From positions 8,990,001-9,054,000 of the forward strand of contig OX637295.1 of the NCBI GenBank assembly GCA_951799445.1: a stretch of 64,000 bases of DNA, read 5' to 3'. The notes beneath the pieces are model-generated. The model saw nothing but the letters and a program-made list of their open reading frames with translations. It had not been told where the DNA came from and ran no database searches. This DNA comes from Pseudisothecium myosuroides (Eukaryota > Streptophyta > Bryopsida > Hypnales > Lembophyllaceae). The translations under genes and the position numbers were made by a program. This document shows, one piece after another, positions 1 to 64,000 of the stretch (position 1 is its first letter; every line of letters begins with the position of its first letter).

Positions 1-1448
1 TGCTAAATTCACTCCCAAGGATCTAGGGGGGTGGGGGGGGGATTATCACAATCTCCTAGGGAGAATGGTTTAGGTTGGTTGACAATGTTATGCTTGGGCT
101 GAAATTCTCATTGCCATCATTGAAGGAATTTATCTATTTTACGAAATAAATTGAAATGTAGGAAATCTAATTTGTAGACCCTCTTGCTTTACATTACCTC
201 TATAGGCCATGACCTCTAAAAATTAACCTTTCAAATACAAGCTATGAATTGTAGATGCTTCTCTATGGCTTCTCAATTTGTGTTTAAAGAAGGCGTGAAT
301 AAGTTGCTATTTGGAAAGCGAGTGAGAGCAACAATATCTTTCGTTCTAAATTTGCACAGGTAGAGATTCTTATATTATAGTTGTTTGTTTTAAAAAAATC
401 TGTTGGAGGAAAGTGATTTGACTGACTTTTTTTCCAAGTTGTCGGTGATGTTCAACAAAAAATGGTTTTTGCACTAGATGCGGAGGTGTGGAGAAGTTGA
501 ATTAACTCCTAGAGGTCCAATGTTGTATGTTCAAGGGACATTGGAAGTTTGGATACTAAATGATTATGAAATAAAAAACGTTTGGATGTTTCTAAATTTT
601 TGAAACAAGATGGAGACATTTGTGGGAATGTGATTTTTTTTTTATTAGATGCTCTAGTTAAAATTTATGCTGCACAAAATAATCTAGGCAATTTGACATC
701 TTTTGCTAAATTCCTTATCTACTTCTAAAATTTGGCATGTATGTAACAAACATTATATAAGATGCAATTATAAAAACAACTACTTTTAGTGCAAAAATCT
801 CATTGCAACAAGAATCAAAACTCTACTAACCTTGCTAGGCAAGTTTGAAAGAAATCATTTTTGTTTAATTGCAAATCCTATTATCTTGAAATTTGCATTC
901 TCAAAATTCTTGACATTTTTTCTACACACTTCAAATGTTGCTCTTTTAGTTTTCACTAATTGGATTTTGAAACAAATTTGTTTCTTGGATGCACAAAATT
1001 CATCAAAAAATGAGTAATGTATTGCCAATTTACTTGATTTCTTTATATTGTAGGTTGATTTAGGATAAGGTAGACAACTTATTTGCTTTTGATATTTTAT
1101 GTAAACTACCATAAGAGGATGTAATACTTGATCATGTAGAGGCCCAATTTTGTGTAGAACAAAAAATTTATTCCAAAAGGGCTTGAAGTTTGCTGACCTT
1201 GTTTTGCAAAAATGAAAAGAAGTTTTTTAATCTTTTATTTATTTTTACTTCAAACATTACAATCTTTCAATCCATGTGGGCGAACGGGCTAAGAAAACTC
1301 CCACACATTTTCGTAATAGTCTACTACACTCTTGCACCGTTGAAGTTCAAAAAAATAATTTTATTTTTCAATTTTATCAAATGTACTAAAAAAATGGCAA
1401 TTTTTGACAATTTGCCATGCATAAACAACACCTTGAGTCCCTCAAGAG
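1..1448. other. AT-rich spacer, no gene seen
   Basis: Low-complexity AT-rich DNA. Open frames are short, lack recognisable motifs and overlap on both strands. Nothing in it can be supported as a gene. Confidence 0.6.
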
Positions 1449-1452
1449 TTAA

Positions 1453-2600
1453 CCCTGTATCAACGCTCTGGATCAAAGTGGTCCTATAGATAACAAAGAA
1501 TCCTTCTATATAGGACAAAAGTACATCTGTTCATCCTTGAAATTTTGTACAAAAGGGAAGGTCTGCTACAATAGTGACCTCCAATGAGTTTTTGTTTTTT
1601 ATTTATATTTAACCCCTAAAAGCCCATTGTCCCTTCGGGGGACAAATGCGATTTCGGTCATGTACCTTTTTGCAACCACGTTTGTAATATTTTCTGAAAA
1701 ATTTAATGGAGGTGGAGAATGGAAAGACCTACCTCGGGACATAATTTTTTTTCACAATTGGTGCCCGAGAACAATAGTTATGACCAAATAAGCTCAAAAC
1801 AGGGGACGGCAGGCAATCCGGACAGCAGAAAAAAAATGGCAAAAATTTGATATATATTTTTTTAATATTTTTTTTCTTGTAGATTATATTTTTGTCTATC
1901 CGGAAAGCTTTGATTCATTTCATTTGGATTTGTTATGAGAAAGTTATGGACATTCTTGTTTTTCGGGCAGTTAGAGCATCTTCTTGAAAAAAATAACTTG
2001 TAGGATTCATTTCTGAATGCTATTTTTGCAATTTTTCAAAAAAAATAAATTCTCATGGTTTAGTTTACTTGCTACAACAATCTCACCATTGAAATTAGTG
2101 TATTTTAATTCCATCTAAAATATATGAATATTTTAGATTTTCCTTCTATCTTGTACCTACTTCTACTTAACAATTTTTTTAAGAATGATAATTAAGTTTT
2201 TTTGAATATTTTTTTTCCCCCCTAAACTCTCAACTCAATTCTCCACTATAAAGATTTAAAGCTCAAAACTTTGTAGTGCAAAACTTTTAAGTTAAAAATG
2301 TTCAAAGTCAAAAAATCCAGTCCCGCAATGTGCTGAAATACTCGTTTTTTCCACTTTAAACGCAGATATCTTGCAATTTGAGCGGTCAAAAATTCTGAAA
2401 TTTTTTCCACACATTCTCATACTAGTGAGGTGTAAGATCCTATGGTTGGATGTGCAAAAAAAAACATTTTCCAATTTTTTTTACTGTTTGCTATAGAAAT
2501 GACAGTTTTCAGTGTTTTTTGGCAGAAAAAAAGCCTTGGGCCTTTAGGGGTTAAAGAAAAGGATGATTTCCACGGTGACCAGCCTGTCCTTCTAGAATGA
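1453..2600 (+). mobile_element. Small TTAA-bounded element (S family), interrupted
   Basis: The left end follows TTAA at 1449-1452. Internal text around 1528-1600 (tattcatcc-like, the ggaaggtct block, the ccaatgag block) matches the complete S copy at 62819-63040. The copy is split at about 1610 by a larger TTAA element and resumes after 2554 with the gatgatttcc segment. The right end is eroded, so its limit is approximate. No coding capacity. Confidence 0.6.
1613..2550 (+). mobile_element. Large TTAA-bounded element (B family), nested
   Basis: A 938 bp non-coding element flanked by TTAA at 1609-1612 and 2551-2554. It starts CCCCTAAAAGCCC and ends in the inverted form GGGCCTTTAGGGG. Internal blocks, such as the aagctttgattcattt segment near 1908, recur in copies at 14766, 48983 and, inverted, 53900. 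TTAA duplication with CCC termini is the classic signature of piggyBac-type elements; no transposase is present, so the assignment is inferred. Confidence 0.75.
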
Positions 2601-3365
2601 ATATTTGACAACATTTGTGGCCTTCTGGGTGCCAACTGGGATGTTGCTGCCAAAATTCAAGTTCCAGTTGTCATCCACCGAGGTCACTGCGAACTTTCAA
2701 ACTGCATCTACAGTTGGTTCGGAATTTACTATTTATGGACAACCAAGTTACTGCAGTCGGTGGAGTGGTTGACTTTGAGCAATTTTTGGGGGTCGTTTTG
2801 TCAAACAGTGAAAGTTCTGAAATTTCTAATTTAATCCCGGAAGGACACAACCCTATTACCAAAATAAAAAATGATTCATATTCGTAGGGGTCATCTACAA
2901 TTTTCTGAAAGGCATTCATTAGACTCTTTTAGTCCTTGGGAAGGGATAACGCATTAAGAAAATTTAGGGCCTCAAGAGAGCCCCTGATTAAACTAGTTCT
3001 CCCAAAAGTCCAAATAAAAAATTAATATGTATTTTTTGAATTTTTTTTAGAAATATGAAGTGTTATATTGGATTTAAAATTTAATTTTTTAAAATAATTT
3101 TTTACAAAAAATATATATTAATTTTTTATTTAGGCTGCTAGTTTAGCTTTGTAAGTCTTGTAGAGGCGCAATTTTTTTCTAATAGGCTCTAATCATGGAT
3201 TTACTATAGTAGTCACAAAACAAGTGATCATCGTCCTAGTGTAAACTGTTGCAATTAGACATGGAATCTAGAAGAAGAGTGATATAGGCCCTAAGACCAT
3301 CATGAATAAATAGGCTCTTTTGTTGATTGCTAATTTGGGGTGTCAAATTAGAACACATAATCTCC
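2601..3365. other. Spacer, no gene seen
   Basis: Overlapping short frames on both strands without motifs; AT-rich after 3000. No support for a gene. Confidence 0.5.
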
Positions 3366-3378
3366 TTTGGGGGGGGGA

Positions 3379-3603
3379 AGGAGGATTGACCCCTCTATTG
3401 CCCCGTGTTTTACCCTTGTAGAAAACACTGAATTTTTTTATTTGTCACGCATGATAAAATTTGCAAATTCTGAATTCATATTTGCAATCAGAGACCCCAA
3501 ATTAGCTAGGAGACGTGATGAAATACAAATTTTAAGCGGCACAAAATAGGGGGAAATTTTTACATTTACCCTCTAGCAGGGCAATAGAGGGGTCAATCCT
3601 CCC
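3379..3603. repeat. Small inverted-repeat element (MITE-like)
   Basis: Arms of about 25 bp at 3379-3403 and 3579-3603 are inverted complements (core GGATTGACCCCTCTATTGCC), mismatching at about one base. The interior is AT-rich and non-coding. G runs flank both sides and obscure any target duplication. Likely a non-autonomous DNA element. Confidence 0.65.
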
Positions 3604-4211
3604 TGGCCGGGGGGGAGCACATTGGATCAAATTGTACTATTTCAATATAATTTTCCATTTTGGGAGCACAAAAAGTAGGTTACAAAAGATGTGGATACAA
3701 TCACCAAATATGGATGAAAAAGTGCATGAAAATAGGAACCCAAACCAATTGTGACATCTTCAAATGCCTATGCAGCGACCCTCACATTACTAAGTGCAGC
3801 ACAAATTCTTAGACCAGCATTCAAATTCCATATAGTTACATCAGACACTGAATTAACTGACTTAACTCCTGCTCATTGCAAATTCCCAGAGACTCTTTCA
3901 AGTCTCACTTTCACTGCCACAACGCCAAACCTGTCAACCCTCAAACAAGACATCGCAGTTGAGTCGCACTTGATAGATTTTCCACCTACCAACACACCCG
4001 AGCATGCTCCTTCTCATTTCGTAGCATAAATTCACACAACCAAGGAGGACTTAGCTGAGTCACAAATAGCACTAATCCTGTCCTTCAGATGTAAACTTCA
4101 TATAACTTACAATGACTATTGATAGGACAAGGATCCCTAACTTCCACCAGAAGATGGATTGCTGGAAGCTATTGCAGGATGCACACGAGCCTGCATCGTC
4201 ATTGAGTAGCG
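3604..4211 (-). other. 3' flank of kinase unit K1
   Basis: The segment 3990-4130 (with the gctgagtcacaaa motif) recurs downstream of the other units near 35150, 41940 and 55840, so it belongs to the duplicated unit. Only a trace of the minisatellite found at the same place in K2, K3 and K5 is visible near 4190-4240. Probably 3' UTR and flank. Confidence 0.55.
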
Positions 4212-7093
4212 CTACATTTGCAGACCCTCCACCCTGTGACTCAGAGCGTCCACCTCTGGCTTCTTTAGAAGCTCCAGAAGTGCAGAGGCTTTCCACTTGG
4301 CACGAGCGGAGAGGTTCCGCGAATGGGTCAAACCAGTCAAAGGCTCAACGGCGTTGGACTCTTTGACTTGCTTGATGTAGCGAGGATCATGTGAGCAAAT
4401 AATAAGCAAGAAAAAAATTGTGCGCTCATTTCGCTCCTGAATCTGCGGTGTGCTTTGATCGCCAAGAATGTTCTCCAAGGCTGCTCCCACACCGTTGGCG
4501 GAAACCAAGTCTTCAAATTCACTCAAATCATTAGGGGGCACCCCCGCCTCGACTGCGCGCGCTCTGTTCCCCTCGCAAATGCAGAGACTCATAATCGCAA
4601 ATCCAGCGTCAAACTTAGCTCGAGCAAACTGGCAGTCTGCCAACTGGTTCAGAGCACGAATAGCACCCGATTTCCCAATTGTGATCTTGTTTTCATCAAC
4701 CAAAGAGAGAAAAAATAGCAATTCTGCAGCACTGTCCTGAGCCGCCACAGATCCTGACATCAAGACCTCCACGACGGGATCAATGGCACCTGCACACACC
4801 AATCCTATGCTTACAAGTTCGGAACAGAAGACAAAGCACATTACAAGCAAGGCCTCACAATGATCAACATTATTCTACAGGAAGGTAAAACCATCAAAAT
4901 CAAGTAAATCAGTAGGCTGATACCTGCAGATACGATCTGTCGTTTGTTGCAGTCATCGATTGACAATTCCAGCAGTGCTGAAAGAGCATTCTCCTGAGGC
5001 CTTTGATCTGGAGAGAGTAACAACGCGACTAAGAGAGGTATTGCCCCTTCATTGACAATGCAGGTCCGGTGACCAACACTCTTTCTTGCTCGCAAACAGA
5101 TTCCGTAAGCAGCGATCTGTTGCACATCTCCTCTGGAATTCGATAAGTTAGCAACAAGTCTGGCTGTGGTTGCTCCAGAAGCTCCTGAGCATTGGGGGAT
5201 GTTCTCGATCCAGTCTACAAGAAGTTGAACAAACAAAAACTAAGTGTTTGCATTAACGAAAACAGGCAACACATTTCAATTGGTGATGAAACCCACTTAC
5301 AGGTCATTAAATTCCCATACAGCAAGTTCCTCAGCTCCTCACAAATGTCGCCAAAACTAGGTCGTGTGACAGCCTCGGAGCTCCAACAAGCTTCGATCAA
5401 AGTCCTCAACCGATCTGGACATTCAGGAGGTAACTGTGGGCGTCCACCACGTAATACCAGGCGTTTCACTTCACTCATAAGGCTCAAGCCTGAGAAAGGC
5501 TCATCTCCAGTCAAAATCTCATAACACACCATTGCAAAGCTATAGACATCGCTTTTGAAGGGATACTTCAATTCTACCTTCCTTGCTTGATCATCATCAT
5601 TTGCAATTTTCATCACTTCCGGAGCCATCCACCTAGTAGTACCTATATTCAAAGTCATATTGGCAGATGCAGTGTGTTCTTTTGTCTTTGACAACCCAAA
5701 ATCTGCCACCTTCACATGCCAGAATTTCATGTTTGCTCTAGCTTCCTTTCCATATTTAATCAAAATGTTACGTGCCTTCAAATCTCTGTGGACTATTCTC
5801 TTCTCATGGAGGAAAGACATTCCTTCTCCTAACTGGAAGATGAGTTGCAAAGCTTCTGAAATACGAAAAGGCGGGCTTTGATTGCCCTTCTCTTCCATTC
5901 TTTGTTGCATTCGACTGTGCAAATCCCCATCCATCAACTCCATCACAAGATGACATCTCTTCTCATCCGTCATATACCAAAGTAAGGAGACAATATTTGG
6001 GTGGCTTAGCCCTTCCAAGATTGACACCTCTTGTAAGAAATCTCCATTGTTGGGGCCATAGAAGGTCTTCTTGGCTACTTCAACTCCTAGCCACTTGGCC
6101 TTGTGCACGCTAGCTGAGGCACCTTTCCCCAAGCTTACTTGTGTTTGTTTCAAACTCAGGTTCATTTGGAGCTGACATTTATTGATTGATGTTGGCAAAG
6201 TAGCACCTGAGCGCAACCGAACCATTTCCAATCTTCCAAGTAAAAACGATGTCAATTGATGGTCTGCACTACTCAATCCATTGGATTGAGTGATTGCACT
6301 CAAATCCATAACAAGATTCATCTCGTCGAGATTAGCCATTTCCTTTACAATTTCTGCTTCAGTTTCGCGTACACTGGCAACTTCGGAGAGTCTCAAGCTC
6401 GCTGTTTTTCCCAACTTCCTCGCAGAAAAGATAATCATGCAAAACTCCAAAGTGAAACCTATCAACGCAACATGCTCAGACATGTTCGTCAAGAAGATGG
6501 CGGACTGAATCCATGACTCTCCGCAACAACTCAGGGTGAAGTCCTCCACTTCCATTCCCATCATAAAAAGTACCTTGAAAATCTCCAAAAGCCGCGCCTT
6601 ATCTTCAGGTAAAGTTAATGCAAGGAACTCTGCCTCAATTTGTTCAAAAATCGAACTTGTACTCATAATAGCTAGTCTGAGTTTGTCGACCAGATATTTG
6701 CATTGCTCTTCGTTGAACTTGCGTAGAGAAGATATCCTATCCACTTCCTCCAGACATTGTAAGGTGAGCTTCAAGTAAAGCTCTGGGGTCTCGGCCGGAG
6801 TAGAAGCAGAATCTGTAGGCACGTGCATTTCAGAGCGACATGTCAACATTGATGGAGCAAGATGAAGTTGCAATGACGAACTTATGAAGCAAAACAGAGA
6901 TTTGAAACATCATAAAATCTATCCAACAATCAAATAATGACCACCGAATAAGCTGTCAAAATAGAAGAGTTCTCATAAAGCTAAACACTGCTCAAACTTT
7001 GTAGCGCTTGGAGATGGTAGGAGGATTACCAACTTCAATGGCTTTCTTTTTGAACAGGCTAGACCAAGGTCTGTTCCAGGTAATTAGGTTCAT
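4212..7093 (-). CDS. K1: TKL-type protein kinase with C-terminal ARM repeats, intact
   Basis: Four-exon model on the minus strand: 7093-7030, 6812-5301, 5214-4924, 4789-4212. All junctions are GT-AG and in phase, giving 814 residues. Exon 1 starts ATG and reads MNLITWNRPWSSLF. Residues about 30-240 form a predicted helical domain, possibly of the kind that precedes kinases in MLKL-like proteins (inference). The kinase has a Gly loop LGKGASASV (about 249-257), a VAKK lysine (270), an alpha-C Glu (283), HRD with DLKARN (363-370), DFG (392-394), APE (418-420) and TRPSF (about 504-508), so every catalytic residue is present. Residues about 526-814 hold ARM repeats (motifs such as GAIPLLVALLLSPD) resembling plant U-box ARM proteins, but no U-box is present. 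Probably an intracellular Ser/Thr signalling kinase; substrate unknown. More 5' exons may exist upstream. Confidence 0.85.
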
Positions 7094-9339
7094 GATTCAA
7101 CGCTTGAAATGCAACCACCTTCGAAGGCCCCCCTTGCACCTGAGAAGTGATCACTGATATTTCTAGCGATGGCAAGCAAAATGAGTAAATAAGACTTAGC
7201 TCAAAATGAATGAAAACATTAATGTTAAAACACCAAAGTGCAGCATGCAAGTGTACTCAATCTCAAATAATAAACCCGTAAAACTAGAGAGTGCAATTAT
7301 TGCGCTTCTCCATTAGGCTTAGTTTTCCGTCTCATGCTCTTGCCTACCACAGACAAACTATAGGACTCAAAAAATCTACGGAATCTACTCCATACTTCAG
7401 TAAGGAACTGATCTTGAATAAGCCCCATGGGGCATTGAACCTCCTACCCCTATATGACACTGTTGAAACCGACACACAGGTAGAGCTCCAAAAGGAAATG
7501 GTCATTGGTAAATTAGAAATTGCAAAACACATGAAAGGCCGGCAACTTACGTAAATCTGCTTTCAGCGCTTGCAGGTGTTATTGTCTGCAGCACCAGTGT
7601 CCAATCGTTTTCGTTACCCTCAAGATTCAGCTGATCAAGAGAATAGTGAACCAATATTGAACCAATATCGATTTTCAGAGCACAATTACTGCTCTCAGTC
7701 CAAATATTAGGATGAACCAGCCATGTTGAGATCTCATATAAAGACTGCACATAAGTACGTGAGACCACCTTTCACCATTAAAAGCCAGGCAGCAAATTCA
7801 CTTCCGCCACTGCCGACACCTATGTTCGCATGACCTCATTCCTCGCCTCGAGTACCTCTTGCTCGCCTTACAATCACAATCATGCCACAGAAGACTGTTC
7901 AATATCGTTGCAATTACTAACAAACAGATGCCTTGAGCGGATCCATACCAAAGATGCCTTTCCTCATTCTTGTGCACCTTTGTAAGATATTCATCAATTT
8001 CGCCTCCCAGTCTGGACAGAAAACACAACAAATTGTCGGATAAAGAACACTACATCCACACCTCTACGTACTGCAAAACGCAAATAAAAAATAAGTTGTA
8101 TAACCGAACTCTACAACGCAAACAGCCAAGAGTCGGGGCAGAGAAAAGGAAATACCCTAGAGATACTGCTACGTCTCAGAAGTATAATGGTGCACATTTG
8201 TCGTCGAAGAAGAATCGCGGTAATCAGTAGATTAAGCCTGATTGACTATCTGCTGGACTCAAAAACAGTTTGACTGTATTGCGCTTTCTCTTATGTTTCA
8301 GCTCACTACATTGACATCTCCACACCTTCGAGCAAATAAGATAAATCGGACATCGTTTTCCCTCACTCCACTATTTAAAATCACGGCTCATAAAGCAATT
8401 TCACTTCTGCCCAAACCGACACCTTTGCAGCCTAGCATCTGCGGACCATTCCATTCCTTGTTTCGACCTCTTCTACGTAGCCTTAAAATCATGTCAAAGC
8501 TCGGTTACGAAATAACGGAATATTCTCGTAATCTGGTTTAAGAACAAAGCCATTAGAGAGAGAATCAGAAAACAAAAAACATAAAGACAATGGAAAACAT
8601 AATCAAGGAATTGGGAGCAGAGGAATATTCTATTTTTCAGTCTCTAAAGCACAACGGTATGCTTATCATTTACGTGAGAAGCCCTGCATCGCTAGCTGAT
8701 CTGCATCAAATCCACCATCCTAGTCGAGCAATTTAATATCCTCGAATTCATTTGAAAAACATTATTCAACCACCTCCGACTCAACAGACACAACCGACCA
8801 AACTGTCGGTAGAAGACCCCTAGACGACACGAATACCTTGAGGTCTTTGACCTTCACTCCATTCACATCAACCGCAAAATACAGAAACGAAAATCAGGTT
8901 CTATGATCGATTTAGTTTGAGTAATTGACAACGCAAAGGGCCAGGAGCTGCAACAAAGGGACTTACAGTGAGAAGCCCTGTATCGTGCGAAATCCACACT
9001 AATCGACACCTACCCAGGTCGAGAATTCACCATCCTTGCGTACTTTGAAAGACATCAACCAACCTCATCTCCAAATCTGCAGAGATGACATAACAAGATC
9101 GTCGGTAAAACCACCCTCGACCTACACCTGGACGCGGCAACCTCTCACGATATTCGCATCAAGCGTGAAACACAAATCGGAACATGACTTAATTGAAAGT
9201 ACTCCACAACGCGATGTGCCAGGAACAAAGAAAGAGAAAAGGAAATACCCTAGACACAAAGCTCGGTCTCAAAGAGTGCCGAGCACTGCAAAGATCTCAC
9301 CGAAATGGAATTGATGCAGAACTGCAACTTGTCGAGGCG
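7094..9339 (-). other. K1 5' region with conserved exon-like blocks
   Basis: Blocks here recur at the same place in K2, K3 and K5. An acceptor-like CTTCTCAG at about 7140 implies an intron just upstream of the ATG exon. A block near 7553-7660 reads LDQLNLEGNENDWTLVLQTI on the minus strand and ends at a GTAAGT donor. A short block at about 7986-8022 reads LGGEIDEYLTK after a CAG acceptor. Another at about 8673-8730 corresponds to the DWDGAFDADQLAMQGFS block of K2. They are probably upstream coding or 5' UTR exons; the frame linking them is not established and no known family is recognised. Confidence 0.45.
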
Positions 9340-9855
9340 GGGCTACAGTATTGGGAACGGGTTGGTGGAGAGCACCTGAGATACTTCTACAGGTGAAGAA
9401 GGCCGGGACTCCTAGGTCCAAGTTGGAGTTCAATGAAAAGGTAGATGTCTATAGTTTTGCCTGGACATGTTATGAGGTCGCCGTAGGACTCACACTCTTT
9501 GAAGTCCTTCAAAATGGTGATTGCGTGATGCCGTTCTTAACCCTTAAATGACGGGCTCATAACCATGGAAATCATTTGTTTTGTCACCGTGTGGATTGTT
9601 GGATTAAAATAATGCAAAAGCACTTGTTGGAAGTCAAATTACTATAGATTTTCTTCCCTTTCTCCACAAAATTTGAAGGATGAATAGTTGCACTTCTGTC
9701 CTACACAGGAGATTCTCTTGTCATTCATTGGCCTCAAAACGTCCGCCGCGTCGTTCAAGGGTTAATGGAGCCCAACCTGAGTTGCCCTCTGCTTTGGACC
9801 TAGATATGAAAATCATGATCGCTTCTTGTCGGGATCCCCACTACAAGAATAAATG
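9340..9855 (+). pseudogene. Protein kinase fragment (subdomains VIII-XI), split by a TTAA element
   Basis: On the plus strand, opposite to K1, the text reads LGTGWWRAPEILLQ, then KVDVYSFAWTCYEV. After the inserted element it resumes as LNGAQPELPSALDLDMKIM and IASCRDP. These are activation-segment APE, subdomain IX DVYSF and subdomain X-XI motifs of plant kinases, but unlike K1 in sequence, so a different subfamily. The fragment lacks the ATP lobe and catalytic loop, has one frame slip near 9525, and stops at the inverted repeat at 9858. It is a dead remnant. Confidence 0.75.
9541..9761 (+). mobile_element. Small TTAA-bounded element (S family) inside the kinase fragment
   Basis: A 221 bp element flanked by TTAA at 9537-9540 and 9762-9765, with CCCTTAAATGACG at the left and an inverted CGTCGTTCAAGGG at the right. 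Removing the element plus one TTAA joins kinase text on both sides into the VLNGAQPELP motif. This supports insertion with TTAA duplication. Confidence 0.85.
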
Positions 9856-9857
9856 GT

Positions 9858-10006
9858 GTTTTAAGTATAGTCCTATAAGTCATGACCTTTTAGGAGATTT
9901 TTAGTAAAATTTTACTAGAAATACATGTTTTTTAGTAAAAAAAATTTAAAAATCTCCTAAAAGGCCATTACTTATAGGACTATACTGTGAGGACTATACT
10001 TAAAAC
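9858..10006. repeat. Inverted-repeat element (foldback/MITE)
   Basis: Arms at about 9863-9905 and 9946-9986 are near-perfect complements (core AGTATAGTCCTATAAGT). An extra inverted copy of the outer end lies at 9990-10005. The spacer is AT-rich and non-coding. It ends the kinase fragment on the left, so it inserted there or marks a breakpoint. Confidence 0.65.
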
Positions 10007-11305
10007 ATAACTTTCTTTTGTAGAGCTCAATCCTTTGCTTAGGCCTATTTTTAAGAGACTAGCTTGGGAAGTTTGCCTTTGGATTGTTTGATTGGAATTA
10101 TTTTTTAAAGATTATATTTGATCAACCATCAATATCCATTGTAAGTCACCATGTTTAGGATTTTGACTACAAATTTGAATCCAAATTTGCTTATGTTTAT
10201 TATACTAGAGTAGATGTTATAATTTAGGTAGAAGGCGTTGCCTCCTTCAAACACATCCCACCATAAATATTGTCATCAACTGTGATTGGACATAGAGTTG
10301 AAGGACATAGTTGGATGCAATTGTTATACACAGGCCTTCAACATCATAGTTAGGTTGGTAGTTGGTTGGATGTGCATTGTGGCAGTATCCATTGTTCAAT
10401 TGGAGGAATTTGGAAATGAAAGATTATCAATTCATCTTTCTTGGTGGTTTATATGGTAAATGTGTAAAATGAGGATAGAAAGATCTATGCACATTTTGGG
10501 GTGGAATGGGAAGGTGATTTCTAAAGTTCTTGAAGAAGTAAAGAGGGATGATTTCCATGTGCAACAATAGATTGGATGTATTGCATAATCATTTTTTCTT
10601 TTGCATGTAGTTTTCTAGTAACACTAATGAAGAAACATGTTGAAGTTGTGTACATTTTTAATCAACCAACCTCAAATTGAACCTCAAATTTTTGTTTCCT
10701 TTGTTTTTTTACAAACATTATTTTGTCTAATTTATTTTATTTTATTTACAATAATCAACCAAATTAATCATTTTTAAACCTCGAGTCTTTGGTGCCTTGA
10801 AAATTAAAGATGGGATTATAGTCTTTGAAAGCGGTGAAGGAAGTTGTAGAATTCTTATCTATGCACAGACTCAAGAAAGTAATTTCATCACATGTTGCAC
10901 AGTGAATGTTTTTCATGTCAAACGCATTGCAAGAACATTCTCAGATTTGAAGATAGGTTATGTACAACCATACTCCGGAGTAGTGAAGTAGAGACACCCA
11001 AATGCGTCAAGTGCCTAAAAGCCCCACTTAATCAGATGCTCATATAGTGGGTACATCTCCAAAATCAATTTGCACCTATTCTTGAAGATTTGTATTTAAT
11101 ATCTACCAAAAGAACTTTGACTTGTCATAATTTTTGCATATGGTACCCAAATGATGCATTCTCTGGTGCATTGATATCTCCTATCATTTATCAACTTTAA
11201 TATACAAAAATTTACCAATCTGCCAATGGCGCTTTAAATGTCTCTACCTGAAGTGCATCCTTCAGCTCTATTTTCTACCACATTAGTTTCCTCATCTGAT
11301 TTTCA
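10007..11305. other. Spacer with a short remnant of kinase-unit flank
   Basis: Mostly AT-rich without motifs. The stretch about 10985-11075 (with gtacatctccaaaatca) resembles the kinase-unit flank near 41515-41590 and 51775-51850, so a piece of the K1 upstream flank seems to continue here after the interrupting fragments. A 64-codon plus-strand frame at 10797 has no recognisable motif and is not called. Confidence 0.4.
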
Positions 11306-11309
11306 TTAA

Positions 11310-12111
11310 CCCTTAAATGTCAAGGTGGACATTTTGAGTCTGATGAATGACTGAGAATCTCTTATGTAGGACAGAAGTGTAACTATTCATCCTCAGAATT
11401 TTGTTGTGAAAAGGAGAGGTCTTCTACAATAGTTTGACTTCCAATGAGTACTTTTGTTATTTTTTAAGCCAATGATTCACACAGTAATGAAAAGGGATGA
11501 TTTCCAGGGTCACCCCTTCATCCTTTAACCCCTAAAGAACCAAGGGGGTATCCAGATTTCCAAAATTGTGAATATCTATAATAAAATGCACCTTTATTAG
11601 AACAATATTTTAATGATGATTTTCAAACAATAGTTGTAAAATATGATTTATAGATCACATCCGTATGGTTAGATTAACAATTACACAAACCAATATTTTA
11701 TAATAAAATTTGAAACTAGAAATTGGAAATTCCTTCTAAAATCAATTTTAGAATTGAAAATTTATGATTTTTACAAGAATTTCTTTTCTATGAGTTCAAA
11801 ATGCAAAAATTCTAATTATAGTAATTTTTGGAGATTTTTATTTTATTTTCTTGATTCAAGTCTTTTTTGAAGGGTCTTTTTTTGAACTGAAAAAGTTACT
11901 TTTTGAGGCTAGACCTCCCGATACCTTTTGAATTATAGAATATTTGCAAAGCAAAATCTTCATAATCTGAACCATACAAATGTTAAAGAATTAATACAAG
12001 AATCTTAAGAAAAAATTGATGGATGGAAAAACGCATTTTGGTGAATTCGGGATGTATTTTCGTTCATTCATTGTTCAAAATCTGCACTCTTGGTTCTTAA
12101 GGGGTTAAGGA
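11310..12111 (+). mobile_element. Small TTAA-bounded element (S family) carrying a nested insert
   Basis: The left end follows TTAA at 11306-11309 (CCCTTAAATGTC). The body to 11524 matches the S copy at 62819. The terminal inverted repeat of S contains an internal TTAA; here a larger element sits in that TTAA, and the last bases of S (TTAAGGATTAA) resume at 12105. Confidence 0.7.
11529..12104 (+). mobile_element. B-family TTAA element nested in S
   Basis: A 576 bp element between TTAA at 11525-11528 and 12105-12108. The ends are CCCCTAAAGAACCAAGGG and an inverted CTCTTGGTTCTTAAGGGG. The interior is AT-rich and non-coding, and shares the catccgtatggttagatt block with the copy at 13071. Confidence 0.75.
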
Positions 12112-12115
12112 TTAA

Positions 12116-13066
12116 GAACACTCTTTGAAGAAGCTTCAATCACCTTTGCTCCATTTTTGGTTCATAGAACAATCTACTGTAGGTATCCATGATGCTCCAA
12201 TGTTGGAACATCTTGCTTCTTTCACACCTCTCCTCTCTCAATCGTTCTTCTTACTTCAATAGAACTTGTCTTAGTGCATAAAGTCAGGACTATGCATTGA
12301 GAGAGGTTTGTGCAGTTGGAGAGGTTCTATCAAAACTTTGGCTAACGTGGCCTCTCACTATGGGGCCTCCAACTACTGTTCACAAATATCTCAACCTCTC
12401 TTAGTGCATATATGCACTAAGAGAGGTTCTATTGTATGTCCAAATCGCGCTTCAACAAAGCTGGAAAAAGGAATCCTTGGAGCTGAAATACCAACATTTT
12501 AGTATTTGGAAACTCCGAAGTAGCATCTTGCATCCATAATGAATACTACGGTAATGAAACAATACAAGCATCGTCTTCTTCTTTGGAATTTGAGACTTTC
12601 GAAACAGAATTTGAAAGGCAAAGTGACACCATTCTTGTTCATCGCAGCACCGAATAACTGAGACTGAGAGGCAAATGAAATCCACTCCTGAAACATTTTC
12701 CTGACCAAAGACGGAAACGATACTGGTGGCTAGCCTCCATGCTTTCCAAGCCTGAGCTTCACCGTTATCAAATTGATCAGCCTAACTTACTCTTCCAGAG
12801 CTCCAGTGATCTGCTTCAATATCCAAAGCTATCGCACTGGTGTACTTGAAAATTCTGAAAACCAACAGCCATTGAATAGAGTATGCAACAAAAAAAAGGC
12901 CACAAAAATATTTGAGGTTGGACAGATGCCTAATTATGTGAGACACCCAAGTGCTTGACCAGTATGAGCCACACCACAGAGGAATACAAACTAAAGGACC
13001 TGTGGAGATTTCATGCTGACCAATTGACTGGTCATAATGTAAATTATGCAATTCCAACACAAACAA
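12116..13066. other. Spacer around a palindromic element
   Basis: Apart from the inverted-repeat element at 12257-12434, no feature is supported. Overlapping frames at 12452-13066 on both strands have no recognisable motifs. Confidence 0.4.
12257..12434. repeat. Inverted-repeat element with internal perfect palindrome
   Basis: Ends of about 24 bp are inverted: caatagaac plus cttagtgcata at the left, tatgcactaag plus gttctattg at the right. The right arm belongs to a perfect 36 bp palindrome at 12393-12428 (two 18 bp arms centred on TATA). A related imperfect hairpin occupies 12269-12305. Likely a MITE. Confidence 0.6.
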
Positions 13067-13070
13067 TTAA

Positions 13071-13560
13071 CCCCTAAAAAACCGGAGTCTTCTCTAGAAT
13101 TGATGATTTGAGAAAAATCATTATAAAGTGCTATTTGGAAGAATATTGTGGAGTTGATGTACAAATAAAAGTTGTAGATTATGAATTGTAGATTCCATCC
13201 GTATGGTTAGATTCACCAATGTTGTTGCTAATATTGTCTTATATATTTTGAAAGGGAAATTTCAAAATTCCTTCTAAATTCAATTACAAGCAAATTGTTA
13301 ACGGCATTTTTTGAGTAAAATTTGTTGGAATGGATTTGAAATGAGGTTCCCTTGACATGATGATTTTTGAAATTTTTGTGTTCTATAAAATCTGTGACTA
13401 CATTTTTGCCAATCTAGTTTTGAACTAGAGTCAATGCAATTTTGACTTGGTCAACCACTTGACATACTTCCACATTTGTAACTTCTGGAAAAATATGTAC
13501 TCTTGTTACACCAAATTCAACAATTAGATAGGACAACAACTTGATATAGTATCTCTACAA
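13071..13560 (+). mobile_element. B-family TTAA element, right end not found
   Basis: TTAA at 13067-13070 is followed by CCCCTAAAAAACC. The body shares the catccgtatggttagatt block with the copy at 11529. No matching right terminus is visible, so the right limit is approximate and the copy may be truncated. Confidence 0.5.
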
Positions 13561-14765
13561 ATTAGGACGACTTTCATTTAAGTAGTAGGAAAAAGAAAAA
13601 AGAATATCATTTTGTTCATCGTCCTTAAATTGGTTGTTGGAGCACTTCAAGGTTGATATCGTCATCTGAAGCAGTGAAAAACAATGGCTATTATAGGATA
13701 AAAACAAACAAAATAGAACAAGTGACAGTTCTCTAAGACCCACTCAAAAGTGCTAAAAGAGCATGGGCCAAATGTTTTTTTTTTTTTTTTTCATTATTTT
13801 GGAAAAGTAGCCAACTATTTCTTCAATACTCATGTGATATTTGGGTGATACTTGGTGATATCTATATCAAATCTAAGTGATACCTAGGTAAATTTGGCTA
13901 TTGGTCTCAAAATACAATAGACCAAAAAAAAATGAAAATTTCCTTTACAAAAAAAAGCCAAAGTCTTTTGGTTGTAGTCAAATGGCAAAAAATCATGCAT
14001 AAAAAAACACTTATGGGAGCATGCTAGTCTTTGAAGCTATAAGTTTGTAAGGATGTGAAGTCCCAAAAGTAGACGATGGATGACAAAAAATTCTTTTATT
14101 TAAAATAGAAGTGCAAATGTTCATTTTTGAAATTATCTACGAAAAACTAGAGGTCTTGCACGATAGTTTGACCTCCAATTTATACTATTGAATTTTTTTA
14201 GCAAATAATTCACATAGTACCAAACAGGATGAATTCCACAATGACCAATCCATTATTACAAGGTTAGTATTTCCTTGTTAATTACTAGTAAGATAGGATG
14301 ATCCATATATTGTTGTCCCTTTAGTCGTTGCTTATATTTAGATGGATCAAATTCTTCATCAAATTCACAATTCTTTTGTTGCAATAGAGTAACAAATTGG
14401 AGAGCTTTTCACACATATTTTGTCCAACTCACTTTTCAATTAAAAAAGATACATTAACTTTTGGGTAGTCCAAACAAAAACATAGAGCTTTTTATTGTTG
14501 CATCTAGAGGAGGCTATAAATTTCATCCATTTAAATTCTAATGTGCTTCTTTAGACTCTCTCTACACAATTGCAACGGTAATCCAAAAGCATCCTTTCAA
14601 CTTATGGAGGAATGAATGAACCTTTTGCCATGTGTCTAAATCGCATGGTGGTGTTCCTTGAAGTTATATAACCATGATTTTTCAACCCAATTCCGACCAT
14701 GTCAACTCCAGTTCTACTTTGAAATTTTCTAATTGCGTTCACCTTTATAATTTTCACTACATTAA
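13561..14765. other. Spacer with a decayed S-family copy
   Basis: About 14070-14275 retains degraded S-family blocks (the gaggtctt, tttgacctccaat and aattcacatagta segments) without intact ends. The rest is AT-rich with no gene seen. Confidence 0.4.
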
Positions 14766-16051
14766 TTCCTAAATGCCCAAACACTGTTTTTTGGCAACAT
14801 AGCGATTTTGGGCAGCTCACTAAGAGTGGAGCTTTTATTTTTTTTCTTTGAAAATTTCAAACAATATATGCCCAAGAAGTAGCTTTAAGGCCCAACAATT
14901 TTCATAACTTTTGACTTCATGGTTAAAATGTTATTGCATGATAAAAACTTGAAATTATTTCTTTAGATTTATATCTACGTGGGAAGCTTTGAATCATTTT
15001 ATTTGGATTAACAAGTCAAAAGTTATGAGGAGTTTTAGTTTGCGGATAGGTATGGACTCTTTGAAAGTCATAACTAACTGTAAAATCTAACTCAATTTCA
15101 AACTCTAATGAAATATTTCTTTTTAGGATTTTTCAAAATTTTCAAATGGCGTAGAAACAACACTTTGAAAGCTTCATTTTTTCATTTTTGCTCCAAAGCA
15201 AAAAAAATCATTTTGAATGCCAAAATCAAGTTTTAAGGAAAACAAGTTCAAAATATTGAAATAGACTTGGATAGTGTACTGTTCTTTTGATTAACCACCT
15301 CATACTCAATTTGTCCCAAAATGACCTTCTTATTGATCTTAATTTTTGTCTCACAATGATCTTCCTGTTGCACCTTGTGACGTTGCAAATTGGTTAGATT
15401 TGGCCTCTATTTCTATTTGGGACCAACAAAACAAATCTAAATAGTAGTTCCTCCTTCCTTCATGCAATCATCAATCAAAAGACAAATGAAATGATTAAAG
15501 GGCTTAATCAACACTATTTGTTCTTATTTTTCACATCTCTTTGAATATTGCCCAATTGAAGGAGATGAAGCTCTAGGAGGCGGAACAAAGGGTCACACAT
15601 GATCTTGGGCATATACTAAATGCCTAAAAAATGACAACCTCACACTCAGCACTAAATTGACCAGTGGTGCCCTTTGAAAATGCTCCAAAAATTCTACTTT
15701 TCAATATTCCAAAACTACACTCTCCTTGAAAAGGGCTCCAAAACTCAAAGTTTCTAGAATACTAGGAATGCACCAAATTCTATATATATAGTGCAAAACG
15801 GGTTTTAAAATGTTATTTTTAGCATTAATTTAGAACATTTTGTTCAATAGGAAGATCATTTGGGGACAAAGGAGTATAAAAAATATAAACAAATAATAAA
15901 ATGTCTTGAACTTAAGTCAATCATGTGGATATAGCATCAAAAAAATTGCACATAAAAAATTAGATAAAAATCATTCATTCTTCAATATGCACAAATTAAA
16001 GCCTATTTGACCATCTAAAAGACACAAACCATCCTTAGTGTCCTTCCAGGG
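14766..16051 (+). mobile_element. B-family TTAA element, diverged
   Basis: TTAA at 14762-14765 precedes TTCCTAAATGCCCAA, a decayed CCCC end. TTAA at 16052-16055 follows tccttccaggg. The segment gttttttggcaacatag matches the copy at 48983, and the aagctttgaatcattt block is shared with other B copies. About 1.29 kb, non-coding. Confidence 0.55.
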
Positions 16052-16400
16052 TTAAAATGATGATGTTGTGATACAACAATACAACCAAAATATATACACA
16101 TGTACTTCATATCTAAGGAAAAAACACCCAAAATACCGAGTGTATCTAATTGTAATAATTTCTAGACACAATAGTGTGAGCTCCCAAGTTGTCACTTGGG
16201 ACTCGTAGAATTATTTTTTTGAAAATTTGCAATTTAAAGTTGATAAAAATATAGAAAAACCCATAAAAAGAGTGTAGAACCAAAATAGGGTTGTGTCATA
16301 CCCATTATAGTATTTGGTCTAGATTTTTGTTTTACTTAGAATCCTCTCAAACCTTGCCTAAAAATAGTATAGAAATAACGAAAAGGTTAGATTTGGAGGA
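16052..16400. other. AT-rich spacer
   Basis: No motif or frame supported. Confidence 0.4.
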
Positions 16401-17462
16401 CTCGAGTCACACAGCCCCAAAAGGGCTAAATTCCACCATGAATGTGGCGATTCATGGCTAGGTTGGTCCGAGGGATCCACAGCGAGGCCACTAGGTCGGG
16501 TCCTAGAGTTAGATTTAGAGTTCCCCATTAGATCGACGAATTCCCAAAATCCCGATTGTTAGCATGCAGGAGCCACTCACGCAAGACTGGGCCCGTGGAG
16601 GAATCTACAGCCCAAGGATGGTATTCTAGGGTGAATCTCATGCCAGGAGTCCAACGGCGAAATTGGTTCGCCAAGATTCCTTCACCTGCAGAAGATTACC
16701 GCACCATCGCTAATTCGAGGAGATGGCCAGTTTTAATCTCCATTGACCAATCGTGCCAGGTACGGAAACACACCCGCACGTCTTTCATGCGACTCCCTAA
16801 GAGGTCACGTGAAAAATCCCGGCATCTTCCGACTTGCAGAAGAACCTTTTTCTGGATGGTCAACCCTCTTAACCTCCAACGGGAATTTCATGGAAATTAC
16901 CCAGGTTACAATAAAATCTCACTAAAAATTAGACTAGCTTGTTTAATGTTAATAATGCGCTCCGTGAAGTTTCACGACATTCCGATAGCAGCAAGTACCC
17001 GAACCGGCGAGATTCCTCGGGAATTAACCACGTGGCGGGGTCCTCGCCGCGTTGACCGGCATTCCGGGACCATATGATGGCGAAACGAAGTCAACCAAAA
17101 GTCCTTCTCGACTCTCTCGCACCTACCAGAGACCCTAGGCTATTCACATTTCTCAAAATAAGAGACCCCCAAGATCTAGGATTTTACCACGATTTGGTTT
17201 TTAAACTAAATTAGCCTACGATGGTTTTTTGGCCTCGGTACAGGGGGGTAGGAGGTCGAGGACTAATCATGGCGATCTGGATCCAACGGCGCAATCCGTT
17301 CGGCGATTGGAGCTAATTTCCAAAAGTTAGGATGTTGGTCCAACATAGATGGTAGAAGTAGAAATTTAGGATGTAGGATGAAAATCTTTGAGGATGAGGA
17401 TGAAAATCCCCGTTGATAAGGTTACCTTAGAGCTTTAGAGAGAGGGGTGAGCCCTTGGGAAA

Positions 17463-17480
17463 CCTATATAAGGGCCCCAT
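17463..17480 (+). promoter_or_regulatory. Candidate TATA box
   Basis: The string CCTATATAAGGGCCCC lies just upstream of a CT-rich stretch, typical of plant core promoters and LTRs. It would drive transcription to the right, through the tandem arrays. Confidence 0.5.
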
Positions 17481-17907
17481 TTCTCTCTCTAAAATACCCC
17501 CAATTCTTGTTTTGGGTCCGTGGGTCCAAGTTATTTTGGATATTTTGGCGTTTGAAGCCAAAAACCTCTACGGTGTTTTCGGAGCACTTTTGGCTCCATT
17601 GTTGCTTATTTCAAGCTTTGAAGGTCCTTGGGGGTCCTTCTACCTTGCTTTGTGTACTCTTTTGTGAAGTTTTGGTACCTTGTTGTAAGTGGAGAGCCTC
17701 TCTCTCCCTCTTGTACGTGTTGTGGTCTAACTTGTGAAGTTTAAGAGTTTTTTTTGTATCTTGCACTAATCCTAAAGTCACCCTCACCGTACCTTGGCGA
17801 TGCCGCTTTGGGGGGCCTTTAGCATGTGAGCTTTGTGTTGCCACGTGGTCTAACTTGTGTGTTTATCTTTGTGTTTCGTTACACCCTCTTCTAATATTTT
17901 CCTTGTT

Positions 17908-18260
17908 GAGTGCACCCCCCTCCGGGACGGCGAAGCTTTGAACCTCCTTTGTGCATGTTTTCTAAAGTTATCCCAAACCTTCTTCTAATCTTCTCCTTGT
18001 TGAGTGGACCCCCCTCCGGAACGGCGAAGCTTTGATCCTGTGTGTGTGTTTTCTTTAAAGGTTTAGTTTTTCCTCTTCTAAAGTCTTTCTTCTTGTGTGG
18101 ACCCCCCTTGGAAACGACGAAGCTTGAACTAGTGACGAGGTTGAAGTCCTAAAGCGTGTGTTAAAAGTGTAGACGGCGGAGCTTTGAACCCCCGGGGTGT
18201 CAAGAAGTCCTAAAGTTGGTGTTAAAACCAATTTAACGGCGAAGCTTTGCACCTCCCCCG
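17908..18260 (+). repeat. Degenerate tandem array with GACGGCGAAGCTTTGAACC core
   Basis: The core ACGGCGAAGCTTTGA recurs five times with variation (about 17926, 18024, 18114, 18173, 18236), each preceded by related text such as accccccct and a ctaaagt segment. Spacing is about 60-100 bp. Confidence 0.7.
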
Positions 18261-18459
18261 TGTTTAGTTCCAAAGTCTAGTTTCCAAGACCTTTGTGGAA
18301 ATCTCCAGAGTTTAGCTTCCAAGATATGTAGGTTCCTTTGCATTTGTCTAATGTAGAATCTTCCAAAGTTTTATTTAGTTTAGTTGTTTCGAAGGTCTTA
18401 GTAAGTTTAGTACCCCCGAGGTTTTATTTCCCCCTAGCCTTAGCCAACAATTTAGTATT

Positions 18460-18655
18460 AAAATAGCCTTAGCAAAGACCCAGTTTTAAAATAGCCTTAG
18501 CAAAAATCCAGTCTTAAAACAGCCTTAGCAAAAATCCAATCTTAAAATAGCCTTAGCAAAAATCCAATCTTAAAACAGCCTTAGCAAAAATCCAGCTTTA
18601 AAATAGCCTTAGCCAAAAATCCAGTCTTTTTTAGCCTTAGCCGGAAATCCAGTTT
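18460..18655 (+). repeat. 28 bp tandem repeat
   Basis: Six to seven copies of a 28 bp unit with core tagccttagcaaaaatccag. Starts at 18460, 18488 and 18516 give the period. Copies decay toward the right. Confidence 0.85.
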
Positions 18656-18660
18656 TTTTA

Positions 18661-18775
18661 GAACCAGCATACAGCCCAGCCAACATCAGGACCAGCATAC
18701 AGCCCAGCAACATCAGGACCAGCATACAGCCGGCCACATTAGGACCAGCATACAGCAGCAACATCAGAAGCCAGT
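18661..18775 (+). repeat. About 27 bp tandem repeat
   Basis: Four copies of a unit with core ggaccagcatacagccc followed by agcaacatc, immediately after the 28 bp array. A CAGC/CAGG-rich microsatellite follows at about 18841-18895. Confidence 0.8.
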
Positions 18776-19547
18776 GGAGATAAAAAAAAAATATTAATAA
18801 GTAAATAAAAAAATTAATTAATTAAATTAATTTTTTGTTAACCAGCCCTCCAGCCAGTCAGCCGGAAGCCAGCCAGCCGGGAGGCAGGCAGGCAGGCTCG
18901 GTAGTCCAGCATCCGGTCCAGATCGGGCTCCCCCTTTTTTTGAACTCAATTTTTGGTCTTTTGATTTTTTGTTTTTTTGTTTTTTTGGTTCTCTCAAACT
19001 AAAACAAAAATCAAAACTAAAACACAACAAAGATGTTGGACTAACCTATTACTAGCTAGGGGAGGAGTAGGATTAGGGTCTAAACCAAAAAGGGAGAAGG
19101 GAGAAAAGAGCGGAGCATCACTGTACCTGCACACAAAATTGTTTCCTCTCACCACTCACACCTACACACAATGGAAGGAGATTAGGAGAGGAGGAGAAGA
19201 AGTAGGTGAAGGAAGGTGAGAGACGATAAATAGTGACCTAGGTTTAGGATAGGTAGGCTTTAGAAAGAAATCTTGGAAATTTGTGGTGACCGTTGAGAGG
19301 AGGATTAGGATGACACAAAGGCAAAATTGTGTAAGAGGATAGTTGGCATCTTAAAACCTCCTTGAAGTTCGAGACCATAGTGTAAGACTCATAAAAGCTT
19401 AGGTGGAATAGTGCTAGTGTAGAAGAAGGAGGAAGAAAAAAAAGAAAGGAGGAAGGGAAAGAGGGAGTTTAGATCATCAAAAATTGTAATATTTTCTAAA
19501 TAAGCGGTGAGCTTGGAGAAAATTCAAAACAAAAATCAAAGACTACC

Positions 19548-19610
19548 ATGGACCATGAGGATGTACACGTGGACGTGGACGAGGTTATTTCCGAAACCGG
19601 TAGTGAAGAG
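19548..19610 (+). CDS. Probable first coding exon, unidentified
   Basis: ATG in a good context (ACCATGG) opens a frame reading MDHEDVHVDVDEVISETGSE. It runs to AGAG followed by GTGAGT, a consensus donor, and then hits a stop inside the putative intron. The acidic start is compatible with a gene or a retroelement gag leader. No downstream exon was identified. Confidence 0.3.
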
Positions 19611-19879
19611 GTGAGTTTTTGATTTAATCTTTGATGTTTCTCCCTAATTAGCATTTATTTTCCTAATCAGCCCTCAGAGCGTGATTAGCATCCGAGATTA
19701 GTGCAAATTAAAAGTTTAGATTCAAAAAGTTATAGATTAGGAATAGAGGTTTCCAAAAACATATTACACTTAGGATTTGGCTTTAAATCGACCGCGTTAG
19801 GCTAAGTTAAGCGGTAGGGGGTAGGACGGAGGAATTTTGAGTAAAATTCATCCACAAAGAATCATGGACGGAACTTAGG

Positions 19880-20830
19880 GGTTTAAATTAGAAAGAGAAT
19901 TTAGGATTAAAATTAGGGATTTATTAGCGGTTAGAATTAGAATCAATTTACATTTTTATTTCTTAAAGTTAAAATTCTAAGGTCAAAATCTAGAGTTAAC
20001 TTGGGAAGTTAAAAAGTAGACTTAATTTGGAAGTGTAACTTAGGGGGTTAAAATTCCCAGTGAAATCGCAGGGTAGTTTAGAAAAGGAAGTTAGGGTTAA
20101 TTAGGAGTAAAAAATCCGAGTAAAAAGTAGAAATTAAAAGTAAAAAATTTTAGATTAAAATTAGGAGGTAGAAATCACGAGTAGAAATAGAAGTTAGATC
20201 TTGAAGTTAGAAATTCGAAATTCGAGTGAATGTTAGAGGTCAAAAGCTAGAGTAAAATTTAGAAGTAAAACTTGAAGTAACATTTAGAGTTAATCTAGGA
20301 TTAAAATGATAGGATTAAATTGGGAAGTAGAAAGTTAAAAGCCTAGAGTCAAAAGTTAAGATTAAATTTAAAGGTTAAACTTTAGAGTCAATTGGGAAGT
20401 AAAAAGTTAGAGTAAAAAGCTAAATTGAAAAGTGAAAAGTTATAGTTAGATTTAGAAGGTAAATCTTAGAGTTAGTTGGAAGTAGAAAAATCTAGAGTCA
20501 AAGTGAAAACGTAGGGTCAAACCTAGAGATTAAAATTTGGGATTAAATTTAGAAGTAAAAATTTAGAGTTAAAAGTCAAAAACATAGAGTTAACTTTAGA
20601 AGGTAAATTTTAGAGTTAGTCTAGGAGTAAAAACTTGGAGTCAAAAGTCAAAACAAAGTCAAACGGATGCATTAAATTTTGAAGTTAAATTCTCTAATTA
20701 GTTTGGGAAGCTAAAAACCTAGAGTATACTTAGAAGTTAAAAGTTAGAGTAAGAGTTGAAACTTTAGGGATAGCTTTTAAAAGTAGAACTTCTAGGTGGA
20801 GTTCAAAAACCCAAGATAGTCTTAGAGGTT
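19880..20830 (+). repeat. Purine-rich degenerate repeat tract
   Basis: Almost 1 kb built from short A/G/T words such as ttagagttaaaa, aaaagtcaaa and gttagattt. It has strong strand asymmetry with little C. Non-coding; probably an expanded simple-repeat intron or leader. Confidence 0.65.
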
Positions 20831-21889
20831 CATGGAAGGAACATAAGGGTTCTCCTTTTTATGTAGTTAGGGATGTTAGAAATGACGCCAACTACCCAGT
20901 CCACCCTCGACATAGGATAGATAGTTAGGGAGTTAGAATTTTACCATTACCCCTGAGCATTGCAGTTACCTTGAGAGTTACTACATGCATTCTAATTATT
21001 CGCTGCCATCCACGACACTTAGGAAACGTTAGCAAAAAAGATCCATTGCTTGGAAGGCACAGTGGACCGCGCTCACATCACCCCCATATATTAAAAAATG
21101 TGGATAAAGGCATAGAACCTGGTCGGTGTTCGCTTTATTACCAAAGGTGGGTAATCTAGCGCCCACAAATAGTCATTTTAGAATATAAATCTATCTAGAA
21201 ATCATCAACAAACAATAAGCTATCTATAGTCTACCTAGAATTAAGTTCTAAAATGATTACGATGTTTAGAAATTATTACAATTGGGTACATTTTGATTTT
21301 GGATACTTTTCCCTTAAACCCAAATTTGCGTTCTTTTTTATCAAAGGCCAATTGCAGTAAGTTGTCTCCCCAAGTTTTCACTAAGATACGGATGGTGACG
21401 GTGAGATGGAGCAAGGTCAAGTGCATAGTCCATCTATACCCTATAGATAATGAACTTCTAAATTTTGACCTCATAGATGTTGAAAGCGGCTGATGAACAT
21501 TGCACAAGAACGTGGGTTAATTCAGAGTTTCCAATGTTGGAAATAGTAACTAGGAACAAGTTGGGTTTGAATGGAGACACAATGGACCCATTTTCTAGAA
21601 TAGTCCAATATCAATCATTTAGCACTTTCGTAATAGTATTGGTCTTCTAATTAGTGTAGAAATTAGAAAATGTGTTTCTTTTTAGAAAGAAAATTTGATC
21701 TTATAAAAAATGATTGAATCTTTCAATCTATTGTTGGGATTTCTGAGTTTGAAAAATGAGGTAGGGAAATTGATTGCAAAAAGAGGTAGTACTTTGTCAT
21801 TTCTCTCAACATAGTTGCATTGCAAGGTTTTATTGGAAGGGTTTTAAATATTTGAAACCTACTCCGTATTAAGGTGATTGTAAGGTAGG
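20831..21889. other. Spacer, no gene seen
   Basis: Two overlapping opposite frames at 21241-21507 lack motifs. Text at 20880-21170 is GC-moderate and may belong to the preceding block. Confidence 0.4.
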
Positions 21890-22105
21890 GGTCAAAACAA
21901 CTTTTTTCTTAACTAATAGCTAATATCTTTCAATCTAAATGGTCAAATTTGACAAATTTTTTAAGACATAATCTTATAGATGTCTAATACAAGATCCTAA
22001 GGTTGGATTTGGGAAAATAACATTTTTTAATTTGCGTAGATCAATGCATTAGAAATGGCTATTTTGAGTGGTTTTTGAAGAAAAAAGGCCTTGGGACTAC
22101 GTAAG
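21890..22105 (+). mobile_element. Right-half remnant of a B-family TTAA element
   Basis: The segments atatctttcaatctaaatgg, caagatcctaaggttgg and aaaaaaggccttggg match the right third of B copies (compare 2340-2545). The terminal TTAGGGGTTAA is lost. The left limit is not seen. Confidence 0.5.
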
Positions 22106-23833
22106 TTACATGCAAAGATTTATTAGTGTCCACAATTGCATATAATAGTGCCTGCTTCCATTGAAAAGTTTACATGAAGATATTTTATTCTTCATTTGTC
22201 AATTCATTCCAAATTCATCCATCATGCACAAATGGTCTACAACATCTTAATAGGATTAAGCATAGAGTCATAAAAACAAATCATATTTCTAGTCACATTG
22301 CAAGTTACAATGCTTAAAAATAGATAAAATTTCCTTTTCAACATATTTAGACGTGTGTCATGAGAGTCGCGTGGGCTTGGATTCTGCATCGGATGGTGAC
22401 TGCGAAGTCGTGGAGGTGATAAAGGAGGTTTGGAGCGTCGAAGACGTCAACGGGGTCCCGACTTCTCAATTGGGGACCTCAAACCCCTTGACCTCCACGT
22501 GGAGGTTTTGGAGACTTATCTTTTTCAAGTTGAATCTCCCACGTGATGGAGTGAGAGGCTTGCCTCCCGGAATTCCATCCAAACATGCATTTACTCTTGA
22601 AGAGTGGCATTGGCTTGACTATTGTAGTTTGATAATGAGGTTTTTCTAGTTTCTTTAGAAGCTTTTCCTCATTCTTATTACTTAAAAAAGATCTCACTAT
22701 GTTTATAGGTGTATACATAGTGAAAATTGACACCTAAATTAGTTCAAAGTTGAGTTTTTGAGTGTTTTTGAGGTGTTTTGCGTGTGCTGGAATTGCAAGA
22801 CAACTTGAAGTTTTAGCACCATAGCCATGGTTTTAGGGTGTTTTAGCTTTGGAAATGGGTCTTAAACCCATAATTAGAAGTTGGGTGTATTATTCACTCG
22901 GCTTTGCGGGTTAGGATAGAAAAAGGGTGGGTTAGAAATGCGTCACCTAAGAGAAAATTCAACACTATTCCTTTGGCAATTCACTATTCACTTGGCTTTG
23001 GGGAAAAGGTTGTCTCTCTCCTAAATTTCCTCCAAAGAAGGACTTGGAGTTTAGAGGGGGAATTGGAAGAAAAATTTGGGGTGTAGATGAAATGTCCTTA
23101 ATTGTGAAGCTGGTGCTAGGTTCATTGATTTCGAGCATTATGACAATTGTGGAGAGTAGTATGTTCCTTGCTCTGTGCAGATCTGGGTATGTTGGAATTG
23201 TGACGCTATAGCGTTTACTTGGACAAATGTGGATACACTAGCATTCATGATACATCAGACCTTTCATTTTTAGCAAAGCACCGCCTATCTTAGCTCAGGC
23301 TTGTACTCATATAGGATTGCCAAAGTCACTGTGGAAATAGAGAGGGCCGAGAGAGTAGACCAAAGAGCTTGCGGTCACTCTGTACGAGAGCAGCGAAGGG
23401 TTTGAGCGTCATGCATCGCGTGAGCTTCGCCCTGCTCCCCTCGCGCATCGTTCTTCCTGGACATCTGCTGCACCATGGTGTTAGAGTAGACTTGGCATCT
23501 CATGTATTGCTTAGGGTTTCATGTAGCTCTCCGCAGCGCTTGATCGCAGAGAGATTAGGCTTCTGGCACGAGTTGCAGCTACGCAGCTTTGAATTCACAT
23601 AGTTGTAGTGTCTCAGAATCGATTGTGGACGTAGGGTCAGTTTGACGATTGGGTTACGAAGTGCTGTTCGATTGATCTGGCGTTGTGCTTCAAACCGCAT
23701 CTGGAGCAGCTTTGGAGAGTGGTAGATCACCGAGTAATTGGAGAAAATATAATTCATGTTCTTCAGTAATTTGTGTGTCATGTCAAGCCTCATTATCTGA
23801 GTCTCAACAACAATGTGAGGGTTCATGACCAAA
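22106..23833. other. Spacer, unresolved
   Basis: A GC-moderate stretch at 22330-22600 holds a perfect 16 bp palindrome (acctccacgtggaggt, near 22490) with a CACGTG G-box core. Text at 23340-23830 may be the 5' UTR or flank of the apyrase remnant. No gene can be supported. Confidence 0.35.
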
Positions 23834-24125
23834 AGCGTTACGCAGTGATTTTCGATGCTAGGAGCTCCGACAGTCGCGTGCACGTGTATGCATTCGACAA
23901 GAATCTGTAGTTGGTGAAAACTGGGAGCGAACTTGAAGTGTTCGTGCAGAAGAAACCAGGATTAAGTTCGTATGCGCTGAATCCGAAGGCAGGAGCGGAG
24001 TCGTTGCAGTCGTTGCTGGACATAGCTTTGAAGAGCGTCCCTGTAGAGCAGTTTGTATTAGCCGTGAAGCCATTGATCGGAGGTGGTGGCTCGCAGTCAG
24101 TCACGCCAATCGGGTATCAAGAGGT
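23834..24125 (+). pseudogene. Apyrase (GDA1/CD39 family) exon remnant
   Basis: The plus strand reads KRYAVIFDARSSDSRVHVYA, then KPGLSSYALNPKAGAESL and LLDIALKSVPVEQF, ending at CAAGAG followed by GT as a donor. Family members carry apyrase conserved region 1 as DAGSTGSRVH; here both glycines of that nucleotide-binding loop are replaced (DARSSDSR), and a TAG follows NL. In intact enzymes this region starts NTP/NDP hydrolysis in the Golgi or extracellular space. No other exon is visible nearby. A captured or orphaned gene piece beside the retroelement. Confidence 0.75.
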
Positions 24126-24528
24126 ACGGACGGTTTTAATTTGAATTAATTTAATTTAATTTTTTTTTTAAAAGAAAAAAAAAAGAGTTAAAATTTGAAA
24201 TTTTTTGACATCTTTAAAGTTTGTATTGGGAAGATACAAGGTGGATTAGAGGCTATTTAGGGTGCTTGGGGCCAAATGGGGGAAATTTGACCTCAAATTG
24301 GAAATTTCAGCACCTTAATTAGGGTTAGAAATCCTATTTGGGAGCCCAAAAATCCAAATTTGTCTTTGGAAAATGGGTGCTATGGATTAGAAGCATTCAT
24401 AGGTGGTTTGAGGAGTGTTTTGAGTGGATTTTGGGGTGATCTTAGGGGAGATTTTGGTTTTGACCCTAAACCCTAAATTTTAAATTCAAAACTTGAGTAG
24501 TTATAGGTGACCAAAGCATTAGTTGCTT
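24126..24528. other. AT-rich spacer upstream of the retroelement ORFs
   Basis: No LTR end, primer-binding site or gene can be assigned. Confidence 0.35.
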
Positions 24529-24969
24529 ATGGTGACCACGAGGGCCCAAGCGGCACACCAATCGGACAGGACTTGGTATAGGCCTCCAACAGTGTTTCCC
24601 CAGCTATCAGAGGCAGAACAATGGCTGCACGAGGCCGATTTCATCGCAGAATTGCTGACCATCATCCAAGAGCGAGTGCCAGTGCCACGAGGACTTCAAC
24701 ATCATGAGCTAGAGTTTTGGGAGGTGTGGCGTGCGGATTTGGCAAGGGCGCAGTGCATTGATGCTAATGCATTAGGTTTGGTGGCCTACCGGTTTTGTGT
24801 GGAGTTAACTCCCTTCATTACCTTGGAGAGTTGGGATGATGACCGTGCTAGAGTTCTGGACTGTTTGATGCATGCACAATGTCTTCATGAGATAAAAATG
24901 GAGGTACTTGAAGTTGGGCTCAATTACTTGAACCGCGACCATATGATTGACTTTGCTCAGTGCTCCTAG
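24529..24969 (+). CDS. Gag-region or unidentified N-terminal frame
   Basis: An ATG at 24529 opens 146 codons (MVTTRAQAAHQSD start) with mixed helical character and no recognised domain. Codon texture is denser in GC than the flanking spacer. Its place upstream of the other gag frames suggests it belongs to the element, but it could be an unrelated small gene. Confidence 0.35.
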   Translation: MVTTRAQAAHQSDRTWYRPPTVFPQLSEAEQWLHEADFIAELLTIIQERVPVPRGLQHHELEFWEVWRADLARAQCIDANALGLVAYRFCVELTPFITLESWDDDRARVLDCLMHAQCLHEIKMEVLEVGLNYLNRDHMIDFAQCS

Positions 24970-25530
24970 ATATGGTTAGGAGTGGATTTAGGCTAGTACC
25001 TATTAGCCTAATATAGTTAAGGTATACTTGGTGGCTTGTGCCAACTACCAAAGACCATATATGAGACTGAGGATCGATCTCTATTGTGCTATTTATTCAT
25101 ACTTTGCAGAGTTGTCTTGTCGGACACATTTTGGGGTTTGGTCGTCGTGTTGTCTGTCTGACGTCTGATGTCACGCATGACAAATGTCAAGTATGCATAA
25201 CATTTTTGTCTAATAAGGCCGTAATTAATAGCCAAGACAATTTGAAATCTTACTTTAAATGTAACCCAAAATTTAGAATGTAATAAGTGTTTATTAAATT
25301 GAGATACTTCAATAAAATGAAACGTTAATATGTCAAGATCAGAAATAGAAAGTGCTTTATTTAAAAGTCAACCTTAAAGTTGACTTTACTAGACGGACGG
25401 AGGGGCTATTGTCCGTCTATGACGTCGTGTTTGTCGAGTTGTCGGCAGGTTCGGGAAGACAACCATGATACTTTGTTCACTGGTGGATATCTCGTGGTCT
25501 CTAGTCTAAATTGTACCATGCAGCACCACG
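24970..25530. other. Interruption between gag-like frames
   Basis: About 25110-25450 is AT-rich with TGTC/GACG-rich edges, including a gacggacgg...tccgtct inverted pair near 25393-25422. It may be an insertion in the element. No ends were resolved. Confidence 0.3.
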
Positions 25531-26940
25531 ATGGACAAGGATAAGGGTGTCCCTAAGCCTTTTAGATTGATACCCGTTGGAGACACGAAAGAGGAAGGAG
25601 TTCAAATTGATCTGACCACAGAAGATCTCCAAGGGGTCCTTCAATCCTTTCAAACCCTTCACATAGCGTCCTCTAGTGACTCAGCTTTACGATTGCAGCC
25701 TCAAGAAGCGGCTTCACCATTTGTTCTTGTACAGTTGGCCCGTGACCGTTTGGGAGTTCAATCATTTAGGCATCCAGGCACAAAGGTGTTGGGTCCAAAA
25801 GCCTTCAAGTTTTGGACTCAACAACGTGGAGTGCGCCTTATTCAAGACTTGAGATCGGAGGTGCCTGTGATAGGAGCACCGTTGAACCGAGCAAAGGGAC
25901 GAGTGGAGGAAGGCAACTTGGTGATTCCACAAGTGGCGGTGGTGTTGAAGAACGAGGGACAACGCCGAAAAGTGGTGAGACACACTTTTGGAGGGGCAAT
26001 TCAGTCGCCAACCTTCTCGTTGATCTTTACGGAGTTTCGAGCGGGAGATTACTTATTTCACACCACGTGGTAGTGGGAACAAGGCTGGTGGCTGGAAAGG
26101 GCATCGAGTTTGTGGGATTCATTGACTCTATGTTTCCTTGACACGGAAATACCACCCACGATTTATTGTGAGGCTGTAGAGGGCAGTCACGAGGCATGAC
26201 AACTTTATGTGTAAGTTGACTTGTAGGTGAAACTGGATTCACTTAGGAGACCGGGTTACACTAGGAGTGGTACTCCATTTGCCAGTGACACCGTTTCAGA
26301 GTTTACTAGCGGTGTCGAGTCGGTGCAACCTCGAAGTCAGAGACATTTCTTGGGTGGGAGGAATCAACGTGAATTCGTCCAAGATTCAAGCAAAGAGCAA
26401 GCAGACTGGGTGGAACATACTGAGTGTGGTAAGGGGGAAGAATTACCAGTCACTACAGTCGACCACGGGGTGAGATTTGTTCAAAACGAATCTATCTTCG
26501 CTTGGGACGAGATAACTACACCATATGGAGGTGTAGATCGGGGAGTCAGGCGGTTTTTCGGTGCCAATGGCACTTTGGAAGTGGACGACTTCCGTAGGGA
26601 GTTCACCATGTGGTGTGAACTCCAAAAGTCACGAAATGTCAGCTTCAACCCATACATGGTATGGAGGGCACTGTTTGGGTGCCTCAAGGAAGCACCATTG
26701 ACAGATTACGGGGAATTTGAGCTTGCTTATTCCATGGAGATCTTGACTTGGCGGAGTTACTACGCTCCAAACTATACAGATGTTTGGGGAGGAGGATCCA
26801 TCGCCATAATACCTGTTAGCAGAGGAAAGAAGGAGGGAGGGGGCGCAAGCGCGGAAGGTCAAGAGGCCATCGTGACCACGAGCCCAGTGCCAGTGGCTGA
26901 CCCACTTCCCTTCAATCCTACGGCTCAATTCTTTTTGTAG
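25531..26940 (+). pseudogene. Gag polyprotein, degraded
   Basis: Two frames in the same phase (25531-26073 and 26227-26940) are separated by several stops. The first begins MDKDKGVPKPFRLIPVGD. The second includes a helical segment (ANGTLEVDDFRREFTMW) resembling the capsid-type domain of plant Ty3/gypsy gag. The closing TAG at 26938 reads as a C-to-T change in a glutamine codon, because the same phase continues beyond it. Predicted role: coat of the virus-like particle. Confidence 0.55.
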
Positions 26941-27833
26941 CTGCAGCGGGATTATTACAGACAGAGGGCCGACAAGATGAAATCACTTTGCATGTTTGCA
27001 CGTGGCAGTGATGAGTCGTTGCGAGAGGCGCACTCAAGGCTCAGGCGGTTGATATCCGCCACCCAAGGAGTGATAGAGCAGCAAGCTGTTCAACATTGGT
27101 ATAGCATCTTGGATAAAGAGCTAAAAACTCTTGTCCGAAGTGAGGCCTTCAGGTTAGGTGTTCCACCAACCTTGAGGTACGTTTTTGAGACCTCCGAGAG
27201 GATTGAGATTAACTTCTTAGAAAAAAAGGCGGCCATGGGATTCTTGCGTAAGGAGGAGAAACCGCAAGAGATAACCAAGATGGCTAAGGCCAATATTCCA
27301 GCTAATATCGGAGACACTGACATGGTATGCTTCAATTGTGGGGGCGTTGGCCACAGACGGCAGGATTGTAAGAAGAAATCCACCAAAGAAGCTGCCAAGT
27401 CTGGAGCATTTTGTTCTGGTTGTGGGATCATGAATTGAAGCCTAAGAACACGAAGGAGGCGAAGGGAGGTGATTCCAAAGAGGCCAAGTCCGGAGGAGAA
27501 GAGAAAAAGTCATGGAAGGCATACTTTACAGAGTTGGAAGTTAAAATGGCGGCCATGAGCTCAACCACTACTACGGGGGCCACTTCATTTTACGCGGAGG
27601 GAAGTGACCATATGTTGTGTGGCATAACAGATGCTGAAGGCACGCCCATAGATGCCTATGCCTTGACTAGGAGCAAGATCGTGGTACAAGATCCGCCACA
27701 AGGAGCAAGTTTGGGGTTGAATCCACAGACAGGTGAAGTCAACCGCCAAGCTAAACTACTAGAGTCATTTACGTTGCAGGATATGGTGCCTACCACGTCC
27801 ATGATTCTACCACAACGGAATTCAAGCAGTTGA
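26941..27833 (+). pseudogene. Gag C-terminus with CCHC zinc knuckle
   Basis: The frame 26977-27438 continues the gag phase. Near its end is CFNCGGVGHRRQDC, a CX2CX4HX4C nucleic-acid-binding knuckle typical of retroelement gag. A possible second knuckle start (FCSGCG) is cut by a frame change at about 27430. The new frame (27411-27833) is Lys/Glu-rich, then leads toward the protease. Predicted role: binds element RNA during packaging. Confidence 0.7.
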
Positions 27834-28100
27834 CGGGCTGCTCGAGCTCTATGTGGTGATGGACAAGGTACAAGTGTTCTCTTTGATGTAACTACCGCCG
27901 TTTGTCAAGCTCCTTTATTCACGGCATCCATGATCTCTCAGGCATAGTTTAGTGTTGCAACAGTTTTCAAATTGGCTGCTACCATGTGTGAGGACGACGC
28001 CTCAGCATCGGTAGACTCCATGGAAGCTGTGTTTGAACCATAGGCGACGATTGACAGTAATTGGTCTGATGCAGATGAGCTCTTAGCAGCCGCTGCTCGT

Positions 28101-28667
28101 GTGAAGACCATGCCAGCGCGCCCGACAATAGAGTGGTCCTCCATTATCTCAGGAGTAGTGGTATTGGACAACTCTCATGGCATCTTCCAATTGGTTGGAC
28201 CCAAAGGGAGAGTTTTTGCGCCTCGACGAGTACTATTGGATTCCGATGCACAACCCTTGATGCTGGGAGAGTCAGCAATTGAAGGCTTGGGTTTGACCGA
28301 GGATACGTTGGAGACATGTCCGTGGACGATTAGTATCTCTATGGGAGGGACGGAGCAAGTAAGTGGCATCACGAGGGGCGAAATGACATTACGTCTACGC
28401 CATGATGATGTGGAAAATGCTAGTTTCATGAAAGTGAAGGCTATAGTTACGGAGGCCAAGTCGTATAACGTCTTGGTTGGGGCTATAGTGTTGTACCCTA
28501 TGGGCTTCACCTTGGACTTCTGGGAAGAGACGACATACTATAGATCGAGATGGCAAGCAGGAGATGGGCATAGAGCTCAGCTGTCAGCTCGTTTTATACG
28601 AGTTCTTACCGGAAATTTGGTTTATCTCTATTGTTTTGCTGGGCTTGAGGGTGAGAAACAACCATGA
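28101..28667 (+). pseudogene. Aspartic protease of pol
   Basis: Residues RRVLLDSDAQPLMLG align with the LLDSGA active site of retropepsins, and GLGL and NVLVGAIVLYPMGF follow as the second conserved half. The active-site Asp remains, but the next-but-one Gly is Asp (DSG to DSD), a G-to-A change expected to weaken or abolish activity. The frame ends at a TGA (28665) and continues in the same phase into the methyltransferase, so the two were one polyprotein. Confidence 0.7.
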
Positions 28668-29915
28668 TTTCAGAAGGATTTTGAAGATCCTCCTCTTGCA
28701 GCTTCAACAGATTTCACCAAACGGATTCATAATGAGGGTGAAGACGTTGGGGGCGAGTTGTACCAACCCGACGTAGAAGTTGCATGGAAGACTATTGTGG
28801 GTTTGCAAGACACTGCTAGCAAAGTTATCCAAGAGGTGTGGCAACAATCGTTGTTGCTAAAAGAAGATGAAGTGGTTGCAGGCAAGGACAGTGAAAGTCC
28901 TCCTTTGGACACTTCAACAATCCGGTGGAAACCACTAGAAGAAGGAATAACTCTTTTAGAGTTGTTTGGTGGCATTGGCACCGGGCTGGCGGCTATATTA
29001 CAGGTAGGTATGAAGGTGAAGCGTTATGTCTATGTGGATAACGATGACATGGCACGGCAAGTAGCCAAGCGCCATGCTCGACGGTTATGCCGCGCATTTC
29101 CATTGTTGTTGAACGCGGGGGCTATCACAATCGCATTTTCTGCATTGCCAAGCGATATTTCACTAATTTCACTCCAAGACATTGTTAAATTGGGATCAGT
29201 GGATCTAGTTATCGCGGGATGGCCATGCCAAGGTATGTCTATGATTGGCAACCAAAATGGATTAAAGGACAAGCGTTCTTCAAAATTCCATGACATGGTG
29301 AAGATATTGCAGTATGTGCAGACATCTCAGCGGCGGCCACCGGGGTATATCATTGAGAATGTACCAGTGGTTGGTACATCTCAGACCCGCATGCTTGAAA
29401 ATCTTCATCATATACACAGTGTGCTTGGGATTCCTATATTGATAGATGCAGCGGCGGTCGGTTCGAGAGCTCACAGACCACGATTGTAGTGGACCAATTT
29501 GGCGCTGTCGGAGTTACTACATGCAGCAATTCCACGGATTGAACGGCCTGACGTCTACGTGAAAGATATTTTGGACCCTCACCGATTACCACAACGACCA
29601 AGTACCACTTGTGGTGGTAAATCGTAAGGGTGAGTCATGAAGAGCTTTACTAACAGTGGTAAGTTTTTCAAGGTCTTATGCCTTCAAGGACAATGGGCAT
29701 GGGCTGGTGTGGGATGCCCGCACTGAAGAGATGTTGAAACCCAATGCGGATGAGCGAGAGTGGGCTATGGGATTTCAAACGGACACCACTCAGGTACCTG
29801 ACATCACCGAGTTTCAATGACGATATCTCATGGGTCAGGCCATGGATTTAAATTGTCTTTCGTGGGTTGTGTCCCTTGTCACTACCGAACAGAAGCGATT
29901 AACTTCCACGTTGGA
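28668..29915 (+). pseudogene. C5-cytosine DNA methyltransferase domain within pol
   Basis: In one phase: motif I LLELFGGIGTGLAA (about 28947), the acidic loop YVYVDNDD, motif IV DLVIAGWPCQGMS with catalytic Cys (about 29223), motif VI IIENVP (about 29355) and motif VIII GSRAHRPRL (about 29460). After a TAG at 29487 the text continues WTNLALSELL. One phase later come REWAMGFQTDTT (motif IX-like) and RYLMGQAMDL (motif X-like). The order is linear, unlike the permuted plant DRM enzymes. Closest by eye to Dnmt3-like or retroelement DNMTs; a bacterial origin is not excluded. Two stops (29487, 29818) and one frameshift inactivate this copy. Activity would be AdoMet-dependent 5-methylcytosine formation. 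Confidence 0.85.
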
Positions 29916-30360
29916 TGGTCACTTGGGTTTCCATGAGCTACAAAAGGCTATGAAACCATCAAGTTCTGAAAGTCCACACTTGATGGTTGGGGGCGTAGAC
30001 ACCTGTGCAGCTCACTCATGGGACATATGGAAAAGCAACACATTTTTCACAACTCCAAGGCCAAGTTCAAGCAGTTGGGAGCAATTGGCTAAGCCGAGAA
30101 TGAAGTTGGAGGAAGATGTAGAGAAACTTTTATTCGAGGAGCACATATCGGATCAAATAGAGGAGCTATGGTGCTTGAGCCAAGTAGAAGAATGACATAG
30201 CATGGCGGGTGTAGAGTAAGATGAAGTTGCTCCAACTAGAGTGCAATAGCAACCAAAGGTAAAAAGAGCTGTTCCAAAGGAAGAACGGAAGGAAGTGGTG
30301 ACCAAGGAAACTTGAAAACCATTAGTAGACCTGGAGGATAAAACAAAGGGAGAATAAGAG
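29916..30360 (+). other. Linker between methyltransferase and reverse transcriptase
   Basis: Open in the same phase as the RT to 30195, with several stops after that. No domain recognised. Confidence 0.5.
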
Positions 30361-31233
30361 TTCCTCAAGAGTTACGTGGATTGCGTTGCATTTAGCTTGA
30401 AGGACTTGGGAGTCCTTTGGGGACAACAGATCCGTATAAACTTGACGGATGATGCACCCATTTATCGCAAACCATACAAGTAAAGTGAGGTAGAGCGCAA
30501 GATGATCTAAGACCGAACTAAGGAGTTGTTGGAGGCCGGTTTGGTGGAGTTAGCACCTTCGGACTGCGAGTATGCATCAACAACGGTTATGCCATCCAAG
30601 AAGGATAATTGGACCGAGAAGAGGATGTGCGGGAATTATGGGAGAATTAATAAGTTCATAAAGTCCAATCGTTATGCGATGCCAACACCGGAGGAGAACT
30701 TTGACGCCATCGGCCATGCCAAAGTATTTAGTACTTTGGATCTCCAGTCGGGATATCACCAACTTGGCATTCGAGAAGGTTATAAAGGAAAAACGACGTT
30801 TTGGAGGATTGATGAGGATGGAAAGGACCGATTGCATCAGTGGAGGTTCCTTCCTTTTGGATTGAAAAACGCACCTGCTGAGTTTTAAAGAGTCATGGAC
30901 CGTATCTTTGCAGGCTTGGAGTTTGTGAAATGCTACATTGATGACATCATTGTCTTTAGCGTGAATCAGAATCAACATAGAGCTCACTTGAAGGAGGTTT
31001 TTGTTAGACTGAGACTCCATGACTTAAAATTGCATCCGAACAAATGCAAGTTTTATTATGACCGTGTAGAGTGTTTGGGCCACATGATATACCCTGGTGG
31101 ATTGGATGTGGTAGCTAGCAAAGTGGAAGTGATGGTTTCTATACCAAGGCCGAAGGATGTGAGTAGACTTCGTGCATTTTTGGAGTTGTGCAACTACTAT
31201 CGGAAGTTTGTGAAATGTTTAGTGCCATTGTAA
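30361..31233 (+). pseudogene. Reverse transcriptase
   Basis: Motifs in order: DDAPIYRKPYK, RTKELLEAGLVELAPS, CGNYGRINKFIKSNRYAMP, FSTLDLQSGYHQLGI (first catalytic Asp), QWRFLPFGLKNAPAEF and YIDDIIVFS (catalytic DD pair). Stops lie at 30481, 30508 and 30886; the last falls where related elements have Gln (AEFQRVMD), so CAA became TAA. A one-base slip near 31215 moves the rest into another phase. The catalytic Asp residues survive, but the protein is broken. Confidence 0.85.
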
Positions 31234-32144
31234 AGCCATTGACCATGCTGACAAGGAATGATCAACCTTGGATGTGGGGAGATGAGCAAGAGGCCGCCTT
31301 CATGCAATTGAAGGAGCGTTTATCATCGGCACCCATCTTGAGGAGGCCGATTCCTGGTAGAACGTACCAATTGCACACAGACTGGAGCTCACTCGAGATT
31401 GGCGCAGTGTTGACACAAATGGATGATGATGGCAGGGAGTTTGTAGTAGCTTATGCCAGTCGCTCCAACAACAATGCGGAGGCACAGTACAGCTCATACA
31501 AGGGAAAGTGTTTAGGAGCGATTTGGGCCATTGCTCACTTTTGTTGCTATTTATATGGCAACAAATTTCTATTGGTGACAGACTACCAACCGTTGAAGTG
31601 GCTCATGGAGTCTGACAAGCTTACTGGTAAGCTTGCACGATGGGCCTTGATGTTGATGGAGTATGACTTCAAAGTTGTACACCGTGTCGGTTTGATGAAC
31701 ATGGATGCTGACGGCTTGAGTCGCAATCCAAGTCTTAGCCAAGTGGACTCTACGGAGGCTCGTTGGCACGTGGAGGAGGGAGAAGATTGGTTACTAGGGT
31801 GGCATGCTGCCGCTTATTTGAGTTTGTTGGCAATGATTGGAGACGTCACCGGGGAAGCCATTGTGGCCAAGATGGATGCGGATGGTGGTGAAGAGTCTGG
31901 AGGCGCCAAGGACATTTTCGAGGATGAAGATGTGATGAAGTATTTGAAGCTTGGTGAATTGGCACCCACAGTGTCAGCCAAGGAGAAGGACCGGATCCTA
32001 CAACAAGCCAAGAGGTTTATATGGGAGGGGGATCACTTACTTCGTATATGGCCAGATGGCAACAAGAAGGTGGTATCGGCGCCTCATGAGAGAGTGAAGT
32101 TAATTATGCACGCACACGAGGACTTGGAGCACTTTGGAGTGTGA
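31234..32144 (+). pseudogene. RNase H and integrase N-terminus
   Basis: Starts after the slip with FSAIVKPLTMLTRNDQPWMW, then RNase H text: YQLHTDWSSLEIGAVLTQ (first Asp), SSYKGKCLGAIWAI and LLVTDYQPLKWLM. Family members have Glu where KGKC shows Lys, so the catalytic Glu is lost by a G-to-A type change. The tail holds the HHCC zinc-binding start (HEDLEHFGV) and ends at a TGA (32142) that replaces an expected Arg. Confidence 0.8.
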
Positions 32145-33215
32145 AGAACTCACAACTTGCTGCAAATTCACTATTGGTGGAAAGGCATGCAAACACAAGT
32201 CCAACAGTTGATAGCCAGATGTACGGTTTGTGATAGAGTGCGGGCATCATTTAATGCCCCGATGCCTCAACTACAACCGTTGCCAATCATGGGATTAGGC
32301 TATAGGTGGAGTTTAGACTTTGTAGGATTATTGTCAATAACATTACAACATAACAAGTATGTGTTGGTGATGATTGAGCACTTTTCCAAATGGATAGAGT
32401 TGGTGGCGTTGCTTGACAAGTTTAGTGAAGGAGCCGCTTATTCATTCTTGGACCGAGTGTTGAGTCGCTTTGGAGTTCCAGCTGAGGTGTTGACTAACCA
32501 AGGGCGTGAGTTTCTTGGAGAATTTCAAGCCTTGTGCGAACAAGCGATGATTGATCACCACACTACCTCACGGGATCATCCCGAAACAGATGGATTGGCG
32601 GAGCGCATGGTGCAAACCGTCAAGAGGGGACTTCGCAAGTATAGTTTGAAGAAGGGCCATCATGGAGATTGGGACTTACAATTACCGTGGATAGCAATGG
32701 GCTATTGGTTTAGTAAGCAAGCATCTTTGGCTTCTTTCTCACTCTATTATTTGTTGTTTGGTCGCCATTCGATTTTACTAATGGCAATCAAACAAGATGC
32801 AGATAAGATATTAGATCACATGGATGATCCAGACATGTGGGCTCGAGTATGCGAGCAACGTGTGGAATTATACAAGAGGGTGATGTCCATGGTTTTGGAG
32901 AACTTTTCTATTGCGCAGCATAGAGACACTCTGCGTTATGCCACGATACAAGGAAGAGGCTATAAACCTCAAGTGCGACGTTTTCTGCCCGGTGACTATG
33001 TCTATTTGTAGCAAACAGCGCCTACCACCCTTGACATGACTGCAGGGCGTATTATTCTACGAGCGCGTGAGGTGCTTAAGTTGGGAGTTTTGCTCTTGGA
33101 GGGTCGTGATGGCAAGATCTGGAAAGATCACACGTGCAATTGTGCGCCATGTCATTTGCCACACATTGATGGACGTATTGATTCCAGTGGATCACGGATT
33201 GTGGCTGGGCTGAAA
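32145..33215 (+). pseudogene. Integrase core and C-terminal domain
   Basis: The zinc-binding half RCTVCDRVRA is followed by the DDE core: SLDFVGLL (first Asp), VLTNQGREFLG (second position, Asp replaced by Asn) and HPETDGLAERMVQTVK (Glu). The Asp-to-Asn change is G-to-A and would abolish strand transfer. The C-terminal part GDYVYL is cut by TAG at 33009 where related elements show Gln, and continues in phase to the PHD finger. Confidence 0.8.
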
Positions 33216-33353
33216 TGCGTGTTGTGTGGAAGCGCCAAGAGCGCTGCTACTATGGTATTATGCGATGTTTGTTCGACTGGGTGGCACACGGGTTGTTTGA
33301 CACCGCCATTGTAAAAAATTCTGGCAGATCGGTGGGTTTGTCCCAAAATGTGT
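33216..33353 (+). pseudogene. PHD finger at the pol C-terminus
   Basis: In the integrase phase the text reads CVLCGSAKSAA, then MVLCDVCSTGWHTGCLTPPL, a TAA at 33312, and RWVCPKMC. Spacing gives Cys4-His-Cys3 (C-C, C-C, H-C, C-C) with the WVCP signature of PHD zinc fingers. PHD fingers usually read histone H3 tails. In chromoviruses this position holds a chromodomain, so a targeting role is plausible (inference). Confidence 0.85.
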
Positions 33354-33887
33354 GTCGGGGCAAGGACAAACATCTTCATCTTTGTAGGGTTTTCCATTGG
33401 GTTCTCGTTGGTTCTTTGGAGAAGGCCATTGAGTTCACCAGTGTGAAAGGGGCTTCGACATCGGCGAAGGGGGTGAGTAAAAGAGTGGTTACCAAACCAC
33501 TTGCTACATCTGGTGTACTCTTATATCATGGGTGTTTAGTTTCTTTACTTTGCTATGGATGTCGCTGGTGTTTAGTGCTTCTGATGATAGGATGTTTTTC
33601 GCATTTCTTTCATTACTTGTAGGATTTGCCGTGATTGTGATATACATCACAAGTCACGAGGCGTTTTCCCTATGACCACGGTATTTACCGCTAGTCAGGA
33701 GCTATTGGACTTTGGTGTGGTTAGGTTGCTAGCCAATTACAAGGTCTATTGTTATTTATGGCACGCTTGCTCTCATGTTGGCTCGATATGATCTTGGCAC
33801 GATGTGTTTGTGCACGACACGTGCTTCATCCATTTCATATAGCAATGTTGTATCTTGAGGAAAATTGAAGACATTCTACAATAACAC
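33354..33887. other. 3' tail of the retroelement and spacer
   Basis: Probably the 3' UTR or LTR of the element. No polypurine tract or repeat matching the 5' side was found. Ends where a B-family TTAA element begins. Confidence 0.35.
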
Positions 33888-33891
33888 TTAA

Positions 33892-34534
33892 ACCCCTAAA
33901 TGCCAAATGCCTTTTTAGAGCTTCTTGAAATTTGCTCTCAATTGAACTAAAAGTCAACATTTTGATAAATTTAATCAATTTTTTGAATTGTAACCAACAA
34001 ATTCAAATAGACATGTTAGAGATCACATAGGAAAAGAAAACCCTACAATATCACTTATGGATTGAAAGATTCTAATGTTTGATCATGAGGGTGTTTAACA
34101 CTATAAAAGTCATTTGAAGTCTTTCAATCTTTTTTTCACATCTCAAGTCTAAAATTTAAGTCACCAAAAAAACATGAGGTTAAAGGACATAACGTGTATA
34201 ATTACAATCAATTTATGACTTCTTAAAATCTACTCTACAATTTTTTTAAATGAATTTCTAATGTGATTTTCTCTCTAAGATCTAATGTATTTGAGGCTAA
34301 TTTCCAAAAAAACCCAATACAAGAAAATCAAAATTTGCAATGGACACCCTTGGACACAATCTTGAATAGAAAAATCATCAACATTCATTTTCAAAAGTGA
34401 ATTTTTAATGCTCAAACTAGACTTTAAAACAAATTTGTTTTAAAAAAAACACTACTAAAAATAGTAATTTGATAAGGTATTATTTAACTTTCAAAATTGT
34501 AACACCAAAATATGATGCCTGGGGCATTTATGGG
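33892..34534 (+). mobile_element. B-family TTAA element
   Basis: TTAA at 33888-33891, left end CCCCTAAATGCCAAATGCC, right end gcctggggcatttatggg, TTAA at 34535-34538. About 643 bp, non-coding. Its left 130 bp closely match the element entering at 63859. Confidence 0.75.
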
Positions 34535-34538
34535 TTAA

Positions 34539-35285
34539 AGATCACATTGCTAATACTCCAAAAGCCCCAATACTATACAATCGGGAGAGCCAATAATTTT
34601 GGATACTTTCACCAAGTATTTCAAAACTTCTCTGAAGTGGAGTCAACAAAATCCATCGTGTAGCCTTATTGGATACACCAGACTTGCAATCTCTGATAAG
34701 AGAAGAATTCAACCAAAAGAATATCGTGATACTTGAAATCATTTCTACATAAACATCGATTCACCATAGTGAACAAGTTCACATCCCAAAATTACTACAG
34801 TGATATCAGGGATAGACTAAAGTCAGGCTCCCTTGGTCAGCAAACCACAAGCAGTTTAAGTTAAAACAAATGCTGTTACTTCACAAAAGAACTCACCATA
34901 TCCAAGTTGCAGGCTGAATAGATACCTTCAAATTTCAAACAATTGAAATTAGTGAATACAAAAATCGTTCCTCTAATAACACAAATCACAGTTGGTTAAC
35001 CTTGGCTAGTCACTTTCACACAGCCAACGACAATAAATCTCTCAATCCCCAAACAAGAGATCACAGTAGCATTTCCTGCGACTCAGCCACAATCTTGAAA
35101 AGATTTTCAGCTATCACCACACCAAGCGTGCTCCTTTTCATTTCGGTATAAAAATTCACAACCCAAGAGTGCTTAGCTGAGTCACAAAGAGAACTAAACC
35201 CTCTCCTAAACTTCATATAAAATGACTACTGAAGCGCACATAGGAAACTGAGTCGATCATATGGACAAGGAATCTTAAGTTCAAA
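34539..35285 (-). other. 3' flank of kinase unit K2
   Basis: Blocks at 34735-35030 and 35085-35240 recur near 41640-42010 and 55300-55905, marking the duplicated unit. No gene seen. Confidence 0.55.
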
Positions 35286-35948
35286 ATGTGACTACATCTG
35301 CAAAGCTCCGAAGCGCTAGCAAATGTACAACATTTGTAGAGCCTGCGACTACAATTGCAGACTGCAAATGCTACAAATGTGCTGAAAAGAGAGCTAACAA
35401 AACGCACCAGAGCCTGTGACTACATTTGCACGCTGCAATGCTACAAATGCTGCAAATATACTGCAAAGATCTTGCAAAATGCACCTGACCCTGTGACTAC
35501 ATTTGCACGCTGCAATGCTACAAATGCTGCAAATATACTGCAAAGATCTTGCAAAATGCACATGACCCTGTTACTACATTTGCAGAGCCTCCAAAGAGCT
35601 GGCAAATGTGCAGCACTTGCAGAGTCTGAGAACACTTGCACGCTCCAAATTGCTGCAACTATTGTGCAAAGAGCTTCCAAAATGCACCTCAGCATGTGAC
35701 TACATTTGCAGAGCCTCCAAAGAGAGCGCAAAAGTGCAACAATTTGCAGAGCCTGTGGCTGCATTTGCAGGCTGCAAATCCTGCAAACACATTGCAAAGA
35801 GCTTTCAAAACGCACATGAGCCCGTGACTATATTTGCAGAGCCACCAAAGAGTTTGCAAATGCGCAACAATTTGCAGAAATTGTGACAACATTTGCAGGC
35901 TGCAGATCCTGCCAAGCGCTTGCAAAGAACTAGCAAATGCTGTTGCAC
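35286..35948. repeat. Minisatellite downstream of K2
   Basis: Variable copies of a GTGACTACATTTGCAG-based unit with ctccaaagagc and caaaatgcac segments. Two 77 bp units at 35413-35489 and 35490-35566 are almost identical. Related, shorter arrays follow K3 and K5. Confidence 0.85.
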
Positions 35949-35960
35949 CAGAGCCTGAGC

Positions 35961-38900
35961 CTACACATACAGTGTCTTCAACCTATGAATCACAGCTTCC
36001 ACCTCGGGTTTCTTCAGAAGCTCCAGCAACGCCAAGGCTTTCCTCTTGGCCCTGTTCGTGGACTCTCGTGAATGCGCCAACACTGTCAACGGCTCCACCG
36101 CATTCGACTCTCTCGCTTGCTTGATATACCCAGAATCATGCAAGCAGAGCGCCAACAAGATTGCAGCTGCATTCTCTTTATTCCTCGCTGACTCGGACAC
36201 TATAATCCTCACCAAAATGGGCGAGGGTCCAACCTCACCGATAGCAATCCGGCCGTTGTGGTGCATGGTCAAGATAGCAAGAATGGCCAAGGCTTCGTCC
36301 AACATGGTGGCAGGCTGCTCGGCGATCAAGCTCATGAGAGGAGGAAACACTCCTTGAACAACGCGTGCTTTATTGCCCTGGCAGATGGAGAGCTTGAAGA
36401 GAGCGGTTGCAGCATCTTTTTTGCCTCGCGCAGTGCCGTCGTGCAGGAGCTGCACTAGAGCGGGGATGGCGCCTGAGTTGCCGATAATGATCTTGTTGAT
36501 GTCAACCACAGCAAGGCTGAAGAGAGTGGCGGCAGCGTCCTCGCGGGCTTCCATGCAACCTGACCGCAAGACCTCAACGACCGGTTCAGTGGCACCTGCA
36601 AATGCCAATCCAATGCTAAAGAACACGATATACAGGTAGACTCTAAACCCTAAAGCCTAAACTCTGAAACTCTGAAACTCTGAAACTCTGAAACCTAATT
36701 CCTACCCGTTTCTAAAACGAACACCGACAAATTCTTGAAAAACAAGTACAGAATCTATTTGTGAGAGCTGAGAATTGCTTTTGCGCACACCTAATCTCAG
36801 CACTAGGAAAATTCATAGTCTATTTATGTGGTGTGCGAAACATGTGTGCTAAGAGAATCCGGAATCCCCTTGTGACTCCCAACAAGACACAACAGAACTT
36901 AAGATAGTCTAATCTTACAATCCATGCTCAATTGCTTATTCGGATTATTTAAGATGTAGTTGCCTAACAATGCAAAGACGGCTTCACGCTCATAAACGCA
37001 TTCTAAAAGAAAATGGTAAACCCTAAACCCTACATTCACCAAAACAAAGTAGCTCCGGTGATACCAGCAGATACCATCCATCCTTTGTTGTTGGCACTGA
37101 TGGACAAATTCAGCAGTGCACTAACACCATGCTCCTGCGTCTTTTGATCGGGCGGCAGTAACAACACAACTAACAGAGGTATAACCCCTTGCGTAGCGAT
37201 GCTGATCCGGTGATCTTCCTCTTTTGCCAGCAAACGAATGGCATAGGCAGCACTTCGTTGCACCTCCGCTAAGGGACTTGATAAGTTCGCAGCAAGCTCA
37301 GATATGGCTGATATATCTTCTCCTGAGAGTGGAGATTTATCACTGACCCAGTCTACAAGAAACAGACAAAAAATAAGTATTTGCACTGATGAAAAGAAGC
37401 AACAGATTCCAAGATGTGAAGGCTGCCATGTCTTCTCGAGAGAGTAGAGATTTATTTTGGGCCCAGTCTATAAGAAAGATGAGAAAAACCAGTAATGAAA
37501 GAAGCAACAGATTTCAATTGGAGATCAAACCCACTTACATGCCATTAAATTCCCATACTTCAAGTTCCTCAGCTCCTCACAAATGTCGCCAAAACTAGGT
37601 CGGGTGCAAGCCTCAGCGCTCCAACATGCTTTGACCAAAGTCCTCAACCGATTTGGACATTCATGAGATAATTCTGGGCGTCCACCATGTAATACCAGGC
37701 TTTTCACTTCACTAATAGCGCTCAAGCCTAAGAAAGGCACATCCCCAGTCAAAATCTCATAACACACCATTGCAAAGCTAGACATCGCTTTTTGAAGGGA
37801 TACTTCAATGACACCTTCCTTGCTTGATCATCACTAGCAATTTTCATCATTTCCGGAGCCATCCACCTAGTAGTACCCACATTCAAAGTTGTATTGGAAT
37901 ATGCACTGTGTTCTTTTGTCATTGACAACCCAAAATCCACCACCTTCACATGCAAATATGGCTTCATGTTCGCTTTAGTCGCATGTCCATATTTAATCAA
38001 AATGTTACGTGCCTTCAAATCTCAATGGACTATTCTCTTCTCATGGAGGAAAGACATTCCTTCTCCTAATTGGAGGATGAGGTCCAAAGCTTCCGGAATA
38101 TAAAAAGGTGGGCTTTGATCTCCATTCCCTTTTATTCTCTGTTGCATTAGACTGTGCAAATCCCCATCCATCAACTCCATCACAAGATGACATCTCTTCT
38201 CATCCGTCATATACCAAAGTAAGGAGACAATATTGGGGTGGCTTAGCCCTTCCAAGATTGACACCTCTTGTAAAAAATCTCCATTCTTGGGTCCATAGAA
38301 GGTCTTCTTGGCTACTTCAACTCCTAACCACATTGCCTTGTCCACACTAGCTGAGGTACCTTTCCCCAAGCTTACTTTTGTTTGTTTCAAACTTAGGTTC
38401 ATTTGGAGCTGACATTTGTTTTTTGATGTTGGCAAAGTAGCACCTAAACGCAACCGAACCACTTCCAATCTTCCAAGTAAAAACGATGCCAATTGATATT
38501 CCGCATTGCTCGATCCATTGGATTGAGTGATTGCATTCAAATCCATACCGAGCTTCATCTCGTCGAGATTAGCCATTTCCTTCACAATTTCTGCTTCAGC
38601 TTCGCGTACATTGGCAACTTCGGAGAGTCTCAAGCTTGCTGTTTTCCCCAACTTCCTGGCAAAAAAGATAATCATGCAAAACTTCAAATTGAAACCTATC
38701 GATGCAACATGCTCCAACATGTTCGTCAACAAGATGGCGGACTGAATCCATGACTCTCCGCAATAACTCAGGGTGAAGTCCTCAACTTCCTTTCCCATGG
38801 AATACAGCACCTTGAAAATGTCCAAAAGCCGCACCTTATCTTCAGGTAAAGTTAATGAAAGGAACTCTGACTCGATTTGTTCAATAATCGAACTTGCACT

Positions 38901-39314
38901 CATAATAGCTAGTCTGAGTTTGTCGACCAGATATTGACATTGCGCTTCGTTGAACTTTCGTGGAGAAGATATCCAATCCGCTTGCTCCAGACATTGTAAG
39001 GTGAGCTTCAAGTAAAGCTCTGGGGTAGAAGCACAATCTGTAGGCACATGCATTTCAGAGCAACGTGTCAACATTGATGGAGTAAGATGAAGTTCCATTG
39101 ACGAACTCATGAAGCAAAACACAGATTTGAAACATCATATAAAATATCCAACAATCAATGACCACCGAATAAGCTGTCAAAATAGAAGAGTTCTCATAAA
39201 GCTAAACACTACTGAAACTATGTAGCGCCTGGAGATGGTAGGAGGATTACCAACTTCAATGGCTTTCCTCTTAAACAGGCTAGACCAAGGTCTGTTCCAG
39301 GTACTTAGGTTCAT
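35961..39314 (-). pseudogene. K2: kinase-ARM gene, broken
   Basis: Same exon plan as K1: 39314-39251, 39037-37539, 37352-37065, 36595-35961. The N-terminal helical domain and the kinase N-lobe (LGKGTSASV, VAKK) are intact. The catalytic loop reads VH, then TGA, then DLKARN, so the HRD arginine is a stop (about 38019-38021). Near 37778-37796 one base is gained and two lost relative to K3 and K5, shifting the frame at SDVYSF. The ARM exons remain open and similar to K5. Any product would be a kinase N-lobe fragment, so this is probably a pseudogene. Confidence 0.85.
37415..37475 (-). repeat. Truncated copy of an ARM-exon start within K2 intron
   Basis: The minus strand reads CTTATAG then an exon start coding DWAQNKSLLSRED, matching DWVSDKSPLSGED of the true ARM exon at 37352. 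It then runs into unrelated text. A tandem partial duplication of the intron-exon junction. Confidence 0.55.
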
Positions 39315-41600
39315 GATTCACGAAAGCGCTTGAAATGCAACCACGTTCGAAGACCCCCTTTCACCTGAGAAGTGATGCCTAATATTTCTGGCGGTGACAA
39401 GCAAAATGAGTAAATAAGACTTGGCTCAAAATGAATGAAAACAATAATATTTAAACACCAAAGTCCAGCATGCAAGTGCACTCAATCTAAAAAAATTATA
39501 CCCGTTGGACTAGAGACTGCAATTATTGCGCTCCTCCATTAGGCCTTAGTTTTCCCTCTCATGCTCTTGCCTACCATAGACAAATTATAAGACTCAAAAA
39601 TCTACGGAATCTACTGAATACTTCAGTAAGGAACTGATCTTGAATAAGCCCCATGGGGCATTAAACCTCCTACCGCTATATGACACTGTTGAAACCGACA
39701 TACAGGTAGAGCTCCAAAAGGAAATGATCATTTGGTAAATTAGACATTGCCAAATACATGAAAGGCGGGCAACTTACGTACATCTGCTTTCAGCGATTGC
39801 AGGTGTTATTGTCTGCAGCACCAGTGTCCAGTCGTTTTCATTACCCTCAAGATTCAGCTGATCAAGAGAATAATGATCGAATTTCAGAGCATAATTACTG
39901 CTCGCAGTCCCAAATATTAGGATGAACCAGCCATGGTGAGATCTCATACAAAGACTGCACATAAGTACGTGATTAAGAGCCAAGCAGCAATTTCACTTCC
40001 GCCACTGCCCACACCTGTATTCGCAAGACCTCATTCCTCGCCTCGAGTACCTCTTGCTCGCCTTACAATCATGCCACAGAAGAAAATCCAGTATCCTTGC
40101 TATCACTAACAAACAGATGCCTTGCACGTTGCGAGCTGATCCATACCAAAGCTGCCTTTCCTCATTCTTGTGCACCTTTGTAAGATATTCATCAATTTCG
40201 CCTCCCAGTCTGGACAGAAAACACAACAAATTGGTCGGATAAAGAACAGCACATCCACACCTTGAGGTACTGCAAAATGCAAAGAATAAATAGGTTGAAT
40301 AACCGAACTCTACAACGCAAACAGTCAAGAGTCAGGGCAGAGAAATGGAAATACCCTGGAGATACTGCTACGTCTCAGAAGTATAAAGGTGCACATTGGT
40401 CGTCGAAGAAGAATCGCGGTCATCAGTAGATTAAGCATTTTAATATGCCTGATGGACTATCTGCTGGAGTCAAAACAGTTTGACTGGATTGCGCTTTGTC
40501 TTTTGTTTTCAGCTCACTACATTGACATCTCCACACCTTCGAGCAAATGGATATAACTCACTCAACTATTGAAAATCACGGCCCATAGAGCAATTTCACT
40601 TGTGCCCAAACCGACACCCTGTAGCCTAGCATCTGCGGACCATCCCATTCCGTGCTTCGACCTCTTCTATGTAGCCTTAAAATCATGTCAAAGCTCGGTT
40701 ACGGTATAACGGAATATTCTCGTTCTAAGCCCTAAGAACAAAACCATTAGAGGGACAATCGGAAAACACGCCACGTAAGACAATGGAAAACGTAATCAAG
40801 AAATTGCGAGCAGAGGAATATTCTATGTTCCAGTCTCTAAAGCACAAAGGTATGCTTACCATTTACGTGAGAAGCCCTGCATCGCGAGCTGATCTGCATC
40901 GAAGGCACCATCCCAGTCGAGCAATTTAATATCCTCGAATTCACTTGAAAAACATATTTCAAACACCTCCGACGCAACCGACTCAACCGATCGAACTGTC
41001 GACAACGAATTCAGGGCCGTGATCGTCACTCTATTAGCATCGACTTCAAAACACAAAAGCGAAAATCAGGTTATATGATCGAGATTTGAGTACTCCACAA
41101 CGCAAAGGATCAGGAGCTGCAACAAAGGGACTTAGAGTGAGAAATCACTGTATCGTGCGCAATCCACACCAAAGTCACCTTCCACAGTCGAGCATTTAAC
41201 ATCATCGAAATACATTAATCAGACTCATCTCCAAGTCTGCCGAGAAAATAGGACAAATTGTCGGTAAACAACCCCCAACACCTACACCCTGAGGTGCTGG
41301 CCTCTCACAAATTCGCACCCCAGCCACCTACCCGAGCCAAGCATTCACCATCCTTGTATACTTATTAGGAAGACATCAATCAACCTCCTCTCTAAAGTTG
41401 GAGAGATAAGATCACAAAATTGTCGGTATAACCATCGTCAATCTACACCTTGACGCGGCAACCTCTCACGCTGTTCCCATCAAGTGTGAAACACAAAAAG
41501 ATGCATGACTAAAGTGGGCACGTGGGCACCCTAAATGCGCCACTGACCCAAAATCGCCATCATCACACTCTCTGTACATCTCCAAAATCATTGTGTACCG
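39315..41600 (-). other. K2 5' region with conserved exon-like blocks
   Basis: Contains the same blocks as the K1 5' region: an LDQLNLEGNENDWTLVLQTI block (about 39777-39880), LGGEIDEYLTKVHKNEERQL (about 40130-40215), and an open block at 40862-41050 reading SEFEDIKLLDWDGAFDADQL with AMQGFS before a GTAAGC donor. A second, diverged version lies further up. These are likely 5' exons of unknown function. The region runs directly into the K3 3' flank at about 41600. Confidence 0.45.
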
Positions 41601-42059
41601 ACGTGGAAGAAACGATTCCAGAACAAGTCAGGTCAGCAAAGCACATGCAGTTTAAAACAAAAGCTGTTACATCACATAATGAACTCACCACATCCATTCT
41701 CTGACACTCCACGTTGCAGACTTAGCAGAAACCTTCAAATTTCAAATATCAAACAATTTGGTGAATACAAGAATCATTCGTCTAAGAACACAATCAGTAT
41801 TGGATAACCTGGACTAATCACTTTCACATAGCCAACATTAAATCTCTCAATCGCCAAACAAGAGATCGCAGTAACATTTCCTGCAACTGGGCCTCGGTCT
41901 AAGGCGTGCTCCTTTTCATTTCGGCATACAAATTCACAACCCAAGAGTGCCTAGCTGAGTCACAAAGAGCACTAATCACTCTCCTAAACTTCATGTACAA
42001 TAACTAATGAAGGGCACACAAGAAACTGAGCCGATCATATGGACAAGGAATCTTAACTT
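41601..42059 (-). other. 3' flank of kinase unit K3
   Basis: Matches the K2 and K5 flanks (gctgagtcacaaa block near 41955). No gene seen. Confidence 0.5.
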
Positions 42060-42335
42060 CCAAATGTGACTACATTTGCAAAGCTCCAAAGCGCTAGCAA
42101 ATGTAGCAGGACTCCATTTGTAGGCTGCAAATGCTGCAAATATAATGAAAAAAGAGCTAACAAAACGCACCAGAGCCTGTGACTACACTTGCCCGCTGCA
42201 ATGCTGCAAATCCTGCTAACACACTGCAAAGAGCTTTCAAAACGCACTTGAGCCTGTGACTACATTTGCAGGCTGCAGATGCTGCCAAGCGCTTGCAATG
42301 AGCTAACAAATGCTGCTGCACCAGAGCCTGAGCCT
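42060..42335. repeat. Minisatellite downstream of K3
   Basis: Shorter array of the same GTGACTACATTTGCA units seen after K2 and K5. Confidence 0.7.
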
Positions 42336-45300
42336 ACGCATACACATACATGAATCAAAGCTTCCACCTCGGGTTTCTTCAGAAGCTCCAGCAACGCCGA
42401 GGCTTTAGGCTTGGCCCTGTTTGTGCAGTCTCTGGAACGCGCTAAAACCGTCAACGGCTCCACCGCACTAGACTCTCTCGCTTGCTTGATATACCCAGAA
42501 TCATGCGAGCAGTCCGCCAGCAAAATTGCAGCTGTATTCTCTTTATTCCTCACCACCTCGGACACAATAATCCTCACCCATATGGGCGTAGGTCCAACCT
42601 CACCGATAGCAATCCGGCCCTCATGGTGGGTGGCCAAGATAGCAATAATGGCCAAGGCTTCGTTCAGCATGATGGCAGGCTGCTCAGCGATCAAGCTCAT
42701 GAGAGGAGGAACCCCTCCTTCTTGGACGACGCGCGCTTTGTTGCCCTGGTAAGGTTGAAGAGAGCGGTTGCGCCGTACTTTTTGACTCGTGCAATCCCGT
42801 CATGGAGGATTGTACGAGAGCAGGAATAGCGCTCGAGTTTGCAATTGTGATCCTGTTTTCGTCAACCAAAGAGAAGCTGAAGACAGTCGCGGCAACGTTC
42901 TCGCGGGCTACTAAGCGACCTGACCGCAAGACTTCAACGACGGGTTCAATGGCACCTGTAAATGCCAATCCAACATGGGACACAGGTAAACTCTAAACCC
43001 TAAAGCCTAAACCCTCAAACTCTGAAACCATCAAACTCTGAAAACTCTGAACTCTAAAACCTAATTCCTACTCGTTTCTAAAACGGACACCGACATATTC
43101 TTGCAGAACAAGTACAAAATCTATTTGTGAGAGTTTAGGGTCGATTTTACGCAGACCTAATTTCAGCACTATAAAAAATTCTTGGTCTATTCATGTGGTG
43201 TGCAAAACATGTTGGAATCGCCTTGTGACTCCCAACAAAGACGCAACAAAAACTCAAGATAGTCTAATCTTACAATCCATGCTCAATTGCTTATTCGGAT
43301 GATTTCAGTTGTAGTCGCCTTACAACGTAAAGACGGCTTCACGGTGATGAAACGCATTCTACAAGAAAATGGTAAACCCTAAACCCTACATTCACCAAAA
43401 CGAAGTAACTCCGGTGATCCCTGCAGATACGATCCGTCCTTTGTTGTTGTCATTGATGGACAATTCAGCAGTGCACTAACAGCATGCTCCTGCGTCTTTT
43501 GATCGGGCGACAGTAACAACACAACTAATAGAGGTATAACCCCTTGCGCAGCGACGCTGATCCGGTAATCGACAATCTTTTCTGCGCGCAGACGGATGTC
43601 ATGGGCAGCAACTCCGTTGCACCACTGCCATGGGACTCGATAGTTTCGCAATGAGTTCGTCTGTAGTGGTCTCATCATCGGGGGAGCACTGGAAGCCCTC
43701 CACTCGTAGCACCCGACTTTCCACTGGTGATCATGTTTACGCCAGCCAATTCGAGAATAAATAGCAATTCTATAGCCTCGTCACGAACCACCATGCGATC
43801 AGACCTCAAGGCCTGAATAATGGACTCAATGGCACCTGAGCACACAAATCCTACGGTTAAGAGCACGGGCTAGAAGACAAAGCACATTGCAAAGTAAGGC
43901 TCACAATGATCAAAATTATTCTCCACAACGTTCATCGAAATCAAGAAAATGTGGAGTACCTGCAGATATGATCTGTCCTTTGATGCTGTCAACGACTGAC
44001 AGCTTTAGTAATGATCTAACAACGTACTCCTGAATCAATTGCTCCGGCGACAGTAACAACGGAACTAACAGAGGTATAACCCCTTGCGCAGCGATGCTGA
44101 TCCGGTGATCATCACTCTTTTCTGACAGCGAACGAATGGCATAGGCAGCACTTTGTTGCACCGCCACTAAGGGACTTGACAAGTTGGCAGCAAGCTCAGA
44201 TATGACTGATATATCATGTCGTGAGAGAGGAGATATATACCCCACCCAGTCTACAAGAAATAAGCAAAAATTAAGTATTCCCACTAATGAAAAGAAGCAA
44301 TAGAATTCAAATGTTAGCACTAATAAAAACAGGCAACACATTTCAATTGGTGATGAAACCCACTTACAGGTCATTAAATTTGCATATTTCATGGTCCTCA
44401 GCTCCTCACAAATGCCACCAAAACTGGGTCATGTGACAGCCTCGGAGCTCCAACATGCTTCGATCAAAGTCCTCAACCGATCTGGACATTCAGGAGGTAA
44501 CTGTGGGCGTCCACCACGTAATACCAGGCTTTTCACTTCACTCATAAGGCTCAAGCCTGAGAAAGGCACATCTCCAGTCAAAATCTCATAACACACCATT
44601 GCAAAGCTATAGACATCGCTTTTGAAGGGATACTTCAATGCCACCTCCCTTGCTTGACCGTCATCATTTGCAATTTTCATCACTTCCGGAGCCATCCACC
44701 TGGTAGTACCCACATTCAAAGTCATATTGGAATATGCACTGTGTTCTTTGGTCTTTGATAACCCAAAATCCGCCACCTTCACATGCAAATATGGCTTCAT
44801 GTTTGCTTTAGTCCCCTTTCCATGTTTAATCAAAATGTTACGAGCCTTCAAATCTCTATGGACTATTCTCTTCTCATGGAGGAAAGACATTCCTTCTCCT
44901 AATTGGAGGATGAGGTCCAAAGCCTCCGAAATACAAAAAGGTGGGTTTTGATCTCCATTCTCTTCCATTCTCTTTTGCATGAGACTATGCAAATCCCCAT
45001 CCATCAACTCCATTACAAGATGACATCTCTTCTCATCTGTTGTATACCAAAGTAAGGAGACAATATTTGGGTGACTTAGCCCTTCCAAGATTGACACCTC
45101 TTGTAAAAAATCTCCATTCTTGGGTCCATAGAAGGTCTTCTTGGCTACTTCAACTCCTAACCACATTGCCTTGTCCACACTAGCTGAGGTACCTTTCCCC
45201 AAGGACATTCCCATTTGTTTCAAACTCAAGTTCATTTGAAGATGACATTTATTGTTGGATGTTGGCAAAGTAGCACCTAAACGCAAACGAACCACTTCCA

Positions 45301-46156
45301 ATCTTCCAAGTAAAAACGATGCCAATTCCGCATTGCTCGATCCATTGGATTGAGTGATTGCATTCAAATCCATACCGAGCTTCATCTCGTCGAGATTAGC
45401 CATTTCCTTCACAATTTCTGCTTCAGCTTGGCGTACACTAGCAACATCGAAACTTCTCAAGCTTCCCCTCATCCCAATCGTCCGCTCAGAGAGGACAATC
45501 GTGCAAAAGTCCAAATTGAAACCTATTGACGCAACGCGCTCCGACATGTTTGTCAACAAGATGGCAGATTGAATCCAGGACTCTCCGCAACAACTCAGGG
45601 TGAAGTCCTCAACTTCCTTTCCCATGGAATACAGCACCTTGAAAATCTCCAAAAGCTGCGCCTTATCTTCAGGTAAAGCTAATGAAAGGAACTCTGTCTC
45701 GATGTGTTCAATAATCGAACTTGTACTCCTAATAGCTAGTCTGAGTTTGTCGACCAGATATTGACATTGCTCTTCGTTGAACTTGCGTGGAGAAGATATT
45801 CTATCCGCTTGCTCCAGACATTGTGAGGCGAGCTTCAAGTAAAGCTTCGGGGTCTCGGCCAGAGTAGAAGCACAATCTGTAGGCACAAGCATTCCAAAGC
45901 AACGTATCAACATTGATCGGGTAAGATGAAGTTGCAATGACAAACTCATGAAGCAAAACAGAGATTTGAAACATCTCAAAATGACCCCAAAATGGAGGAA
46001 ACCGGAACAAGCACAAAAAATAGGAAAAGTTCTCATTATAACGCTAAAAAAGGTTGAAACTTTGGACAGCATGCAAATGGCAAGAGGATTACCAACTTCA
46101 GTGGCTTTCCTCTTGAACAGACGGGACCAAGTTCTGTTCCAGATGCCCCGGCCCAT
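42260..46156 (-). pseudogene. K3: kinase-ARM gene with nonsense codon and duplicated ARM part
   Basis: Exon 1 is 46156-46093 (MGRGIWNRTWSRLF) and exon 2 is 45876-44368. The helical N-domain and kinase are complete through DFG, APE and DVYSF. The conserved arginine of subdomain XI (TRPSF in K1) is TGA at 44431-44429, a CGA-to-TGA change. ARM exon 44250-43960 is intact. Next comes a truncated ARM exon (43835-43675), then a second ARM set: 43679-43414 with a lost donor (GGATC instead of GTATC) and frame damage, and 42955-42260 with frameshifts near 42700-42780. The ARM half was therefore duplicated and the second copy decayed. Likely non-functional. Confidence 0.8.
44661..45073 (-). other. Tract identical to K5 (58114-58526)
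   Basis: I read 413 bp of kinase sequence without a difference between K3 and K5, bounded by mismatches on both sides. Flanking exon sequence differs at many sites. Confidence 0.75.
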
Positions 46157-48736
46157 AACTCAGCCAATTTCTTGAATGCGCCCACACTCGAAGGGCACTA
46201 GCACCTGACAAGTGTTCGGTAATATTTCTATCCATGACAAGCAAAATGGGCAAATAAATAAGATTAAAACAAAGAGAGAAATTGATGCTGAACCACCAAA
46301 GTCCAGGATGCAAGTACATTCAATCTCTGACCGCAAACACTGTGCTTCTAAATTTTCCATTTCATTCTAATGCCTACCACCGACAAATTACAGGAGTTCT
46401 ACTCTATAGAATCCACTCATTACTTCAATAGATGAGGAAATGGTCTTGAAGAAGAACTACCATGCAATGGCACTGTCGACATCAACCCACACGTCGTGCT
46501 CCGAAAGGATATGATTGTTTGTAAATTAGACACTGCAAAAGACATGAATGGACAGAAACTTACCCGCATCTGCTTCAATAGCTGCCAGTGGTACTATTTG
46601 CAGCACTAGTGTACAATTGTTTTCGTGTTCCTCAAGATTCAGCTGATCAAGAGACCAGGGACCCAATTTTACTGCATAACCCCTGCTCCCGGTCTACATA
46701 AGATCCACCGGCCATGTTGAGATCCCACCCAAGATTGCGCATAATGATTCGAGACCACCTTTCATCATCAGGGGGCACGCAGCATTTTCACTTTCGCCAC
46801 TGCAGACAGCCCAAACCATATTTGCATCACCTCATTACTCGAACAGAGAGTACCTGTTGCTGGCCTTACAATCATGTCACTTAGGAATGTCCGGTTACCC
46901 TTGCAATCACTAACAGACAGAGACCTTGCATTGCGAACTGATCCATACCAAAGCTGCCCTTCCACATTCTTGTACGCCTTGAAAGATTCTCATCAATTCG
47001 TCTCCCAAGTCTGTAGAGAAACACAACAATTGTCGGTAGAGAACCCTAGACCTACACTATGAGGTGGTGACATTTCACTCGAATTATATCAACCAGAAAA
47101 CACATCCGAAAACAGGTTCAATAACCGAATCGTAAGTACTCGACAATGTAAACAGTCAAGAGCCACGACAGAGAAAAGTAAATTCCCTGGAGACACTATT
47201 TCGTCTGAAGTTTTAGCCTTACAATCACGTCAGATAACATGGTTACTGAAAAACGGAATATTCTCCGGTCTCTACTTCACCATCGGTTTAAAGTTTTTTC
47301 ATCCTTCGAAAGTGTACTTACAGCTTAACAATAAAGTCGGAAAAAACACGAATTGGTACAAACGCAACGTATGACAATCAAAGATGCGTACAACTCAAGC
47401 AATTGCAATCACGGGAATTTTCTATTGTCAAAGCACAAAGGTATGCTTACCATTTGAGTGAGAAGCCCTGCATCGCGAGCTGATCTGCATCAAAGCCACC
47501 ATTCGAGAATTTAACCTCCTCGAATTCATTTGGAAAACATTATTCAACCACCTCCGACTCAACCGACACAACCGACCAAGCTGTCGGTAGATGACCTCTA
47601 GACGATACGAATACTATCAGGGCCGTGACCTTCACTCTATTAGCATTAACCGCAAAACGTAAAAGCAAAAATTAGGTTACATGATCGAGATTTGAGTACT
47701 CCACGACGAAAAGGGCCAGGAGCTGCAGTAAAGGGACTTACAGTGAGAAGTGCTGTATCTTGCGCAATCCACACCAAAGCCACCACCCCAGTCGAGAATT
47801 TGACATCCTTCATCGAAATACATTAATCAGTCTCATCTCCAAAGCTGCCGAGAAAATAGGACAACTTGTCGGTAAATAACCCCAACACCTACGCCCTGAG
47901 GTGCTGACCTCTCACAAATTCGCACCCCAGACACCTACCCGAATCAGTCAAGCATTCACCATCCTTGTATACTTAGGAAGACATCAATCAACCTCCTCTC
48001 TAAAGCTGGAGATCGAGGCAACATCACAAAATTGTCGGTAAAACCACCGTCAATCTACACCTTGACGCGGCAACCTCTCACACTATTCGCGTCAAGTGAG
48101 AAACAGTAAACGAAGCATGACTTATTGAAAGTACTCCACAACACGATGTGCCAAGAACAGAGATAGAGAATAGGAAATACTGTAGACACACGGCTCGGTC
48201 TCCAAGTGTGCCGAGCACTGCTAATTTCGCATCGAAGTGGAACTGATCAACTTGCCGAGGCAGAGCTACAGTATTGTGTCGGGACAGAAAGGTTGCCCAT
48301 GAATTCCGCATTAGAATATTCCCGCTGTGGCCAATGGCTGTGTCAATAAATTTGAACAGAAGCAGTGGTCCCATGCACGGTACAAGTAGATCACGCCAAA
48401 ACCAATTTCAACACTGCAGTTCTAACATTCCTTGTAAAATGAAATTGATGAGCATTTGCTCAATGCCATGTTGTGATATTTGAGATCAATTGGAACAATT
48501 GGAATGGCAGCACAAACATGTACTGTACCTGGATGTGTACAGGATGCGCATTTTCGAACGTTTTTTTCGGGTATCCATCTGTGCAGTCACTTTTGTACAC
48601 ATCCCGCCTGCCATGAGTCTTCGGCTCAGCACGAAATTCTAAGCACCTCTGGCTATCAATGGCGATACTCTTCCAGTAGACTGAGACAACACTACGGAGA
48701 GAGAGCTAACCCTAATAACCTGGGGAAGTATATGAG
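46157..48736 (-). other. K3 5' region with conserved exon-like blocks
   Basis: Has a CACTTGTCAG acceptor-like site before the ATG exon, a SLDQLNLEEHENNCTLVLQI block (about 46566-46690) ending at GTAAGT, a LGRRIDENLSR block (about 46990-47030) after CTACAG, and a FDADQLAMQGFSLKW block (about 47450-47510). The segment about 48328-48677 is identical by eye to 62220-62570. A 69-codon plus-strand frame there (48274) is conserved in K5, but I cannot assign a product. Confidence 0.45.
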
Positions 48737-48752
48737 CTCTTGGTAATTGTTT

Positions 48753-48847
48753 TTTTGTTGTTTTTTTTTGACACAAATGAAACGGAATTTCATTGCAATA
48801 AAAATAAAATACAACACTTGCCAGCCACAAGTGGCCTGGCAAGGACA
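48753..48847 (-). mobile_element. Short retroposon insertion (SINE or 5'-truncated LINE)
   Basis: 95 bp beginning with a T-rich run (a poly-A tail on the minus strand), flanked by perfect 16 bp direct repeats CTCTTGGTAATTGTTT at 48737-48752 and 48848-48863. The paralogous site near 62650 has a single diverged copy and no insert. The tttcattgcaat text near the tail is typical of plant LINE 3' ends (inference). Confidence 0.75.
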
Positions 48848-48982
48848 CTCTTGGTAATTGTTTGAAGCGGGTGTTCTTTCAAAGGTACACTAATTTGCCC
48901 TATTAGTGAGTATTGAGTGAGTGCCGAATTGGAAAATTGGTGTCACCACAAAATCTTTTGGAGGGAAACATTAATTGTTTAA

Positions 48983-49906
48983 CCCCTAAAGGACCAACAT
49001 GCGTTTTTTGGCAACATAGAAATTTTGGGCAGGTACATGTGACTGGAGATTTTCATGTTTTGGGCTGAAATTTTTACAGAAGGTGGGGTTGAGGACTATC
49101 TTTCATATGCACCAAATTTCATGACATTTGAAAATACGAGTCAAAAGTTATGGCCTAATATGTTGTTTGTTGGTCAACTCGGGCAGTTCGGGCAAATCAG
49201 AAAAAATCACTTTTTCCAAAAATAAAAATTTGAAATTGGTTAATTAGATTTATATATACGTGGAAAGCTTTGAATCATTCCATTTTGATCAATGAATCAA
49301 ACGTTATGAGAATTTTTAGTTTGCGAGCAGTTATGAATTGTCTATTCTAAAATAAACTTTGAAGTTGTTTATTTCACTCAATTTTCAATATTTTTCAAAA
49401 AAAAAAAACTGTAGGATGTAGATTGTTTATTACAACATTGCAACCATTGGGATTGACATTTTTCAATTCCATAATTAACTTCTTAACAATTTAGTGTTTT
49501 GAACCATTCTCTACTTCTTTCTACTTACTATTTTCTTCCTATATGTTATACAATTCCAAATGATCTGAAAATTTTCAAGCATGTAGCCAACTTGCCTTAA
49601 AGAATGAATCCAAAGAAGCACAATCATTTTGGAATTTTTTTCATAATAATTTGACCTTGTGAAGTGCAGCTGCCCAGTTTTTCGCACGGCCAAAAAAAGA
49701 ACTTTTGCCACTTCAAACTCTAATATCTTCCAATCTACACGATGGAAATTTTTGAAATTTTTTCCACATATTCTCAAACTAGAGTACTACAAAATCCTAC
49801 GGTTATATGTGTCCAAAAATGATATTTTTCAAAAATTTGATACTTGTACTAGAAATGGCAGTTTTGGAGCATTTTTGGTGAAAACATAGTCAAGGAACTT
49901 TAGGGG
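48983..49906 (+). mobile_element. B-family TTAA element
   Basis: A 924 bp element between TTAA at 48979-48982 and 49907-49910, ends CCCCTAAAGGACC and CTTTAGGGG. Non-coding. It sits at the same TTAA that holds an S element in the paralogous segment at 62815. Confidence 0.8.
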
Positions 49907-49910
49907 TTAA

Positions 49911-50121
49911 GAAAGACTAAGGGGTGACATTGGTTCAAATAATTTCTTTTCATTAATGTGTGAATCATTGGCTTAAGAAATAACAAAAGTACTCATTGAA
50001 AGTCAAACTATTATAGATGACTTCTTTTTTTTACAACAAAATTCTGAGGATGAATAGTTGCACTTCTATCCTATTCTTTGTCATTCATCGGATGCGAAAC
50101 ATCTACCTCAATGTTTAATGG
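49911..50121 (-). mobile_element. S-family TTAA element, inverted
   Basis: Inverted S copy between TTAA at 49907-49910 and 50122-50125. The CCC end is inverted and partly mutated (aatgg). Same position as 63045-63252 in the paralogous segment. Confidence 0.65.
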
Positions 50122-50125
50122 TTAA

Positions 50126-51640
50126 CTTGCACTAATTCCAAATAGCATGATTTTAGGAAATTCATGTCACCACAATCCTTTTTAAAAAAAAATTGGTATC
50201 ACACCTTAACTGTTCAACTTGCACTAGTTTAAAATAGTATGATTTTGGTAAAATAGTACTCCATATTACACACACTTTTAGAAAAACTCAATGTAATGTG
50301 GTCGGAGGTCTACAAGGTAACCATATATCAGTTGATCACTTTTTAGGAGAAGTTGAATTCTTAGAATATTGTGCTAATAAAATTTCCTTGAAAGATACTT
50401 CCTCCATTTGAAACTATAAAGGCGTGATACTCCCACAATTTTCCATGAGGAACCACGGATTAATAGCCCATGGCAAGAAAGCTCGTAAGGCCTATATATC
50501 CTATGAATCTTTCTTAGTGTATATTCTCTTTTACTTTTTAGAGATAAAATTACATGATTTTGATGTAGTCACATTGCTAAAAAATAAATCAAAATCCCTC
50601 TCAATATTCTCGGATGTACTTCATCTATTTCATATAGCTCTAGCAATATGCAAGATTTTGGAAGTTGTTCATTGGATACAAATCAATCAACAATATTGTC
50701 CTTCCTAGATTTTTTACATCACATAGATGGATTAATAATTTTTTAAACTATTCATTAAAAATTCCATTAACTACCATATTGCATCATGTATAAGATTCCC
50801 TATAAAGTTGAAGACACTCCACAAAACACCCAATATAATACATGAGGCAAAAAGAAAAGCAAACAGGTGTTCATGTTTCAATTTCTCCCCTCCCCTTTTG
50901 GAAAAATCCAATCTCAGTTCAAAAAAATCCCCTCTCTCCCTCTCTAATGTCATTGATTTCTAATTTAAAAAAAAATAACCATTGCTGTTGATTGCGCTCA
51001 TGAGAAACAATCTTCAAGTTGCCCTTCAATGCTCTGGATATGAAATATGAAATACAAATATGAAATATGGATGGTAAGTGAAATATGTATTGAATATATA
51101 TGGATATGTTTGGGATACGTACATTTCTATACAAGTTATATATATAAACATACATATATAAAACAAATATTCCATATTATTTGTATGCCAAATCAATGTT
51201 AGAAAAATACAAATATGGGGTGGGGGATATGTCACAAATACCCGTCTCATTTTTTCCACCAATGGAAAAGTGACATGTATACTCTTTCTAAAACTTTTTA
51301 GAAAAGTATTCTAAGCTTCCCTACATGCGGCAAAACAAAATCCACTACACAGCATTACTAGTTAAGCAAACTTGCAACTATTTAGAGCGACCTCAATGGT
51401 CCTGTATAATTAACCCACCAAATATAAGACTTAGTTTTCACTCCTTTATAATTAGAACTTCAAATTTTTATCATTGGAAGCACATTAAAAAATACTATGA
51501 ACAATTACAAGAAAATTCAAATTTAGCCCCAAATTTTTGTCTTTTGTCTTGCTTTCAAAGAGGGTTATTTGCTTTGTCCAAATTTTAAATTTGAATTTTG
51601 TTGTACCTATTCAAAGCACTTTTGAATGTGCTTCCAATGA
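50126..51640. other. AT-rich spacer, partly duplicated at 63257-63850
   Basis: 50126-50750 aligns with 63257-63850, extending the K3/K5 segmental duplication. 51015-51180 is rich in ATATGAAATA-type words. No gene seen. Confidence 0.5.
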
Positions 51641-52680
51641 CATCAATCAACCTCCTCTCTAAAGCTGGAGATCGAGGTAACATCACAAAATTGTCAGTAA
51701 AACCACCCTCGACCTCCACCTTGACGCGGCAACCTCTCACACAACTGGTACCATATTTGCATCAAGTATGAAACACGAAGGCACCCCAAACGCGCCAGAC
51801 CTAAAACCGCCATCATCACTGTGAGTACATCTCCAAATTCAATATGTACGTCAGTGGAAGAAACGATTCCAAAACAAGAAGGATTAAGAACTTAGACCCT
51901 TCAAAACTTTTGCAAACAGTATCAAAATGTTAGATTTTTTGGTGCGTTTGAACCTCCTTTCATTTGCCAACAAGAAAATATGAAAATTGAACAAGTCTAA
52001 TAATAGTAAATATACTAAATAGAGTGAAATTACTATAGGTTGCTTTGAAAATTAGGATTGCCCAACCCACTGAGAAAAGTTACTTCATGACTTACCACTT
52101 GTCCATGTGGAGACTCATGCGGCTCCCTAAGTTTACTCTTGATATTAGTGTTTGCTAATTTTATTATCAAAAAATGGTTACTAGAATAATTATTGATGAA
52201 AATTATGGCAATAATAGTAAATGTTTAGTAGTATAAATGTTAAGAAATTAGTGAGGGGCAACCTAATTTTACTATTTAGTATAGTCATGGTAGCAAAAAG
52301 TGGCGGTTTAGGGAGTGCCTACCTTTATTAAAAGTACTCCACAATTTGTTGTGCAAAGAACAAAGAAAGAGAAAAAAAAATTTAGTAGAATTTGTATAAA
52401 GCCGCAACACTCTCTAAAGTAATAAACCTCTCTAAAGTAATATTGATTGTCGATCCTGGCCTGGACCATATACAAATGTCATGAATACAAATGACCCTCC
52501 CTAATGTAATAACTTTTCTAATATATTGAGTCAGACCAGTCCTAGCCTTCTTGCTTTATAAAGGTATTACTATATCCTAGACACATATATAGTGCAGTCT
52601 CAAAGAGTGCTGAGCACTGCAAATATCTCACCAAAATTAGTAGAATTGATGAACAGAAACAGTGGTCTTGTATATGGTAG
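51641..52680 (-). other. Decayed remnant of a kinase-unit 5' region
   Basis: 51641-51880 matches 47980-48100 and 61860-61990 (tctctaaagctggagatcga). Pieces at 52325-52375 and 52595-52665 match 48127-48150 and 48190-48365. AT-rich insertions at about 51900-52320 and 52380-52590 separate them. No kinase exon follows, so only the upstream part survives. Confidence 0.5.
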
Positions 52681-53895
52681 ATCTATGTGATTTCATTTAC
52701 TGATATTTATGAATGAAAAAATATAGTTTTATTTTTCAGAGATGAAATCACATAAGTTTGGTAAGTCTTAAAATCATTATATGTTGCGGTGGTGAATTGA
52801 AATTGTCTTGAATTTCTAGAAAAAGAAATGAAAAAATGCCAAAACTATTACTCCAGAACTATAAAATATGTTTGAAAAATTTGGAAATTTCACTAAAGTT
52901 GTACATTCTATTGAAGAGTATAAAAATTTCTATTTCATTCTATAATTCAAAAAATAAATAGACCATGGTAGCTAGTTCTAAGTTCAAAATATAATAGGAT
53001 ATTGAATTTTAAGAATGTAAAAAAATTTAAAATTGGAGTAGAAAATTGATTTCATTGACTTCATTTCTACAATTGGGGATAGATTTTCTTAAATCATTTT
53101 ATATGGGTGAAATTTAGATTCAGAATTAGGAATAAGAAGTTGTCAAAATGCATTAGAAACAAAAATCTTTTGTAAACCCTAGATTATGCATCTTCTTCTA
53201 CATATTATAGAAGAATCTATATAACTTTAATGAAAGATCCTCTCTACCGGCATCTATTGCAAAAAATCCATCCAGTCAAAGAAGTCTAACAAATATTGGA
53301 TGAAAAAAATAGTTTTCATTCATATAGTGGTTAATCTAAATCATTTACAAGCCACATTATTTTAGGCTATAGTGACCTTACAAAGCTAATCCCTAATACA
53401 ATGTAATACAACAAGAATATAGATATAGGCCTTTGATACAAAATAAATTACATTTTGCCAACATTTCAAATATTAAATTTTCATCTTGGCCAAGTTATCC
53501 TTTCTAGCCCATCTAATGAAGAACGTCTAGACATAAGCTAATTTAGAATTTTGAACAAAACAAATGAAGCATGGGTTCACCAACCTCTAATCACATTGCT
53601 AAAAAATAAACCAATATTCCTTTTCAACATTCTTGGATGTATTTCATCCATTTCATATAGCTCTATCAATATGTAAATTTTTTTACTATTCATCCATTGG
53701 ATCAACAAGTAAATCAACAATATTGTCCTTCTAAGGTTAAGTTACTCCGCATACTTGCATTAAAAAAATTTTAAACCATTCATTAAAGGTTCCATTAACT
53801 ACTATGTTGCATCATATATCAAGTTCAAGACAATCCACAAAACACCCAATACAATACAACATTGGAGAGAACCAACAGTTCTCGATAGTTTTATC
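52681..53895. other. AT-rich spacer, no gene seen
   Basis: No motif or long frame. Confidence 0.5.
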
Positions 53896-53899
53896 TTAA

Positions 53900-54820
53900 C
53901 CCCTAAAGGCCCAAGGCATTTTCTGGCTCTGAAACCACTGAAAACTGTCATTTCTGTTGCGATCACTTCCTAACCCAAAAAAGAACTTTTTTTTTAGAAT
54001 CTAACCATAGGATCTTGTACTTCACTTGTCTTAGATCATGTGGTAAAAATTTCATGAAGTTTGACCGTACGGATTGGAAGATATTAGCGTTTGAAGTTGA
54101 AAAAAGAAGTTTTTTTGAACTCTGGATTGCAATTTCAGATGACTTTGACAGCCATTTGTGGATTTTTTTTGCACTACATACCATAAAGTTAAAAATTTTT
54201 ATGTTGAACATTCAAGTTGAGAGTCGGGGGAAAAAATTTCAGAATGTCAAAACTTGATTTTCACATATAAAAAAATTGTTAAGTAAAAGTAGGTCCAAAA
54301 TTGAACAAAACACTAAATCTTCAATAGCTCTTAGATGGAATTAAAAAACCATAATCCCAACGGTGGGATTGTTCTTGCAAACAAACTTAACCTTTTCAAA
54401 AAAAAAATTTGAAAAATTTCGAAAATTGCATTAAAAAATGAATTTTATAAGTTGTTTTTTGAAGAAGACGCTTAGATTCCCCCCAAAACAAGATTGTCCA
54501 TAACTTTCTCATTCTGAGTCCAAATAGAATGAATCAAAGCTTCAAATATAGACAAAAACATGATCTTTGAGAAAAAAAAATCAAAAAAAAAAAGTTCAAT
54601 TTCTTAAAGTTTTTTTTTTCTGCCCGGCGAACTGCTTTTTTGACTTCGGGCGGCATAACTTTTTTTCCCGGCACCGATTGGAAAAAAAATTATATTTTTG
54701 GAAAGCTAATGTGATTTTCTATCTTCAAAAAAAATTCAAAAAATTAGGTCGAAATTTCAGGTCACACGAGCCTGCCCGAAATCTCAAGTGTCCCCCGAGG
54801 GGACTTTGTGCCTTTAGGGG
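53900..54820 (-). mobile_element. B-family TTAA element, inverted
   Basis: A 921 bp element between TTAA at 53896-53899 and 54821-54824, ends CCCCTAAAGGCCCAAGGC and GTGCCTTTAGGGG. Internal blocks run opposite to the copy at 1613. Two frames (54015 and 54567) have no motif. Confidence 0.8.
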
Positions 54821-54824
54821 TTAA

Positions 54825-55954
54825 GGTATTCTAAAACTTCCATGCATGTGGCAACAACATAATCTATTGTGTAGCATTACCGGTTAAACAAAACTTGCAA
54901 CTTCTTAGGGCGTCCTCAATGGTCTTGTATAATTGCCCCACTAAATATAAGGCTAACTTTTCACTCCTTCGTAATTAGAACTTTAAATTTTTATCATTGG
55001 AAGCACATTCAAAGGTACTTCAAACAAATACAAGCCAAACCTCAAATTCAACTGAAATTTTCTATGTAGTATCTTTAAGCTAGCTTTTTGAGAAGTGGTT
55101 TATTTGCTTTGTTCAAATTTTTAAATTTGAATTTTCTTGCACCTGTTCAAAGTACTTTTGAATGCACTTCCAAAGATAACAACGTCAAGTTCCAATTACC
55201 AAGCAGTGAAAAGTTAGTGTTATATTTGGCGGGGCAAATTCCAAAGTCTATAGAGGTTGCCTTTATAAGAAAAACATGCAACCGAAAAACTGTCGAGAAA
55301 CTTGAAATCATTTCTACAAAAATATCGGCTCACCATAGTGAACCCGTACTTCTTGCATCCAGTTTTAGCTAATCCTGCGCCATTTAATCGGTCTGAACAA
55401 CAAATACAATATCCTTTAACATATTGGCAATTTGGCACTTCTCAATCTCAAAGTTCACATCCCAAAATTATTACAGTGATACAAGTCAGGAAGTCATGCT
55501 CCCTTGCTTAGCAAGGCACATGCATTTCAAGAACAAATCCTGTTACATCTCAAAAAGAACTCACTTCAATTCTGTGTCACTCCAAACTTGAAGTCTGAGT
55601 AGAAACCTTCAAAGTTCAAACAATTTAGTGAATCCAAAAATCGTTAGTCTAGTAACACAGTCGATGTCGCTTAACCTGGACTAATCACTTTCACATAGCC
55701 AACAGTAAGTCTCTCAATCCCCAAACAAGAGATCGCAGTAACATTTCCTGCAACTGAGTCTCGATCTTGAAAGATTTTCAGCTACCAACACACCAAAGCG
55801 TGCTTCTTTTCATTTCGGCAAACAAATTCACAACCCAAGAGTGCCTAGCTGAGTCACAAAGACCACTAAACCCTCTCCTAAACTTCATATACAAGGACTA
55901 TTGAAGGGCACACAGCAAACTGAGCCGATCATGCGGAGAAGGAATTTCTTCCGA
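54825..55954 (-). other. Spacer and 3' flank of kinase unit K5
   Basis: 55300-55905 matches the K2 and K3 3' flanks. 54825-55160 is AT-rich and resembles 51300-51640. Confidence 0.5.
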
Positions 55955-56262
55955 ATGTTCTACATTTGCAAAGCTCCAAAACGTACAGCATTTGCAGAGC
56001 TTGCGACTACATGTGAAGTCTGCAAATGCTGCAAATATACTGCAAAGAGCTTGAAAAACGAGTCTGAACCTGTGACTACATTTGCAGAGCCTCCCAAAAG
56101 CTTTCAAGATGAACCTGAGCCTCTGACTACAATTGCACAGCCTCCAAAGAGCTTTCAAAATCCACCTGAGCCTGTGGCTACATTTACAAAGCCTCCAAAG
56201 ATCTTGCAAACATGCAGCATTTACAGAGACTGTAACCACACTCGCAGGCTCCAAATGCTGCA
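55955..56262. repeat. Minisatellite downstream of and overlapping the K5 end
   Basis: Units of the CTGTGACTACATTTGCAGAG type with ctccaaagagctttca. The K5 stop codon lies inside it, so the last residues of K5 (CECGYSLCKCC region) are repeat-derived. Confidence 0.75.
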
Positions 56263-59200
56263 TTCACCCTATGACTCACAGTCTCCACCTCGGGTTTCTT
56301 CAGAAGCTCCAGCAATTGCAAGGCTTTCCTCTTGGCCCTGATCGTGGACTCTCGTGAATGTACCAACACCGTCAACGACTCAAACGCATTCGACTCTCTC
56401 ACTTGCTTGATATAACCAGAATCATGCGAGCAGAGCGCCAGCAAAATGGCAGCTGCATTCTCTTTATTCCTTGCCGACTCGGACACAATAATCCTCATCC
56501 ACATGGGCGTGGGTCCAACCTCACCGATAGCAATCCGGCCCTCCGGGTGGGTGGCCAAGACAGCAAGAATGGCCAAAGCTTCGTCCAACATGGTGGCAGG
56601 CTGCTCGGCAATCAAGCTCATGAGAGGAGGAACCACTCCTGCTTGGACGGCGTGCGCTTTGTTGCCCTGGTAGATGGAGAGGTTGAAGAGAGCGGTTGCG
56701 GCGTCTTTTTTGCCTCCCGCAGTGCCGTCGTGGAGGAGCTGTACTAGAGCGGGGATGGCGCCTGAGCTTCCGATTGTGATCTTGTTTTCGTCAACCAAAG
56801 AGAGGCTGAAGAGAGTGGCGGCAGCGTTCTCGCGGGCTTCCATGCAACCTAACCGCAAGACCTCAACGATGGGTTCAATGGCACCTGCAAATGCCAATCC
56901 AATGCTAAAGAACACAAAACACAGGTAGACTCTAAATCCTAAAGCCTGAACCTTGAAACTCTGAAACTCTATAACCTAATTCCTACCCGTATCTAAAACA
57001 AGCAGCGACAAATTCTTGCAAAACAAGTACAGAATCTACTTGTGAGAGCTGAGAATTGATTTTGCGCACACCTAATTTCAGCACTAGGAAATTTAAAGTC
57101 TATATATTTATGTGGTGTGCAAAACATGCCATTGTGACTCCAAACAAGACACAACAGAAACTTAAAATAGTATAATCTTAGAATCCATGCCCTACTGCTT
57201 ATTCGGATAATTTGAGATGTAGATGCCTTCCAATGCAAAGACGGCTTCATGGTGATGAAACGCATTCTACAAGAAAATGGTAAACCCTAAACCTTAAACC
57301 CTACATTCACCAAAACAAAGTAGCTCCGGTGATACCTGCAACCACGATCCGTTCTTTGTTGCTGTCAGTGATGGACAAATTCAGCATTGCAGTAACAGCA
57401 TGCTCCTGCGTCTTTTGATCCGGCGACAGTAACAACACAATTAACAGAGGTATAACCCCTTGCGTAGCAATGCTAATCCGGTGATCAACAGTCTTTTCTG
57501 ACAGCAAACGGATGGCATAGGCAGCACTTCGTTGCACCTCCACTGAGGGACTTGATAAGTTGGCGGCACACTCAGATATGGCTGATATATCTTCTCCTGA
57601 GAGTGGAGATTTATACCCGACCCAGTCTACAAGAAATATAAACAAAATAAATATTTGCACTAATAAAAAGAAGCAACAGATTTCAATATGTCAAGGCTGA
57701 CATACCTTCTCGTGAGAGCAGACTTCTTCGGAACCCAGTCTACAAGAAAAACGCAAAAAATAGGTTTTCACAGTAATGAAAAGAAGCAACAGATTTCAAT
57801 TGGTGATGAAACCCACTTACAGGTCATTAAATTCCCATACTTCAAGTTCCTCAGCTCCTCACAAATGCCGCCAAATTTAGGCCGTGTTGCAACCTCAGCG
57901 CTCCAACATGCTGTGATCAAAGTTCTCAACCGATTTGGACATTCATGAGGTAATTCTGGACGTCCACCACATAATACCAGGCGTTTCACTTCACTCATAA
58001 AGCTCAAGCTTGAGAAAGGCTCATCTCCAGTCAAAATCTCATAACACACCATTGCAAAGCTATAGACGTCGCTTTTGAAGGGAAACTTCAATTCCACCTT
58101 CCTTGCTTGATCATCATCATTTGCAATTTTCATCACTTCCGGAGCCATCCACCTGGTAGTACCCACATTCAAAGTCATATTGGAATATGCACTGTGTTCT
58201 TTGGTCTTTGATAACCCAAAATCCGCCACCTTCACATGCAAATATGGCTTCATGTTTGCTTTAGTCCCCTTTCCATGTTTAATCAAAATGTTACGAGCCT
58301 TCAAATCTCTATGGACTATTCTCTTCTCATGGAGGAAAGACATTCCTTCTCCTAATTGGAGGATGAGGTCCAAAGCCTCCGAAATACAAAAAGGTGGGTT
58401 TTGATCTCCATTCTCTTCCATTCTCTTTTGCATGAGACTATGCAAATCCCCATCCATCAACTCCATTACAAGATGACATCTCTTCTCATCTGTTGTATAC
58501 CAAAGTAAGGAGACAATATTTGGGTGGCTTAGCCCTTCCAAGATTGACACCTCTTGGAAGAAATCTCCATTCTTGGGTCCATAGAAGGTCTTTTTGGCTA
58601 CTTCAACTCCTAACCACTCTGCCTTGTGCACACTTGCCGAGGTGCCTTTCCCCAAGCACAATCCCATTTGTTTCAAACTTGAGCCCAATTGAAGATGACA
58701 TTCATTGTTGGATGTTGGCAAAGTAGCACCTGAGCGCAACCGAACCATTTCCAATCTTCCAAGTAAAAACGATGCCAATTGACATTCTACACTGCTTGAT
58801 TCATTGGATTGGGTGATAGTATTCAAATCCATGATGAGATCCATCTCGTCAATATTAGTCATTTCCTTCACAATATCTGCTTCAGCTTGGCGTGCCCCTG
58901 CAACATTGAAATATTTCAAGCTTCCTGTCATCCCAATCGTCCTCTCAGAGAGGACAATCGTGCAAAACTCCAAATTGAAACCGATTGTCGCAACACGCTC
59001 CGACATGTTTGTCAACAAGATGGCGGATTGAATCCATGACTCTCCGCAACAACTTTGGGTGAAGTCCTCCACTTCCTTTCCCATGGAATACAGGACCTTG
59101 AAAATCTCCAAAAATCGCACCTTATCTCCAGGTAAAGCTAATGAAAGGAACTCTGTCTCGATTTGTTCCATAATCGAACTCGTACTCATAGTAGCTAGTC

Positions 59201-60057
59201 TGAGTTTGTGGACCAAATATTTGCATTGCTCTTCGTTGAACTTAGGTGGAGAAGATATCCTATCCACTTGCTCCAGACATTGTGAGGCGAGCTTCAAGTA
59301 AAACTCCGGGGACTCAGCTGGAGGAGAAGCACAATCTTTAGGCACATGCATTTCAGAGGAACCTGCAAACAATAATCGGGTAAGATAGAGTCGCAAAGAC
59401 AGACTCATAGAGCAAAATATAAATTGGAAACATCACAAAATGATCCCACAATGGACACTCTGGGAACAAGCACAAAAATAGGAAAAGTTCTCATAACCCA
59501 ATCGTGCAAAACGCCAAATTGAAACCGGTTATTGCAACGCGCTCCGACATGTTCCTCAACAAGATGGCGGATTGAATCCATGACTCTCCGGAACAACTTT
59601 GGGAGTAGTCCTCCACTTCCAATAATCGAATTAGTACTACTAATAGCTAGTCTAAGTTTGTCGACCAGATATTTACATTGCTCTTCGTTCATCTTGCCTG
59701 GAGAAGATATCCTATCCGCTTGCTCCAGACATTGTGAGGTGAGCATCAAGTTAAGCCACGGGGTCTCGGCTGGAGGAGAATCACAATCAGAACCACCCGA
59801 AAATTCTAAATCATCCTTTTCAGAGTGACCTGCAAACATTGATCAGGTAAGATAGAGTCGCAAAGACAAACTCATACAGCAAAATATAAATTGGAAACAT
59901 CACAAAATGATCCACACTGGAGGACCCCAGAACAAGCACAAAAGACAGGAAAGGTTCTCATAACGCTAAACAATGTTGAAACTTTGGACAGCATGGCAGG
60001 AAGATTACGCAATCCAAAGGTTTTCCTCCAGAACAGACACCAGCAACCTCGGCCCAT
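56184..60057 (-). CDS. K5: TKL-type protein kinase with ARM repeats, intact
   Basis: Exons 60057-60009, 59362-57821, 57626-57336 and 56884-56184, all GT-AG and in phase, give 860 residues. Exon 1 reads MGRGCWCLFWRKTFGL. The exon 2 acceptor is TTTGCAG. Domain order equals K1: helical N-domain, then kinase with LGKGTSASV, VAKK, HRD, DFG, GTTRWMAPE and TRPKF, then ARM repeats (SGAIPALVQLL, GVVPPLMSL, GRIAIGEVGP) close to plant U-box ARM proteins. It is longer than K1 because the C-terminus runs into the minisatellite. A truncated duplicate of exon 2 lies in intron 1. Probably a working kinase gene; partner and substrate unknown. Confidence 0.85.
57700..57746 (-). repeat. Truncated copy of ARM-exon start within K5 intron
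   Basis: CTTGTAG followed by an exon start coding DWVPKKSALSREG, parallel to DWVGYKSPLSGED at 57626, and soon lost in intron text. The same arrangement is seen in K2. Confidence 0.55.
59405..59829 (-). pseudogene. Truncated duplicate of kinase exon 2 inside K5 intron 1
   Basis: Starts at a TTTGCAG acceptor and reads HSEKDDLEFSGGSDCDSPPA, then ADRISSPGKMNEEQCKYLVD and ISSTNSII. It then jumps, by an internal deletion, to text matching the CGESWIQSA region in other phases, and passes into intron-like DNA. No usable donor is seen. The flanking intron text (aaaatgatcc, aacaagcacaaaa) occurs twice, so one tandem duplication made intron plus exon. Confidence 0.7.
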
Positions 60058-62625
60058 AATTCACGCAATTGCTTGATTGAACCCACACTCGAAGGGCACT
60101 AGCACCTGAAAAGTGTTCAGTAATTCTATTCATGGCAAAAATAATATTAGATTAAAGATAATGAGAAAATTTGATGCTGAACCAACAAAATGCAGGATGC
60201 AAGTGCACTCGATCTCTGACCGCAAACACTGCGCTTCTAAACTTTCCATTTCATTCTAAAGCCTACCACCGACAAATTACAGGACTTCTACTCTACAGAA
60301 TCCTTTCATTACTTCAATAGATGAGGAACTGGTCTGGAAGAAGAACTACCATGCAATCACACTGCCGAAATCAACCCACACGTCGTGCTCCAAAAGGATA
60401 CGATTATTCGTAAATTAGACATTGCAAAAGACATGAATGGCCGGAAACTTACCCGCATCTGCTTCAAGAACTACCAGTGGTATTGTTTGTAGCAGTAGTG
60501 TACAATCGTTTTCATTTTCCTCAAGATTCAGCTGATCAAGAGACCAGGGACCCAATTTCACTGCAATACTCCTGCTCCCGGTCTAAGTAAGATGCACCGG
60601 CTATGCTGGGATGCGATCCGAGATTGCAGATAATGATTCGAGGCCACCTTTCATCATCACGGGTCACGCAGCATCTTCACTTCCGCCACTACGGACAGAC
60701 CAAACCATATTTGCGTGACCTCATTACTCGGACAGAGAGTACCTGTTGCTGGCCTTACAATCAAGTCCGGTTACCCTTGCAATCACTAACAGTCAGAGAC
60801 CTTCCATACCAAAGCTGCCCTTCCACATTCTTGTACGCCTTGATAGATTTTCGTCAATTCGTCTCCCAAGTCTGTAGAGAAACACCACAATTGTCCATAA
60901 AAGAACCCTCGACCTACACTTGGAGGTGGTGACATCTCACTCAAATTGTATCGACCGGGAAACAAAAAACCGAAAATAGGTTGAATAACCGAATCGTGAG
61001 CACTCGACAATGCAAACAGCCAAGAGCCACGACAGAGAAACGTAAATTCCCTGGAGACACTCTTCCGTCTGAAGTTTTAGCCTTAAAATCACGTCACAAA
61101 ACATGGTTACTGAAAAACGGAATATTCTCCAGTCTCTACTTCACCATCGACTTGAAGGTTTTTCATCCTTCGAAAGTGTACTTACAGCTTAACGATGAAG
61201 TCGAAAGAAAACGAATTGGTAAAAACGCAACGTATGACAATCAAAGATGCATGCAACTCAAGAAATTGCAATCACGGGAATTTTCTATTTTCCAGGTATG
61301 CTTACCATTTAAGTGAGAAGTCCGGCATCGCGAGCTGATCTGCATCAAACTAAAGCCACCATCCCATTCGAGCATTTAACATCCTGGAATTCATTTGGAA
61401 AACATTATTCAAACACCTCCGACTAAACCGACACAACCGATCAAACTGTCGGTAGATGACCCCTAAACAAGGCGAATACCTTCAGGGTCGTGACCTACAA
61501 ACTATTAGCATCAACCGCAAAACACAAAGCGAAAGTTCATCAGGTTTCTTATATATATGATCGAGATCTGAGTACTCCACAACGCAAAGGGCCAGGAGCT
61601 GCAGCAAAGGCCGGGACTTACAGTGAGAAGCCCCTTATCGTGCGCAATCCACACCAAAGCCACCTCCCCAGTCGAGAATTTGACATCCTTCATCGAAATG
61701 CATTAATCAGTCTCATCTCCAAGTCTGCCGAGAAAATAGGACAATTTGTCGGTAAACAACCCCCATCACCTACGCCCTGAGGTGCTGACCTCTCACAAAT
61801 TCGCACCCCAGACACCTACTCGAGTCAGTCACGCATTCACCATCCTTGTATACTTAGGAAGACATCAATCAACCTCCTCTCTAAAGCTGGAGATCGAGGC
61901 AACATCACAAAATTGTCGGTAAAACCACCCTCGACCTCCACCTTGACGCGGAAACCTCACACTATTCGCGTCAAGTGTGAAACACAAAACGAAGCATGAC
62001 TAATTGAAAGTACTCCACAACACGCTGTGCCAAGAACAGAGATAGAGAATAGGAAATACCCTGGACACACGGTTCGGTCTCCAAGTGCGCCGAGCACTGC
62101 TAATTTCGCATCGAAGTGGGACTGATGAAGAAGGTTCCGCAATTTGCCGAGACAGGGCTACAGTATTGTGTGGGGACAGAAAGGCTGCCCATGAATTCCG
62201 CATTAGAATATTCCCGCTATGGCCAATGGCTGTGTCAATAAATTTGAACAGAAGCAGTGGTCCCATGCACGGTACAAGTAGATCACGCCAAAACCAATTT
62301 CAACACTGCAGTTCTAACATTCCTTGTAAAATGAAATTGATGAGCATTTGCTCAATGCCATGTTGTGATATTTGAGATCAATTGGAACAATTGGAATGGC
62401 AGCACAAACATGTACTGTACCTGGATGTGTACAGGATGCGCATTTTCGAACGTTTTTTTCGGGTATCCATCTGTGCAGTCACTTTTGTACACATCCCGCC
62501 TGCCATGAGTCTTCGGCTCAGCACGAAATTCTAAGCACCTCTGGCTATCAATGGCGATACTCTTCCAGTAGCACTACGGAGAGAGAGCTAACCCTAATAA
62601 CCTGGGGAAGTATATGAGCTCCTCA
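60058..62625 (-). other. K5 5' region with conserved exon-like blocks
   Basis: Blocks as in K3: SLDQLNLEENENDCTLLLQT (about 60457-60580), LGRRIDENLSR-like (about 60835-60880), the ADQL-type block (about 61303-61370), and 61620-61693 reading DVKFSTGEVALVWIAHDKGL before a GTAAG donor. 62220-62570 equals 48328-48677. Likely upstream exons or promoter of K5; function unknown. Confidence 0.45.
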
Positions 62626-62818
62626 ATCAAGCAATTGCACCGAAGCGAGCTCTTGGCAATTGTTCGAAACGGGTGTTCAAAGGTACACTGATTTGCCCTA
62701 TTAGTGAGTATTAGTGAGTATTAGTGAGTATTAGTGAATATTACTGAGTGCGGAATTAGGAAATTGGTGTCACCACAAAATCTTTTGGGGGAATTGGTAT
62801 CAAATATTAATTGTTTAA

Positions 62819-63040
62819 CCCTTGAACGACGCGGAGGACGTTTGGCGTCCGATGAATGACGGAACATCTTTGCATGTGGACAGAAGTGCAACTATTCATC
62901 CTCGGAATTTTGTTGTGAAAAGGGAAGGTCTTCTACAGTAGGTCAATTTCCAATGAGTGCTTTTCCATTTTGTTAAGGCAATGATTCACACGGTAATGGA
63001 AAGGGAGGATTTCGAGGGGCACCCCTTCATCTTTTAAGGG
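62819..63040 (+). mobile_element. S-family TTAA element, complete
   Basis: A 222 bp reference copy between TTAA at 62815-62818 and 63041-63044. Left end CCCTTGAACGACGCGG, right end TTTTAAGGG. Non-coding. Occupies the TTAA that carries a B element in the paralogous segment. Confidence 0.85.
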
Positions 63041-63044
63041 TTAA

Positions 63045-63252
63045 GAAGGACTAAGGGGTCACATTGGAAATCATCCCTTTTCATTATTGTGTGAATTATT
63101 GGCTTAAGAAATAGCAAAAGTATTCATTGGAAGTCAAACTATTATAGATGACTTCCTCTTTTCACAACAAAATTTTGAGGATGAATAGTTGCACTTCTAT
63201 CCTATTCTTTGTCATTCATTGGATGCAAAATGTCTGCCTCAATGTTTAAGGG
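63045..63252 (-). mobile_element. S-family TTAA element, inverted, adjacent
   Basis: Inverted S copy between TTAA at 63041-63044 and 63253-63256, sharing the middle TTAA with the previous copy. Ends in atgtttaaggg. Paralogous to 49911-50121. Confidence 0.75.
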
Positions 63253-63256
63253 TTAA

Positions 63257-63858
63257 TTTGCACTAATTTCAAACAGTATGATTTTAGAAAATTCATGTCA
63301 CCACAAAAAAATAAATTGAAACTGGTATTACACATGAACTATTCAACTTGCACTAGTTTTAAATAGTATGATTTTGATAAAATAGTATTACACGTACTTT
63401 TAGAAAAACTCAATGTAATGTGGTCAGAGGTCTATAAAGTAACCATATATTAATTGATCACTTTTTTGGAGAAGCTGAACTCTTAGAATATTGTTCTAAT
63501 AAAATTTCCTTAAAAGGTACTCCTTCCATTTGAAACTATAAAGGCGTGGTACTCCCATAGTTTTCCACAAGGAACCACGGATTAATAGCCCATGGCAAGA
63601 AAGCTTGTGAGGCCTATATATCCTATAAATCCTTCTTAGTATATACTCTCTTTTACTTTTTAGAGATAAAATTACATGATTTTGATGTAGTTACATTGCT
63701 AAAAAATAAACCAAACTCCCTCTCAATATTCTTGGATGTACTTCATCTATTTCATATAGCTCTAGCAATATGTAAGATTCTGAAAGTTGTTCATTAGAGA
63801 CAAATCAATCAACAATATTGTCCTTCCAAGATTATTTCACATCACATAGATGGATTAA
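63257..63858. other. AT-rich spacer duplicated from 50126-50750
   Basis: Collinear with 50126-50750 with scattered differences. No gene seen. Confidence 0.55.
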
Positions 63859-64000
63859 CCCCTAAATGCCCAAGGCCTGTTTTGAGCTTCCTGAAATTTG
63901 CTCTAAATTGAACAAAAAGCCAACATTTTGATAAATTGTATCAATTTTTTTAAATTGTAACCATACAAATTCAAACTAGACATGTTAACCCCTAAACGAT
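63859..64000 (+). mobile_element. B-family TTAA element, cut by window end, with another nested
   Basis: TTAA at 63855-63858, then CCCCTAAATGCCCAAGG, closely matching 33892-34022. At 63985-63988 a second TTAA followed by CCCCTAAACGAT begins a further element where the 33.9 kb copy continues uninterrupted. Confidence 0.7.

Follow-up and report, generated by a model that had tools for sequence, protein, structure and literature searches.

The window, a 64,000-nucleotide stretch of the Pseudisothecium myosuroides genome, carries a broken Ty3/gypsy element at positions 22356-33819, in which numerous stops and frame changes have accumulated; the assignment to Ty3/gypsy is by Pfam and protein similarity. 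A reading of these letters alone, without database searches (hereafter, the sequence-only reading), had given the element a span of 24529-33640, which is too narrow given the terminal repeats within 22356-33819 and the target duplications flanking it; position 24529 is where an upstream ORF inside the element has its ATG, and not the element start. At the left edge (CGTG/TGTC), the 4-bp target duplication CGTG (22352..22355) is followed by repeat A1 (22356..22680), which forms the left end of the element; its 325 bp match repeat A of copy L036 at 94.8% identity. At the right edge (GACA/CGTG), repeat B (33476..33819) forms the end and is followed by the second CGTG (33820..33823). The repeats and all coding parts lie on the forward strand. 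Two upstream ORFs come first: ORFa (24529..24969, 146 aa, MVTTRAQ...), which is open in both compared copies with a pN/pS of 0.28, and ORFb (25531..26073, MDKDKG...), which has a pN/pS of 0.25 and matched no Pfam family. The gag region (26227..27438) consists of two open pieces in the window copy, resembles the gag of the outside relative L001 (E 7e-9 and 2e-5) and contains a CCHC knuckle (27328-27369; Pfam zf-CCHC, E 4.6e-6). It is followed by an aspartic protease region (28044..28664) that aligns with L001 across 174 aa at 37% identity (E 6e-30) and gives a weak Asp_protease_2 match (E 0.023), a cytosine methyltransferase (MTase; 28926..29870) and a conserved stop (30247..30255). Downstream, Pfam revealed the Ty3/gypsy pol order, with a reverse transcriptase (RT) in two open pieces (30511..31230; RVT_1, E 1.4e-7 and 6e-13), RNase H and linker (31167..32141; RT_RNaseH, E 1.7e-30) and an integrase comprising H2C2 and the DDE core (32145..33008; rve, E 3.8e-11; Integrase_H2C2, E 1.7e-7), and a PHD finger (33216..33353) lies 3′ of the integrase C-terminal barrel.

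The sequence-only reading had also proposed a check for LTRs, and this did not reveal two plain identical repeats; instead, the element ends are split direct repeats in the order A-coding-B-A-B (A1-coding-B1-A2-B2), of which A2 and B2 are missing from the window copy. This split-repeat structure accounts for the fact that a search of the window revealed neither flanking direct repeats nor ordinary LTRs bordering its copy. The split-repeat junction is conserved (GACAGCTGTC), as seen in a survey in which 40 of 166 candidates were scored, and TG...CA termini together with a 4-bp target duplication were present in 2/2 copies examined with both ends. Among the best 22 of 150 loci, eight copies retained both B repeats, and these pairs were 98.3-100% identical. 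Judged by this B-pair identity, the moss's own genome holds young copies, and the window copy is, by its sequence, a degenerate representative of a Ty3/gypsy-type family characterized by split direct repeats. A search for a Met-tRNA primer site (at most two mismatches) found none in L001 and five in the window, where four were expected.

The Cys4-His-Cys3 PHD finger that had been noticed after the integrase was confirmed by Pfam in the window copy (E 1.7e-9 on piece 33207-33371, with X at its one internal stop), and both the C4HC3 zinc ligands and the PHD fold were found. All eight zinc ligands are kept in 22/22 other copies examined (the best 22 of 150), and shared changes within the PHD numbered 1 and 0, too few for a selection test. 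The best alignments of the PHD model were to PHD fingers whose structures had been determined together with histone H3 tails, in several cases unmodified H3, and the nearest solved folds, among the matches listed, included the H3-tail readers ATXR5, BAZ2A/B, MOZ, UHRF1 and ORC1b. On the strength of this modeling, the finger is probably a chromatin reader. PHD folds also serve non-histone contacts, and the finger could accordingly be a structural or protein-contact part of the integrase; we regard this as possible, if on the unlikely side, since H3-tail readers figure among its nearest folds and since it occupies the chromodomain's place, which in chromoviruses is the integrase C-terminus. Chromoviruses are Ty3/gypsy elements with an integrase chromodomain (PMC6317226), whereas the present family has there a PHD finger, likewise a chromatin-reader-type domain, and no Chromo match in a Pfam search of the window copy and L001.

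The MTase is of the DNMT3 type and is broken in the window copy by a stop at 29487 and by frame changes. The C5-MTase motif series named in the sequence-only reading is present (FGGIGTG, 28965-28985; GWPCQGMS, 29217-29240; IIENVP, 29349-29366; GSRAHRPRL, 29460-29486), the piece 28668-29486 matched Pfam DNA_methylase (E 2.6e-12), and motifs IX and X, completing the series from motif I, run on to about 29870 in a different frame. The closest solved class was DNMT3 (DNMT3A, E 1e-12 and 3e-15); HhaI, DRM2 and DNMT2 scored less well, and the motif order is linear. A bacterial-type MTase was considered and rejected, DNMT3A scoring better than HhaI. Conservation was followed in a set of 30 copies that includes the window copy as well as L027, whose scores equal those of L026 and which in all likelihood duplicates that locus as an assembly artefact; L027 was kept in the stop, selection and codon-position counts and left out of the C-to-T test. 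The string GSRAHRPRL does not occur in the reference copy of this MTase comparison. Across the 30 copies, pN/pS was 0.18 for changes common to at least three copies versus 0.63 for singletons, the shared class being small (33 synonymous and 18 nonsynonymous changes); by this measure, the MTase is under purifying selection, and the selection is at least as strong as that on the gag and protease parts. The catalytic Cys is retained in 29/30 copies, the triplet PCQ in 25/30 and ENV in 29/30, the remaining copy having KNV. The MTase might nevertheless be kept for a purpose other than marking the element's own cDNA, for example nucleic-acid binding in the particle, or methylation of host DNA or RNA that disturbs or exploits silencing. 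Such a role would suit the Gag-side location, where nucleic-acid binding helps, and the copies' lack of a CG-specific C-to-T footprint (singleton C-to-T changes were about equal in CG, CHG and CHH, in a weak test), but the retained catalytic motifs and the strength of selection speak against it, and we consider it rather unlikely.

The sequence-only reading had placed the MTase between protease and RT in one pol phase. In the window copy, however, protease and MTase share a frame and RT lies in another, and in the relatives a conserved stop divides gag-protease-MTase from RT, so that the MTase is not part of pol. Protease and MTase likewise share a single ORF, by Pfam, in P0163 and P0167. The stop (TAGCAACCA, in a CARYYA readthrough context) thus separates ORF1 (gag-protease-MTase) from an in-frame ORF2 (RT-RNaseH-integrase-PHD). 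It is present in 30/30 family-A copies, including that of the window, and at none of the other positions among the 1237 codons does a stop occur in more than 6 of the 30; its context is exactly UAG-CARYYA in 23 copies, CAACGA follows UAG in four, and UAA replaces UAG in three. The arrangement of ORF1, TAG CARYYA and same-frame ORF2 recurs in three lineages with ORF2 identities of 62-78%, represented by L001, L057 (family B) and L037 (family A), and a protein terminus falls at the homologous place in 7 of 13 proteins examined (P0037, P0088, P0091, P0154, P0155, P0159 and P0167). As a string, TAGCARYYA showed no clear enrichment in the window, L057 or L001 and is informative by position only. 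In plant RNA viruses, CARYYA is the defining context of type I readthrough (PMC5382211), and the UAG-CARYYA found here is a candidate type I readthrough site, at which some ribosomes may continue into ORF2. Expression of ORF2 from a separate message or through reinitiation, with the stop merely terminating ORF1, would be compatible with the CAACGA and UAA copies, yet it appears improbable given the common frame on both sides and the exact UAG-CARYYA in three lineages whose ORF2 has diverged this far. For family B and L001, MTase distances disagree with ORF2 distances, which indicates that the histories of ORF1 and ORF2 are partly separate.

In the moss's own genome, 127 MTase matches and at least 150 integrase-PHD matches (149 of 291 candidates scored) were identified. 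RT matches with 53-100% identity numbered 107 (150 of 753 candidates scored), a total of rows and not of copies, as split copies enter twice. An MTase lay upstream in 99 of these rows and an integrase-PHD match, which in these counts can be the integrase part only, lay downstream in 99; both were present in 91 and neither in none. The total includes 12 rows checked separately (second halves of split copies and rows from further copies, six each), of which 11 had the MTase, 10 the integrase-PHD match, nine both and none neither. In the next RT class (39-41% identity), none of 43 matches had an MTase and none an integrase-PHD match. Pairs of MTase and integrase-PHD extended to the PHD end in 39/45 and 28/34 cases, and MTase matches without integrase-PHD made up 4/49 in family A and 15/49 among the distant ones. 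Since only part of the candidates was scored (149/291, 150/753 and 40/166), the copy numbers are lower bounds. The search for intact copies that had been suggested did yield many copies, but none was seen with both ORFs open: in L036/L037, ORF2 is open and a stop lies within the MTase, and in L057, ORF1 contains stops. The sequence-only reading had stated that other copies without MTase or PHD would point to chance host-gene insertions in the window copy alone; this did not come true in the own genome, because MTase and PHD are parts of the element as such and are not confined to that copy. Chance insertion can be dismissed with near certainty, as MTase and integrase-PHD matches are numerous and paired and dozens of dispersed copies keep the same order and spacing, exactly 3151 bp in 19 of 45 pairs.

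DIRS/PAT/Ngaro elements have split direct repeats of the form A-coding-B-A-B and a tyrosine recombinase. The present family shares the split repeats but has an rve integrase, TG...CA ends and target duplications, and no phage-integrase-type tyrosine recombinase was matched by Pfam in the window copy or L001. To our knowledge, neither RT nor MTase is among the parts of Ginger1. One Ginger1 family, Ginger1-9_HM, is described as carrying a PHD at the C-terminus of a Gypsy-type integrase (PMC2836005); Ginger1 is a DNA transposon in which Ulp1 is also present, whereas the present family is a retroelement. SymbioDIRS-Dnmt3, whose MTase is of the DNMT3 type and is reported to methylate CG in yeast, and SymbioLINE-Dnmt are retroelements that bear an MTase, as here, but use tyrosine recombinase or LINE machinery, in contrast to the DDE integrase and 4-bp target duplication of the window family (PMC5890265). 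The work of de Mendoza et al. (2018), to which the sequence-only reading had pointed, indeed describes the closest known element, KnitGypsy-Dnmt3 of Klebsormidium nitens (PMC5890265). According to that paper, it has in common with our family the Gypsy domains, a DNMT3-type MTase in the polyprotein under purifying selection and a DIRS-like repeat structure (its Fig. 4c legend). Its MTase, which had no activity in yeast, a result that the authors call inconclusive, is placed in the Pol ORF, whereas ours ends ORF1 before the conserved stop; our family further differs in its liverwort (land-plant) relatives and its host genome of 388 Mb, and the words PHD, readthrough and moss are absent from the main text of PMC5890265. 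The PHD, the Gag-side MTase and the readthrough stop appear to be new.

Building on what can be read from the sequences, namely the domains and their order, the conserved stop and its context, the repeats, the target duplication in two copies and the selection on the MTase, we infer a cycle that adds readthrough, packaging, cDNA methylation, H3 binding and targeting. Element RNA would yield mainly Gag-Protease-MTase, and the few ribosomes passing the UAG-CARYYA stop would add RT-RNaseH-integrase-PHD. With the MTase in ORF1 and ORF2 reached by minority readthrough, the particle would contain nearly as much MTase as Gag, with integrase-PHD at the level of pol, and the MTase, being on the Gag side, is predicted to act in the particle, methylating element cDNA inside it or upon exit. 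The integrase C-terminal barrel and PHD would then dock on H3 tails, probably K4-unmodified, and guide the insertion that leaves the 4-bp target duplication. We consider this cycle as a whole, in which the MTase marks the cDNA, readthrough supplies ORF2 and the PHD guides insertion, to be on balance probable. A more specific proposal is offered tentatively and is, in our view, doubtful: that a widespread green-plant retroelement lineage methylates each of its new cDNAs with a DNMT3 at Gag stoichiometry and steers insertion to K4-unmethylated H3 through a Tudor-like integrase barrel and PHD. If true, new copies would land pre-silenced in permissive chromatin, in parallel to DNMT3 and its ADD reader, with a leaky stop codon here assigning the two parts to capsid and integrase.

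The 2018 work left open why a parasite carries a parasite-silencing enzyme. A genome whose young copies unite this enzyme with a probable chromatin reader and a putative translation switch makes the question directly testable, and provides a rare natural setting in which to ask if a mobile element marks DNA and selects its insertion site. Liverwort and algal relatives suggest that the architecture is old; in a single Marchantia protein (P0136), integrase-PHD and an MTase remnant are joined. Scans of viral contigs found no relatives there. Relatives are present in MAGs labelled cyanobacteria or Obscuribacterales, and some database entries for 'bacterial DNA methylases' are therefore probably plant or algal retroelements.

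The window (C9:8990001-9054000 of the 388-Mb genome) contains, in pieces, a Ty3/gypsy element with a gag bearing a CCHC knuckle, a protease, a cytosine methyltransferase (MTase) in which motifs I to X are present, reverse transcriptase (RT), RNase H, integrase, and a PHD finger, its reading interrupted by many stops and frame changes. Alignment to another copy (L036 and L037, taken in reverse complement) placed the whole element at 22356-33819, and the same comparison revealed 4-bp duplications, CGTG, on both flanks. The sequence-only reading had described a single element encoding both an MTase and a PHD finger; this combination is confirmed, and its copies share a conserved architecture.

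In the source genome, the window MTase piece has 127 matches and the integrase-PHD relative P0121 at least 150 (149 of 291 candidates scored). Among the 49 close MTase matches (>500 nt, at least 78% identity), 45 were paired with a downstream integrase-PHD match on the same strand within 12 kb and 4 were unpaired; the spacing was 3.05-3.38 kb in 42 pairs and exactly 3151 bp in 19, and the PHD end was reached in 39 of the 45. The 49 distant MTase matches (<58%) comprised 34 paired, with the PHD end reached in 28, and 15 unpaired. RT matches, counted as rows in which split copies count twice and as lower bounds with 150 of 753 candidates scored, carried MTase, the integrase-PHD part, or both in 52, 50, and 48 cases at 78% identity or more (n = 54), in 36, 39, and 34 at 53-77% (n = 41), and in 11, 10, and 9 of 12 further rows. 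Chance host insertion into one copy, with other copies lacking MTase or PHD, is ruled out because MTase was found in 99 of the 107 combined rows, integrase-PHD in 99, both in 91, and neither in none, while the next RT class in this genome (43 matches, 39-41%) carried neither in any match.

The open relative L001, on a 9.3-kb contig of a MAG labelled Synechococcales, encodes gag-protease-MTase (ORF1), then TAG CAATCA, then a same-frame RT-RNaseH-integrase-PHD of 1047 codons (ORF2); the contig is most likely a eukaryotic contaminant of its MAG. L057, representing a second family (B) in the source genome, has TAG CAACCA at the equivalent position and an ORF2 of 1043 codons with the PHD at its end, its ORF1 being interrupted by stops. 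All 30 copies of the first family (A), window copy included, have a stop at the ORF1/ORF2 boundary, in the contexts TAGCAACCA (23), TAGCAACGA (4), and TAACAACCA (3), and at no other of the 1237 codon positions do more than 6 of the 30 carry a stop. Of 13 database proteins inspected, 7 (P0037, P0088, P0091, P0154, P0155, P0159, and P0167) terminate at the homologous position. Tobamoviruses use UAG-CARYYA as their type I readthrough signal (PMC5382211). The conserved stop in this context, at which ORF1 ends with the MTase, argues that the MTase is made together with Gag and that integrase-PHD is probably made by readthrough.

Selection was assessed in 30 copies by comparing changes common to at least three copies with singletons. 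Shared changes gave a pN/pS of 0.18 for the MTase (33 synonymous, 18 nonsynonymous), 0.25 for the gag part, and 0.30 for the protease part, against singleton values of 0.63, 0.86, and 0.75, respectively; the shared value for RNaseH-integrase, from a comparison based on the best-scoring 22 of 150 loci, was 0.15. Over the 30 copies, the catalytic Cys was retained in 29, the triplet PCQ in 25, and ENV in 29. The PHD had one synonymous and no nonsynonymous shared change, too few for a selection test, and all eight zinc ligands were intact in 22 of 22 other copies. Singleton transitions at C (29 copies) reached 0.358 per site in CG, 0.343 in CHG, and 0.309 in CHH, with 0.144 at A and T; no CG-specific footprint was found among them, by a measure that cannot tell host from element methylation. 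A writer-plus-reader function of MTase and PHD is a good hypothesis.

The terminal repeats are split: the copy at C1:13.17 Mb has the order A1 (325 bp), coding region, B1 (345 bp), A2, B2, with 99.7% identity both between A1 and A2 and between B1 and B2. B1 and A2 meet there at the palindrome GACAGCTGTC, which also occurs in L057 and in L001 (one match versus 0.02 expected). Among the best 22 of 150 integrase-PHD loci, 8 retained B1-A2-B2 (B1/B2 identity 98.3-100%; exact palindrome in 7), and 14 had a single B, as in the window copy, which fits loss of A2 through B1-B2 recombination. At G000:C4:21129948-21130617, a repeat made of directly joined A and B (97%) has none of the other listed repeats next to it and is a possible solo remnant left by A1-A2 recombination.

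Two extra ORFs upstream of gag, inside the element (window 24529-26073), are constrained (pN/pS 0.28 and 0.25). In the same comparison their synonymous divergence is about twice that of ORF1 and ORF2 (0.27-0.30 versus 0.12-0.14), as if the 5' part of the element were mosaic. ORFb, of the upstream region, and ORF1 share a frame with two stops between them, and the GTAAGT...TTGTAG surroundings of these stops resemble a splice site. Relative to L001, family B is 78% identical in ORF2 and only 46% in the MTase-containing ORF1 ends, versus 66% and 52% for family A; the pattern may reflect an exchange of ORF1 and ORF2 or a faster evolution of ORF1 in family B.

Named relatives occur in the liverworts Calypogeia fissa and Marchantia and in Closterium sp. 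NIES-54 (Zygnematophyceae), with many more on metagenome contigs. The Marchantia protein P0136 joins an MTase remnant to integrase-PHD in a single frame; P0217 (765 aa) has MTase then integrase, with no RT domain listed between. L001 and P0156, both retroelement sequences of plant or algal type, come from MAGs assigned to Synechococcales and Obscuribacterales, respectively, and P0156 carries the label DNA cytosine methyltransferase. The distant relatives P0145, P0150, and P0153 have an integrase tail and PHD, then long extra tails; the PHD may be older than the MTase in the element lineage. A third group, read in detail in L038 (G000:C49:523831-533830), encodes gag-protease-MTase; nothing in the 10 kb examined matches RT, integrase, or PHD, and the group is perhaps a non-autonomous derivative. 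Its approximately ten MTase matches (near 47%) are unpaired with integrase-PHD and often have a 1047-codon open frame; several lie on small contigs, and some are probably assembly duplicates.

KnitGypsy-Dnmt3 combines Gypsy domains with DIRS-like repeats (de Mendoza 2018), and the window family is a new variant of this kind; PHD and readthrough do not appear in the main text of that paper. Streptophyte elements are only briefly mentioned in the accessible text of a 2025 paper (PMC12344493), and the word retrotransposon does not occur in that of a Marchantia review (PMC9516144). Among the literature titles and abstract beginnings covered by the search, none indicated PHD and MTase together in a retrotransposon. 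Around the element, minus-strand ORFs (kinase-like and ARM-repeat-like, named by eye) form a tandem host array at window 4200-9350 and 34800-62700, whose long units are about 66-91% identical.
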